Shown here one piece after another: positions 1-50,059 of a stretch of DNA of 50,059 bases (position 1 is the stretch's first letter; the number at the start of each line of letters is the position of its first letter). Origin of the DNA: Bacteroidota bacterium (GTDB lineage Bacteria > Bacteroidota > Bacteroidia > Flavobacteriales_F > PHOS-HE28); NCBI GenBank assembly GCA_018266475.1, contig JAFEAI010000171.1, forward strand, positions 1 through 50,059, given 5' to 3'. Below the pieces are notes generated by a model. The model worked only from the letters and a program-made list of their open reading frames with translations, did not search any database and was not told where the DNA came from. A program made the translations under genes and the position numbers.

Positions 1-253
1 CTTGCCCCAAGGTGCCCGGCACGATCGGGCCGGAAAGCTTGCTCCAATCGCGCGTGCTGTGGCAATCCATGCACACGGTGACGTGGTTGGCCAGGTACTG
101 CCCGCGCGCCACGCGCTCCGGCGTGGTCTCCACATGCAGGTCTTGGTGCAGCGGCACATCCGGCAATGCCGTGGTGATGTAGGTGATGCCGCCTGCAAGG
201 GCAAGCACTGCCACGGCAAGCAGCACCCCGGCAACCTTCAGCAGCGTCTTCAT
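1..253 (-). CDS. Monoheme c-type cytochrome, N-terminal part (runs off the window)
   Basis: This is the first 84 residues of a c-type cytochrome; the rest lies beyond the window edge. Residues 1-30 are a basic start followed by one hydrophobic segment (signal peptide or membrane anchor). The heme-binding motif CMDCH follows at residues 61-65, preceded by RGQYLANHV, which is typical of class I monoheme cytochromes. The protein should sit on the periplasmic side and carry electrons; its partner cannot be told from this fragment. An 8-bp-arm perfect palindrome lies 33 bp upstream of the ATG and could be an operator. Confidence 0.85.
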   Translation of the reverse strand, partial: MKTLLKVAGVLLAVAVLALAGGITYITTALPDVPLHQDLHVETTPERVARGQYLANHVTVCMDCHSTRDWSKLSGPIVPGTLGQ

Positions 254-285
254 GGCGGCCAATGCGTTTGGCCGAAAGCTAAGCG

Positions 286-302
286 CACTTGGCGGCCAAG
301 TG
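286..302. promoter_or_regulatory. Perfect palindrome upstream of the cytochrome gene
   Basis: The arms CACTTGGC and GCCAAGTG are perfect inverted repeats around a single central base. The site lies in the presumed promoter region of the minus-strand cytochrome gene. It could bind a dimeric regulator, but no cognate regulator is visible in the window. Confidence 0.3.
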
Positions 303-410
303 GGAAACCCGTCCAGGGTAAACGCATCTTCCTTGCGGCGCAAAACGCTGTATTCAGCAAATGTTCGTGGACGGTGGATAAAGCACCACCGGACCTTGGC
401 CAGTGCATGT

Positions 411-730
411 GCATGGCCACAGCGGGCTAAAGGCCCGCCAGCATGCCAGCCCGGGGCGAAGCTCCGGGCTGGCATGCGCCCCAAGCGCCAAGCGCTGAAG
501 GCGCGGCACATGCACTTCACGCATCACGCCCCAGCCTCCAGCAGGGACGGCGTTAAGCCTAATTGGATGTGCATGGCCACAGCGGGCTGAAGGCCCGCCA
601 GCATGCCAGCCCGGGGCGAAGCTCCGGGCTGGCATGCGCCCCAGGCACCAAGCGCTGAAGGCGCGGCACATGCGCTTCACGCCTCACGTCCCAGCCTCCA
701 GTAGCGCCGGCGTTAAGCCTAATTGGATGC
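411..730. repeat. 160-bp tandem duplication with long hairpin
   Basis: Two head-to-tail copies (411-570 and 571-730) have exactly the same length and differ at about a dozen positions. Each contains a small hairpin (GCGGGC / GCCCGC) and then a long one. In copy 1 the long hairpin has perfect 14-base arms GCATGCCAGCCCGG and CCGGGCTGGCATGC at 441-454 and 464-477; copy 2 has it at 601-637. Both copies end with a CCTAATTGGATG-type segment. No gene is visible in this stretch. It may be a non-autonomous mobile or structured repeat. Confidence 0.85.
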
Positions 731-765
731 GTTTGCCCATGAAACCCGTGCAATTTTGCAGGACC

Positions 766-933
766 ATGGCCGCTAAACGCATCACCAAAAAGGACCTGCT
801 GCAGATAGAGCAGGCGGCCGTGCGCCAAGCGCGAAAGGAGCAGGGCGCATTGGACGGGCGCTTCCGCGAAAAAGTGGAGAAGAACAAGAAGACCTACACG
901 CGAAAGGTGAAGCACAAGAAGAAAGGGAAGTGA
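766..933 (+). CDS. Small, highly basic conserved-type protein (55 aa)
   Basis: This is a 55-residue ORF rich in Lys and Arg, with a C-terminal run ending KVKHKKKGK. It has no membrane segment or signal peptide, and the central part looks helical (IEQAAVRQARKEQ). I do not recognise a named family. The charge would suit nucleic-acid binding, which is inference only. The ATG at 766 was chosen; an in-frame ATG at 739 would add nine residues. The gene stands alone between the 160-bp duplication and the palindromic-repeat region. Confidence 0.55.
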   Translation: MAAKRITKKDLLQIEQAAVRQARKEQGALDGRFREKVEKNKKTYTRKVKHKKKGK

Positions 934-966
934 GCGCAATGTGACATCCCCCCGTTCCCAATTGTT

Positions 967-1148
967 GGCGCGGATCTGCGATCCGTGACCAATTGTAGGG
1001 CGGATCTGCGATCCGTGACATGGATCTGAACCTCCGTTAGCGCGGATGTTCCATGAATTGCTGGCGCGGATCTGCGATCCGTGACCCTTGTTGGCACCCT
1101 TGCTGGCGCGGATCCCGCTAAGGCGGGACAGGTACTGCGATCCGTGAC
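967..1148. repeat. Cluster of four REP-like palindromes
   Basis: Four same-orientation copies of a short repeat with consensus GGCGCGGATCTGCGATCCG followed by TGAC lie at 967-989, 998-1019, 1063-1085 and 1105-1148. The core CGGATC-TGC-GATCCG is palindromic. The last copy is expanded in its centre by a second nested hairpin (CCCGCTAAGGCGGG) plus a few bases. Further copies lie around the RAYT gene in this window. The surrounding 400 bp have no gene. Confidence 0.85.
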
Positions 1149-1165
1149 TTGGATTTGTTGGGATT

Positions 1166-1303
1166 CTTGTTACCCTGCCGGAACACTACGCCCACAGCAG
1201 TGCCCGTGCGGAGGGCCGCCTGAAGATGGTTTATGATGAGCGATGAAGCGGCCGGAGGCCAAGGTGAAAGAGGGCATCCCGCAGCAGGCGGGATGCCGGG
1301 AGG
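1166..1303. repeat. 138-bp accessory-module repeat, copy 1
   Basis: This is the first of four equal-length copies. It runs from CTTGTTACCCTGCCGG to GATGCCGGGAGG and ends in a hairpin with 10-bp arms (GGCATCCCGC / GCGGGATGCC), which is perfect in this copy. Unlike the other three it lacks the 30-bp promoter-bearing extension at the 5' end. It lies 32 bp before the antitoxin ATG of the RelE/ParE-type module. A 26-codon frame ending in ...VYDER-stop is kept open through it. Confidence 0.85.
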
Positions 1304-1335
1304 TGCTTTACCTTTACGGCACGAAACCATCGGCC

Positions 1336-1602
1336 ATGACCGCAATCGACATCCGCACCGCCATTGAACGGGAGATCAAGACCATGCGCAGCGCATCGAA
1401 GCTGGAGCAGATCTTCGAGTACGTGTACCGGGTCAAGCATAACCAAGCGGAGCCGGATGAAGATGCCGAGTACAGCGCCAAGGAAGTGGCCGAACTGGAA
1501 AGGCGCTTTGAGGAGCTGGCCACCGGCACGGTGAAAGGCCACAGTGCGAAAGAGTCCATCCGCTTGATCCGCAAGGTGGGCAAGGCACTGGCCAAAGCAT
1601 GA
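1336..1602 (+). CDS. Antitoxin of a RelE/ParE-type toxin-antitoxin pair
   Basis: This 88-residue acidic and basic mixed helical protein has the segment YSAKEVAELERRFEELATG near the middle. It would neutralise the toxin by direct binding and probably repress its own promoter. Its TGA stop overlaps the toxin ATG (ATGA), the usual arrangement of such pairs. The ATG at 1336 was preferred over an upstream in-frame ATG at 1243, because the extra residues would be coded by the dispersed repeat. The function comes from the gene pairing and the downstream toxin, not from a strongly recognised antitoxin domain. Confidence 0.7.
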   Translation: MTAIDIRTAIEREIKTMRSASKLEQIFEYVYRVKHNQAEPDEDAEYSAKEVAELERRFEELATGTVKGHSAKESIRLIRKVGKALAKA

Positions 1603-1892
1603 AGTATGTGCTGGATGTTCACCCCAGGGTGATCAAGGAGGCTGCTATCATCTATGCTTATCGGGAGGGAGAGAAGAAGGGATCCGGTGATCGCTTCATC
1701 GATGCCTTGGTGGATTGCTATGCTCGGATCACTGCCAACCCGTATGGTTGTCAAATACGCTTCGGCGAGTTCCGCCACGTGATGTTGCACAGGCTCAGAT
1801 ACAGGCTCGTCTATCGCGTGGAAGGAACTGTGGTCTACGTGGTGCAAGTGCGCCACACCAACCGCAAGCCCAGCAAGAAGTTCGGGCCGTAG
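1599..1892 (+). CDS. RelE/ParE family toxin
   Basis: This 97-residue protein has the family plan: an N-terminal helical part (HPRVIKEAAIIYAYREGEKKGSGDRF), then strands including FRHVMLHRLRYRLVYRVEG and the C-terminal VVYVVQVRHTNRKP. The family contains ribosome-dependent mRNA interferases (RelE) and gyrase poisons (ParE); sequence reading alone does not decide between them. It overlaps the antitoxin by 4 bp, so the two are translationally coupled. The pair follows repeat copy 1 and is followed by another REP-like palindrome. Confidence 0.85.
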   Translation: MKYVLDVHPRVIKEAAIIYAYREGEKKGSGDRFIDALVDCYARITANPYGCQIRFGEFRHVMLHRLRYRLVYRVEGTVVYVVQVRHTNRKPSKKFGP

Positions 1893-1915
1893 CTCACTTC
1901 ACTGACTGAATTGCT

Positions 1916-1938
1916 GGCGCGGATCTGCGATCCGTGAC
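1916..1938 (+). repeat. REP-like palindrome, single copy
   Basis: This is a full copy of the GGCGCGGATCTGCGATCCG plus TGAC repeat, 23 bp behind the RelE/ParE toxin stop. It is in the same orientation as the upstream cluster. The next 60 bp hold two more GC-rich hairpins (CCCGC-loop-GCGGG and CCGCC-TCG-GGCGG) that recur elsewhere in the island. Confidence 0.8.
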
Positions 1939-1998
1939 CTGGATGCCCCGCTTGGCAGCGGGATGCCCTACACTGCATCCGCCTCGGGCGGGCTCCCG

Positions 1999-2060
1999 AT
2001 CCCGGCGCTCGGCTTAACCAGTAATGTCAATGATCTGCCGAGTGCCCAGCACTTAATCCG
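1999..2060. repeat. 62-bp hairpin module A, copy 1
   Basis: This module recurs at 3561-3622 and, with a diverged 3' end, at 3802-3853. Its core is a stem of GGCGCTCGGC and GCCGAGTGCC (one mismatch) around a 23-nt AT-richer loop containing TTAACCAGTAAT. It sits directly upstream of the promoter-bearing repeat copy 2. I see no coding potential in it. Confidence 0.75.
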
Positions 2061-2078
2061 TCTCAGGCGGCCCCCCGG

Positions 2079-2246
2079 TACCTTCACACTCCGCCGATTA
2101 TTGAGGTCCTTGTTACCCTGCCGGAGCACTACGCCCACGGCAGTGCCCATGCGGAGGGCCGGTTGAAGATGGTTTATGATGAGCGATGAGCAGGCCGGCG
2201 GCCAAGGCGGAAGTGGGCATCCCGCAGCAGGCGGGACGCCGGGAGG
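2079..2246. repeat. 168-bp accessory-module repeat with promoter box, copy 2
   Basis: The 3' 138 bp (from 2109) match copy 1 without gaps. The 5' 30 bp are shared with copies 3 and 4 and begin with TACCTTCA, which resembles the -7 box seen before many genes in this window. The hairpin arms near the 3' end carry one mismatch here (A against C). The repeat ends 70 bp before the antitoxin of the VapBC-like pair and so probably supplies its promoter. Confidence 0.85.
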
Positions 2247-2316
2247 GGGAAGCCTTGGCGTTGTCACTCCGATCGGGTAGCACAGCCGTAACTTTACCGC
2301 ACTGAACCAAAGTTCG

Positions 2317-2487
2317 ATGACCACCATCCTCACGCCGACCACGACGCGCAAGCAGCTCGCGGCCTTGCTCAAGCGTACGCGCAAACGCAAGCGCAGAGGC
2401 GTGGACGTGAAGAGCTTTAGCGGAACGATTTCGCTGAACGAAGATCCGATGGTGATCCAGAGGCGTATGCGCGATGAGTGGAAGTAG
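2317..2487 (+). CDS. VapB-like antitoxin of a PIN-domain toxin
   Basis: This 56-residue protein starts with a very basic segment (RKQLAALLKRTRKRKRRG), which would bind DNA. It ends with a toxin-binding tail of the type GTISLNEDPMVIQRRMRDEW, similar to tails seen in Bacteroidota antitoxins paired with PIN toxins. It overlaps the toxin gene by 14 bp in another frame, which indicates translational coupling. The assignment rests on size, charge layout and gene order. Confidence 0.75.
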   Translation: MTTILTPTTTRKQLAALLKRTRKRKRRGVDVKSFSGTISLNEDPMVIQRRMRDEWK

Positions 2488-2848
2488 GTTCCTGCTGGAC
2501 ACGAACATCGTGCTGCGCGTCCTGAATGGCAATGAGGGCTTGAACAACCTGCTGGACGACCAGGACCTTTACTTGGCACAGATCAGCCAGTTGGAACTAC
2601 TGAGCTATCCGAAGATCACCGAAACCGAAACGTTGTCGATCCAGCGGTTTATCGCGCAGATGCCCATCGTGGAGATCAACGCGACGATCATGCAAGAGAC
2701 GATCCGCTTGCGCAAGACCTACAATATCGGTTTGCCGGATGCCATCATCGCGGCCAGTGCGCTCTTCCTTGATATCCCCTTGATCACTACGGACAAGGGC
2801 TTCAAGCGTGTAGAGAAAGAGATCGAGCTGTATCTGTACACACTATAA
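2474..2848 (+). CDS. vapC: VapC-type PIN-domain ribonuclease toxin
   Basis: This 124-residue protein has the complete PIN acidic set: D9 in LLDTNI, E41 in ISQLELLSY, D89 in GLPDAIIAASA and D107 in TTDKGF. PIN toxins of this kind are Mg-dependent RNases that cleave tRNA or rRNA when the antitoxin is lost. Length and motifs are normal, so the toxin looks intact. The gene lies inside the antitoxin-toxin pair headed by repeat copy 2. Confidence 0.9.
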   Translation: MSGSRFLLDTNIVLRVLNGNEGLNNLLDDQDLYLAQISQLELLSYPKITETETLSIQRFIAQMPIVEINATIMQETIRLRKTYNIGLPDAIIAASALFLDIPLITTDKGFKRVEKEIELYLYTL

Positions 2849-2988
2849 GCAAGAATGCGTTACGTGCAGGGTCCCCAATGCGGATCTTGCGTCATTGCAC
2901 CCAACACGCACTCGGATGCCCGTTGATCACTGTGTCCCGCTTGGCAGCGGGATGCCCTGCACTGTATCCGCCTCGGGCGGGCTCCTGC

Positions 2989-3156
2989 TACCTTCACACT
3001 TCGCCGATTATTGTGGTCCTTGTTACCTTGCCGGAGCATTACGCCCACAGCAGTGCCCATGCGGAGGGCCGGATGAGGATGTTTTACGATGAGCGATGAG
3101 CAGGCCGGTGGCCAAGGTAGAAGAGGGCATCCCGCAGCAGGCGGGACGCCGGGAGG
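2989..3156. repeat. 168-bp accessory-module repeat with promoter box, copy 3
   Basis: This copy has the same layout and exact length as copy 2, again starting with TACCTTCA and ending with the GGCATCCCGC hairpin. It is preceded by a CCCGCTTGGCAGCGGG-type hairpin and CCGCC-TCG-GGCGG. It ends 26 bp before the ORF6N gene fragment. Copies 3 and 4 are closest to each other in sequence. Confidence 0.85.
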
Positions 3157-3182
3157 GGACCGGTTCCATCCAGGGGGATGAA

Positions 3183-3560
3183 ATGCCGCGACACACTACG
3201 TTTACCAACGACATGAGCAAGAGCACGAAGCAACATCCGACCATTGCTGATGAGCTGGTGATGGGTAAGATCTACACGATACGCGGCGTGAAAGTGATGC
3301 TGGACCGGGACCTGGCGGACCTGTACGGGTTGGATACCAAAAGGCTGAAAGAAGCGGTCAGGCGGAACAAGGAACGTTTCCCCGAGGACTTCATGTTCGA
3401 GATGAACGCCGACGAGTTCCAAAATTGGAGGACGCAGATTGCGACCTCCAATCCGGGGGACCGGATGGGCTTGCGCTACGCCCCGTTCTGCTTCACCGAA
3501 CACGGCGTACTGATGCTCCCCAACCCGCCGCTCGGGTGTAAACGTGCGGCCCTAACGTGA
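3183..3560 (+). pseudogene. ORF6N-domain protein, N-terminal fragment
   Basis: The ORF6N domain (a DNA-binding domain of phage and accessory proteins) is clear from IRGVKVMLDRDLADLYG through LKEAVRRNKERFPEDFMFE to FCFTEHGVLML. Full-length relatives continue with a conserved segment and a C-terminal region; here the reading frame leaves the family at LML. It then runs into a dispersed repeat (3518 onward) before stopping at 3560. The gene is therefore cut at the repeat boundary and probably non-functional. An alternative start is the ATG at 3213 (MSKSTK). Confidence 0.8.
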
Positions 3561-3622
3561 ATCCCGGCGCTCGGCTTAACCAGTAATGTCAATGATCTGC
3601 CGAGTGCCCAGCACTTAATCCG
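3518..3622. repeat. Extended hairpin module A, copy 2 (truncates the ORF6N gene)
   Basis: The module begins with CCCCAACCCG, continues through GCTCGGGTGTAAACG and GGCCCTAACG, and then carries the 62-bp hairpin unit seen at 1999. A near-identical extended copy starts at 3761. The left border coincides with the point where the ORF6N protein departs from its family. It therefore marks an insertion or a recombination junction. Confidence 0.75.
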
Positions 3623-3760
3623 CCTCAGGCGGGCTCCTGCTACTTTCGTCATTCCATGAGTGAACACCTCCCACTAGCGCGTGTGTCCACGCATGTGCCC
3701 GCCACCCCCCCTGCGCCACCCCCCCCTGAAAAAACCCTTCTGAATTTCGCTGCAGCCATG

Positions 3761-3853
3761 CCCCAACCCGCGCTCGGGTGTAAACGCGCGGCCCTAACGC
3801 AATCCCGGCGCTCGGCTTAACCAGTAATTCCAATGATCTGCCGAGTGCCCGGC
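3761..3853. repeat. Extended hairpin module A, copy 3
   Basis: This shares the CCCCAACCCG start and the GGCGCTCGGC / GCCGAGTGCC stem with the copy at 3518, then diverges. It is followed at about 3870-3900 by a TGAGC...GCTTGCCGAAGGG-type hairpin common in environmental genomes. Between copies 2 and 3 (3623-3760) I see a C-rich stretch, a TACTTTCG box and no gene. Confidence 0.7.
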
Positions 3854-3916
3854 CCACCAACCGCCACACCCTGAGCCCTGAGCTTGCCGAAGGGTCGAAG
3901 GGCGGCGGGCTCCTGC

Positions 3917-4084
3917 TACCTTCACACTTCGCCGATTATTGGGATCCTTGTTACCTTGCCGGAGCACTACGCCCACGGCAGTGCCCATGCGGAGGGCCGG
4001 ATGAGGATGTTTTACGATGAGCGATGAGCAGGCCGGTGGCCAAGGTGAAAGAGGGCATCCCGCAGCAGGCGGGACGCCGGGAGG
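3917..4084. repeat. 168-bp accessory-module repeat with promoter box, copy 4
   Basis: This is a full-length copy with TACCTTCA at its 5' end and the GGCATCCCGC-type hairpin at its 3' end. It lies 108 bp before the AAA/DUF4143 gene, which also has its own promoter-like 39-nt element closer to the start. All four copies are on the same strand as the gene they precede. Confidence 0.85.
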
Positions 4085-4151
4085 GGATGCCTGTGGTAAC
4101 ATGGGATTGAAACAAGACGGTGTGGCCAAGCTCGCTGCGGGCTCAGGAATC

Positions 4152-4190
4152 GATTGTACAATTGTGGGGATGAATCCTATATTTGTACAA
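4152..4190 (+). promoter_or_regulatory. 39-nt promoter-like element, upstream copy
   Basis: The element starts GATTGTAC and ends TTGTACAA. It contains TATATTTG (4178-4185), a perfect TAnnTTTG -7 box, with a TTG 21 bp upstream (4155-4157). The two TTGTAC-type motifs at the ends are partly palindromic and could bind a dimer. It ends 2 bp before the ATG of the ATPase gene, so any transcript would be nearly leaderless. A matching 39-nt copy lies behind the gene at 5416. Confidence 0.7.
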
Positions 4191-4192
4191 CC

Positions 4193-5350
4193 ATGATCAA
4201 AAGGGAAATGACGGCCCTGCTTCGGACCGGAGTCCGGGAGATGCCGGTGGTGACCGTCACCGGGCCTCGCCAATCGGGCAAAACCACCTTGGTGCGCGAA
4301 ACACTGCCCAAGTACGGCTACGTGAACCTGGAACGCAAGGACCTTCGTGAAGAGGCGATGGCCGACCCGGTGGGCATGCTGGAGCGGCTGGGCGACAAGG
4401 TGATCCTGGACGAGGTGCAGCACGCTCCGGACCTGCTGTCCTATATCCAAGTGCGGGTGGATGAAAAGCGAAAGAACGGGCAATATGTGCTCACCGGTTC
4501 GCAAAACCTGCTGCTGTTGGAGAAAGTGAGCCAGTCCCTGGCCGGGCGTACCTACGTGCTGCACCTGCTTCCGTTGAGTGCGCGGGAACTCCACAAAGCG
4601 GGCCTGTTGGACAAGGACCCGTGGACATGGGTGTACAAGGGCGGTTACCCGGCCATGGCCGTAGGTCCGGCCCGGCGTGGCAACTGGCTTCAGTCCTACA
4701 TCGAGACGTACGTGCAGCGCGATGTAAGGCAAGTGCTCAACGTGCAGGACCTGGACCGTTTCGGGCGCTTCATCACCCTTTGCGCCGCCCGTATCGGCCA
4801 GCTCTGGAACCAAAGTAGTGTGGCCACCGAGCTCGGGGTGGACGCCACGACGATAAGCCGTTGGCTCAGCCTGCTGCAGAGCAGCTACATCGTGTTCAAG
4901 CTGCAACCGCACCACCGCAACTATAATAAGCGCCTGGTGAAGACCCCGAAGTTGTATTTCCACGATACCGGCCTGGCGTGCAATCTGCTGGGCATCCCAT
5001 CGCCGTCCGCCCTTGCGCTCCATTGGATGAAGGGCCCGTTGTTGGAGAATGCCATCGTGGCCGATCGGCTTAAGGCGCGGTACAACGCGGGGCTTGCACC
5101 GGGGATCAGTTTTTGGCGCGACAACCATGGCCATGAGATCGATCTGCTGGAGGAGGGCAACCCCATGCACGCTATTGAAGTGAAGGCGGGCAGCACCTTG
5201 ACCACGGACATGCGCTCCGGACTTGAATGGTACCGCGACCTTGTTGACAAGGTCCCGCGTTGCACGTTGGTATATCTTGGTGATGTGAGCTCTGCGCGGA
5301 ACGGAATCGCGGTTGCCAACTGGCGGAAATTCCTGACGGGGAAGGGGTGA
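4193..5350 (+). CDS. AAA family ATPase with DUF4143 (AAA_14/DUF4143 protein)
   Basis: This 385-residue protein has an N-terminal P-loop ATPase domain with Walker A GPRQSGKTT (24-32) and Walker B VILDEV (70-75). The C-terminal DUF4143 region contains a PD-(D/E)XK-like pattern (D317 in HEIDLL, then E329-V-K331). Proteins of this family are common, often multicopy and without a settled function; some resemble helicase loaders or nuclease-linked ATPases. All visible motifs are intact. The ATG at 4193 directly follows the promoter-like element, and the longer in-frame extension upstream would start inside it. The gene is the fourth cargo of the repeat-headed array. Confidence 0.9.
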   Translation: MIKREMTALLRTGVREMPVVTVTGPRQSGKTTLVRETLPKYGYVNLERKDLREEAMADPVGMLERLGDKVILDEVQHAPDLLSYIQVRVDEKRKNGQYVLTGSQNLLLLEKVSQSLAGRTYVLHLLPLSARELHKAGLLDKDPWTWVYKGGYPAMAVGPARRGNWLQSYIETYVQRDVRQVLNVQDLDRFGRFITLCAARIGQLWNQSSVATELGVDATTISRWLSLLQSSYIVFKLQPHHRNYNKRLVKTPKLYFHDTGLACNLLGIPSPSALALHWMKGPLLENAIVADRLKARYNAGLAPGISFWRDNHGHEIDLLEEGNPMHAIEVKAGSTLTTDMRSGLEWYRDLVDKVPRCTLVYLGDVSSARNGIAVANWRKFLTGKG

Positions 5351-5415
5351 GCCGGGCTGATGGTATTGTGGAGCGCTTGGGAAGGCGGGGGATCCCGGCC
5401 GGAACGGCTGATTTG

Positions 5416-5454
5416 GATTGTACGAATATGGGGTATAATCCTATGATTGTACAA
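5416..5454 (+). promoter_or_regulatory. 39-nt promoter-like element, downstream copy
   Basis: This copy has the same length as the element at 4152 and matches it at 31 of 39 positions, including GATTGTAC at the start, ATCCTAT in the middle and TTGTACAA at the end. Its -7 box is TATGATTG. No ATPase gene follows it. It therefore looks like an orphan promoter left after loss of a second gene copy, or like one border of the ATPase unit. Confidence 0.6.
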
Positions 5455-5531
5455 GAAGAATTGCATCCGACGGTCGCCGGCGCCAGATCAAAGAATGCCC
5501 CCGGTTAGCGCGGGATGTTCGATGAATTGTT

Positions 5532-5575
5532 GGCGCGGATCCCGCTAAGGCGGGACAGGTACTGCGATCCGTGAC
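5532..5575 (+). repeat. REP-like palindrome with nested hairpin, just upstream of the RAYT
   Basis: This copy is split in the middle by CCCGCTAAGGCGGG plus ACAGGTAC, exactly like the copy at 1105-1148. Both also share a preceding GTTAGCGCGG-type segment. It ends 25 bp before the RAYT start codon, so it lies in the transposase leader region. Confidence 0.8.
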
Positions 5576-5588
5576 CTGGATCAACCCT

Positions 5589-5596
5589 TACTTTTA
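5589..5596 (+). promoter_or_regulatory. Possible -7 box of the RAYT gene
   Basis: TACTTTTA fits the TAnnTTTG type with one mismatch and lies 4 bp before the GTG start codon. If used, the mRNA would be leaderless. Confidence 0.35.
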
Positions 5597-5600
5597 TCTC

Positions 5601-6134
5601 GTGAGCCGCAAGTACAAGATCCATGACCAGGAAGACCTGCACTTCTTGACCTACACTGTCGTGGACTGGGTGGATGCGTTGAGCCGTCCCCAATACAAGG
5701 ATGTGATCGTGGAGAGCTTGGCGCATTGCCAACGCGAAAAAGGGCTACTGCTCTATGCGTGGGTGATCATGAGCAATCATGTTCACCTTATTGCAAAGGC
5801 ACATGGGGGGAACAAGCTGGAGGATATCATGCGGGACCACAAGAAGTTTACTGCCAAGGCAATGATAAAGGCCATCGCCGGTAATCATCAAGAGAGCCGC
5901 AAAGAGTGGATGTTGCCATTGCTGCGTGAACGCGATGGATCGATCCACTTCTGGCAGCACGATATCCACCCGGTCTGGCTACGCAGCCCGGAGGCGATCA
6001 TGACCAATTTGAACTACATCCACATGAATCCGGTGAAGGAAGGATTGGTAGATGAGCCTCACGACTACAGGTATTCAAGCGCAAAGGCCTATGCGGGGAT
6101 GCCCGCGATGTTGAAAGTGGAAATTTTGATGTAA
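5601..6134 (+). CDS. REP-associated tyrosine transposase (RAYT, Y1/IS200-like)
   Basis: This 177-residue single-strand DNA transposase of the Y1 family has the HUH metal-binding motif in SNHVHLI (His60, His62). A candidate nucleophile is Tyr139 in NYIHMNPVKEGLV, the segment where RAYTs carry it. RAYTs cut and join REP palindromes rather than ordinary IS ends. The GTG at 5601 was chosen because the following residues SRKYKIHDQEDLHFLTY match the usual N-terminus of Bacteroidota members; an upstream GTG at 5571 would lie inside a palindromic repeat. The gene is flanked by palindromes of one family on both sides. Confidence 0.9.
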   Translation: MSRKYKIHDQEDLHFLTYTVVDWVDALSRPQYKDVIVESLAHCQREKGLLLYAWVIMSNHVHLIAKAHGGNKLEDIMRDHKKFTAKAMIKAIAGNHQESRKEWMLPLLRERDGSIHFWQHDIHPVWLRSPEAIMTNLNYIHMNPVKEGLVDEPHDYRYSSAKAYAGMPAMLKVEILM

Positions 6135-6149
6135 TGAGTGGGTGGCACG

Positions 6150-6214
6150 GACACGGATCGCAGATCCGCGCCAACAAGTTCCATGCTTGTTGGCGCGGAT
6201 CTGCGATCCGTGCC
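6150..6214. repeat. Inverted pair of REP-like palindromes (REPIN-like)
   Basis: One copy on the minus strand (6150-6172) and one on the plus strand (6192-6214) face each other. They are joined by CAACAAG-ttccatg-CTTGTTG, so the whole unit can fold into one long hairpin of about 30 bp of stem. It starts 15 bp after the RAYT stop. Paired, inverted REPs of this kind are what REPIN elements mobilised by RAYTs look like in Proteobacteria. Confidence 0.85.
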
Positions 6215-6273
6215 GTTCCCTGTTCACGCGCCGTTCCCTCCGGCCGTTCCCTCAGTGCCGTCCCCGGGAACGG

Positions 6274-6281
6274 TACCTTCG
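6274..6281 (+). promoter_or_regulatory. -7 box of the cystathionine gamma-synthase/lyase gene
   Basis: TACCTTCG lies 22 bp before the ATG. The same box type precedes efp, polA, lpxD and both aldehyde dehydrogenase genes in this window. Confidence 0.6.
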
Positions 6282-6303
6282 CGGCCCATTTCAATCCCTT
6301 GCC

Positions 6304-7443
6304 ATGAAATTCTCCACCAAGTGCATCCACGCGGGCGTGGAGCCGGACCCCTCCACCGGTGCCATCATGACGCCGATCTTCCAAACCAGCACCTACGTGC
6401 AGGCCGCCCCCGGCCACCACAAGGGCTATGAGTACAGCCGCACGCACAACCCCACCCGCACGGCGCTGCAGAAGGCGCTTGCGGCACTGGAAAACGGCAA
6501 GCACGGCCTGTGCTTCGCCACGGGCATGGCCAGCATCGATGCGGTGGTGAAGCTGCTGCAGCCCGGCGACGAGGTGGTGAGCACCAACGATCTCTACGGC
6601 GGCACGTACCGGATCTTCACCAAGGTGTTCGAGCCGTTCGGCATCAAGTTCCGCTTTGTGGACATGGGCGATCCGGCGAACGTGGCCGCCGCAATTACGC
6701 CCCGCACCAAGCTGGTGTGGGTGGAAACGCCCACCAATCCCACGCTGCGCATTGTGGATATCGCCGCCATCGCGAAGCTCACCGCAGGGAAGCACATCCT
6801 GCTGGCCGTGGACAACACCTTCGCCTCGCCCTATCTGCAAAATCCGCTGGACCTGGGCGCCGATCTGGTGATGCACTCGGTCACCAAGTTCCTGGGCGGC
6901 CACAGCGATGTGGTGATGGGCGCCCTGGTGGTGAACGACGATGCCCTTGCCGAGCGGCTGGCCTTCATCCAGAACAGCTGCGGCGCCACCCCCGGCCCGC
7001 AGGACTGCTTCCTGGTGCTGCGCGGGCTGAAGACGCTGCACCTGCGCATGGAGCGGCACTGCGCCAACGGGCAGGCCGTGGCCGTATTCCTCCACAAGCA
7101 CCCCAAGGTGGGCAAGGTGTACTGGCCCGGCCTGGAAAGCCATGCCAACCACGATGTGGCCAAGCGGCAGATGCGCGATTTCGGCGGTATGATGAGCTTT
7201 ACCATCAAGGGCGACCGCATGGAGGATGCCATGCACTTCCTCAGTTCCTGCAAGCTCTTCAGCCTGGCGGAATCCTTGGGCGGCGTGGAATCGCTGATGG
7301 GGCATCCGGCGAGCATGACGCACGCCAGCATTCCACGCGAGGAGCGGATGAAGACCGGCGTTACGGATTCGTTGATCCGCCTGAGCGTGGGCGTGGAGGA
7401 CGCGGGTGATCTGATCGCCGACCTGAAGCAGGCGCTAGGGTGA
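6304..7443 (+). CDS. Cystathionine gamma-synthase / gamma-lyase family PLP enzyme
   Basis: This 379-residue cytosolic enzyme belongs to the Cys/Met metabolism PLP family. The PLP lysine is K195 in VTKFLGGHSD; the substrate and cofactor regions YEYSRTHNPTR, ATGMASIDAV and VETPTNPTLRI are intact. It would join O-acylhomoserine and cysteine to make cystathionine (synthase) or split cystathionine (lyase). These activities are hard to tell apart from sequence, so no symbol is given. The ATG at 6304 follows a -7 box by 22 bp; the longer upstream frame would read through the REPIN-like hairpin. It appears to be a single-gene unit. Confidence 0.92.
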   Translation: MKFSTKCIHAGVEPDPSTGAIMTPIFQTSTYVQAAPGHHKGYEYSRTHNPTRTALQKALAALENGKHGLCFATGMASIDAVVKLLQPGDEVVSTNDLYGGTYRIFTKVFEPFGIKFRFVDMGDPANVAAAITPRTKLVWVETPTNPTLRIVDIAAIAKLTAGKHILLAVDNTFASPYLQNPLDLGADLVMHSVTKFLGGHSDVVMGALVVNDDALAERLAFIQNSCGATPGPQDCFLVLRGLKTLHLRMERHCANGQAVAVFLHKHPKVGKVYWPGLESHANHDVAKRQMRDFGGMMSFTIKGDRMEDAMHFLSSCKLFSLAESLGGVESLMGHPASMTHASIPREERMKTGVTDSLIRLSVGVEDAGDLIADLKQALG

Positions 7444-7517
7444 GTGCAAGCCATTGGAACCCAAGGATAACGGGTGGAATTGACAGTCTTTAATAGGCGG
7501 TCGGCCGATGGGGGGCG

Positions 7518-7525
7518 TAATTTTG
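7518..7525 (+). promoter_or_regulatory. -7 box of the metalloprotease gene
   Basis: TAATTTTG is a perfect match to TAnnTTTG, 19 bp before the ATG. Confidence 0.55.
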
Positions 7526-7544
7526 TGGGGATAAAAAGATCTGC

Positions 7545-9635
7545 ATGCGTAGCTCCCCCCTTTTCATGTGGGCCAGTGCTTCGGTGGCCCTGCTGCTGTC
7601 CGCCGCACATCCGCTCCGGGCCCAGCAAACTGAATTCCATTGCGGTGCCAACGAGATCGGCCGCATGGGTGACCTTGTTGCCGGGCATCCCGAGCGCGTG
7701 CAGGAAATCGCCCAGTCGCGTGCCGCGCTGGAGCACTTCACGCAGGCCTGGGAGCAAAGCGCCAACCGGGATGACAACACGTACATCATTCCGGTGGTGT
7801 TCCACATCATCCACAACAACGGGCCGGAAAACATCAGCAACGAGCAGGTGTTCGATGCGGTGCGGGTGATGAACGAGGACTGGAACAAGCTGAACGCGGA
7901 CTGGAACCAGGTGCAGCCCGAGTTCCTGGACCGCGTGGCGGACATGAAGGTCACCTTCAAGCTGGCGCAACTGGACCCCAGCGGCAACTGCACCAACGGG
8001 ATCACCCGCACGGTGAGCAGCCTTACCACCAGCGGCGACCAGAACATGAAGAACCTGATCCAGTGGCCGCGCAACCGCTACCTGAACATCTGGGTGTCCG
8101 CCGGTGCGGGCGGTGCTGCGGGCTATTCCATGTATCCTTCCTCCGTTTCCGGCTCCTGGGGAGCCGCTGCGGACGGCATCGTCATCCTGAGCAACTATGT
8201 GGGCTCCATCGGCACCAGCGACCCCAATAAATCCCACTCGCTCAGCCACGAGGCGGGCCACTGGCTGAACCTGATGCACTGCTGGGGCGATTCCAACAAC
8301 CCGGGCCTGCCCGAGAACTGCGGTTCGGATGACGGCGTGGCGGACACCCCGAACACCATCGGATGGACCAGCTGCAACCTGCGCGGCGCCACCTGCGGTT
8401 CCGCCTTGGACAACGTGGAGAACTTCATGGAGTACTCCTATTGCAGCAAGATGTTCACCAACGGCCAAAAGGCGCGGGTGTATGCCGCCCTGAACAGTGC
8501 GACAGCCTCGCGCAACAACCTGTGGACCCCTGCCAACCTGGCCCTCACCGGCGTGTCCCTGGCCCCGCAGATCTGCGCCGTGGCCTTCACCAGCAACCGC
8601 CGCACCATTTGCGCCGGGGATAGCGTCACCTTTACCGACGGCAGTTACAACGGGGTTACCCAATGGGCATGGACCTTCCCGGGCGGATCGCCCGCCACGG
8701 CCACTGCGGCCAGCCCGGCCGTGAGCTATGACGCACCCGGCACCTACAGCGTAACCCTTTCCGTGGGCAACGGCGTGCAGAGCCTGGCCGCCACGCAGCA
8801 GGAGTTCATCACGGTATTGCCTTCCACCGGCGTAGCCTTGCCGGTGGCCGAGAGCTTTGAGGGCAACAACCTGGCCTCCACCATTTGGGAACCTTCCGAT
8901 GCGTTCATCGATGCCAGCTTCCAAGTTTCCGGCCAGGCGGGATACACCGGCTCACACAGCGTGAAGCTGGTCAATGTGGCGGCCAACGCCGGGCGCACTT
9001 ACGAGCTCAGCAGCTCCACGGTGGACATCACGGGCGACCCGCCTGCGGTGATCAGCTTCCGCTATGCCTATGCCAAGCGCACGGCTTCCAACAACGATGC
9101 GCTGCGCGTATATGCAAGCCGCGATTGCGGGCAGACCTGGAGCATGCGGCGTGCCCTTACGGGCGATGGGCTGGTGACCGCGCCCGTGAACACGGGCTCC
9201 TTCACGCCGAACGGGCCCGACCAGTGGGGCTACAGCGAAACCTCGCCCATCGGCGGCCTCTATGCCATCAGCGACCTGCGCTTCAAGTTCGTCTTCCAAA
9301 GCACCGGTGGCAACAACCTGTGGTTGGATGACATCAACATCAACGGAGCCTCGGTGGGCGTGGCGGAGCATGCTGCGGCCGCCCAAGGCATGCTGGTGGT
9401 GCCCAACCCCGCCCGGGACCGTGCCGAGGTTACGGCTTTCCTGAAGGAAACGGGCAAGGTGAAGGCCGAACTGGTGGACCTGGTGGGCCGCCCGGTGAAG
9501 GTGATCGCGGAGGGTGCGCAACCCGCAGGCGAGGTGCGTTGGTCCTTGGGCCTGGAGGACCTGCCGGCAGGCATGTACTTTGTGCGGGTGCAGCAAGGTG
9601 GGAATACCCAGGTGGCCAAGTTCACCAAGGAGTAG
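7545..9635 (+). CDS. Secreted M43 (pappalysin/cytophagalysin-like) zinc metalloprotease with PKD and type IX sorting domain
   Basis: This 696-residue exported protease has a signal peptide at residues 1-27 (LLLSAAHPLRAQ). The M43 catalytic domain covers roughly 70-320, with the zinc motif HEAGHWLNLMH near 235-245, the following DDGVADTP and a Met-turn FMEYSYCSKMFT. A PKD-like domain lies at about 350-425 (SVTFTDGSYNGVTQWAWTFPGG). A beta-rich region with a MAM/jelly-roll look follows, and the C-terminus (VVPNPARDRAEV ... GMYFVRVQQGG) matches the type IX secretion sorting domain. It would be exported through Sec and then the T9SS to the cell surface or medium. A strong terminator follows the stop codon. 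Confidence 0.92.
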   Translation: MRSSPLFMWASASVALLLSAAHPLRAQQTEFHCGANEIGRMGDLVAGHPERVQEIAQSRAALEHFTQAWEQSANRDDNTYIIPVVFHIIHNNGPENISNEQVFDAVRVMNEDWNKLNADWNQVQPEFLDRVADMKVTFKLAQLDPSGNCTNGITRTVSSLTTSGDQNMKNLIQWPRNRYLNIWVSAGAGGAAGYSMYPSSVSGSWGAAADGIVILSNYVGSIGTSDPNKSHSLSHEAGHWLNLMHCWGDSNNPGLPENCGSDDGVADTPNTIGWTSCNLRGATCGSALDNVENFMEYSYCSKMFTNGQKARVYAALNSATASRNNLWTPANLALTGVSLAPQICAVAFTSNRRTICAGDSVTFTDGSYNGVTQWAWTFPGGSPATATAASPAVSYDAPGTYSVTLSVGNGVQSLAATQQEFITVLPSTGVALPVAESFEGNNLASTIWEPSDAFIDASFQVSGQAGYTGSHSVKLVNVAANAGRTYELSSSTVDITGDPPAVISFRYAYAKRTASNNDALRVYASRDCGQTWSMRRALTGDGLVTAPVNTGSFTPNGPDQWGYSETSPIGGLYAISDLRFKFVFQSTGGNNLWLDDININGASVGVAEHAAAAQGMLVVPNPARDRAEVTAFLKETGKVKAELVDLVGRPVKVIAEGAQPAGEVRWSLGLEDLPAGMYFVRVQQGGNTQVAKFTKE

Positions 9636-9653
9636 GGCCGGTCCGCACCAGTT

Positions 9654-9684
9654 GAAAAGGCCGCCTGAAAGGGGCGGCCTTTTC
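9654..9684. terminator. Rho-independent terminator, likely bidirectional
   Basis: The 12-bp arms GAAAAGGCCGCC and GGCGGCCTTTTC are perfect around a 7-nt loop. The stem carries A runs on one side and T runs on the other. It ends the protease gene and could also stop transcription from the minus strand. Confidence 0.9.
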
Positions 9685-9865
9685 AATTTCCGGGCATCGG
9701 GTGCCAGCAGGCCCCCAGGCCAAAGTCGACTTGTGCCATTAGTATGACGCCGGAACCGGGGCTTTTTGCAAGAAATGCAGCAGGGGCGGGCGGTCTGGAG
9801 GGTTTGCGCACCGGCTTTCCCGCCTGCCTTTAGTATGACAAATCCCACCCCGTGTTATTGTATGA

Positions 9866-10130
9866 GGGTCGGAAGCAAGTGGCCAGCCCTCACAGGATCA
9901 GCAAGATCCGCATATCAACTTGCTGCGTTCCGAGGCCCTTTCAGGGGAAAAGGTCTGCCCTTGGCCCGAAGCGCCATACTAATTGGACAAGTCGGACGCA
10001 GGGTCGGAAGCAAGTGGCCAACCCTCACAGGATCAGCAAGATCGGCATATCAACTTGCTGCGTTCCGAGGCCCTTTCAGGGGAAAAGGTCCGCCCTTGGC
10101 CCGAGGCGCCATACTAATTGGACAAGTCGG
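9866..10130. repeat. 135-bp tandem duplication of a structured repeat
   Basis: Copy 1 (9866-10000) and copy 2 (10001-10130) are nearly identical over about 130 bp. Each begins GGGTCGGAAGCAAGT and has ACTTGCTGCGTTCCG about 45 bp on, so CGGAA-GCAAGT can pair with ACTTGC-TTCCG. A GATC-AGCAA-GATC hairpin lies inside, and CATACTAATTGGACAAG closes the unit. CTAATTGG-like words also end the 160-bp repeat at 411-730. The stretch between the terminator and 10157 contains no believable gene. Confidence 0.85.
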
Positions 10131-10156
10131 CCTTCGCATCCTCGCGGACGGGGCAC

Positions 10157-10591
10157 CTACTTGTAGCCCAGCAGAATGCTCACGCAGCCCACGGTGAGCA
10201 TGTTGTTGCCGCCTTTGTCGGCGGGGGGCACATCAATGTGTACGGTAAGCTTCTGCGTGGTGGCCACCTTGAAGTCGAAGTGGTCCTTGGGATCGTTGGC
10301 AGTGCTCTCGAACAGGGCCTTTCCGGAAGCATCGGAGAGCTGCCAGTTCACTTGGCCAAGGATGGGGTGGCTGCACACCAGCAGGCGATATTCCTGGCCG
10401 CTGTAGAAGGTAAGGTCCACCTGGGCATCCTCGCCGGGCGCCAGTTGGGCGGCGTTGAAGGTCTCATTGAACTTGTAGGGCGCCATGGCCGGCATGCACT
10501 TGTTCTTGGCGAAGCTGCGGCACTGGGCGTGCGCAACTGCAGGCAGGGCCAGGAGAAGGAAGGCGGCAATGACCGGGGTGATGTGCTTCAT
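10157..10591 (-). CDS. Exported protein of unknown function (144 aa)
   Basis: Residues 1-22 are a clear signal peptide (MKHITPVIAAFLLLALPAVAHAQ). The mature part has cysteines in QCRSFAKNKCMP and later LLVCSHP and TVGC, and beta-rich segments with FETFNAAQLAPGEDAQ-like spacing (NETFNAAQLAPGEDAQVDL). I do not recognise the family; the layout suggests a small periplasmic or surface beta-sandwich. The ATG at 10591 was chosen; a longer version would need a TTG start. It starts 8 bp after the lipoprotein gene stop, so the two form one operon. Confidence 0.75.
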   Translation of the reverse strand: MKHITPVIAAFLLLALPAVAHAQCRSFAKNKCMPAMAPYKFNETFNAAQLAPGEDAQVDLTFYSGQEYRLLVCSHPILGQVNWQLSDASGKALFESTANDPKDHFDFKVATTQKLTVHIDVPPADKGGNNMLTVGCVSILLGYK

Positions 10592-10599
10592 GGCCGGGA

Positions 10600-11484
10600 T
10601 CAATTGATGTAGTTGGCGCGGACCTTGGCCACGGCCTCTGTGATGGATTTCAGTTGGTCGTCGGTAAGGCTGGCCAAGGGCGTGGTGCCCCCGATCACGG
10701 CCACGCCGCCCTCGTTGGTGATGGTGCTGCTGCCGGCGGGCACGGTGACGTTGGCGTACAGGCCCCTGAGGGTTTCAAGGTCCTTCAGCACGCCCGCGAT
10801 GGCGGGGTCGTCCGGGCTGTAGGTCTTTACCAGCTCCAGCAGGTCGGCCAGGGGGATCTTCTGCTCGGCAATGCGCTGGCGCAGTTCCGGGGTGTCGTGC
10901 CTTTGGGCCACTTGCGTGGCGATGAACAGGCCTTCCACCCAGCCGCCGGCCACCATGAGCGCGCTGATGTTCTCGCGCGCATTTTCCTTCAGGTAGGCGT
11001 CCACCTGCCAGTACGTTTCGCTGATGATGGCCAGGAGCGAATCGCGGTTGTTCCGGTTTTTCTCCAAGCGGTCCACCACATCCTGGCTGAAGGCGTTGCT
11101 CACATCGAGCTTCTTGGCCAGCCGCTGGGCGCAGCTGGTGTACAGCATGCTCTCCTGGGTGTTGTTGTACACGCTGGCATAGCTGAGGTCGGCACCGTAC
11201 ACGCCCAGGTTGAGCGCCTGCTTGCTGGCCGCGGTGTAGCTGTCCACGTGCTTTACGTCATTGAGGATGTCCTTGTTGAAATCGGCGCCCGCCTTCTTCA
11301 GCAGCCCGGCGGTTTCCATGGGCGAAGGGATGTTGTGGAAGATGCTGCGGGTGCGCTCCGACCGTGCAGCGGTGGTGGAATCCGCTACGGGCACGTTGAG
11401 CGCCTCCTGTTGCTGGGGCTGGCCGCCGCAGGCGGCGAGCAGCAGGGCGCTGGTAAATGCTGTCAGGAACGGTCTTGCGCGCAT
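10600..11484 (-). CDS. Lipoprotein of unknown function (294 aa)
   Basis: The N-terminus is a lipoprotein signal with the lipobox LLAAC at residues 15-19, so the mature protein should be anchored to a membrane. The rest is largely helical, with the conserved-looking stretches NIPSPMETAGLLKKAG, GVYGADLSYASVYNN and MVAGGWVEGLF. I recall similar proteins as uncharacterised in Bacteroidota but cannot name a function. It lies downstream of polA on the same strand with a gap of only 57 bp and is followed by the exported 144-aa protein. Confidence 0.8.
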   Translation of the reverse strand: MRARPFLTAFTSALLLAACGGQPQQQEALNVPVADSTTAARSERTRSIFHNIPSPMETAGLLKKAGADFNKDILNDVKHVDSYTAASKQALNLGVYGADLSYASVYNNTQESMLYTSCAQRLAKKLDVSNAFSQDVVDRLEKNRNNRDSLLAIISETYWQVDAYLKENARENISALMVAGGWVEGLFIATQVAQRHDTPELRQRIAEQKIPLADLLELVKTYSPDDPAIAGVLKDLETLRGLYANVTVPAGSSTITNEGGVAVIGGTTPLASLTDDQLKSITEAVAKVRANYIN

Positions 11485-11541
11485 GGTCGGGCGGTCTTCG
11501 GGGATGGAACGGGGTAAAGGTGCCGCTTCGGCCTTCGCGCG

Positions 11542-14379
11542 TCAGTGCGCCTCCAGCCAGTTTTTCCCCACGTTCATGTCAACAACCAGCGGAACGTCCA
11601 GCTTCAGGGCTCCTTCCATCAGCGCCTTCACCAGCTTTTTCAGCTCCTCCTCCTCCTCGTGGTGGCAGTCGAACACCAGTTCGTCATGCACCTGCAGCAG
11701 CAGCCTGCTGCGCATCTTTTCGCGCTGCAGTTTGCCATGGATGTGGATCATGGCCACTTTGATGATGTCGGCGGCGGTGCCCTGCATGGGGGCGTTGATG
11801 GCCACGCGCTCGGCGGCGGCGCGCACGGTGTTGTTGGCGCTGGCGATGTCCGGCAGGTAGCGGCGGCGGCCCATCAGGGTTTGCACGTAGCCGTGCTTGC
11901 GGCAAAAGGCGATGGTGTGGTCCATGTAGGCCTTCACGCCGGGGAACTCGGCGAAGTAGCCGCTGATGATGCCCTGCGCCTCGGCGCGCGGGATGCCGAG
12001 GTTCTGGCTGAGCCCGAAGGCGCCCTGGCCGTAGGCAATGCCGAAGTTGACGGCCTTGGCGCGGCTGCGCTGCTCGCGGGTCACCTCGCCGATGGGCGTG
12101 TTGAAGACCTTTGCGGCCGTGGCCGCGTGGATGTCCAGCCCCTGGCGGAAGGCTTCCTGCATGTGGTGGTCGCCGCTCATGTGGGCGATGATGCGCAGTT
12201 CGATCTGCGAGTAGTCCGCGCTCAGCAGGGCGTAGTGGGCATCGCGCGGTACGAAGGCCTTTCGGATCTTGCGCCCCTCCTCGGTGCGCACCGGGATGTT
12301 CTGCAGGTTGGGGTCGTCGCTGCTTAGGCGGCCCGTGGGCACCACGGCCTGGCGGAAGTTGGTGCGGATGCGCCCGTCGGCGGGGTCCACGGCGGCGGGC
12401 AGCGTGTCCACGTAGGTGCCCTTGAGCTTGCGCAGGCTGCGGTAGTCCAGGATCATGGGGATCACCGGGTGCTCGTGCGCCATGGCCGAGAGCACGTCCT
12501 CGCTGGTCTGGTACTGGCCGGTGCGCGTCTTTTTCGGTTTCTCCCCGCCCAGCTTCAGGGTCTCGAAGAGCACGTCGCCAAGCTGCTTGGGCGAGTCTAT
12601 GTTGAACGGCACCCCGCAGGCGCCGATGATCTTCTCCTGCAATTTTTCGATCTGGTGCCCCAGCTCCTTGCTGAAGGCATGCAGGGCGTGTACATCCAGG
12701 CGGATGCCTTCGCTCTCCATGTCGGCCAGCACGCGCACCAGCGGCATCTCCACATCGTTGAAGAGGTCGTTCATGCGCACATGCGCAAGCCTCGGGCCCA
12801 GCAGCTCGTGCAGCTGCCAGGTGATGTCGGCATCCTCGGCGGCGTATTCGGCGGCCAGTTCCACGGGCACCTCGCGCATGGTCTTCTGCCCCTTTCCGGC
12901 CGGGCCGATCAGGTCAGTGATGGGCTGCGGGCGGTAGTGCAGGAGGGTTTCGGCCATGTAGTCCATGCCGTGCCGCAGGTCGGCCTCCAGCAGGAAGTGC
13001 GCCAGCATGGTATCGAAGCCCGGACCGGCGATGCGGGCGCCGTAGCGGTCCAGCACGTGCATGTCGTACTTCATGTTCTGCCCCACCTTGGTGATGTGCG
13101 GGTCGGTGAGGGCCTTGGCGAAGCGGCCCACCACGTGCATGGCCCCGGCAGGGTCGGCAGGCACAGGCACGTACCATCCTTCGTTGGCCTTCCAGCTGAA
13201 GCTGATGCCCACCAGGGCCGCCTTGCGCGGGTCCAGGCCGTCGGTCTCGGTGTCCACGCAGAATTTCTTCAGGCCGGCCAGGTGGCGGGCCAGTTCGAGC
13301 TGTTCGTGCTCCGTGGCGGCGATGCGGTAGTCGTGCGGCGTGGTGGAGAGATCGCCCAGGGGGCCGCCGTGCTCCGCGTGCGCCGGGGGCGTGGCGGGGT
13401 CTTCCTCGCCGAACATGCTCATCTGTGCCTTGGGGGTCACCTTCTTGCGGGCCGCTGCTGCGGCGGGCACGGCCTCGGGCGGTGCATCCTCGCCCAGCAC
13501 GGTCTTCAGCAGGCTGCGGAACTCCAGCTCACCGAAGACCTCGCGCACTTTTTCCCCGTCGGGCGGGTCCAGGTGCAGGGCATGGTGGTCCAGCTTCACG
13601 GGCACATCCGTAACGATGGTGGCCAGTTCCTTGCTCATGCGGCCCTGGTCGGCAAAGGCCAGCACGTTCTCCTGTTGCTTGCCCTTCAGCTGGTCCGCCC
13701 CGGCGATCACGCCCTCCAGGCTGCCGAACTGCTGCACCAGTTTGATCGCCGTTTTTTCGCCGATTCCGGGAATTCCGGGGATGTTGTCGGAGGCATCGCC
13801 CATCAGCCCCAGGATGTCGCGTACCTGGCCGGGGTGCTGCAGGCCCCAGCGTGCGCACACTTCCGCCGGCCCCAGCACTTCGGGCGGCGCGCCGCTGCGG
13901 CCGGGCTTGTAGATCAGCGACCGTTCGGTGACCAGCTGGCCGAAGTCCTTGTCCGGCGTCACCATGTAGGTGGTGTATCCTTCCTGCTCGGCCTGCTTGG
14001 CCAGGGTGCCGATCACATCGTCGGCCTCGTAGCCCTCGCTCTCGATCACCGGGATGTTGAATGCGTCGATGATGCGGCGGATGTAGGGCACGTTGCTGCG
14101 CAGGTCCTCGGGCGTTTCCTGGCGGTTGGCCTTGTATTCGGCATGCAGTTGCAGGCGTTCGGCGGGCGCGCCCTTGTCGAACACCACGGCGAGGTGCGTG
14201 GGGTGCTCGCGCTTGATCAGCTCCAGCAAGGTGAGGGTGAAGCCGAAGGCCGCGCTGGTGTTCAGCTTTTGGCTGTTGATGCGCGGGTTGCGGATAAAGC
14301 TGAAGTAGGCCCGGTAGATCAGGGCGTAGGCATCCAGCAGGAAGAGGCGTTTGTCGCCGTTGGAAAGGGGCGTGCTCAT
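11542..14379 (-). CDS. polA: DNA polymerase I
   Basis: This 945-residue enzyme fills gaps and removes RNA primers in replication and repair. The 5'-3' exonuclease domain is at the N-terminus (LLDAYALIYRAYF, EADDVIGTLA). The 3'-5' exonuclease appears intact, with DTETDGLD, NMKYDMHVLDRY and AAEDADITWQL. The polymerase palm and fingers have motif A SADYSQIELRI, motif B RSRAKAVNFGIAYGQG and motif C LQVHDELVFD. The ATG giving MSTPLSNG lies 8 bp downstream of a TACCTTCA box, so the mRNA is nearly leaderless; the longer upstream frame is not needed. Confidence 0.97.
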   Translation of the reverse strand: MSTPLSNGDKRLFLLDAYALIYRAYFSFIRNPRINSQKLNTSAAFGFTLTLLELIKREHPTHLAVVFDKGAPAERLQLHAEYKANRQETPEDLRSNVPYIRRIIDAFNIPVIESEGYEADDVIGTLAKQAEQEGYTTYMVTPDKDFGQLVTERSLIYKPGRSGAPPEVLGPAEVCARWGLQHPGQVRDILGLMGDASDNIPGIPGIGEKTAIKLVQQFGSLEGVIAGADQLKGKQQENVLAFADQGRMSKELATIVTDVPVKLDHHALHLDPPDGEKVREVFGELEFRSLLKTVLGEDAPPEAVPAAAAARKKVTPKAQMSMFGEEDPATPPAHAEHGGPLGDLSTTPHDYRIAATEHEQLELARHLAGLKKFCVDTETDGLDPRKAALVGISFSWKANEGWYVPVPADPAGAMHVVGRFAKALTDPHITKVGQNMKYDMHVLDRYGARIAGPGFDTMLAHFLLEADLRHGMDYMAETLLHYRPQPITDLIGPAGKGQKTMREVPVELAAEYAAEDADITWQLHELLGPRLAHVRMNDLFNDVEMPLVRVLADMESEGIRLDVHALHAFSKELGHQIEKLQEKIIGACGVPFNIDSPKQLGDVLFETLKLGGEKPKKTRTGQYQTSEDVLSAMAHEHPVIPMILDYRSLRKLKGTYVDTLPAAVDPADGRIRTNFRQAVVPTGRLSSDDPNLQNIPVRTEEGRKIRKAFVPRDAHYALLSADYSQIELRIIAHMSGDHHMQEAFRQGLDIHAATAAKVFNTPIGEVTREQRSRAKAVNFGIAYGQGAFGLSQNLGIPRAEAQGIISGYFAEFPGVKAYMDHTIAFCRKHGYVQTLMGRRRYLPDIASANNTVRAAAERVAINAPMQGTAADIIKVAMIHIHGKLQREKMRSRLLLQVHDELVFDCHHEEEEELKKLVKALMEGALKLDVPLVVDMNVGKNWLEAH

Positions 14380-14387
14380 GCGGGCCG

Positions 14388-14395
14388 TGAAGGTA
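14388..14395 (-). promoter_or_regulatory. -7 box of polA
   Basis: On the minus strand the box reads TACCTTCA and ends 8 bp before the polA ATG. Confidence 0.6.
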
Positions 14396-14416
14396 GCGCG
14401 GCACGGGGCAGCGCGC

Positions 14417-14836
14417 GGGGTGCGGGCGGGGTTATCGGGTCTAACGCGCCCTGCGGGCGCGGCTTCCAATGGAATTCAAACCACGGATGAACACGGATGA
14501 ACACGGATCCCGGACCCACCTACCAAGCAAAACAAAATTCCCTATCCGTGTTCATCCGTGTGGATCCGTGGTTCAAGGCAGTGTGTGAATGCGCCGCCAG
14601 GCGCATGGATAAGGTCCGATAGCCCTGGGGTGCGGGCAGGGTTATCTGGTCTGGTGCGCCCCATGGGCGCGGCATACACTATTGTTCACAACCGCAGATG
14701 GACGCGGATGAACGCGGATGGCCTGCCGGAAAACCGGGAGGGAAACAATTTCCCCGTATCCGTGTGGATCCGTTGTTCAAGCCGGTAGGTGAATGCGCTG
14801 CCGGGCCCATGGGCAAGCCCCGATACCCGCTGGAGA
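14417..14836. repeat. Two degenerate 210-bp tandem units with internal hairpins
   Basis: Unit 1 starts at 14417 and unit 2 at 14627, both with GGGGTGCGGGC followed by GGGTTATC. Inside each unit is a long imperfect inverted repeat built from the GATGAACACGGAT / ATCCGTGTTCATC family, at 14475-14576 and 14684-14780. Each ends with a GTTCAAG then TGAATGCGC-type segment. The CGGATGAACACGGATGAAC motif is widespread in environmental bacterial genomes. The units fill nearly the whole gap between polA and the aldehyde dehydrogenase; no gene is seen. Confidence 0.75.
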
Positions 14837-14889
14837 TGCGGGGTGATCACCTTGTGGGGGAAGGATGTGCGGATGGGGCCAAGCGGCCC

Positions 14890-14897
14890 TACCTTCA
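14890..14897 (+). promoter_or_regulatory. -7 box of the first aldehyde dehydrogenase gene
   Basis: TACCTTCA ends 4 bp before the chosen ATG, which would make the transcript leaderless. Confidence 0.55.
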
Positions 14898-14901
14898 CCC
14901 G

Positions 14902-16305
14902 ATGCCCGGCACCTCAGACAGTTCCATCGGCCCAACCGCCCACCTCCAGGCCCTCCGCCGCCACTTCCACAGCGGCGCCACCCGCCCGTACGCCGCGCGC
15001 CGAGGTGCGTTGAAAGCCCTCAAGCGCGCGATCCAACGCCACGGAGAGGCGCTCCTGGCCGCCATGCACGCGGACATGCGCAAGCCGCGATTCGAGGCGT
15101 ACATGGCGGACATCGGCCTGGTGCATGCCGAGATCGACCACGCGCTCGCAAGCCTTCGTGACTGGATGCGCCCCGAAGGTGTCCCCACGCCATTGGCATT
15201 GTGGCCCGCCAACAGCAGCATCCACCCGCGTCCCTTGGGCGTTGTGCTCATCATTGCGCCATGGAACTATCCGGTGGCCTTGGCGCTAGCACCGCTGGTG
15301 GGCGCCATTGCGGCGGGCAACTGCGCCGTGGTGAAGCCCAGTGAGGATGCCCCGCATACAGCGGCAGTGCTGGAGAACATCATTGCGGAAGCCTTCTGCA
15401 GGGAGCATGTGGCGGTGGTGCAGGGCGCCGGTGCCGAGGTGGTCCCGCCGATGCTGGGGGATTTCCGTTTCGATCATGTCTTTTTCACCGGCAGCCCGGC
15501 CGTGGGGCGCAGGGTGTTGGCCATGGCCGCGCCGCAGTTGGTGCCGGTAACGTTGGAGCTGGGCGGTAAAAGCCCCGCCATCGTGGACCGCAGCGCCAAC
15601 GTGGACCTTGCGGCAAAGCGCATCGCCTGGAGCAAGTTCTTCAACGCCGGGCAAACCTGCATCGCCACGGACCATGCCTTGGTGCATGCCGATGTGCTGG
15701 ATGCCTTCATCGCCGCCATGGCCAAGCACACCACGGCCTTCTTCGGGGAGGATCCGCAACGCTCGCCGCACTTCGCACGCTTGGTGAATGACAAGCACTT
15801 CCAACGGGTGGCGCGCTACTTGGCGGAGGGGAGGGCCCTCTTCGGCGGGCAGGTGGATGCGGGTGAGCGCTACATCGCGCCCACCCTGCTCACCGATGTG
15901 CCCTTGAATGGCAAGGTGATGCACGAGGAAGTCTTCGGACCGGTGCTGCCGGTGGTGCCGTGGAAAGAGCCGGAGGAAGTACTGGCGGTGGTCGCGAGGA
16001 ACCCCACGCCCTTGGCACTGTACGTGTTTTCGCGCAATCGCACCGTGCAGCGCCGCTTCACCGAACACATCGCTTTCGGCGGCGGTTGCATCAACCACTG
16101 CCTGCTGCACTTCGGCAATCCCCAACTGCCGTTCAGCGGCGTGGGCACCAGCGGCATGGGGCGCTACCACGGCAAGCGCAGCTTCGAGGTGTTCAGCCAC
16201 CTCCAGGGCATGGTGAGCGCTTCCCGGCTGCTGCCGGACCCGGGTGTACAGTACCCGCCTTATTCAACAGGGAAGGAAAAGGTGATGCGGTGGGTGATGG
16301 GGTGA
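14902..16305 (+). CDS. Aldehyde dehydrogenase, class 3-like (467 aa)
   Basis: This NAD(P)-dependent enzyme oxidises aldehydes to acids. The catalytic cysteine is C253 in FNAGQTCIATDH and the general base E219 is in LELGGKSP. The cofactor loop FFTGSPAVGRR and the APWNYPV segment are present. The short length, the SKFFNAGQTC sequence and the C-terminal PFSGVGTSGMGRYHGKRSFEVFSH are typical of the ALDH3 branch, which often acts on fatty or aromatic aldehydes. The true substrate is not known. It starts right after a -7 box and is separated from the next dehydrogenase by about 650 bp. Confidence 0.93.
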   Translation: MPGTSDSSIGPTAHLQALRRHFHSGATRPYAARRGALKALKRAIQRHGEALLAAMHADMRKPRFEAYMADIGLVHAEIDHALASLRDWMRPEGVPTPLALWPANSSIHPRPLGVVLIIAPWNYPVALALAPLVGAIAAGNCAVVKPSEDAPHTAAVLENIIAEAFCREHVAVVQGAGAEVVPPMLGDFRFDHVFFTGSPAVGRRVLAMAAPQLVPVTLELGGKSPAIVDRSANVDLAAKRIAWSKFFNAGQTCIATDHALVHADVLDAFIAAMAKHTTAFFGEDPQRSPHFARLVNDKHFQRVARYLAEGRALFGGQVDAGERYIAPTLLTDVPLNGKVMHEEVFGPVLPVVPWKEPEEVLAVVARNPTPLALYVFSRNRTVQRRFTEHIAFGGGCINHCLLHFGNPQLPFSGVGTSGMGRYHGKRSFEVFSHLQGMVSASRLLPDPGVQYPPYSTGKEKVMRWVMG

Positions 16306-16635
16306 CCGCGGCCTTGGCCGGTCCTTTGTTCACGGCCGGAGTTCCTGCCGGGCCCGCGCCTGGTACGCAAAGGCCGATTCCTCTTCCACTTCAAACACCG
16401 CTCGGCAATACCAATTAGGCATTCAATTCAGGCCAAAGATGCGCTGCTTCCCGCAAGCGGGATGGGACAATTTCTTCGCATGGCCCGGGGAAGGCATGTG
16501 GGAAAAGCGTCTGCGTCCCGTTCACGGGGAGCATGCAGATCGGCTGCTATTGAATGTCCAATTGGCATAAACCACCGGTGGCGGATGGAACCCGGCGCAC
16601 ACGCAAAAACGCGGGCGCGGGAATCCGGATTTCCA
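16306..16635. other. Gene-free stretch
   Basis: Between the dehydrogenase stop and the small minus-strand ORF I see no credible gene. It holds a CCCGCAAGCGGG mini-hairpin near 16449 of the type scattered through the window, and an ACCAATTAGG word near 16410 similar to those ending the tandem repeats. Confidence 0.6.
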
Positions 16636-16866
16636 TCACCCCAGCCTTTCCGCGCGCTTGGGCCGCAGCCGGTCGCGCACCAGGGCCAGGTGCTGCTCAT
16701 CGCACTCCAGCGAAGCCACCCATCGGTTCTGTGCGGGCGCAATGAACGTGCGCTGTTCGGCAATGTGGTGCAGCGCACAAAACTCCTCCAGGTGGTGGCA
16801 GAAATGCGCCGCGGTGGTTTTGGCGTCGGGGCCGAGGAAATCCCAATGGAAGCGGAGGGTGGGCAT
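16636..16866 (-). CDS. Small conserved-type protein of unknown function (76 aa)
   Basis: The ORF begins MPTLRFHWDFLGPDA and continues with TAAHFCHHLEEFCALHHI and LECDEQHLALVRDRLRP. It is rich in histidine and has no signal or membrane segment. I have the impression of a small Bacteroidota family with the same HLEEF core, but cannot name a role. It is divergent from the second aldehyde dehydrogenase, leaving about 90 bp for two promoters. The ORF can be extended upstream, but no other ATG is present there. Confidence 0.6.
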   Translation of the reverse strand: MPTLRFHWDFLGPDAKTTAAHFCHHLEEFCALHHIAEQRTFIAPAQNRWVASLECDEQHLALVRDRLRPKRAERLG

Positions 16867-16945
16867 GGCGGTGTGGCAATGGATGCGCAAAGGTGGCCCC
16901 GCGCGAACATTCCGTGATGGCCGTTGTATGCCCAATAGGCTTCAA

Positions 16946-16953
16946 TACCTTCA
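16946..16953 (+). promoter_or_regulatory. -7 box of the second aldehyde dehydrogenase gene
   Basis: TACCTTCA ends 4 bp before the ATG at 16958, the same spacing as in the first dehydrogenase gene. Confidence 0.55.
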
Positions 16954-16957
16954 CGCC

Positions 16958-18430
16958 ATGCCGCAAAAGAACATGCGATCACCAGCGCCGCCGGCAGGGG
17001 ATGCCGCTTATCCGCACGCCAACTACATCAATGGCCGATGGTGGCAGGACGGTTCGGGCAGCTGCAACACGGTGGTGGACAAATACCGCGGGCATGTCCT
17101 GGCCCAATTGCCCTTGGCCACTGCAGCGCAGATGGACGGGGCCATTGCCGCTGCCATGGCCGCGCTCCCGGCCCTGCGCGGGCTAAGCGCAGGCGGACGG
17201 AGCGCGAAGCTGGCGGCCCTGGCCGATGCGATCGAAGGGAATGCAGGGGAGTTTGCACGCACCATCATGCAGGAGGGCGGAAAGCCCATCGGCTATGCGG
17301 AGGCGGAAGTGGCCCGTGCGCTGGTCACCGTGCGCACTGCGGCTGCGGAGACCCTGCGCTTCGGTGGCGAGGCCGTGGCCATGGATTACGGCAAGGGTGC
17401 CGGGCGCACGGCGCTCACCAAGCGCATCCCCGTGGGCGTGGTGGCGGCGATCACCCCGTTCAACTTCCCGCTGAACCTGGTGCTGCACAAGGTGGCTCCC
17501 GCGCTGGCCGCAGGCTGCCCCGTGGTGCTGAAGCCCGCGCCCCAAACGCCGCTCACCGCGCTGCTGCTGGCGAAGCTGATGGACGGTGCCGGCCTGCCCG
17601 CAGGCGCCTTCAATGTGCTGGTGGCCGACAATGCCGTGGCAGAGCAACTGGTGCGGGATGAGCGCGTGAAGATGCTCAGCTTCACCGGCAGTGATGCCGT
17701 GGGCTGGCGCCTGAAAGGCATCTGCGGCAAGAAGAAGACCGCCCTGGAGCTGGGCGGCAATGCCGCCGTGGTCATCGACGAGGGCGCCGCCCTGCCGGAG
17801 GTGGCCCGGGAGGTGGCGATGGGCGCCAACCTGTACGCGGGCCAAACCTGCATCAGCACGCAGCGTGTGTTCGTGGTGGCGAAGGAATTTGGGCGTTTCC
17901 GCGACCTGCTGGTGGAGGCGTTCAATGCGCTGAAGGCCGGCGACCCGGCCGACCCCGCCGTCTCCGTGGGGCCGATCATCGATGCCACGCATTTCCGGCG
18001 CATCCAGGATTGGCTGGACGAGGCCGTGAAGGGTGGTGCAAAGGTGCTTGCGGGCGGAGGGCCGGTGGACCCGGACCGCCACGTGTTCGCCGCCACCCTG
18101 GTCACCGGCACAACGCCCGGCATGAAGGTCTTCAGCGAAGAGGTGTTCGGGCCGATCACCCTGGTGGAACCGGTGCAGGACTTCAGCGAAGCCATGGTGC
18201 GGGTGAACGACAGCCGCTACGGCCTGCAGGCCGGCGTGTACACCAACAACCTGCAGCACATGAAACAGGCGCATGAACAGCTGGAGGTGGGCGCGGTGAT
18301 CATCAACGGCACGCCGGGCTTCCGCCTGGACCCCATGCCGTACGGCGGCATCAAGGACAGCGGCCTGGGGCGTGAAGGCGTGCGCTATGCGATGGAGGAA
18401 ATGACCGAGCCAAGGTTGATGGTGTACTGA
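16958..18430 (+). CDS. NAD(P)-dependent aldehyde dehydrogenase (490 aa)
   Basis: This is a full-length ALDH superfamily enzyme. The catalytic cysteine is C298 in YAGQTCISTQRVFV and the base E264 is in ALELGGNAAV. NAD-binding and structural motifs ITPFNFPLN, LSFTGSDAVGW and FSEEVFGPI are intact. The closest general type is the lactaldehyde/succinate-semialdehyde group, but the substrate cannot be fixed. Starts at 16958 or 16973 (MRSPAP) are possible; the first follows the -7 box. It is a paralogue only at superfamily level of the upstream ALDH3-like enzyme and the two are not obviously co-transcribed. Confidence 0.93.
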   Translation: MPQKNMRSPAPPAGDAAYPHANYINGRWWQDGSGSCNTVVDKYRGHVLAQLPLATAAQMDGAIAAAMAALPALRGLSAGGRSAKLAALADAIEGNAGEFARTIMQEGGKPIGYAEAEVARALVTVRTAAAETLRFGGEAVAMDYGKGAGRTALTKRIPVGVVAAITPFNFPLNLVLHKVAPALAAGCPVVLKPAPQTPLTALLLAKLMDGAGLPAGAFNVLVADNAVAEQLVRDERVKMLSFTGSDAVGWRLKGICGKKKTALELGGNAAVVIDEGAALPEVAREVAMGANLYAGQTCISTQRVFVVAKEFGRFRDLLVEAFNALKAGDPADPAVSVGPIIDATHFRRIQDWLDEAVKGGAKVLAGGGPVDPDRHVFAATLVTGTTPGMKVFSEEVFGPITLVEPVQDFSEAMVRVNDSRYGLQAGVYTNNLQHMKQAHEQLEVGAVIINGTPGFRLDPMPYGGIKDSGLGREGVRYAMEEMTEPRLMVY

Positions 18431-18695
18431 TGAGGGAAAGGAAGAGCGGGACGTTGGATACAGGAAACAGAACGTAGAGCGTAGTATGGTAGTGGGGCGA
18501 CCCGCGTGCCCTGCGAACTACTGCCTACACCCTCCGAACCACGCCCTACGAACTACGCTCAGCGCCCTATTCACAGGATCAATCTCCCCGGCTCCAGCTT
18601 CCTCCGGCCGCGTGCCATGTCCATGGGAACTGCATTCGACTCCGTGTCCTCTCCCGCAAGCGGGATGAAACACGTGCCTCTGTGGTGAACTCACC

Positions 18696-19709
18696 CTACC
18701 CCTTCTTTTCCAGCTTCTCTATCCGCCCCACGATCTTCTCCAGATTGCGGAAGTGGATATAGCTCTTGCGGTACTTGCTGGCCTCCCAGGCGGGGCTGCC
18801 CATGTAGCTTTCTCCGGCCTTGGTGTCCTTGCTGATTCCGCTTTGCGCGGCGATGATGGTGCCGTCGGCGATCTTCAGGTGGCCGATGATGCCCACCTGC
18901 CCGCTGAACATGCAGTTCTTGCCGATCTTGGTGCTGCCGGCCACCACGCCGCCCGCAGCGTAGTAGGTGTTTTCGCCCACTTCCACGTTGTGCGCGATGT
19001 GGATCAGGTTGTCGAATTTCACGCCCTTGCGCAGGATGGTGCTGCCCAGCGTGGCCCGGTCTATCGCGCAGTTGGCGCCGATCTCCACGTTGTCCTCGAT
19101 CACCACGTTGCCGATCTGCGGGATCTTGGCCCCGCCGTCCGGGCCGGTGGCAAAGCGGAAGCCGTCGCTGCCGATCACCGTGCCGCTGTGGATGATGCAG
19201 TCCTTGCCCACCACGCAATCGGAATAGATCTTCACACCTGCGTAAATGGTGGTGTTGTCGCCAATGGTGACGTAATCGCCCACGTAGGCCTGCGGATAGA
19301 CCTTCACGTTGTTGCCCAGCTTGGTGTTTTCACCGATGAAGGCCAGCGCGCCGATGTAGCAATCCGCACCATGCACGGCTCCTTCCGACAATACGGCCTG
19401 CGGAGAGATGCCCTTCTTGTTGCGCTTGATCCGGTCGTACAGTTCAAGCACCTTTGCGAAGGCGCCTTGCGCATCGGCCACGCGCACCAGGGTGGTCTGC
19501 ACCGGTGCGGTGAGAGGATGGTCCTTGCCGATGATCACCACGGATGCCGTGGTGCCGTACACATACTGCGTGTAGGCCGGATTTGCCAGGAACGAAAGCG
19601 AGCCTTCGCCGCCTTCCTCGATCTTGGAGAGGCGTGAAACGGTGGCGTTGCCGTTGCCCTCCACGGTGCCGTGGAGCATTTCGGCGATTTGGTCTGCGGT
19701 GAACTGCAT
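18696..19709 (-). CDS. lpxD: UDP-3-O-acylglucosamine N-acyltransferase LpxD
   Basis: This 337-residue enzyme adds the second acyl chain in lipid A synthesis. The N-terminal uridine-binding domain ([21 protein letters not shown]) is followed by a left-handed beta-helix of hexapeptide repeats. The catalytic histidine is H240 in [12 protein letters not shown], matching H239 of the E. coli enzyme by motif. Full length and motif-complete, so it is the likely functional LpxD. The ATG was set 19 bp downstream of a TACCTTGC box. A shorter LpxD-like gene lies after efp in this window. Confidence 0.95.
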
Positions 19710-19728
19710 GGGGTTCGGTATGGCTGCG

Positions 19729-19736
19729 GCAAGGTA
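19729..19736 (-). promoter_or_regulatory. -7 box of lpxD
   Basis: On the minus strand the box reads TACCTTGC, 19 bp before the lpxD ATG. Confidence 0.5.
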
Positions 19737-19790
19737 GTTTGCTTGCGCCTTCCGGGCGCTATTCCCTGCGCCCACCAACGAACCAGGTGC

Positions 19791-20777
19791 CTACTTCACC
19801 TCGGCCAACTTGCCCTTGAGCATGTTGATCACCCCGATCTCCGTGGCATCCACGCCCTTCTTCTCGGCCAAGTACCAGCTTGCCCAATCACCGAGGTGTA
19901 CCAGGTGGATCTGGCGGCCAAGGCGGTCGTCGCCCTTGCTCCACACCTCGTGGATGTGCGTGGTGTACTTGGCAAAAACCTCCTTGTTGATCTCCATGCG
20001 GATCTGGCTCCGCTCATGGTCGTCCTTGTGGCGGAAGATCACCACGGCCAGGCTCTTGTCACCTCCGGCCCAGCCCACCAGCTCGTTGTGGTTCATCTCG
20101 GGGATGGCGTGGTGCCAGCAGAGTTCCTTGCTGTTCTCATTCACCTGCTGGCGGAAGCGGATGCTCACGGCCTCCGTGGCCGCCTCGCTGTAGATCACGG
20201 GGCGCTTTCCGAACAGGAACTCGGCCAACCGCTTGCCTTCCTCCTTGATCGCCTCCTGCCCGGTCTTCAGGTGATGGGCCGCCTTGGCGATGGAAGTCTC
20301 AAAATCGCTTTGGATGATGCCGTAGTGCTTGAGCAGGAAAAACTGCTGGGTGAGCGAGTAGGCCAGCATGGTGCGGGGCGGGTTGCCGCCGGGGATCACG
20401 ATGTGGTCCAGCCCCTTGGCCTTGGCCGTTTCCAGCATGGTGCCGCCGCTTGTGATGCAGGCTACGCGGGCGCCTTTGTGCAGGGCCTGCTGCATGGCGG
20501 CGAGGGTTTCCTCGGTGTTTCCGCTGTAGCTGCAGGCGATCACTAAGCTGCCCTTGCCCACGTAAGCGGGCAGGTAGTAGTTGCTGTACACTTCAATGGG
20601 GCACACGGCCTCATCGGCCACTACCTGCGCGGCGATGCGCCCGCCGATGCCGCTGCCGCCCAGGCCCGTGATCACCACGTTGCGGAAGGGTTGGCCGGGC
20701 GGGTTCAGGGCGGCTTTTCGGCCAATGGCGAGGGCCTCTTCGAGGTGGGCCGGGAAGTCACGGATCAGGTCGTACAT
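19791..20777 (-). CDS. Bifunctional phosphoglucose/phosphomannose isomerase
   Basis: This 328-residue SIS-domain isomerase interconverts glucose-6-P or mannose-6-P with fructose-6-P. The SIS core is visible in GLGGSGIGGRIAAQ, ACSYSGNTEETLA and CITSGGTML. The C-terminal part has the bact-PGI_C features IPEMNHNELVGWAG and DWASWYLAEKKGVDATEIGVINMLKGKLAEV. The product feeds both glycolysis and sugar-nucleotide precursors for polysaccharides. It lies 82 bp before lpxD on the same strand and may share its transcript in part. Confidence 0.93.
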   Translation of the reverse strand: MYDLIRDFPAHLEEALAIGRKAALNPPGQPFRNVVITGLGGSGIGGRIAAQVVADEAVCPIEVYSNYYLPAYVGKGSLVIACSYSGNTEETLAAMQQALHKGARVACITSGGTMLETAKAKGLDHIVIPGGNPPRTMLAYSLTQQFFLLKHYGIIQSDFETSIAKAAHHLKTGQEAIKEEGKRLAEFLFGKRPVIYSEAATEAVSIRFRQQVNENSKELCWHHAIPEMNHNELVGWAGGDKSLAVVIFRHKDDHERSQIRMEINKEVFAKYTTHIHEVWSKGDDRLGRQIHLVHLGDWASWYLAEKKGVDATEIGVINMLKGKLAEVK

Positions 20778-20880
20778 CGTTCGGTGGGGGTAATGCGTGG
20801 GTGTGGTGGTTTGCGAAATTGGCCGGTGATACGCCCGGGAAGGCCCGCGGGTTCGCCGGTTTCAGCAAGAAAGGCTGCCG

Positions 20881-22593
20881 TTACTTGCCCAGGTCCTCGG
20901 GTCCGCAGGTGGCGGCAGGCAGGTCCTTCAGTTCCTTCATCTTCAGGAACACCTCGTTCACCTGCTTGGTGATGCTGGTGCCCGCGTTCAGCTCGCTGGC
21001 CTTCAGGAACCAGCACTTGGCCTTGGCCCGGTCCATGGCCGCCTTGTTGTACAGGTAGTACAGGCCCATGTAGTTGTAGGCCTCCTCCAGGTCGGCCTTG
21101 TGGGCTGCCTGTTCCTCGGGCTTCATCTTCAGGATCACCTGCTCGTAGTAGGGGCGGGCGGTCCAGCTCTTCACATCGGCGGTGTCCATGCCGGCCTGTG
21201 CGCGGGCGCGGTACAGGTAGCCTTGGTAGATGTTGGGCTGCTTGCTGATGTACATGGCCCAGGCACTGTCCGCAGTTTGGTATTGCTTGGCGCGGTTGGC
21301 CATGGAGCCCAGGTAGTACCAGTCGTTCACCTCGGGCTTGGTTCCTTTCACCTTTTGGCGCATGGCGTCCACGGCCTTGGTGTTGGCCCCTGCCTCGGTG
21401 AAGGCTTTGGCCGCCTCCAGGAAGAGGTACTCCTTGTTGGGGTCCAGGCGTGCGCCCTTCAGGTACATTTCACCGGCCAGCGAATCGTAGGGCACCGGGG
21501 CGGTGCCGGGTGCGGGCGGCGTTTTCATCTGCTCTTTGGACAGTCCCTGGTCGATCTTGCCGGCGTATTCATAATCCACGCCCAGCACCTTGTCGGCAGG
21601 CTGTTCGGCGAAGTAGGCCTTCATGGCGATGTCCGCTTCGGTGAATTTTCCTTCCTCGGCCAGGTCGAACGCCTTGAGGCGCTTGAGCACCATGTTCTGC
21701 ACCCCGGCCTGTTCAAGGGATTGGATCTCCTGCAGGCTCTCGGGGTATTTGCCCACCAGGAAGAGGAACTGGGCGTTGCGCACGCGGGCGCTGGTGTTGC
21801 CCACGTTGAGGTCCAAGTATTTCTGCATGTCGGCGGTGGCCTTGTCGAAGTTGCGCGTTTTGAAGTAGGCTTCGGCGCGGCCGCGGTAGGCCGGGGCATA
21901 GCCGGGGTCGATGGCGATGGCGTTGGTGTATTCCTCAATGGCCTGCGGGAAGTTCAGCGCGCGGTAGTACATGAAGGCCTTGCGCGCCACGGGTTTGGCG
22001 TTCTGGGGTTCCACCTCCATGGCCTTCTTGTAGTTTTCCAAGGGAGCCGACCCGTCGCGCGGGTTGCGGTCGAAGAGCGCGTCTCCCTTTACGATGTAGG
22101 CCTCGGGGTCCTTGGGGTTCAGCTCGATGGCCTTCTGCAGCAGGGCCAGGGCGGCATCGTATGCGGGATGGTCGCCCGCCAGCAGCCCCTCAGCCTCTTC
22201 CCGGTAGGTGGCTGCAATGTGGGGCTTGCTGTGCTTGTTGGCCTTGGAGAGGGCTGTTTCGGTGGCCTTGTCGAACTCGGCCTGTGCCTCGGCATCCTTG
22301 CCCTGGTCGCGCTGCGTTTTGCCCAGGCCGGCGTAGTTGAGCGGGAAGCTGGGGTTTACCTCGATCCCTTTCCGGTAGGCCCATGCGGCGCTGTCGGCAC
22401 GGTCGTTGGCGAAGTAGTTCTCGCCAAGGTAGAACCAGGCCTCGCCGTTGTTGGGCGTGGCGGCAAGAATGGATTTGAACGCGGAGGTGGCCTTCTCGAA
22501 CTGCTCGCGGTCGGTGAGCTTGATGGCCTCGGAAAGCTGTGCAAATGCGCCGATGGAGGCGCAGGAGAGGCCGATGGTCAGTAGGGTCTTCAT
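20881..22593 (-). CDS. TPR-repeat exported protein of the TonB-PstS cluster
   Basis: This 570-residue protein has a signal peptide (MKTLLTIGLSCASIGAFAQ) and then tandem tetratricopeptide repeats almost to the end (for example NGEAWFYLGENYFANDRADSAAWAYRKGIEVNP and APAYRGRAEAYFKTRNFDKA, written here only in part). TPR arrays bind partner proteins; this one should be periplasmic. In Bacteroidota such a gene usually follows exbBD-tonB-pstS, as it does here after the pstS-like gene with a 13-bp gap. Its exact partner is unknown. Confidence 0.88.
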   Translation of the reverse strand: MKTLLTIGLSCASIGAFAQLSEAIKLTDREQFEKATSAFKSILAATPNNGEAWFYLGENYFANDRADSAAWAYRKGIEVNPSFPLNYAGLGKTQRDQGKDAEAQAEFDKATETALSKANKHSKPHIAATYREEAEGLLAGDHPAYDAALALLQKAIELNPKDPEAYIVKGDALFDRNPRDGSAPLENYKKAMEVEPQNAKPVARKAFMYYRALNFPQAIEEYTNAIAIDPGYAPAYRGRAEAYFKTRNFDKATADMQKYLDLNVGNTSARVRNAQFLFLVGKYPESLQEIQSLEQAGVQNMVLKRLKAFDLAEEGKFTEADIAMKAYFAEQPADKVLGVDYEYAGKIDQGLSKEQMKTPPAPGTAPVPYDSLAGEMYLKGARLDPNKEYLFLEAAKAFTEAGANTKAVDAMRQKVKGTKPEVNDWYYLGSMANRAKQYQTADSAWAMYISKQPNIYQGYLYRARAQAGMDTADVKSWTARPYYEQVILKMKPEEQAAHKADLEEAYNYMGLYYLYNKAAMDRAKAKCWFLKASELNAGTSITKQVNEVFLKMKELKDLPAATCGPEDLGK

Positions 22594-22606
22594 GCAAGTT
22601 GATCTG

Positions 22607-23506
22607 CTATTCATGGACGATCTCGATGTTCCGTTCGGGGATCTTGATCGGGACCAGGCCCAGCTTCAGGATGATCCGTTGCCCCTTGTGGTTGGCGACA
22701 AAGGAAACAAAACCGGTGCCAAGCCCGCTTTTCCCCTCCGTGAGCAGGATGTTAACGGTGCGGGGCAGGGGGTAGGACCCGTCGGCCAGGGTGGATTGGG
22801 AGATGGCTGCGGGCGGGTCCGCGGCGGTGCGGGCGATGGGCAGCAGGCGCACTTGGCTGCGCAGGGCCTGCACCTGCGGGTCATCCTGGTCGCTGAGGGC
22901 CTCAAAAGGCAGGAAGCCCACGGAGCGTGTGCTGCGGGCCACTTGGGCCACCAGGTCGTCCACGTCCTGCACGGCTTGCGCCCGCAGGGTGTGCAGGTGC
23001 AGGGTGTCCTTCAGCAGGCGTGCAATGCCGCTGCCCTGCCCGACGAACAGTGCCTGGAGGGTGTCCGTACCGGCGGCCATGCCCTTGCCGAGCAACCTTG
23101 CCAGCCCTTGGAGATCAAGGTGCTGCAAGGTGCTTTCCTTGTTCACCACCACGGCTATGCCGGACTTGTACACGGGCACCACCGGCGTGGTGATGTTGCG
23201 CTTTTGGTAAAAGGCCTGCTGTGCGCCCGTGGGCACGGTGGTGGTCACCACGCAGCGCACGCTGTCGTTCAGCATGGCCTGCAGCAGTGCGCCTTCATCC
23301 ATGTACCGCATGCGGATGTGCGCCTTGGGGTAGAAGGCGCCGAACACCATGAGTTCCTTGTCGATGGCGGTGCGGCAGTCGGCATCGGCGATCATCAGCA
23401 CCGAACCCGAGGTGGGCGTATCGTCCACGGCGGGGTTGGGCGTGCCGCATGCGCCTGCGGCCAACAGCACGGCCAAGGTCCAAGGGATATGGGGGCGCTT
23501 ACTCAG
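22607..23506 (-). CDS. PstS-like substrate-binding lipoprotein of the TonB cluster
   Basis: The protein of about 300 residues resembles the phosphate-binding PBP fold, with VLMIADADCRTAIDKE at the start, then GIAVVVNKESTLQHLDLQGLARLLGKG and a C-terminal FVSFVANHKGQRII. The N-terminus SKRPHIPWTLAVLLAAGACG is a lipoprotein signal. No ATG exists in the right place; the signal is only complete with a CTG start at 23506 overlapping the upstream stop, while TTG at 23476 would leave too short a signal. No phosphate transporter permease is near, so the role is probably specific to the tonB cluster. Confidence 0.8.
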   Translation of the reverse strand: MSKRPHIPWTLAVLLAAGACGTPNPAVDDTPTSGSVLMIADADCRTAIDKELMVFGAFYPKAHIRMRYMDEGALLQAMLNDSVRCVVTTTVPTGAQQAFYQKRNITTPVVPVYKSGIAVVVNKESTLQHLDLQGLARLLGKGMAAGTDTLQALFVGQGSGIARLLKDTLHLHTLRAQAVQDVDDLVAQVARSTRSVGFLPFEALSDQDDPQVQALRSQVRLLPIARTAADPPAAISQSTLADGSYPLPRTVNILLTEGKSGLGTGFVSFVANHKGQRIILKLGLVPIKIPERNIEIVHE

Positions 23507-23690
23507 CTTGTTTCCGGCTTTGTGCGTCCTTGCGTTGCCACATCACGCCCCGCAGCACGCCGTAGGCCACCAGCACAATGCCTAAGGGGAGCCGGAAGCG
23601 GGAGATCTGCGGCAGGAATCCTTCGTTGAGCAGCACCAAGGCGCCTACGGCCACGTAGGCCAAGCTCATCACCAGGGCGAAATACCTCAT
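23499..23690 (-). CDS. Small two-helix membrane protein (63 aa)
   Basis: Two hydrophobic segments (YFALVMSLAYVAVGALVLL and LPLGIVLVAYGVLRGVMW) are linked by a short basic loop, and the tail is charged. No catalytic motif is seen. It sits between tonB (13 bp away) and the pstS-like gene (8-bp overlap), the place where small unannotated membrane genes are common in this type of cluster. The function is unknown; it may help the TonB complex. Confidence 0.75.
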   Translation of the reverse strand: MRYFALVMSLAYVAVGALVLLNEGFLPQISRFRLPLGIVLVAYGVLRGVMWQRKDAQSRKQAE

Positions 23691-23703
23691 GGAGCAAAGC
23701 TAC

Positions 23704-24570
23704 CTACTGCACTTCTACCCGGATGGGCAAGGTGAGGCGGCAGCGCACGGGATGGCCGTCCACCTGGGCGGGAGACCAGCGCGGCATGCGGCGCAGGGCG
23801 CGTTCGGCCGCTTCGCGCAGGGCCTTGCTTTTTCCCTTTACCGCCTGCACTTGCTGCACGGATCCGTCCTGCAGCACGGTGAACTGCACATACACCTCGT
23901 CCCGGCCCGAAAGCGTTGGAAGTTCGCCCAAGTTGCCGTTCACCCAGGCGTGCAGGGCGGCCTCGCCGCCCGGAAATTCCGGCATCACCTGTACTTCGTA
24001 GCCGTCCCAGGTGCGGTCGTTGCCGCCAAAGGACGGGCCTGCCGATGGCCCTGCGCCGGTGCCGCCGGGCGCGGGCACCTCTCCGCCGGGGCGGGGAGTG
24101 CCGGCCGGCGCGCTGCCCGCATCCGTGCTGTCCTTGCGCGGCAGCGCGGGAGCCACGGGGTCTTCCACCGCTTCCTTGGGCCGCTCGGCAGCAGGGCCAG
24201 ATTTGGCCGGAGGCAGCGCCACCGGCGGATTTTCAGCAGGCTTTGGCGTGGGCGGCGGCGGGGTGTAGATGCGGTCGAGCACCACGTCCACCACCGTGGG
24301 GGCCGGTGCCTGGGCGTGCGTAGCCGGGGCCAGCAGCACCAATGCCTTCAGCAGGGCGGTGAGCAGGACCAGCAAACCGAATGCGGCACCGAACGCCATG
24401 GTGAGGCGGCGGTGATATCCCTTGCGCAGGGTGTAGGCCCCGTACGCTTGGTTGCGGCCCTGGAAGACCAAGGCGTTTCGCACGGCCTGTGTTTCACTGC
24501 TCCAGGAGCGGTGCGTACCCATGGCCATGCAGAGCAGGGTGAACAGGATCAGCAGGATGATGGTGAACAT
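23704..24570 (-). CDS. tonB: TonB family energy transducer
   Basis: This 288-residue protein passes proton-motive energy to outer-membrane receptors. There are two hydrophobic stretches: residues 1-17 and about 55-80, the latter after the family-typical NALVFQGRNQAYGAYTLRKG. A proline-rich periplasmic linker (YTPPPPTPKPAENPP to PAGTPRPGGEVPAPGG) follows. The C-terminal domain is complete, with MPEFPGGEAAL and EVYVQFTVLQDGSVQQVQAVKG. The first hydrophobic stretch is extra compared with the usual family start, and a later start cannot be excluded. exbB and exbD, normally just upstream, are absent. Confidence 0.9.
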   Translation of the reverse strand: MFTIILLILFTLLCMAMGTHRSWSSETQAVRNALVFQGRNQAYGAYTLRKGYHRRLTMAFGAAFGLLVLLTALLKALVLLAPATHAQAPAPTVVDVVLDRIYTPPPPTPKPAENPPVALPPAKSGPAAERPKEAVEDPVAPALPRKDSTDAGSAPAGTPRPGGEVPAPGGTGAGPSAGPSFGGNDRTWDGYEVQVMPEFPGGEAALHAWVNGNLGELPTLSGRDEVYVQFTVLQDGSVQQVQAVKGKSKALREAAERALRRMPRWSPAQVDGHPVRCRLTLPIRVEVQ

Positions 24571-24690
24571 GTTGCAGGGGTGGTTTTACCGGATCGGAAT
24601 CCTTTCCCTGTACAACCCAATTGGCATGCCGTTCATTGCACCGTTGCCTGGCCGAATACCACCGATGCCCGGCTTGCGGGCGGCATCCGG

Positions 24691-26481
24691 TCACGGGCGC
24701 ACGGCATGCACGCGCATGCGCCCCGAAAAACCGAACCGCTGGTGATGGGCGTTCCAGAAGTAGATCACCACCCGGTTGGCATCCGCCGGCACTTGCGGCA
24801 CCAGCCGCACCGTGTGCAGGCTGTCGCCCTGCGCCGGATCGCGGAGGAAGGGGACGATCACGTCGCTGTAATACTTGGCGGTGGTGTCGGCATTGATCTC
24901 CACGGCCAGGGAGCCGGTCATGATGCCCTGCCCGCGCGGCACGGCCAGGTCCAGCTGCACCAGAAAGCGGCGGCCCCGCAACGGTTCCACGGCGGGATGC
25001 CAGAGTTCCATGAACTCGTTGGTGGAGCTTTCGGCGGAAACCAGGGTGTCTATCAGCAGGGTGCCTTCCAGCGGGTGGTTGCGCGCATAAAGCGCCAGAT
25101 GCCCGCCCGGGGCCTGCGCTACCGGGTGGTATTCCGGCGGTGGTGCGGCGCGCGCGGGTTCCAGCAGCAGCAGGTCCTGTCCGCCATCGGGGTAGTTGGC
25201 CACATCGGCGGGGTTCAGCCGCAGCCCGTATTGGCGCATGCCGAAGGCCCACACGCCCTGCTCCATGCGGTAGGATCCCACGGTGAGCAGGCGCGGTGCG
25301 CTCCGCTGGAGGGAGTCGGCGGCTTGGAAGATGGAGCGCGGAACCGCTTCGCCGGGCCAATAGCTGGTGCGGTACAGGTTGGCCGTGGCCGCGGTGCGCA
25401 GCGGGAATGCCAGCAGGAGCAGGGCGAACCAGCGTGCAGGGCGCCACCGGGCCGCCCATCGGTCCAGGGCGAGTGCGGCCATCAGCACATAGAGCGGCAC
25501 CCATTGCAGGGCGGTGCGGTCCTCGGGGAATAGCGTGCCGTTCCAGGCATGGAGCACATAGCGCCCCAGCACGTCCGCCCACAGCAGGCCCGTACACAGC
25601 AGCAGGGCCTGGGCGGCAAGGTCCGGTGATGGCTTGCGGAATGCCCGCCATGCCGCCCAAGTGGCGGCCAGCAGCACCAGCAGCACCGGCCAGCGGGCGG
25701 GGGTGCCGGCATCGCCGAACATGGCCTTCAGCAGGGAAGGCACCGTGCCGCTGAGCACGCCGTTGCGAAGCCCGTAGTACAGGCTGCCGTGCGCTGCAAG
25801 TTCCTGCAGCCAGGCCGCTGCAAAGGTCCAGGGTGCCAGGCCGAGGAGAAACCAAAGGAAGAGGTGCAGGGCACGGTGCTTTCCCGGCACGGGCGCGGCC
25901 CAAAGGGATACGAGCAGCACCGCGAGCACGGCGGCCCACAAGGTGAGCAGGCTAAGCCCGCTGAAAGTGGCGCAGGCCGAGGCGCCGAGCACGGCCAGCA
26001 GGGTACGCGTGCGGGGCTTTTCCAGCCATGCGGCCAGGTGGTACAGCGCCATGGACCAGAAGGCCATGGACAAGCCGTAGCCGCGGAACAGGGAGAAGAA
26101 ATCCAGCAGGAACGGCATGCCCAGCAGTGCGGCCCAAAGCGCGTAGCGCACCGGCGGCGTGCGCAGCAGCAGGCCCCAGCGCCAGGCATAGGCGGCGTAA
26201 AGGATGAAGGCCAGCACACTGGGCAGGCGCAAGGCCCAGAGGTGGAAGCCGAACACCTTCCAGGCCAGCCAGCCGAGCCCGGTGCAGAGCACATGGTTGC
26301 CGGCGTCCCAGCCGCCATGGAAGGGCAGGAAATCCTTGGTCTCCACGAAATAGAAGAAGACCATGGCCTCATCATGGATCGCCGGCACCAGCACGGCGCA
26401 CAGCACCACGTAGGCGAACACGGCCGCCGCAGCGCACAGGTAGGCGGTGCGTTCGGGGCGCGAAGCCGCTTCCCCCGCCAT
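24691..26481 (-). CDS. Multi-pass membrane protein, GT-C glycosyltransferase-like
   Basis: This 596-residue protein has about ten hydrophobic segments in its first 400 residues and then a soluble C-terminal domain of about 180 residues. The first periplasmic loop has the acidic motif PAIHDEAMVFFYF, in the position where GT-C enzymes (ArnT/PMT type) carry catalytic acidic residues. I infer transfer of a sugar from a polyprenyl-linked donor, but no donor or acceptor can be named. It starts 5 bp after the CoA-transferase gene stop and is likely co-transcribed with it, although the functions do not obviously match. Confidence 0.7.
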   Translation of the reverse strand: MAGEAASRPERTAYLCAAAAVFAYVVLCAVLVPAIHDEAMVFFYFVETKDFLPFHGGWDAGNHVLCTGLGWLAWKVFGFHLWALRLPSVLAFILYAAYAWRWGLLLRTPPVRYALWAALLGMPFLLDFFSLFRGYGLSMAFWSMALYHLAAWLEKPRTRTLLAVLGASACATFSGLSLLTLWAAVLAVLLVSLWAAPVPGKHRALHLFLWFLLGLAPWTFAAAWLQELAAHGSLYYGLRNGVLSGTVPSLLKAMFGDAGTPARWPVLLVLLAATWAAWRAFRKPSPDLAAQALLLCTGLLWADVLGRYVLHAWNGTLFPEDRTALQWVPLYVLMAALALDRWAARWRPARWFALLLLAFPLRTAATANLYRTSYWPGEAVPRSIFQAADSLQRSAPRLLTVGSYRMEQGVWAFGMRQYGLRLNPADVANYPDGGQDLLLLEPARAAPPPEYHPVAQAPGGHLALYARNHPLEGTLLIDTLVSAESSTNEFMELWHPAVEPLRGRRFLVQLDLAVPRGQGIMTGSLAVEINADTTAKYYSDVIVPFLRDPAQGDSLHTVRLVPQVPADANRVVIYFWNAHHQRFGFSGRMRVHAVRP

Positions 26482-26486
26482 GCGGA

Positions 26487-27185
26487 TCAGGCGCGCTGGC
26501 GCACGGTGCGCTGCTCAATGCGCTTCTCGTACTGCGTACCCTGGAAGATCCGGTGTACGAAGATGCCCGGGGTGTGTACCTGGTCGGGATCCAGCTCGCC
26601 CGGCTCCACCAGGTGCTCCACCTCGGCGATGGTGACCTTGCCGGCCATGGCCATCATGGGGTTGAAGTTGCGTGCGGTGTGGCGGTACACCAAGTTGCCG
26701 TTGGTGTCGCCCTTCCAGGCCTTCACCAGGCTGAAGTCCGCGCGCAGCCATCGTTCCATCACGTACATCCGGCCGTCGAACTCACGGGTTTCCTTGCCCT
26801 CGGCAGCTTCCGTGCCGTAGCCGGCGGGCGTGAAGAAGGCCGGAATGCCGGCCCCGCCCGCGCGGCAGCGCTCGGCCAAGGTGCCTTGGGGCGTCAGTTG
26901 CACCTCCAGCTCGCCCGAAAGCAGCTGCCGCTCGAACTCGGCGTTCTCGCCCACGTAGCTGGCGATCATGGTCTTTATCTGCCGTTGCTTCAGCAGCAGG
27001 CCCAGGCCGAAGTCGTCCACCCCGGCATTGTTGCTGATGCAGGTGAGGCCCTTTACGCCGCTGCGCACCAAGGCCGCGATCAGGTTCTCCGGAATGCCGC
27101 ACAGGCCGAAGCCGCCCACCATCAGGGTCATGCCGTCTTTCAGGCCTTCAAGGGCTACATCGGCGTCCTTCACTTGCTTGTTCAT
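26487..27185 (-). CDS. scoA: 3-oxoacid (succinyl-CoA) CoA-transferase, subunit A
   Basis: This 232-residue alpha subunit has [14 protein letters not shown], the [17 protein letters not shown] segment and [16 protein letters not shown]. With a B subunit, which carries the catalytic glutamate, it would activate acetoacetate with succinyl-CoA. In most bacteria the A and B genes are adjacent; here the next gene downstream is the GT-C-like membrane protein, and upstream lies an IS element, so scoB is not in the window. The ATG at 27185 follows a TATCTTCG box by 19 bp; longer frames read into the IS. Confidence 0.92.
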
Positions 27186-27204
27186 TGGGGGATACGTGTG
27201 CTGG

Positions 27205-27212
27205 CGAAGATA
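27205..27212 (-). promoter_or_regulatory. -7 box of scoA
   Basis: On the minus strand it reads TATCTTCG. It lies between the gene and the IS element, so the insertion left the core promoter in place. Confidence 0.5.
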
Positions 27213-27292
27213 GAACCCCGGAGATTGTTCGGCCGCATAGGCACTTTGCCGGTAGCCATCGGACTCGGGACCTGCAGTTGCATATCCGAAGC

Positions 27293-28608
27293 TAGTAGCG
27301 TCCGGTAAAAACACGGGGTAAGGCGATGGAGACGTTGGCGGTCGCGGCTTGTAGCGCATTTCAGGGTGGTTTCGATTTGAACGTGGTCGTGGCATCCTTG
27401 CGGTCCAATCCAGACCAAGGAGCCAATGAATGCCGGCCAAACCATGTTCGCCCAACTGATGGACCATCTGCCATGGACCTCGTTCAACCGTATCGTAAAG
27501 CGCTACCAAGGCGACCACTGCGTGAAGCAGTTGCGATGTGCCGAGCAATACCGGGCCATGGCATTCGCCCAGATCACCTATCGGGAAGGTCTGCGGGACA
27601 TCGAGGCCTGCCTGGCCATACAAGCAAAGAAGCTCTATCACATGGGGTTCCGCAACCCGGTGAAGCGCTCAACATTGGCGGATGCCAACGAATTGCGGGA
27701 CTGGAGGATCTATGCCGAGTTCGCCCACGTCCTGATCCGCCAAGCCCGTGCGCTGTACGCAACGGAGAAGATGGAGGTGGACTTGGAGGAGACCGTCTAT
27801 GCCTTGGACTCCACCACGATCGACCTATGCCTCTCCGTGTTCCCTTGGGCTTCGTTCCGCCGGGCAAAGGCTGCCGTGAAGGTGCATACACTACTGGATC
27901 TGCGAGGGTACGTTCCAAGCTTCATCCACATCAGCAACGGCAAGCTGCACGATGTCAACGTGCTGGACATGCTGGTGATCGAACCCGGGGCATTTTACTT
28001 GATGGACCGGGCCTACTTGGATTTCTTGCGGCTCCACGAGATTCACTTGGCAGGCGCATTCTTCTTCACGCGGGCCAAGTCCAACACCGATGTTCGCCGG
28101 CTCTATTCGGCTCCAACGGACCGTTCAACCGGAATCATGTGCGACCAGACCGTGGTGTTGAACGGGGCCAAGAGCCGTCAAGCTTTCCCGGCCCACTTGC
28201 GGCGGATACGTTTCAAAGACCCGGAAACGGGGAATACCATCGTGTTCCTCACCAACAACTTCGCTCTTTCGGCAGCCCAGGTTTGCGAGCTCTACAGGCA
28301 ACGTTGGCATGTGGAAGTGTTCTTCAAATGGATCAAGCAGCACCTACGGATCAAAAAGTTCTACGGCTATTCGGAGAATGCGGTCAAGACACAGATCTGG
28401 ATCGCCGTGTCCACTTACGTGCTGATCGCCATCGTCAAGAAGCGCCTCGGCTTGGACCAATCAATGCATTCAATTCTACAGATCTTGTCCCTTTCCCTCT
28501 TCGAGAAAATGCCCATTCAGCAAGCCTTTGCGCGAGATGCCAACACAACCGGAGACCTCGACCTCCGCAATCAGTTGGTATTGTTCGATTATTAACCGGA
28601 CGCTACTA
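27293..28608 (+). mobile_element. IS4-family insertion sequence, complete
   Basis: The element is about 1.3 kb with perfect 14-bp terminal inverted repeats TAGTAGCGTCCGGT (27293-27306) and ACCGGACGCTACTA (28595-28608). The right repeat begins at the last base of the transposase stop codon. I see no convincing target-site duplication; a TATCCG word occurs near both ends but is not in a duplication position. It separates the scoA promoter region from the 3' end of the FMN reductase gene without breaking either. Confidence 0.9.
27426..28595 (+). CDS. IS4-family transposase (DUF4372 N-terminus, DDE)
   Basis: This intact 389-residue transposase has the DUF4372-like N-terminal region from [13 protein letters not shown] to [12 protein letters not shown]. 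The DDE triad is D128 in [12 protein letters not shown]194 in [11 protein letters not shown] and E297 in [15 protein letters not shown], which also fits the IS4 YREK signature. It cuts and joins the IS ends. The gene occupies nearly the whole IS. The lack of frameshifts and the perfect IRs suggest a recent insertion. Confidence 0.95.
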
Positions 28609-28631
28609 TCCGCAAATGCCTTTTCGGGTTC

Positions 28632-29195
28632 CTACTTCGCCCTCATCGCACCCAGCACCTCCGCCCATTTTGCAATGCCGTCCAGCATGCGGGGCGCTGC
28701 CTTTTCCAGCACCTCATTGGGCTTGAACACGCCCTCTTTGCCGATGAAATTCTGGAAGAAGGGAATGGGCACTTCGCCCGCCACCGTCAATTGCACGGCT
28801 GTTAGCACGGGCTTCAGCAATTGCGTTGCCCGCAGGCCGCCGCTCACCCCGCCGTAGCTCACCAAGCCCACCGGCTTGTTCTGCCATTCATGGAACACGA
28901 AATCGATGGCATTCTTCAGCGGGGCCGTGTAGCCGTAATTGTACTCGGGCATCACGAAGACGAAGGCATCGGCACTGTCCACCACGGCGCTCCAGGCCTT
29001 GGTGTGGTCGTGCGTGTATTTCCGCAAGCGCGGGTGGTTCGGCTCGTCCAGGAAGGGCAGGTTCACGGCCTTCAGGTCCACCAGTTCGGTTTCAAAACGG
29101 GCATCGGCCATGGCCACTTCCGTGATCCACTGTGCCACGGCAGGCCCCTTGCGCCCTTCACGGGTGCTGGCCAGGATGATCTTCAGTTTCAGCAT
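28632..29195 (-). CDS. NADPH-dependent FMN reductase family protein
   Basis: This 187-residue flavodoxin-fold protein has an N-terminal FMN-binding loop (ILASTREGRKGPAVAQW) and the signature FVFVMPEYNYGYTAPLKNAIDF, followed by SYGGVSGGLRA. Members reduce flavins, quinones or azo compounds with NAD(P)H in the cytosol. Length and motifs are complete. The ATG lies 4 bp downstream of a TACTTTGC box, so it is probably leaderless. The IS4 element lies just past its stop codon. Confidence 0.92.
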   Translation of the reverse strand: MLKLKIILASTREGRKGPAVAQWITEVAMADARFETELVDLKAVNLPFLDEPNHPRLRKYTHDHTKAWSAVVDSADAFVFVMPEYNYGYTAPLKNAIDFVFHEWQNKPVGLVSYGGVSGGLRATQLLKPVLTAVQLTVAGEVPIPFFQNFIGKEGVFKPNEVLEKAAPRMLDGIAKWAEVLGAMRAK

Positions 29196-29199
29196 GGGG

Positions 29200-29207
29200 G
29201 CAAAGTA
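29200..29207 (-). promoter_or_regulatory. -7 box of the FMN reductase gene
   Basis: On the minus strand it reads TACTTTGC, 4 bp from the start codon. Confidence 0.5.
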
Positions 29208-29252
29208 CTGAGGCGGTGGGAAAGAACCACAGCCCTCAATTCGCGTGAGCCT

Positions 29253-29292
29253 TCTTCGCTCGTGCGGTCATCCACGTAGCGTAGCGAAGAAC
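29253..29292. repeat. Hairpin between the FMN reductase and the secreted paralogues
   Basis: TTCTTCGCT (29253-29261) and AGCGAAGAA (29284-29292) are perfect 9-bp arms around a 22-nt loop. The gap 29208-29450 has no gene. It also has GAAGGGCAGCAGGCAACG at 29323-29340, a word repeated exactly at 31140-31157 before the second paralogue. Confidence 0.6.
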
Positions 29293-29418
29293 GGGCACGT
29301 GCGGAGGTCGCTCGCGCCAGAGAAGGGCAGCAGGCAACGGGGTGTACTGTGTTGGTGTCTTGCAAACAACTACTTGCCGATCTACTTGGGCCATGGCACC
29401 ACTGCCGGCCCGGTGAAG

Positions 29419-29426
29419 TACATTTG
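29419..29426 (+). promoter_or_regulatory. -7 box of the first secreted paralogue
   Basis: TACATTTG is a perfect TAnnTTTG box, 24 bp before the ATG. Confidence 0.6.
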
Positions 29427-29450
29427 AATTGGACCATAGAACCACCTGCC

Positions 29451-31079
29451 ATGAGAACCACATCGATCATCCTCATCATGTGCATGCCGCTGATCGGGTT
29501 TGCACAAGCCCAATTGGCGCTGGACACATCAAGCACCCAGAATGCGATCGTGTACACGGGAACGGTGACCTCCAATGGAGACCGCGTAATGGCCATGCGC
29601 AGTACCACCGGCATGATGCTCTGGCGGGCTACGCCCAATGGATCGCCCGTGTGGGCACGGCAGCTAAACAGCTTCGGCAACATGGACGCTCCGCTGCAAA
29701 TAGCGGCAGATGGCCAGGACGGGGTTGTCCTGATGCGCCACCTGTCCACCTTGCAAATGGGTAGCGGAGCTGAGCCTGGCTTAATAGATTCGTTGCGGCT
29801 GCGCTACTTGGTTGCCCATGTTTCGGCCAATGGCGAGCTGAGCTGGCAGCGGGTTGTGTCCGTTACGTACAAGGACACCCTGCCGACGATGTATTTTGGG
29901 GCGCAAGCGCTGCTTGGTTGCGGAAACGGCTCAGTTTTTCTGGTCATCAAAAATGCAGGGTCGCTACACGGGGAGCTTTCCATGCTGAAGTTGGACATGC
30001 AGGGCCAAACAACTTGGGCGCGTTCATTCCGGAGCTATCAAGGTCCCGATTATTGGGAGGCCGCCAAGGTCGTTATCGACCCCAATGGAGGCCTTTTTGT
30101 TAGTGGAAGCACGCCGGGTGCCCACACCGTCCATTTTGCCCATGCAGGCGCGGATGGCACATTGAGTTGGGTAAAACGATGGAACTATACGAATGCGGTG
30201 GTCAGCGGTTCCGAAGGTGCTGAAGCAGTAGCCCTGCCGGACGGTTCCGCACTTGCCTTCAGGCGTATCAACATTCCGGGGCATGACTACCTCTCCACCA
30301 TCCGCGTAGATCAATCAGGAACGCTGGCGGATGCGCATTTCTATACACATCCCCCGATGCCATGGTTCCTGCGCTATTCCTGTGGCTTGAGAGCTGATGG
30401 CAGCATCTTGTTGGGCGCGGATTCCTTGGTGATGGCCGTTGCGGACGACGGAAGCGTGAATGCGGCCGTGGCCATGACCGGCCATGTGGACGGTGACCAG
30501 CGCAACAGGTTCATTCCCTTGGCCATGGATGCCGGGCCGGAGGGTGCCGTGTTTGCGGGTGTGCTTAACAAGGTGCATGTGGACCTTGGCTACACCCATT
30601 ATTGGCCTGCGGTGCGCACCATCGATCCGGCAATGCCGGGCTGCTACACGGTTCCCGTGCAGATCAATGGTGTTGTTGTGCCGCCGGAATTGTATCAGGT
30701 GGAGGATTTCACCGGGTATCAGGAGTGGCCGCTTAACCTGGTGGTGGGCGACAGCGTTGATGTCTCTGTGCCGAGATCGCCACTGGCCACGACCGATCTT
30801 TGCATCGCCATGATCAGTACCGGGGTGGAGGCGGTGAATGCGCCCATGCCGTTTGAATTGTCCAGTAAGGTAGTGCGGCGAGGTGAGCCGCTTCTGTTTG
30901 CGAACACAAAGGCCGCTGTGGTGAGCGTGTTTGATAGTTCAGGCCGGTGCTTGGTGCAAAGACACTTGGTTGCCGATGGGCTGAGTACCGTTGATTGGGC
31001 ACCGGGGATCTACTTGGTCCGCTGCTCCAGCCCAGGCCAGGAAGCAGCGCTTACCCAACGGGTGCTGGTTACGCCGTAA
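29451..31079 (+). CDS. Secreted beta-propeller-like protein, paralogue 1 (542 aa)
   Basis: Residues 1-20 are a signal peptide (MRTTSIILIMCMPLIGFAQA). The body has recurring strand-turn units such as LMRHLSTLQMG, LVAHVSANGELSWQR, MLKLDMQGQTTWARSFRS and AHAGADGTLSWVKRW, which suggest a beta-propeller of the PQQ/SBBP type. The last 80 residues (VVSVFDSSGRCLVQRHLV ... WAPGIYLVRC) resemble a type IX sorting domain, so export to the surface is likely. The function is unknown. It has the same length as the next gene and shares motifs with it along the whole chain. Confidence 0.85.
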   Translation: MRTTSIILIMCMPLIGFAQAQLALDTSSTQNAIVYTGTVTSNGDRVMAMRSTTGMMLWRATPNGSPVWARQLNSFGNMDAPLQIAADGQDGVVLMRHLSTLQMGSGAEPGLIDSLRLRYLVAHVSANGELSWQRVVSVTYKDTLPTMYFGAQALLGCGNGSVFLVIKNAGSLHGELSMLKLDMQGQTTWARSFRSYQGPDYWEAAKVVIDPNGGLFVSGSTPGAHTVHFAHAGADGTLSWVKRWNYTNAVVSGSEGAEAVALPDGSALAFRRINIPGHDYLSTIRVDQSGTLADAHFYTHPPMPWFLRYSCGLRADGSILLGADSLVMAVADDGSVNAAVAMTGHVDGDQRNRFIPLAMDAGPEGAVFAGVLNKVHVDLGYTHYWPAVRTIDPAMPGCYTVPVQINGVVVPPELYQVEDFTGYQEWPLNLVVGDSVDVSVPRSPLATTDLCIAMISTGVEAVNAPMPFELSSKVVRRGEPLLFANTKAAVVSVFDSSGRCLVQRHLVADGLSTVDWAPGIYLVRCSSPGQEAALTQRVLVTP

Positions 31080-31248
31080 GGCATTGTTGCCTTTCCCACT
31101 TGCAAGGTCCCGGAGGCGGAGACCTGCGGAGGGAGGGAAGAAGGGCAGCAGGCAACGTTCCCATGGAATGGCCTGTCTTGAAACCGGGCGCATGGCGAAG
31201 AGCTGCCGTGCGCAGGCCTATACCTGCCGGGATCCCGGGAAGATCAAC

Positions 31249-31256
31249 TACTTTTA
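31249..31256 (+). promoter_or_regulatory. -7 box of the second secreted paralogue
   Basis: TACTTTTA lies 26 bp before the ATG, almost the same spacing as in paralogue 1. Confidence 0.45.
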
Positions 31257-31282
31257 AGCATCAATCCACCCAACATTCAACC

Positions 31283-32911
31283 ATGAAGCGTTCCTGCCTC
31301 ATTGTATGCGGTCTGCTGCCTTTGGTCGCTGCCGCCCAGTTCCAGGTGGCCCTGGATACCACCAGCACGCAGAACAACATCATCTTCACCGCCACCGTGG
31401 CCACGAATGGTGACCGGCTGTTGGCCCTGCGCGGCAGCTCCGGTTTTGTGCTCTGGCGCTCCTCGCCGGAAGGGAATCCCCTTTGGGCGCGGGAGTTTTC
31501 CGCTGGCAGCCCCGGCGCGGTCCCGCAGGTGGTGGCCGATGATGCGAACGGTGCGCTGGTGCTCCAGTTGATCAGCAGTACGTACCTGCAAACCGGCTGG
31601 AGCGTGGAGGATACCCTGCGGCAGAAATTCCTGATGGCGCGGGTGGACCAGAACGGCGGGCTGAGCTGGAGTCGGACGGTGACCATTGATTCCAGGGGGC
31701 AACAGTTCGGATCCGTTTTACTGACCACCACGCAGATCCGGGCCGGGGCGAATGCCATCTTCATCGTGGCGCACACGCCCGAAGGGGAGAATCAGTTTTC
31801 CTTCTTGAAGTTCAATGGCCAGGGTCAGCTGGAGTGGGCACGCTCATACCGCACAGACCAATATGCCCTTTATCAGTCCGAGGTGAGGGCCATTGCGCCG
31901 GACCAGGGGGGCGGCTTGTACTTCACGGTTGATGATATTGCACCCATGTGGACCACCGTGGGCCATGTTTTGGCGGATGGTTCACTGGAATGGTTGAAGA
32001 AGCTCGAATACACCAATGCCACGGTCATTTACAACCCGTCGTATGATGCCGTTGGCCTGGCGGACGGTTCGGTGCAATTGCTGGGCAGGATGGACATTCC
32101 GGGGCACACGTACAGGTCCACGGTGAAGCTGAGCGCCCAAGCGACGGTTGAAGCGGCCCATTTTTACACGCTGACGCCTACGGCGGGGGCCTCCCTGGCC
32201 GCCATGGATACTACCCCTGACGGGCGCACCGCACTCGCCCTTGACAGCACCGTGGTGATGCTTGCGGCCAATGGGGATGTGGCCGCCGCCGCCGCCATGA
32301 CCAGCCACATCACCGGCAACCAGCGGAATAGGTTCATCCCGTTCCGCATGAAGGCACGGCCCGAAGGCATTGTACTGGCAGGCGTGCTGGACCACGTGCA
32401 TGTGGACCTGGGCTTCACGTACCACCAGCCCGGGGTGCGCGCCGTGGACCCGGATGCTCCCGGGTGCAACGTGGTGGCCGTTGATGTGGGCCATGTGGTG
32501 GTGCCCGCGGAATTGTACCAAGTGGAGGACCTTGGTGCCTACCATGAAGAAACCTTCGGTGCAGGGGTTGCGGACACCAGCGTTCAGGTTGCCGTGCGCC
32601 CTGCGCTGCCCACCGTCAATTTGTGCGAGGTGATGATCCCCACGGGCATCAGCCCCGCAGCCCCGGAGGCGCACCGTGACCTGCTGGGCAATGTGGTGCA
32701 ACAGGGCGATCCGATCCCGTTGGTTTCCGGTGGCGCCCTTCGGATGAGCGTGTACGACGCATCAGGGAGGTGCTTGCTCAGTGACCGTTACCTCCCGGCG
32801 GGCACAGGTTCCGTGCAGACCGCCGGATGGGGAACAGGCATCTGCCTGGTGCGGATCGCGGACCCGGACGGCAGGGACCAAAGGGTGCATCGCGTATTGA
32901 TCCTGCCTTGA
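31283..32911 (+). CDS. Secreted beta-propeller-like protein, paralogue 2 (542 aa)
   Basis: This tandem duplicate of the preceding gene has exactly the same length. Shared landmarks are the signal peptide followed by ALDT-S/T-STQN, LxWARxx repeats, the block GNQRNRFIP (DGDQRNRFIP in copy 1), VHVDLGFTY, VPAELYQVEDL and the C-terminal MSVYDASGRCLLSDRYL. The C-terminus again looks like a type IX sorting domain. The two copies have diverged a lot outside these blocks, so the duplication is old and both copies are kept. The role is unknown. Confidence 0.85.
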   Translation: MKRSCLIVCGLLPLVAAAQFQVALDTTSTQNNIIFTATVATNGDRLLALRGSSGFVLWRSSPEGNPLWAREFSAGSPGAVPQVVADDANGALVLQLISSTYLQTGWSVEDTLRQKFLMARVDQNGGLSWSRTVTIDSRGQQFGSVLLTTTQIRAGANAIFIVAHTPEGENQFSFLKFNGQGQLEWARSYRTDQYALYQSEVRAIAPDQGGGLYFTVDDIAPMWTTVGHVLADGSLEWLKKLEYTNATVIYNPSYDAVGLADGSVQLLGRMDIPGHTYRSTVKLSAQATVEAAHFYTLTPTAGASLAAMDTTPDGRTALALDSTVVMLAANGDVAAAAAMTSHITGNQRNRFIPFRMKARPEGIVLAGVLDHVHVDLGFTYHQPGVRAVDPDAPGCNVVAVDVGHVVVPAELYQVEDLGAYHEETFGAGVADTSVQVAVRPALPTVNLCEVMIPTGISPAAPEAHRDLLGNVVQQGDPIPLVSGGALRMSVYDASGRCLLSDRYLPAGTGSVQTAGWGTGICLVRIADPDGRDQRVHRVLILP

Positions 32912-33009
32912 GCGGCCACAAAGGCCCGGGGAGGCGGACTTCCTGCACCATTTCCGCAGGGTCTGCTCCGTGATATGCGCATTGTTGATCCCGGTTTTCC
33001 GCATATTCC

Positions 33010-33017
33010 TACCTTCG
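33010..33017 (+). promoter_or_regulatory. -7 box of efp
   Basis: TACCTTCG lies 20 bp before the efp ATG. Confidence 0.6.
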
Positions 33018-33037
33018 CGCCTCATTTTTCCAAGCAC

Positions 33038-33601
33038 ATGGCCAGCACCAGCGACGTAAGCATCGGTTCCTACATCCGCTTCAACAACGACATCTGCCAG
33101 ATCGTGGAGTGGCAGCACCGCACCCCCGGCAACCTGCGCGCCTTCTACCAGGGAAAGATGCGCAACCTGCGCAATGGCAAGCTCAACGAGCACCGCTGGC
33201 GCAGCGGCGAGCCCATGGACGTGCTCCGCGTGGAGGTGAGCGATTACCAGTACCTCTTCCGCGAAGGCGACCACTTCGTGTGCATGGACCCCAACAGCTA
33301 CGAGCAGTTCCACGTGCCCGTGGAGCTCTTCGGCGATGCCGCCGGCCTGCTCAAGGAGGAAATGATGGTGCAGGTGGGCTTCGAGAGCGGCACCCCCATC
33401 CTGGCCCGCCCCCCGAAGATCGTGGAAATGAAGGTGACCTACACGGAAAACGTGGTGAAGGGCGATACCAGCAACAAGGTGATGAAGGCCGCCACCCTGG
33501 AGAACGGCCACGAGATCCAGGTGCCCTCCTTCGTGGAGATCGGCACCGTGGTGCGCATCGACACCGAGACCGGCGCCTACCTGGACCGCGTGAAGAAGTA
33601 G
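33038..33601 (+). CDS. efp: Elongation factor P
   Basis: This 187-residue translation factor rescues ribosomes stalled at polyproline. The three-domain layout is intact, from the KOW-like N-terminus (SIGSYIRFNNDICQIVEWQHR) to the C-terminal OB domain ending VPSFVEIGTVVRIDTETGAYLDRVKK. The loop that enters the ribosome reads HRTPGNLRAFYQ: the tip residue is N32, where E. coli has the modified K34 in KPGKGQ. The variant loop is, to my recollection, shared by many Bacteroidota. No EpmA/EpmB-type or EarP-type modification gene is seen nearby. Confidence 0.95.
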   Translation: MASTSDVSIGSYIRFNNDICQIVEWQHRTPGNLRAFYQGKMRNLRNGKLNEHRWRSGEPMDVLRVEVSDYQYLFREGDHFVCMDPNSYEQFHVPVELFGDAAGLLKEEMMVQVGFESGTPILARPPKIVEMKVTYTENVVKGDTSNKVMKAATLENGHEIQVPSFVEIGTVVRIDTETGAYLDRVKK

Positions 33602-33627
33602 GCAGCCGCCTGCGGACCTGCGACGGC

Positions 33628-33635
33628 TACATTTG
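33628..33635 (+). promoter_or_regulatory. -7 box of the LpxD-like gene after efp
   Basis: TACATTTG, a perfect TAnnTTTG box, lies 36 bp before the ATG, so the gene can be read apart from efp. Confidence 0.55.
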
Positions 33636-33671
33636 CCGCACCGGCGACCCTTGCGGCGCGCCGCAGCCCGC

Positions 33672-34598
33672 ATGGAACTGAAGGAACCCCTTGACGCCGC
33701 CGCCGTGGCGGAGCTCATTCATGCCCGGGTGCTGGGCAATGCCCGCCGCATGGTCACGGGCATCAACGAGATCAACCGGGTGCGCGAAGGCGACCTGGTG
33801 TTCGTGGACCACCCCAAGTACTACAACAAGGCCCTCCACAGCGCGGCCACCACCATCCTCATCGACCACGGCGGGGTGGAGGTGCCCGAAGGCAAGGCCG
33901 TGCTGGTGTGCACGGATCCCTGCCACGCCTACAACACCCTGGTCCGCCATTTCATGACGCCCGCCGCATGGACCGGCGAACTGCCCAACATCGGCGCGGA
34001 CACCGTGGTGCATTCCAGCGTGGTGGTGGGCACCAACGTGGTCATCGGCAACGGCTGCACCATTATGCCCGGCGTGGTGATCTACCCCAACACCACCATC
34101 GGCGACCGCGTGACCATCCACGCGAACGCGGTGATCGGCGCCGACGCCTTCTACTACAAAAAGCGCGCGGGCGGCTATGAGAAAATGATCACCGCCGGCA
34201 GCGTGGTGATCGGGGACGATGTGGAGATCGGGGCGCAAACCACCATTGACCGCGGCGTGAGCGCCGACACGCGCATCGGCGCGGGCACCAAGATCGACAA
34301 CCATGTGCAGGTGGGGCATGACACCATCATCGGGCGCAACTGTCTGATCGCCTCGCAGGCGGGCATCTCCGGCGCATGCATCATCGGCGACAACGTCACC
34401 CTCTGGGGACAGGTGGGCGTGCCCAGCAAGATCACCATTGGCGAGGGGGCCACCGTGCTGGGCCAAAGCGGCGTGCTCAGCAACCTGGAAGGAGGGAAAA
34501 CCTACTTCGGGTCGCCCGCCGGCGAGTGGAAGCAGAAGATGCGCGAAACAGCCAGCCTCGCGCGCCTGCCCGAGCTGGTGAAAGCGTGGAAGGGCTGA
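33672..34598 (+). CDS. LpxD-like hexapeptide acyltransferase (second copy)
   Basis: This 308-residue left-handed beta-helix protein has the LpxD order: an N-terminal domain with REGDLVFVDHPKYYNKAL and then hexapeptide repeats with GDDVEIGAQTTIDRGVSADTR. A histidine in the catalytic position (H216 in VQVGHDTIIG) is kept. The surrounding motif differs from the usual AHN. It is shorter than the LpxD encoded at 18696-19709 and may acylate a different UDP-amino sugar or be a divergent LpxD. Position after efp is, from memory, common in Bacteroidota. The ATG at 33672 has its own -7 box. Confidence 0.85.
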   Translation: MELKEPLDAAAVAELIHARVLGNARRMVTGINEINRVREGDLVFVDHPKYYNKALHSAATTILIDHGGVEVPEGKAVLVCTDPCHAYNTLVRHFMTPAAWTGELPNIGADTVVHSSVVVGTNVVIGNGCTIMPGVVIYPNTTIGDRVTIHANAVIGADAFYYKKRAGGYEKMITAGSVVIGDDVEIGAQTTIDRGVSADTRIGAGTKIDNHVQVGHDTIIGRNCLIASQAGISGACIIGDNVTLWGQVGVPSKITIGEGATVLGQSGVLSNLEGGKTYFGSPAGEWKQKMRETASLARLPELVKAWKG

Positions 34599-34600
34599 GG

Positions 34601-35827
34601 ATGACGCACCTCAAGCGGCTGAACGACCGCCTCAACCTGAAGGAATTCCAGCTGCGCGCGCTGCTGGACATCACCAAGGCCATCAACAACAACGAGCCCC
34701 GGGAGCAATTGCTCAAGCTCTATGCCGCCATCATCCATGACGACCTCGGCATCCAGCGCCTGAAGTACTTCGAGAACGATGGCGGCTGGACCTGCCCGCT
34801 GACCATGGGCGACGAAAGCGGCGCCCTGGCCGCCGAGGTGGCGGGCTACATGCAAAGGCACCGCGAGATCGCCTTCATCGGCGCGGAGGACGCCCAGGGC
34901 CTGGGACGCTACGACATTGCCATTCCGGTGTTCCACCGCGACAAGCCGCTGGCCCTGCTGCTGATCGGCGATATCGACGATGAGGAGCGGCGGATGAGCC
35001 CCACCGTGAAGCACCTCAACTTCTTCCAGACCATCACCAACCTGATCGCGGTGGCCATGGAGAACAAGCGGCTGGCATACCGGGCGTTGGCCCAGGAGCG
35101 GAACCGCCGCGAACTGGAGCTGGCCGCCGAAATGCAGCAGATGCTGGTGCCCAAGGACCTGCCCGACGATGCGCACATGCAGGCCGCCGCCTGGTACCAG
35201 CCCCACCAGCAGGTGGGCGGCGATTACTACGATGTGATCAACACCGGTCCCGATGAACGGGTGCTCTGCGTGGCCGACGTCAGCGGAAAGGGGATCGCGG
35301 CGGCACTGCTCATGTCCAACTTCCAGGCCACCCTGCGGGCGCTGCTGCAGCGCGATGGGGTGCCCTTGGAGGACCTGGTGCGCGAGCTGAACGCCAATGT
35401 GATGGAAAGGGCGCGGGGCGAGCGCTTCATCACCTTCTTCATCGGGCGCGCCCGCATGCGGGAAGGGACCATGGAATATGTGAACGCCGGCCACAACCCG
35501 CCTTTGCTGGCCATTCCGGGGGAAGGCCTGCAGGAACTGCGTGACGGCGCCATTGCCTTGGGCATGCTGCCCGACCTGCCGTTCGTGCAAATGGGCCGTG
35601 CAGCGATCAAGGGCGGCGTGCTGCTCTGCTACACCGATGGCCTGGTGGAACAGGAGGATGCGCAGGGCGAGCCCTTCGGTGAGCAGGCCGTGGAGAAGGT
35701 GCTTGCCGATCTTTCCAATGCCACGCCGGCCCAGATCAACGAGGTGCTGATGGCCGCCTTTGAGGGCCACCGCGGCAGCCAGCCCTACCTGGACGATATC
35801 GCGCTGCTCACCTGCCGCTTCCGCTGA
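34601..35827 (+). CDS. PP2C/SpoIIE-type serine phosphatase with N-terminal GAF-like domain
   Basis: In this 408-residue protein residues 1-160 look like a GAF-type sensor domain (LRALLDITKAINNN ... YDIAIPVFHRDKPLALLLIGD). A helical linker (ALAQERNRRELELAAEMQQMLVP) leads to the phosphatase domain with VGGDYYDVI, CVADVSGKGIAAALLMS, YVNAGHNPPLL, CYTDGLVEQ and the final DDIALL. Such RsbU/SpoIIE-like phosphatases control anti-anti-sigma switches. It starts 2 bp after the LpxD-like gene and is probably co-transcribed. Its last 43 bp overlap the opposite-strand ligase gene. Confidence 0.92.
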   Translation: MTHLKRLNDRLNLKEFQLRALLDITKAINNNEPREQLLKLYAAIIHDDLGIQRLKYFENDGGWTCPLTMGDESGALAAEVAGYMQRHREIAFIGAEDAQGLGRYDIAIPVFHRDKPLALLLIGDIDDEERRMSPTVKHLNFFQTITNLIAVAMENKRLAYRALAQERNRRELELAAEMQQMLVPKDLPDDAHMQAAAWYQPHQQVGGDYYDVINTGPDERVLCVADVSGKGIAAALLMSNFQATLRALLQRDGVPLEDLVRELNANVMERARGERFITFFIGRARMREGTMEYVNAGHNPPLLAIPGEGLQELRDGAIALGMLPDLPFVQMGRAAIKGGVLLCYTDGLVEQEDAQGEPFGEQAVEKVLADLSNATPAQINEVLMAAFEGHRGSQPYLDDIALLTCRFR

Positions 35828-37251
35828 GCGGGAAGTTCCCGGTATTTCAGGTCCAGCACGGTGATCATGGCCGCAAAGCCCCAGAAGGGCACGCTCGCCT
35901 TGTCCAGGTCAAGGTAGTTGTTCATCGCCCCGTGTACGAAGTAGGTGACCAGCCCCAGGAAGGCCGCGCCCACCATGCGGCGGTCCACCCCGTTGGGCAG
36001 CTTGGACCACAGCCGCACCGCCGTCCAGGTGATGGTGCCCACCACGGCCAGCACCAGCAGGAGGCCGGGCAGCCCCTGCTCGGCCAACGGCCCGAGGTAT
36101 TCGCTGTGCGCGTTGCCCACCAGGCCGAAGTTGGTGCTGATGATGGTGCGGTCACGCGAGGCCTGGAACGGCGCGTACTGGAACATGTACGTGCCCGGGC
36201 CCCAGCCGGTGACCGGTTTTTGCGCGAACATGCGCAGGGCCGAGTTCCAGCGGTTGATGCGCTCCAGGTTGCTGGCATCCGAGCGGATGTTGCCCATGGA
36301 GGTCACGTGCTTGGCCAGGTCGTCGTTGCTTTCCGTTTTGTTGCGGCCCATGGCGATGGCCACCTGGTCCAGGTTGGCCAGCAGCACGGTGCCGCCCACC
36401 AGCGCCACCGCGCCCACCGCCCAAGCGGGGATCCGCAGCCGCATCAATGCGAACACGCCGATGGCGGCCACTACGCCCAGCCAGGCGGCGCGCGTGTAGG
36501 AGAACACCAGCCCGGCCAACAGCAGCAGCAGGATGGCCGCGGCCATGGCCTTGCGCGTGCGCGAATACCCCGGCATGAAGATGGCCGCCGCCGCGAAGGG
36601 CACGCAGAAGGCGAGGATGGCGCCATAGCTGGTGTGGTCCTTGAAGAAGGGTGACATCACCCAGTGGGCGGGCTCCTCGGCAAAACCGTACTGCGCGTGC
36701 AGCACCAGGGTGTAGCCCACCACCAGGGCCATGCCCGCCAGGAAGCACCAGAAGAAGCGGTGCATGTTGCGCGGGTCGCGGAACAGCCGCGTGGCCATGA
36801 AGTACATGGTACACGTGAACCACAGGCGGGCCGTGAGGTATTTGAAGGAAACAAGGGGCATGCTGCTGGGCAGCACGCACACGGCCATCCAGCCAAGTTG
36901 CAGCAGGATGGCCACGGTGATGGGATGCCGCCACACCCCGGGATCCACCACGCCGCCCTCCAGCACCAGCTTCAGCAGGAACAGGCCCATGAGCGCCACC
37001 ATCAGCGGCTCCGTGGGCAACGCCACCCCGATGCCGCCCAGGTCCAGCTGTTCCATGTTCACCGACAGGGGCGTGGCGAACACGATGAACAGCAGCAGCT
37101 TGTCCGTGGCGGCCACCAGCGCCCAGCCCGCCAGCAGGGCCAGGGGCAGCAGGTTCAGCCAGTAGAGGTCGTGCGCGATGAAGAGGGCGTTGAGCAGCAC
37201 GAACACCACGCATGCGGCGGGAATCCAGTAGCTCTTCAGGAGGCGCTCCAT
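35785..37251 (-). CDS. O-antigen ligase/polymerase family membrane protein (Wzy_C)
   Basis: This 488-residue protein has about eleven hydrophobic segments and one large periplasmic loop (roughly 290-385) holding the family sequence AQKPVTGWGPGTYMFQYAPFQ and VGNAHSEYLGPLAEQG. Members either join O-antigen to lipid A core (WaaL) or polymerise repeat units (Wzy); the gene order after two Wzz-like genes fits both. The C-terminal residues RKRQVSSAISSR are encoded antisense to the end of the phosphatase gene. It begins 7 bp after the second Wzz-like gene. Confidence 0.85.
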   Translation of the reverse strand: MERLLKSYWIPAACVVFVLLNALFIAHDLYWLNLLPLALLAGWALVAATDKLLLFIVFATPLSVNMEQLDLGGIGVALPTEPLMVALMGLFLLKLVLEGGVVDPGVWRHPITVAILLQLGWMAVCVLPSSMPLVSFKYLTARLWFTCTMYFMATRLFRDPRNMHRFFWCFLAGMALVVGYTLVLHAQYGFAEEPAHWVMSPFFKDHTSYGAILAFCVPFAAAAIFMPGYSRTRKAMAAAILLLLLAGLVFSYTRAAWLGVVAAIGVFALMRLRIPAWAVGAVALVGGTVLLANLDQVAIAMGRNKTESNDDLAKHVTSMGNIRSDASNLERINRWNSALRMFAQKPVTGWGPGTYMFQYAPFQASRDRTIISTNFGLVGNAHSEYLGPLAEQGLPGLLLVLAVVGTITWTAVRLWSKLPNGVDRRMVGAAFLGLVTYFVHGAMNNYLDLDKASVPFWGFAAMITVLDLKYRELPAQRKRQVSSAISSR

Positions 37252-37258
37252 GGCCCGT

Positions 37259-38212
37259 TCACCGTTGGTTGCCCCCGCCGGGTGGGGCGCTGCGCAGGAA
37301 CAGCAGCACGTAGCAAAGCAGCAGGGCGGCCACCACCGAGGCCAGCACGATCAGCCAGCGCACGGGGTATACCTTCTTGTCCGGCAGGTCCGGGCGTACC
37401 ACCACGTTGGTGTAGGTAAGCACCTTGGCGGTGTCCAGGGCCAGTTGCCGCTCCTGGCCTTGCAGCTTGGCATAGTCCTTCACCAGTGCCTTGTTCAGCA
37501 GGGAGAGGCGCAGGAATTCGCCGCCATGGTCCTCCAGGGCCTTCAGCCCGGCGGTGATCTCCTGCGGCTGCCTGCCGCCGGAGGCCAGTGCGCGCACGTA
37601 GCCTTTGGAGAACTCCTTGGTCTGGGCCCCATAGTCCAGCAGGCCCTGGGTCCGGCGGAGCAGGTCCAGCCGCCCCTCGATGGTGTCCATGCGCTGCTTG
37701 GCGTTCCGCAGGCCCAGCTGCACCACGCCCAGCAGCTCCGCCGAAGTGTGGCGCTGCAGGCGGCGCGCGAGCAGGTCCGTTTGCGCAAGCACCTCCAGCA
37801 CCATGGCGCGCGCCAGTGCGGGGTCCTCGTCGGTCACTTCCAGCTCCACGCTTTCATAGCGCGTTTTTTGGATGGATACGCGCTCGTTGTACAGGTTGTA
37901 CAGGGCCGCGCGCCCTCCGCGCCAGGCCGTGTCCACCGTGTAGTGCGCGGCCAGGCCGAAGCGGGTGATCAGGCTGTCGCGGATGCTGTTGCTTTCCAGC
38001 AGCTGCATCAGCTGGTCGCTCTGTGTTTCGATGGAGTAGCTGTTCAGGTTCACCGGGTACACCACGGCGCGCGACCGGTAGCGCGGCTTGATGAACCCGG
38101 GGCCGCTGAGCACGGTGGATATCACCGCCGCCAGCACGGCCACTACGGCAAAGAGCCGCCAGTGGCGCAGCACCAAGGCGGCCATGGACCGGAAGTGCTG
38201 GGGCTCATGCAT
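37259..38212 (-). CDS. Wzz-like chain-length determinant, protein 1
   Basis: This 317-residue inner-membrane protein has the two-helix Wzz layout: a first membrane segment near 20-38 and a last one near 285-305. A long helical periplasmic region between them contains LGVVQLGLRNAKQRMDTIEGRLDLLRRTQGLLD, of which the helical character is obvious. There is no cytoplasmic kinase domain. It would control polysaccharide chain length or help export. It overlaps the preceding Wzz-like gene by 8 bp, so the two are translationally coupled and may act as a pair. Confidence 0.85.
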   Translation of the reverse strand: MHEPQHFRSMAALVLRHWRLFAVVAVLAAVISTVLSGPGFIKPRYRSRAVVYPVNLNSYSIETQSDQLMQLLESNSIRDSLITRFGLAAHYTVDTAWRGGRAALYNLYNERVSIQKTRYESVELEVTDEDPALARAMVLEVLAQTDLLARRLQRHTSAELLGVVQLGLRNAKQRMDTIEGRLDLLRRTQGLLDYGAQTKEFSKGYVRALASGGRQPQEITAGLKALEDHGGEFLRLSLLNKALVKDYAKLQGQERQLALDTAKVLTYTNVVVRPDLPDKKVYPVRWLIVLASVVAALLLCYVLLFLRSAPPGGGNQR

Positions 38213-39224
38213 GCCTCCCCTGGATCTTGCGTACGTTCTCCTGCACTACGATCAGCACCAGCGCCAGCACCAGCGCGCTGATGGTGCTGATGGCCACCAC
38301 CAACCAGCGCACGGGCCAGCTCTTGCGGTCGGCCGCGAAGGCCGTGTCCACGGTGAACTTGTGCGGCAGGTCGCTGTCCAGGTCGGCCTTGGCCTGCTCC
38401 AGCTTCATGTTCAGCACGCTCAGCCGCTTCACTTCGTTGAACTGGCGGTCCTGCAATTGCACGTACGCGCCGCCGTACTTGGCCAGGATGGCGAAGCGGC
38501 GCTCGAACTCGTCGATGGCGCGCTTGTCGCCCTTCACAATGGCGGCGCCGAGGTATTCGTTGTAGCGTTCGGCCTGCGTGTGGTAGTCCTGCACGCCCAG
38601 GCCGCGCAGCACCTCCATGCTGTCGCCGATCAGGCGGATCTCCTTGGTGAGGTCGTCCACGCTTTCCTTCACGATGCGGTATCCCTTCAGGGCGCGCTCG
38701 TGGGCCATGTCGTTCCATACGCTGTCCACCTGCGCGCTCATGAAATTGGCCATGTCCGCCGCGCGCTGCGGGTCCTTGTCCATCACTTCCACGCGCACGC
38801 TGCCGAACTTGGTGTACTCGAACTTCACGTGGTCGTTGTAGGCATCGCGCAGCTCGGAGTTCCGGTGCTTGCCGGCGGGGTCTATCTTGTACACCTCAAG
38901 CAGGCTGAAGCGTGCCGCGGTGCGGTCCCGCACCTGGTCGGAATGCAGGATCTGCAGCAGTTGCTCGGCATCTTCCTCGTCACCCAAGGCCAGGATGTCG
39001 TCCCTGCCCGTGGATTGTTCGTTGAGCAGGGCCTTGGACACGCTGTTGGTGATGGCGGGGAAGAGGATCACCTCGCTGCGGTACAGCGGGGTGATGGCGA
39101 AGGCCGCCACTACACCGCCCACCAGGCCCAGCAGGCCCATGCCGATGAGGAAGCGGCGGCGCGCCCACAGGAAAAGAACAAGATCGAACGACCGGTCGCC
39201 TGGGGCGGATCCCTCTTGGGCCAT
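38205..39224 (-). CDS. Wzz-like chain-length determinant, protein 2
   Basis: This 339-residue protein has the same architecture as its neighbour: an N-terminal membrane segment (RRRFLIGMGLLGLVGGVVAAF), a periplasmic region with the typical PLYRSEVILFPA and RVEVMDKDPQRAADMANFM, coiled helices and a C-terminal membrane segment (WPVRWLVVAISTISALVLALVLIVV in part). It is the first gene of the wzz-wzz-ligase operon, led by a TACTTTAG box 27 bp upstream. The two Wzz proteins share WPVRW/YPVRW before the last helix, which suggests an old duplication. Confidence 0.87.
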   Translation of the reverse strand: MAQEGSAPGDRSFDLVLFLWARRRFLIGMGLLGLVGGVVAAFAITPLYRSEVILFPAITNSVSKALLNEQSTGRDDILALGDEEDAEQLLQILHSDQVRDRTAARFSLLEVYKIDPAGKHRNSELRDAYNDHVKFEYTKFGSVRVEVMDKDPQRAADMANFMSAQVDSVWNDMAHERALKGYRIVKESVDDLTKEIRLIGDSMEVLRGLGVQDYHTQAERYNEYLGAAIVKGDKRAIDEFERRFAILAKYGGAYVQLQDRQFNEVKRLSVLNMKLEQAKADLDSDLPHKFTVDTAFAADRKSWPVRWLVVAISTISALVLALVLIVVQENVRKIQGRHA

Positions 39225-39251
39225 GCGGGGGTGAAGGTTTGAAAAGGTCGG

Positions 39252-39259
39252 CTAAAGTA
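39252..39259 (-). promoter_or_regulatory. -7 box of the wzz-wzz-ligase operon
   Basis: On the minus strand it reads TACTTTAG, 27 bp before the ATG of the first Wzz-like gene, in the short gap after the flippase gene. Confidence 0.45.
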
Positions 39260-39266
39260 GGCCGGT

Positions 39267-40715
39267 TCAGGCTTCGCGGCGCAGTGCGCGCAGCTGGGCC
39301 AGGCCGCGCAAGGGCAACAGCCCGGTGGCAGGGGCCGCCAGGCAGGCCGCAAGTGCCATGGCAAGCAAGGCGCGCGGGAAGGGCAACCCGGCGGTCTTCA
39401 GCCACCAGGCCACGCCCAGCAGCAGCAGGGTGTAGGCCAAGGCGCCAAGGGTGTTGCGCAGCCCCGGGCGCAGCCGGTGGCGCCTGGCCGCTATCGCCCC
39501 CTGGGCCAAGGCCATCAGCCCCTGCGTGGCCAAGCTGGCACAGGCGGCGCCCAGCACCTGCCAATGGGGGATCAGCACCAGGTTCAGGCCGATGTTGAGC
39601 ACCATGCCCCCTGCCGCCATCCGGTTGAGCATGCGCAGGTCGCCGCTGGCGGTGAGCAGCGTGCCGAAGATGTAGGTGACGCACACCGCGGTGAAGCACC
39701 AGATGAGCACCGCGAAGGCCGGGGCGCTCTGTTCCGTGTGCTCGTGGTAGCGCAGGGCCATCACCTCATGGGCCCATGCACTGCCGGTGATGGATACGGC
39801 GATGCAGCCCGCCAGCACCAGGCGCAGGGCCAGGCCCGTGAGGGGACCCACGTCCTCCCCGTGCTTCAGCATGCGGCTGTACATGGGCAGCAGCAGCCCG
39901 GCCAGCAAAAAGCCCAGCATGTTGAAGGCCTCGAAGAAGCGGAAGCCTTGGGCGTAGATGCCTGCCTGCAGCGCGCCGTCGGGCAGTATGCGTTCCAGCA
40001 TGATGGAATCCGTGCGGTAGTAGAAGCTCATCAGCAGCACCAGCAGCGCGTACGGAAAGCTCTGCCGCAGGATGCTGAAGGTGAATGCGGGGTTCCACCG
40101 CGGCCGAAGGCCGCCCGCATGGCGCGCCACCAGCAGCAGCGCCGTAACCGCCGTAAGGCCGTAGGCCGCCGTTTGCGCCCAGGCGAACCATTCAATGGGG
40201 AAGGGGCCGCCGTGCTTCCGCCCCCACAGCAGCCAGGCACAGATGCCGATCAGCAGCACGCGGTCCAGCACCGAGAGCAGGCTGTCCTGCGCGAAGCGCT
40301 GCGATCCCGCCACATTGCTGCGCAGGTACAGTACCGTGGCCACCAGCACCTGGTTGAACGCCAGGATCCCCAGCAGCTTCAGCTGGCCGCCGCGGTAGCC
40401 CAGCAGCCACGCCGCAGCAAAGATGGCCATGCCGTAAAGCACCGCCAGCAGTGCCCGCGCCGTGATGATCCCGCTCACGTGCTTGTGCATCAGGTGGGCG
40501 TGCCGTGCAATGTGCCGCGTGTTCCAGTTGGTCACCCCCAGGTCCAGCAAGATGTTCAGCAGGAAGGTGAGGCTCAGCAGCGCCGCATAGCCGCCATACG
40601 CCGCCGTGCCCGCCCGCACCTGCACCTCCGCGTCGATGCCGAAGATGTAGAACGGCTTCACCAGCAGGTTCAGTACCAGCACCAGCACCAGGTTGGCCAG
40701 GAATTTGCGTTGCAT
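39267..40715 (-). CDS. Wzx-like polysaccharide flippase (MATE/MVF superfamily)
   Basis: This 482-residue protein has about twelve to fourteen hydrophobic segments and the Wzx-type N-terminus with LLSLTFLLNILLDLGVTNWNTRHIAR and later SFYYRTDSIMLERIL. It should flip lipid-linked repeat units across the inner membrane. The gene lies upstream of the wzz operon on the same strand with a gap of 42 bp. Its start codon is only about a dozen bases from the degenerate arm of the GACT minisatellite, so the promoter must lie in or beyond that array. Confidence 0.85.
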   Translation of the reverse strand: MQRKFLANLVLVLVLNLLVKPFYIFGIDAEVQVRAGTAAYGGYAALLSLTFLLNILLDLGVTNWNTRHIARHAHLMHKHVSGIITARALLAVLYGMAIFAAAWLLGYRGGQLKLLGILAFNQVLVATVLYLRSNVAGSQRFAQDSLLSVLDRVLLIGICAWLLWGRKHGGPFPIEWFAWAQTAAYGLTAVTALLLVARHAGGLRPRWNPAFTFSILRQSFPYALLVLLMSFYYRTDSIMLERILPDGALQAGIYAQGFRFFEAFNMLGFLLAGLLLPMYSRMLKHGEDVGPLTGLALRLVLAGCIAVSITGSAWAHEVMALRYHEHTEQSAPAFAVLIWCFTAVCVTYIFGTLLTASGDLRMLNRMAAGGMVLNIGLNLVLIPHWQVLGAACASLATQGLMALAQGAIAARRHRLRPGLRNTLGALAYTLLLLGVAWWLKTAGLPFPRALLAMALAACLAAPATGLLPLRGLAQLRALRREA

Positions 40716-40726
40716 GGGCGGCGAAA

Positions 40727-40812
40727 GGTCGGGAGAGTTTGGGAGTGTTGAGTTCTGAAGTCTTGAGTCCTGGAGTCTGGAGTCTTGAGTCGTGAGTCTT
40801 GAGTCGTGAGTT
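40727..40812 (-). repeat. Degenerate GACT array, inverted arm
   Basis: Read on the minus strand this arm consists of 7-8-base words such as GACTCAA, GACTCAC and GACTCCA, decaying towards the flippase gene (AACTC, CACTC). It meets the clean plus-strand array head to head at GAGTTCGACTC. It is AT-richer than the clean arm. Confidence 0.75.
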
Positions 40813-40813
40813 C

Positions 40814-41138
40814 GACTCCCGGACTGCCGACTGCCGACTGCCGACTCTCGGACTGCCGACTCCCGGACTGCCGACTCCCGGACTCCCGACTGCCGACTCC
40901 CGGACTGCCGACTCCCGGACTCCCGGACTCCCGGACTCCCGACTCCCGACTCCCGACTGCCGACTGCCGACTGCCGACTCTCGGACTCCCGACTCCCGGA
41001 CTCCCGACTCTCGGACTCCCGACTCCCGGACTGCCGACTCCCGACTCCCGGACTCCCGACTGCCGACTGCCGACTCTCGGACTGCCGACTGCCGACTCCC
41101 GGACTGCCGACTCCCGGACTGCCGACTCCCGGACTCCC
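40814..41138 (+). repeat. GACT minisatellite of 44 units in four word types
   Basis: The 325 bp parse exactly, with no leftover base, into four words: GACTGCC (17 times), GACTCCC (10), GACTCCCG (13) and GACTCTCG (4). Words of 7 and 8 bases are mixed without a strict higher-order period. No stop codon occurs in any frame on either strand, which is why long false reading frames cross it. It fills the divergent gap between the flippase and the restriction-modification gene. Confidence 0.95.
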
Positions 41139-41263
41139 GACTTTTTATCCCACAACGCATCTCCCCCAACCTCCCAGCGGTGGAAAAAGAGTGCCCCGTT
41201 CCGCCATTCGCTGCTGTTTTCATAAGTAAGTTGCCCCTCCATTTTTCCGCCCGCAACCCAGCC

Positions 41264-44239
41264 ATGGCCACCCCGCCGTCCAAGGAAGAAGCCCGTGCCC
41301 GCATTGCCGTGCTGGTGGCGCGTTTCCGGGAGCAGCGGGCCAGCTACCAGCGCCCGGACTACAACGAAACGCAAGTGCGGCGGGACTTCATCGACCCCTT
41401 CTTCAAGGCCCTGGGCTGGGACATGGACAACAGCGCAGGCAATGCCGAGGCCTACCGCGAAGTGATCCACGAGGACCGCGTGCGCATGGGCCGGGCCGTA
41501 AAGGCGCCGGATTACAGCTTCCGGCTGGAAGGCGGGCAACGGCTCTTTTTCGTGGAGGCGAAAAAGCCCTACGTGAAGGTGAAGACCGAAGTGGAGCCGG
41601 CCTACCAAGTGCGGCGGTATGCATGGAGCGCCAAGCTGCCCATCAGCATCCTTACCGATTTCGAGGAGTTCAGCGTGTATGACTGCACCAAGCGCCCCAA
41701 GCAGGACGACAAGGCCGCCGTGGCACGCATCAAGTACATCACGTTTGATGCGTATGAGGCCGAGTTCGACTTTCTCTGGGACACCTTCAGCAAGGAACAG
41801 GTGCGAAAGGGAAGCTTCGACCGGTTCGTAAAAAGCGGCACGGGCAAGCGTGGAACCGCCTCCGTGGATGCCGCCTTCCTGGAAAGCTTAGACACCTGGC
41901 GGAAATACTTGGCCACCAGCATCAGCCTGCGCAATCCCGCGCTGGGCGAGGAGGACATGAACCTGGTGGTGCAGCGCACCATCGACCGCATCATCTTTTT
42001 GCGCATCGCCGAGGACCGCGGCGTGGAACCCTACGGCGAACTGATGGCCGCGATCCGCAATGGCGGCGACCTGTACAAGAACATCCTCGACGTGTTCCGC
42101 CGCGCGGACAGCAAGTACAACAGCGGCCTGTTCGATTTTGGCAAGGACGACGTGAGCGCCACGGTAGCGGTGGACAACAAGGTGGTGAAGAACATCGTGG
42201 AGGACCTCTACTTCCCAAAGAGCCCGTACGAGTTCAGCGTGCTCAGCGTGGAGATCCTCGGCAGCGCCTACGAGCAGTTCCTGGGCAAGCGCATCCGCAT
42301 CACCGCAGGGCACCGCGCCCGCATCGAGGAAAAGCCCGAGGTGCGAAAGGCGGGCGGGGTGTACTACACGCCGCAGTACATCGTGGATTACATCGTGGAG
42401 CGCACCATTGGCGAACTGGTGAAGGGCAAAACGCCCAAGGAAGTGGCGCTGCTGAAGGTGCTGGACCCGGCCTGCGGCAGCGGGAGCTTCCTGCTTGGCG
42501 CGTACCAGTTCCTGCTCGATTGGCACAAGCACTACTACCGCGAACATGCACCGGCCAAGGGCAAGGCCCGCGATGCCGTACTGCGCCCGGACAATGAACT
42601 TGCCAGTGCAGTGAAGAAGTCCATCCTGCTGAACAACATCCACGGTGTGGACCTGGACGCCAACGCGGTGGAAGTGACCAAGCTGAGCCTGCTGCTGAAG
42701 TGCATGGAGGGCGAAACCACCGCCAGCATCCAGCACAGCCTCAACTTCGCCAACGAACGCATTCTGCCCACGCTGGACGGGAACATCCTGTGCGGAAACA
42801 GCCTGGTGGAAATGGATTATTTCGATGCCGGGCCGGACATGGCGGGGGAGCATGCGATCAGGCCTTTCAGTTGGTCGCGCAACTTTCCTGCTGCATACAG
42901 GGTGGATCCACCGGACATCCAGCAGGAACTATTGGTGCAGGCCCGGCGCGTGAAGCAGGAGGCGGATCAACAACGGGCCCGGGCAGAGGACTTGTTGCGC
43001 AAACAAGGAATTGCCATCGCGGAAGAACCCGCCCGCCAGTACGAAACACTCGCTGTGGGATTTGACGCTGTGATCGGAAACCCTCCATACGTCCTGTTGC
43101 AGAACCTGGAGACCAAGGAGTTTTTCACGTATGCCTCGGGGGTCTACGAAACCGCCAAGTACAAGATCGATACGTACCAACTCTTCATGGAACGTGCGAT
43201 CAAGCTGCTGGCACCCAATGGGCGGCTGGGCTTCATCACGCCAAACACATTTCTCAAGAACATCCATGCCGAACCGTTGCGACGGTATTTGCTGGATCGT
43301 ACCAGGTTGAACGACATCGTGCTGTTCAACTACAATGTCTTCAAGCAGGCAAGCGTGGATACATGCATCATTATTGCCACAAAGGCGGCCCCTACGCCAA
43401 AGCACCAGCTGGAAGTGTCCAAGGCGGATACCTTGTTCAATCCTGTTCCCATCGGGTCCGTGCTACAGGCCTCCTTCCGCGCCAATCCGCGGCTTGACTT
43501 CACAGTGGACGTGAGTGCCGGCGACAGGCGGTTGCTGGACAAAGTGCTGGCGCTATCACACCCGCTCGGTGATTCTTGCGGAGCCTATTTCGGTATCCAG
43601 GCCAGGGACCGTAAAAAACACGTGGCCACCAAGAAGCTGAGCAAGGAATATGTGCCGGTGATCGATGGCGCGGACATCGAACCATTCGGACTGCGGTCGC
43701 AGTCGTTGTACGTGCTCTTCAATGCCGAAGGGGTGAAGAGCGGAGGAAAGGAATCGGTGCATCAACAGGACCGGATCTGCATCCGGCAGGTGGGCCATTA
43801 CCCCATCGCCACTGTGGTGCCGGGCGGGCTGTACGCCATGAACTCATTGTACAACGTGTTCCTCCGGCAAGCAGATTCCGGAGACTTGTACTTCATCCTT
43901 GGTATAATCAACAGCCACCTGAACCGGTTCTACTGGAGCAAGGTGCAATCGGACCAGAAGAAGACCTTCCCGAAGATCAAGAAGGAGGCAATTTTATCGG
44001 TGCCCTTAAAAGTGGTGGCTTCGGAACGTGAACGGCAACTGGAGGATCAAATTTCAACCACTGTGAAGCAGCTTGTAAAGCATAAGAATGACCAGTACGC
44101 CAAGCATGGCGGTTTGAAAGGTCTGCAAGCAAAGGACAAGGCAGCATACTTGGAGGCCAGGATCAACGCGGCCGTCTTCGCGCTCTACGGGCTTACCCCG
44201 GAGGAGATCGCCTTGGTGGAAGGCCATTCAAAAGGTTGA
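41264..44239 (+). CDS. Type IIG (Eco57I-like) restriction-modification enzyme
   Basis: This single 991-residue chain combines nuclease, adenine-N6 methyltransferase and target recognition. The N-terminal nuclease has a PD-(D/E)XK pattern (D83 in APDYSF, E98-A-K100 in FFVEAKKP). The methyltransferase has motif I DPACGSGSFLLG (from D401) and motif IV NPPY (606-609). The C-terminal part with VSAGDRRLLDKVL, GIINSHLNRFYW and FPKIKKE resembles TaqI-type recognition domains. The ATG giving MATPPSKEEARARI was chosen; the frame stays open upstream through the GACT array. No separate specificity gene is present. Its placement between flippase and glycosyltransferase suggests insertion into the polysaccharide locus. 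Confidence 0.93.
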   Translation: MATPPSKEEARARIAVLVARFREQRASYQRPDYNETQVRRDFIDPFFKALGWDMDNSAGNAEAYREVIHEDRVRMGRAVKAPDYSFRLEGGQRLFFVEAKKPYVKVKTEVEPAYQVRRYAWSAKLPISILTDFEEFSVYDCTKRPKQDDKAAVARIKYITFDAYEAEFDFLWDTFSKEQVRKGSFDRFVKSGTGKRGTASVDAAFLESLDTWRKYLATSISLRNPALGEEDMNLVVQRTIDRIIFLRIAEDRGVEPYGELMAAIRNGGDLYKNILDVFRRADSKYNSGLFDFGKDDVSATVAVDNKVVKNIVEDLYFPKSPYEFSVLSVEILGSAYEQFLGKRIRITAGHRARIEEKPEVRKAGGVYYTPQYIVDYIVERTIGELVKGKTPKEVALLKVLDPACGSGSFLLGAYQFLLDWHKHYYREHAPAKGKARDAVLRPDNELASAVKKSILLNNIHGVDLDANAVEVTKLSLLLKCMEGETTASIQHSLNFANERILPTLDGNILCGNSLVEMDYFDAGPDMAGEHAIRPFSWSRNFPAAYRVDPPDIQQELLVQARRVKQEADQQRARAEDLLRKQGIAIAEEPARQYETLAVGFDAVIGNPPYVLLQNLETKEFFTYASGVYETAKYKIDTYQLFMERAIKLLAPNGRLGFITPNTFLKNIHAEPLRRYLLDRTRLNDIVLFNYNVFKQASVDTCIIIATKAAPTPKHQLEVSKADTLFNPVPIGSVLQASFRANPRLDFTVDVSAGDRRLLDKVLALSHPLGDSCGAYFGIQARDRKKHVATKKLSKEYVPVIDGADIEPFGLRSQSLYVLFNAEGVKSGGKESVHQQDRICIRQVGHYPIATVVPGGLYAMNSLYNVFLRQADSGDLYFILGIINSHLNRFYWSKVQSDQKKTFPKIKKEAILSVPLKVVASERERQLEDQISTTVKQLVKHKNDQYAKHGGLKGLQAKDKAAYLEARINAAVFALYGLTPEEIALVEGHSKG

Positions 44240-44248
44240 TCCCCATCC

Positions 44249-45379
44249 ATGCGCATCGCCGTGAACACCCGCCTGCTGCTGCCCGGAAAGCTGGAAGGCA
44301 TCGGCTGGTTCGCCCAGGAAACGCTTAGCCGCATGGTGGCGGCACATCCCGAGCACCAGTTCATCTACTTCTTCGACAGGCCCTACGACGCACGCTTCGT
44401 ACACGCCGCCAACGTCAGCCCCGTGGTATTGCCGCCGCCCACGCGCCACCCCTTGCTCTACCGCATCTGGTTCAACTGTATGCTGCCGCCGGCGCTGCGC
44501 AAGCACCGGGCGGATGCCTTCCTCTCGCCGGACGGATACCTCAGCCTGCGCACTTCGCTCCCGCAGCTCGCCGTGATCCACGACCTCAACTTCGAGCACT
44601 ATCCGCACGACCTGCCCCCCGCCTACAGCCGGTACTACCGCAGCTTCTTTCCGCGCTTCGCGGAAAAGGCCGCACGCATCGCCACGGTGTCCACATTTTC
44701 CAAGCGCGACATTATGGCCACCTATGGCATCGCCGAAGGGAAGATCGACGTGGTGCCAAATGGCATTGGTGAAGTTTTCCGGCCCTTGGCCGAAGCCGAA
44801 AAGGGTGCAGCGCGCGCGCGCCTTACCGGAGGGCGGCCCTACTTCGTTTCCATCGGGTCCCTGCACCCGCGCAAGAACATTGCCCGGCTGCTGGAGGCCT
44901 TCGACCGCTTTGCCGAGCACCAACCGGATGCCCGCTTAGTGGTGGTGGGGGAGGCGTTCTGGTGGGATCCGCGCATGAAGGCCGCATGGGGCGCAATGCG
45001 CCACACCGACAAGGTGGTGTTCACCGGCAGACTGGAACAGCCCGAGCTGCACCAAACGCTTGCAGACGCCTTGGCGCTGGTCTTTGTTTCCTACTTCGAG
45101 GGCTTCGGGATCCCCGTGGCGGAGGCCATGAAGTGCGGGGTGCCCGTGATCGCAGCGCAGGCAACCAGCTTGCCCGAAGTGGCCGGTGATGCCGCCATCT
45201 ACTGTGATCCGTTCAGCGTGGACAGCATCGCGGAAGCCATGGCGCGGATGTGGCAGGATGCAGCCTTGCGCAACAACCTTGTGGCGGCAGGCCTGGAACG
45301 CGCAACGCTTTTCTCCTGGGACCGCGCTGCGGAAGGCCTGTGGAGCAGCCTGGAGCGCATGCTCCACCCATCGGCTTGA
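44249..45379 (+). CDS. Group 1 glycosyltransferase (GT4 type)
   Basis: This 376-residue cytosolic or peripheral enzyme has a GT-B fold. The N-terminus [21 protein letters not shown] is the acceptor side. The C-terminal donor domain has [20 protein letters not shown] and the E-x7-E region in [21 protein letters not shown]. It would add a sugar to a growing surface polysaccharide; donor and acceptor are unknown. It starts 9 bp after the restriction-modification gene and the two may share a transcript. Confidence 0.92.
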
Positions 45380-45381
45380 CC

Positions 45382-45963
45382 ATGGCGCGGCTTGCACCCC
45401 ACCACACCCTCGGCATCCTGGAGGCCGGCTGCGATGAAGCAGGCCGCGGCTGCCTGGCAGGCCCGGTGGTGGCCGCAGCCGTCATGTTGCCGCCACGCAT
45501 TCACCTGCCCGGGCTGGATGATTCAAAAAAGCTCACCCACGCCGGCCGCGAACGGCTCCGCCCCTTGATCGAGCAGGGCGCCCTTGCCTGGGGCATCGGG
45601 GTGGCCACGGTGGAGGAGATCGACCGGATCAACATCCTCCAGGCCTCCTTCCTGGCCATGCACCGCGCCATTGCAAACCTGCGCCTGCGGCCGCAGGCAT
45701 TGCTGGTGGACGGCAACCGGTTCAGCGCCTACGAAGGGATTCCGCACCACTGCATCATCAAGGGTGATGGCAAGTTCCGCAGCATTGCGGCGGCATCGGT
45801 GCTGGCCAAAACCCACCGTGATGAGCTGATGACCGCGTTGCACCATGCGCATCCTGCATACGGCTGGGCGGTGAACAAAGGCTACCCCACGGCGGACCAC
45901 CGCGCGGCGATCGCCCTCCACGGGCCTTCGCCGCACCACCGCACCTCCTTCACGCTGCTGTAG
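45382..45963 (+). CDS. rnhB: Ribonuclease HII
   Basis: This 193-residue enzyme cuts RNA in RNA-DNA hybrids, including single ribonucleotides in DNA. The signature [19 protein letters not shown] and the following LDDSKKLT are intact. LLVDGNRF and [21 protein letters not shown] supply the remaining acidic residues. Its ATG is 2 bp past the glycosyltransferase stop codon, so it ends the same operon. The start at 45382 leaves a short tail before the catalytic loop, which is normal for the family. Confidence 0.95.
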
Positions 45964-46073
45964 TCCCCGGCAAGGTCCCGCGCAGCGCAGCCCCTGATGC
46001 ACATCGCCTTGTGCGAAAGCATCCCTGCCTCCGCGCGGGACCCGGCACCCTGCGCCGCACCTTTGGCCTTCGC

Positions 46074-48629
46074 ATGCGCCGCATTGCCATTGCCGCCCTC
46101 CTGCTTGCCATTGTGGCGGCCATTGCCTGGTGGCTGATCGGCCTGCGCCAGGGCCCCGCCCAAGCCGCCGACCCCTGGGCCGCCGTGCCTGCGGACGCCG
46201 TGGCCGTGCTGGAGGTGCCGGACCCCGTTGCCGCGTGGGACCACTTCACGGGCACCAGCCAGTTCTGGGGCGACCTGGAGGGAGATCCCGGCTTCTCCGC
46301 CGTGGACACCATCATGCGCCGCATCGGGCGCGCCGCCGCCACGCTTGGCCATGGCAAGGGCGGCAGCATGGTGGTGGCCTGGAGCGTGCCCGAGGGAAAC
46401 CGCCCCGTGCCACTGGTGGTGTGGCCGGTGGAGCCTTCCGCCGGAGCGCTGCAGATGCTGGGCCTGGCCTTCGGAAAGCCGCTGTCCCCAGCCTTGTGGA
46501 ACGGCGAACGGCAACACATTCCCGCAGATAGCGCCCTGCCCGCCCTGGAAGTGGCCTGGGCTAACGGCCTGTTGCTGGCGGGCGCCGCCCAGGCATCCGT
46601 GGAGGCCGCAGTGAAAGCCGCTGCCGCTGCCGGGAAGCCCGGGGCCTTCAACAAGGCGCGCGCCACCTTCAGCAATGGTGCCGACGCACACCTGTTGATG
46701 CAGGCCAACCTCGCCGCGCAATGGCTTCAAGCCGACGGGCAACCCCTGTTCCCGGGCGGCATGGCCGCCGAAGGCTGGTTTGCCATGGACGTGCGCCTGC
46801 GGCCCGATGCCATGCTGATGAACGGCCTGCTGCTGCCCGCCGGCAATGGGGCCGCCCTGAACGCGCTGATTCACCAGCAACCCGCAATGCCGGAGCTGCT
46901 GCGCGCATTGCCAGCCAACGTGGCATGGATGAACTGGGCACAGGTGGACAGCCCGGCCGCATACATCCGGAACGTGGCCGCCGGGCAACTGGACGAAACC
47001 CTCTTCCCGGCCTACGGCACATGGGTGCGCGGCATCGGAAGGGCAGGGGCGGAAGGGGCCACCTGGGCCGTGCTGCAGGCCGCCGATCCCGCCGATGCCG
47101 CCGCCGCAATGGCCCTGCGCTGCCCCGATGGCGGATGCCCCGCAACGGAATACCGCGACGTGCGCATCACCCGCCTGGCAGACCCCCAGGCCCTCGCGGT
47201 GCTCTTCGGAAACCCCTTCGCCGCATTCCAACAGCCCCTCTGGGCCCTGCTCGGCGACATGGTGGTCTTCAGCGACACGCCTGCCGCCATGCGCGCCGCC
47301 ATCGATGCATGGACCGACCGCAGCTCACTGGCACTGGCGCCCGGCAAAGGCGACTTCTTCACCCGATTCGCCACCAGGGCCGTCTACACCTGGTGGGCCG
47401 ATGTGCCCCGGGCCTGGCCTCCCGCCAACAGCCCCCAGGCTGCCATCCACCGCACCTTGGGCGCGGCCATGCTCCAGCTCTCCCCCCGCAGCGACGGTGC
47501 CTGCATCGCCACTTTCTGCGTGCAGCACGCCCCCACAGGAAACAAAACCGACGGGGCCCTGTGGACCGCCGCCATGCCCGCCCCGCTCGCCATGCCACCC
47601 CTGCTCGTGGACGATTACCTCAGCAAAACCCTCCAGGTCCTCGTGCAGGACCGCGACCACCGCATCAGCCTCATCAGCTGCACCGGGAAGGTGCTCTGGC
47701 AGCGCCAGCTCGACGGACCCCTGCTCGGCGGCGTGAACCAGGTGGACCGCTACCGCAACGCCAAGCTGCAACTGCTCTGCAACACCGCCGGAAAGGTGTA
47801 CCTCATCGACCGCCTCGGGCGCGATGTGGAGGGCTTCCCCGTGGCCCTGAAGGCCGATGCCGCCGCACCGCTCAGCGTGTTTGACTATGAAGGCAACAAG
47901 GACTACCGCATCCTGGTGCCGTTGGTGACCGGGGCCGTGGCAAACCTGGGGCCCGACGGAAAACCCGTGCAGGGATGGGAGCCCGAAAAGCTCCCCGCCC
48001 CCGCGCTGGCTCCCGTGGAACATGTGCGCAGCAAAGGCAAGGATTTCCTCGTGATCCCCCTGCGCAACGGCACCGTGGCCGTGCTGGACCGCCGCGGCGC
48101 AGTGCGCTATGCCCCCAGGCTGCGCATGCACGCCCTGCAAACCTTCCTCGGAAGCCGCGATGCCATGGACATCGGCGACCGCCGCCTCCTATGGGCCGAC
48201 AGCGCAGGGGCCGTGCTCAGCGGATCCCTCGACGGCCACGTGGACACCCTCTCCCTTCCCGCCAGCGGAACCGTCTCGCTCTTCAGCCCCCAGGGCGGAT
48301 CCGGTACCGCCATCCTGCGCACTACGGCCTCCACCCTCACCGGCGAAACCGCCGGCAAGCTGCTCTTCACCATCACCTTTCCTGATTCCCCCGGCGCACG
48401 GGCCTTCGCCGTACCCTTGGGAAACGCACCCGATGCCATTGGCCTCGCACTCCCCGAAAAAGACCAGGTGCGCCTCTTTGATGCCGCAGGCACCCTCTGG
48501 CCCGGCTTCCCCCTCAAAGGAGCTATGCCCTTCAGCATCGCCGACATCAACCGCGACGGAGCCCTCGAACTTGTGACCGCCGACGCACGTGGCGTGGTCA
48601 CCGTGTACTTGCTCCCCGCAAAACCTTGA
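46074..48629 (+). CDS. Large DUF3352-like protein with N-terminal membrane anchor (851 aa)
   Basis: One hydrophobic segment at residues 4-22 (IAIAALLLAIVAAIAWWLI) anchors the protein. The next 500 residues contain VPADAVAVLEVPDPVAAWDHF, which fits the DUF3352 type of extracytoplasmic protein. The last 300 residues look like a beta-propeller with units such as DHRISLISCTGKVLWQRQLDG, AGKVYLIDRLGRDVEGFPV and the final ADINRDGALELVTAD. The function is not known; surface or periplasmic placement is likely. The ATG at 46074 was chosen as the start of the anchor. Confidence 0.82.
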   Translation: MRRIAIAALLLAIVAAIAWWLIGLRQGPAQAADPWAAVPADAVAVLEVPDPVAAWDHFTGTSQFWGDLEGDPGFSAVDTIMRRIGRAAATLGHGKGGSMVVAWSVPEGNRPVPLVVWPVEPSAGALQMLGLAFGKPLSPALWNGERQHIPADSALPALEVAWANGLLLAGAAQASVEAAVKAAAAAGKPGAFNKARATFSNGADAHLLMQANLAAQWLQADGQPLFPGGMAAEGWFAMDVRLRPDAMLMNGLLLPAGNGAALNALIHQQPAMPELLRALPANVAWMNWAQVDSPAAYIRNVAAGQLDETLFPAYGTWVRGIGRAGAEGATWAVLQAADPADAAAAMALRCPDGGCPATEYRDVRITRLADPQALAVLFGNPFAAFQQPLWALLGDMVVFSDTPAAMRAAIDAWTDRSSLALAPGKGDFFTRFATRAVYTWWADVPRAWPPANSPQAAIHRTLGAAMLQLSPRSDGACIATFCVQHAPTGNKTDGALWTAAMPAPLAMPPLLVDDYLSKTLQVLVQDRDHRISLISCTGKVLWQRQLDGPLLGGVNQVDRYRNAKLQLLCNTAGKVYLIDRLGRDVEGFPVALKADAAAPLSVFDYEGNKDYRILVPLVTGAVANLGPDGKPVQGWEPEKLPAPALAPVEHVRSKGKDFLVIPLRNGTVAVLDRRGAVRYAPRLRMHALQTFLGSRDAMDIGDRRLLWADSAGAVLSGSLDGHVDTLSLPASGTVSLFSPQGGSGTAILRTTASTLTGETAGKLLFTITFPDSPGARAFAVPLGNAPDAIGLALPEKDQVRLFDAAGTLWPGFPLKGAMPFSIADINRDGALELVTADARGVVTVYLLPAKP

Positions 48630-48692
48630 CCCACCGCAGGACACCGGATCCCTTCTTTCCGTTTCTTTAACCGCTCCCAACAGCACACGCAC

Positions 48693-50059
48693 ATGGCATT
48701 CCCCACAGACCTCGAGATCGCCCAAAAGGCAACCCTCCAACCCATCACCGCCATCGGCGAAAAAATCGGCATCAAGCCCGAACAGATGGAGCAGTACGGC
48801 CGCTACAAGGCCAAGCTCCCCCTGAACCTGATCGATGAAGCCAAGGTGAAGAAGAGCAAGCTCATCCTGATGACCGCCATCTCGCCCACGCCTGCCGGTG
48901 AAGGGAAAACCACCACCACCGTAGGCCTCGTGGAGGGGCTGAACAAGATCGGCAAGAAGGCCATGGCCGTGCTGCGCGAACCCTCCCTGGGGCCCGTGTT
49001 CGGCATGAAGGGCGGCGCCGCCGGAGGCGGATACGCACAGGTGCTGCCCATGGAGGACATCAACCTGCACTTCACCGGCGATTTCGCCGCCATCGAAAAG
49101 GCCAACAACCTCCTGGCCGCGCTTATCGACAACAACCTGCAAAGCAAAACCCGCAACCTGCAGATAGATCCCCGCACCATCGCCTGGAAACGCGTGATGG
49201 ACATGAACGACCGCGCCCTGCGCGACATCGTCATCGGCCTGGGCGGCACCGGCAACGGCATCCCCCGCCAGGACGGGTTCAACATCACCGCCGCCAGCGA
49301 GGTGATGGCCATCCTCTGCTTAGCCACCGGATACGAAGACCTGAAGAAGCGCCTTGGCAACATCTTCGTGGGCAACAGCCACAACCCCGACAAGAAGTAT
49401 GTCTACGCCCGCGACCTCAAGGCCGAAGGTGCCATGGCACTGCTGCTCAAGGACGCCATCAAGCCCAACCTGGTGCAGACCATGGAAGGCAACCCCGCCA
49501 TTCTGCACGGCGGGCCGTTCGCCAACATCGCCCAAGGCGTCAACAGCATCCTCGGTACCAAGATGGGGCTGAGCCTCGCCGATTATGTGGTCACGGAAGC
49601 GGGTTTCGGCGCGGACCTCGGCGCCGAGAAGTTCTACGACATCAAGTGCCGCGCTGCGGGTATTGCCCCCCACGCCGCCGTCATCGTGGCCACCATCCGC
49701 GCCCTGCGCTACCAGGGCGGCGCGCCCATCAAGGAGGTGAATGAGGCTTCCGTGGAGCGCGTCACCAAAGGCATGGCCAACCTGATGCGCCACCTGGAGA
49801 ACACCGCCAAGTTCGGCGTGAAGGCCGTGGTGGCCATCAACCATTTCCCCACCGACACCGCCGAGGAGATCAAGGTGGTGCAGGACCTCTGCCGCAGCAT
49901 GGGCGTGGAAGCCGTGCTGGCCAAGGGCTTCGCCGAAGGCGGAAAAGGCATGACCGACCTGGCCCAGGCCGTGGTGCGCGTAGTGGAGAAGAACGAAACC
50001 AAGTTCGAGCTGCTCTATGAACTGGAACAGCCCATCGAAAAGAAGGTGGAGATCATCGC
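48693..50059 (+). CDS. fhs: Formate-tetrahydrofolate ligase, N-terminal part (runs off the window)
   Basis: The first 455 residues of the ATP-dependent ligase that makes 10-formyl-tetrahydrofolate for purine and one-carbon metabolism are present. The P-loop-like [14 protein letters not shown] is followed by the family segments [34 protein letters not shown] and [14 protein letters not shown]. The full protein is usually about 555 residues, so roughly 100 are missing beyond the edge. The ATG at 48693 follows a 63-bp gap after the preceding gene. Confidence 0.95.

Follow-up and report, generated by a model that had tools for sequence, protein, structure and literature searches.

The window, that is, the whole stretch of 50,059 nucleotides analyzed here, makes up the entire contig C79 of a genome that spans 3.57 Mb in 283 contigs. 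Its forward strand encodes, at 5601–6134, a Y1 HUH transposase of the REP-associated tyrosine transposase type (RAYT, or TnpA-REP), recognized through Pfam, NCBIfam and structural matches. Mapping of palindrome copies in the window confirmed what an earlier note on this DNA had described: one palindrome copy lies in the leader of the Y1/HUH gene, an inverted pair follows the stop codon, and five further copies are present at 967–1938. The note placed the copies correctly, but it lumped together a short and a long form of the palindrome.

The transposase and its flanking hairpins

The encoded protein (P0001) is a RAYT with features of TnpA-Y1 subclass 2.6. It contains NHVH at residues 69–72, WQ at 128–129, YIHMNP at 149–154, and YSSA near the C-terminus, in likeness to the NH[LIV]H, WQ, and YIH[QN]NP-type motifs and the C-terminal SS motif published for this subclass, although it has an M before NP where Q/N is published (Quentin et al., 2018; PMC6006769). 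The distance between the HuH motif and the tyrosine is about 82 a.a. in the published subclass 2.6 and 80 in P0001 (80–87 in relatives, with two outliers). The sole Pfam domain found is Y1_Tnp (27.2 bits), and the NCBIfam model for REP-associated tyrosine transposases, NF047646, is matched with 101 bits (cut-off 80), as it is by all 87 aligned proteins. Residues H70, H72, W128, and Y149 are invariant over these 87 proteins, and the catalytic residues are intact. The best PDB match, both by sequence and by fold (E-value 1.2e–8, searched with a predicted model of P0001, pLDDT 89), is 4er8, a complex of E. coli TnpA-REP and its REP hairpin. Two observations favor 5601 as the gene start: relatives have a conserved MSRKYK start, and in the G041 homolog an in-frame TAG lies upstream of the start. 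The closest named record is from the Flavobacteriales MAG BAC5 (90% identity).

Two other class memberships were considered and rejected. For the IS200 transposase equivalog model NF033573, P0001 scores 23 bits, below the cut-off of 55, so a pure IS identity was rejected as a membership and kept as a rival on mechanism. A TIRYT (subclass 2.1), which would have a C-terminal HTH and long terminal inverted repeats without hairpins, was rejected because Y1_Tnp is the only domain and the ends are hairpins. The locus has the arrangement by which a REPtron is recognized, namely a RAYT between palindromes of which further copies are scattered over the genome, and flanking hairpin copies are conserved at the RAYT loci of relatives.

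The short form of the hairpin reads GGCGC-GGATC-TGC-GATCC-GTGCC/GTGAC. On the forward strand it occurs at 967–989, 1063–1085, and 1916–1938 (covariance model R1 matches at 959–994, 1055–1090, and 1908–1943, respectively), the last of these shortly after a ParE-type toxin gene. The copy at 1000–1017, also on the forward strand, has a degenerate foot (R1 12.1 bits) and is the sole copy with GTAG ahead of it, in agreement with the earlier note, which had found this tetranucleotide before one copy only. In the long form, an extra inner hairpin CCCGCTAAGGCGGGACAGGTAC is placed between GGATC and TGC. This form is found on the forward strand at 1105–1148 and in the leader of the gene at 5532–5575, where the inner hairpin lies within the tip and the whole hairpin 25 bp before the start codon. 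Behind the gene, an antisense hairpin at 6150–6172, 15 bp after the stop codon (R1 match 6145–6180, 28.9 bits), is followed by a sense hairpin at 6192–6214 (R1 match 6184–6219, 33.7 bits), the second half of the inverted pair. The pair has 27-bp perfectly complementary arms (6152–6178 and 6186–6212), 7 nt apart, and its strand has a predicted fold of -39.5 kcal/mol (z -14). With at most 3 mismatches allowed, 18 matches occur in the window (2.1 by chance), and the gapped pattern has 7 matches (0.00 by chance); an Rfam search of the window matched no family. The inner-hairpin repeat CCCGCTNANGCGGGACAGG is found in 18 of 45 genus genomes, and as the inserted sequence also stands alone in the genus, the long form resembles one repeat nested in another. 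The composite long-form REP recurs in three species (window 5532–5575 and 1105–1148; contigs C15 and C75 of G028; contig C32 of G038).

The inverted pair had been called REPIN-like in the earlier note. A true REPIN population, in which the mobile unit is an inverted doublet of fixed spacing, would be consistent with the perfect 27-bp pair behind the window RAYT, with a similar inverted pair behind the G028 homolog, and with two further possible inverted pairs of a second tip family (C236, C86). The orientation counts speak against it, as the 13 pairs of neighboring GGATC-family copies less than 150 bp apart in the own genome comprise 12 direct and 1 inverted. The REPIN reading was rejected on these counts and is quite improbable; arrays, rather than REPINs, prevail in the own genome.

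The hairpin skeleton around Bacteroidota RAYTs

About 100 RAYT loci were sampled from the genus and from further Bacteroidota (96 of them in the flank-sharing test), and the relatives' records are nearly all Bacteroidota by title. An exact word of at least 15 nt is common to both 250-bp flanks at 68% of the 96 RAYT loci, in contrast to 0.8% of 487 shifted controls, and the same architecture is seen from Pontibacter to Bacteroidales.

In these sequences, the hairpins have a common skeleton: (i) a 5′ CT; (ii) two covarying pairs; (iii) CGC opposite GTG; (iv) a variable 5-bp tip; and (v) a T-initial loop. The stem and foot of the skeleton were selected during the building of the alignment (A1), and a stem listing and base counts serve as unbiased checks. 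The listing took in every 5-bp stem in 400-bp flanks, with no sequence assumed and the expectation drawn from control tiles. CGC..GTG (CAC..GCG on the other strand) was the most enriched stem-flanking trinucleotide pair in this listing, with 100 occurrences vs. 9.2 expected, and the perfect CGC..GCG occurred 18 times. When stems are chosen by CGC/GTG alone, with none of the counted bases as a selection criterion, the base immediately 5′ of the outer two foot bases is T in 82 of 86, C stands ahead of that T in 70 of 86, G stands ahead of that C in 52 of 86, and the loop opens with T in 85 of 86. The two outer pairs of the foot vary in concert (GG/CC, AG/CT, AC/GT, CC/GG, GC/GC), and the covariation score is 0.593 vs. 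0.211 shuffled. The G.T position is a wobble in the sense strand and an A.C mismatch in the antisense strand, which makes the strands unequal; in the predicted DNA fold it is paired in the sense strand and open in the antisense strand. Upstream hairpins are mostly sense (36, vs. 12 antisense) and downstream hairpins mostly antisense (30, vs. 8 sense), with the downstream antisense hairpin of relatives at a median of 13 bp after the stop codon.

The strict short-loop CGC..GTG form is fitted by 42 of 100 loci, the remainder deviating through a long inner loop or a different foot. Different feet are seen with some 2.6-like RAYTs, for instance the GTAGCC hairpins in G002, G014, and G021, with no or few R1 matches. 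A GTAG or GTGG tag at the 5′ hairpin foot is absent from the foot profile, the single degenerate copy aside in the window. Thus, of the statement that no fixed GTAG-type tag precedes the palindrome, the absence of GTAG stands, whereas a fixed CT plus CGC/GTG foot does exist; the CGC..GTG enrichment and the fixed T, C, and loop-T counts led us to reject the reading that there is no rule.

The tip follows the enzyme. On the RAYT tree, the 5-nt tip requires 15 changes for 14 states, while shuffles require a mean of 23.8 and a minimum of 19 (0 of 500 as low). The outer two foot base pairs, on the other hand, show no fit to the same tree (12 changes, shuffled mean 13.3, 67 of 500 as low). Since the hairpins sit beside the gene, linkage, with common descent of a single locus, may account for part of the match between tip and tree. 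Stronger evidence comes from single genomes with several RAYTs that differ in their hairpins: the three RAYTs of Pontibacter mucosus (L147, L153, and L171) have three different hairpins, and in the own genome the C79 and C30 RAYTs have different hairpins.

These data also bear on the possibility that the palindromes act as transcription terminators or are repeats independent of the RAYT, which would then lie among them by chance. Such repeats would be expected where the copies are found, in intergenic regions and often just behind stop codons, and copies are present in RAYT-less genomes as well. Chance placement is nevertheless difficult to reconcile with the extent of flank sharing, with a different hairpin in each RAYT lineage that tracks the RAYT tree, and with an architecture that is the same from Pontibacter to Bacteroidales; nor is there a conserved T-run after the hairpin. 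We consider this the least probable of the alternatives.

Copies in the genus and probable movement as a unit

The own genome contains 20 exact copies of GCGGATCTGCGATCCG (0 in the reversed control) and 26 matches once the long form is allowed, of which the one on C172 looks like chance. The GGATC-tip hairpin thereby amounts to about 25 copies, spread over 5 contigs, and one more on C275, while the window RAYT is single-copy. With covariance model R1, 33 hairpins are detected in the own genome (E ≤ 0.01); they fall into two tip families, GGATC (that of the window RAYT) and GAGCG-TCCA/TCTC. The second family, GAGCG-TCCA/TCTC-CGCTC, has the same foot and is scattered in the own genome (L214, L215, L216, L217, L221); a RAYT with this tip exists in a relative (G033).

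Across 45 genus genomes, the exact 15-mer is found in 6 of 6 with a close RAYT (a homolog of 66–90% identity, counting a 90% fragment in G019), at 1 to 22 copies each, and in 8 of 39 others, at 1 to 5 copies (Fisher p = 0.0004). The earlier note had proposed checking whether palindrome abundance follows the RAYT and had named equal abundance in RAYT-less relatives as evidence to the contrary. Such an association holds in that all six RAYT genomes carry the palindrome, and falls short in that some RAYT-less genomes do too: four genomes carry 2–5 copies without a close RAYT (G004 5, G008 3, G007 2, and G023 2), which suggests that copies can outlive or precede the gene. The match between palindrome and RAYT is thus specific, though not exclusive. 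In close homologs the palindrome lies in the leader and behind the stop codon, whereas more distant RAYTs of the genus have other hairpins at those two places. A GTAGCC-TGY-GGCTAC hairpin is present in 13 of 45 genus genomes and absent from the own genome.

Among 31 genomes of one genus that are at least 90% complete, R1 matches average 11.1 per genome with a 2.6-like RAYT and 2.6 without (16 and 15 genomes, p = 0.03), and in the same 31 genomes they correlate with RAYT number (Spearman 0.51, p = 0.003); these genomes are related and the statistics ignore phylogeny, and many genomes are MAGs with gaps at repeats. Widening the search to the order brought in no further genera.

Comparison with relatives indicates that the gene and its hairpins have changed places together. 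In a BLAST search of the window against a 90%-identical relative (G032), only 5562–6170 aligns, to the exclusion of neighboring genes; the AAA/DUF4143 gene that precedes the RAYT and the Cys/Met PLP enzyme gene that follows it are both absent from the relative's locus. The right ends of homology lie 3–10 nt past the hairpin foot in 7 of 10 measured pairs, and the left ends show more scatter, which is partly due to the variable position of the upstream hairpin. Moreover, one Bacteroidales MAG holds two units (L140 and L141) that are 98% identical over 726 bp and 47 kb apart, with the left junction at AT-GGCGC; as both lie within one assembled contig, an artifact is unlikely but possible. Homology that ends near hairpin feet at non-syntenic loci, together with this pair, suggests that hairpin, RAYT, and hairpin moved as a unit. 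The surroundings of both L140 and L141 carry a CCTTCGACAAGCTCAGGATGACA repeat, on either strand.

An autonomous, undomesticated IS200-like insertion sequence would also move in this way. The element would then be the hairpin-RAYT-hairpin unit, and the dispersed palindromes its solo ends or MITE-like remnants; interspecies homology that stops at the hairpins, the lack of synteny of the units, and the two nearly identical units in one genome all agree with this. Against it, the window RAYT is single-copy while its hairpins number about 25, the IS200 equivalog score is below the cut-off, and the hairpin clusters are direct arrays and not pairs of ends. The ends of IS608-type elements are both read on one strand, whereas the hairpins here are inverted around the gene. 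An insertion sequence of this kind is judged unlikely, though it deserves more credence than the other alternatives.

A probable Bacteroidota-type REPtron in relation to known systems

We consider it likely that the locus is a Bacteroidota-type REPtron, in which a subclass 2.6 RAYT lies between inverted cognate hairpins of the form GYT-GGCGC-GGATC-TGC-GATCC-GTGCC. The gene family, the architecture, the skeleton, its covariation, the tip-RAYT correspondence, the genome association, and the non-syntenic units ending at hairpins were computed directly; binding, the cleavage site, and the roles of the wobble, loop T, and tip are what we infer. The hairpin would fold when its strand is single, for example on the lagging-strand template. 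The constant foot (5′ CT, CGC opposite GTG with the G.T wobble, and the first loop T) would be read for family and strand, and the 4–6-bp tip would be read by the RAYT, which would thereby pick its own REPs. The HUH/Tyr149 site could then nick beside the 5′ CT and join strands, and nicking and joining would copy or move REPs and, at times, the whole hairpin-RAYT-hairpin unit. More tentatively, and with rather more doubt than conviction, the Bacteroidota RAYTs may form a third REP superfamily beside GTAG and CGTC, in which the foot would set family and strand, the tip would be a co-evolving specificity code, the unit would still be moving, and REP-bounded cassettes such as ParE toxin-antitoxin pairs might possibly arise.

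Subclass 2.6 is found mostly in Bacteroidetes and, by a table in the same paper, corresponds to Bertels group 5; its flanking hairpins lack GT[AG]G and have copies elsewhere in the genome, and the main text describes these structures, found by manual inspection, as "atypical" and weak (Quentin et al., 2018; PMC6006769). The earlier note had judged a Bacteroidota REPIN system with a different recognition rule worth describing; a Bacteroidota setting, an own palindrome, and the lack of GTAG are all borne out, but the existence of such systems was published in 2018 (PMC6006769). In contrast to the main text of that paper, which gives no rule, the present analysis describes a CT / CGC-GTG / loop-T skeleton, tips specific to each lineage, and mobile units, although the skeleton rule may already be visible in the published subclass 2.6 data (PMC6006769). 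A literature search for the foot sequence returned unrelated papers only.

The E. coli TnpA-REP (4er8; subclass 2.2, PMC8266576) shares with P0001 the Y1 HUH fold and REPs flanking the gene, and the E. coli GTAG REPs share with the present hairpins a strand asymmetry, a stem irregularity, and a CT dinucleotide beside the hairpin. On the other hand, the GTAG-contacting residues E100, H101, and R104 of E. coli TnpA-REP correspond to P, I, and S in the family profile, in agreement with the report that subclass 2.6 is unconserved in the GTAG-recognition region (PMC6006769), and the hairpins differ from E. coli REPs in having no GTAG, a G.T wobble where those have the AA/GC bulge, and a short modular tip. 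In other RAYT groups, recognition depends on a stem irregularity, on bases of the loop, and on GTAG, processing is confined to the sense strand, and the cut is made at CT (PMC8266576); the skeleton has counterparts to these determinants in the wobble, loop T, and CT, and none for GTAG. The CGTC-tagged REPs are short tagged palindromes, Bacteroidetes included, without a dedicated transposase (Di Nocera, 2013; PMC3733652), whereas the present hairpins have a different tag and an adjacent RAYT. With IS200/IS605 elements (IS608, ISDra2), for which loop or stem T contacts are known (PMC8266576), the catalytic core is in common, while the score for the IS200 equivalog, the inverted hairpins, and the excess of hairpins over genes set the locus apart.

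A group known in the literature only as "atypical" is thereby given a searchable, testable rule. A fixed foot with swappable tips provides many natural enzyme/substrate pairs, some in one genome (Pontibacter mucosus), which let recognition by tip, wobble, and guide be separated. The data further suggest continuing movement of some RAYTs as whole units, a point of relevance to the question of RAYT domestication.

Hairpins also lie near 6 of 10 ParE loci of the own genome (C79, C138, C183 twice, C86, and C275). In the genus, 4 of 30 fetched ParE loci have R1 matches of at least 24 bits in 90 kb, where about 0.15 matches are predicted from the genus density (271 matches in 45 genomes, about 1.7 per Mb). 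At window 959–1943, L048 2751–4453, L047 2089–3115, and L253 1034–1386, ParE-type toxin-antitoxin genes of the own genome and of some relatives have hairpins on both sides or close behind, and in G030 a hairpin begins about 20–30 bp behind the toxin gene. A flank-sharing test of ParE loci gave few palindromic words, which indicates that these loci are not generally bracketed by matching hairpins. The proximity could be simple co-location in accessory regions, and REP-bounded cassettes are possible as well. In the window, a 206-nt repeat occurs four times at 1100–4086 with a spacing of 910–943 bp, like a cassette array, alternating with small genes (a ParE pair, PIN, ORF6N, and AAA/DUF4143), and at 407–729 a 160-bp unit is tandemly duplicated with 94% identity.
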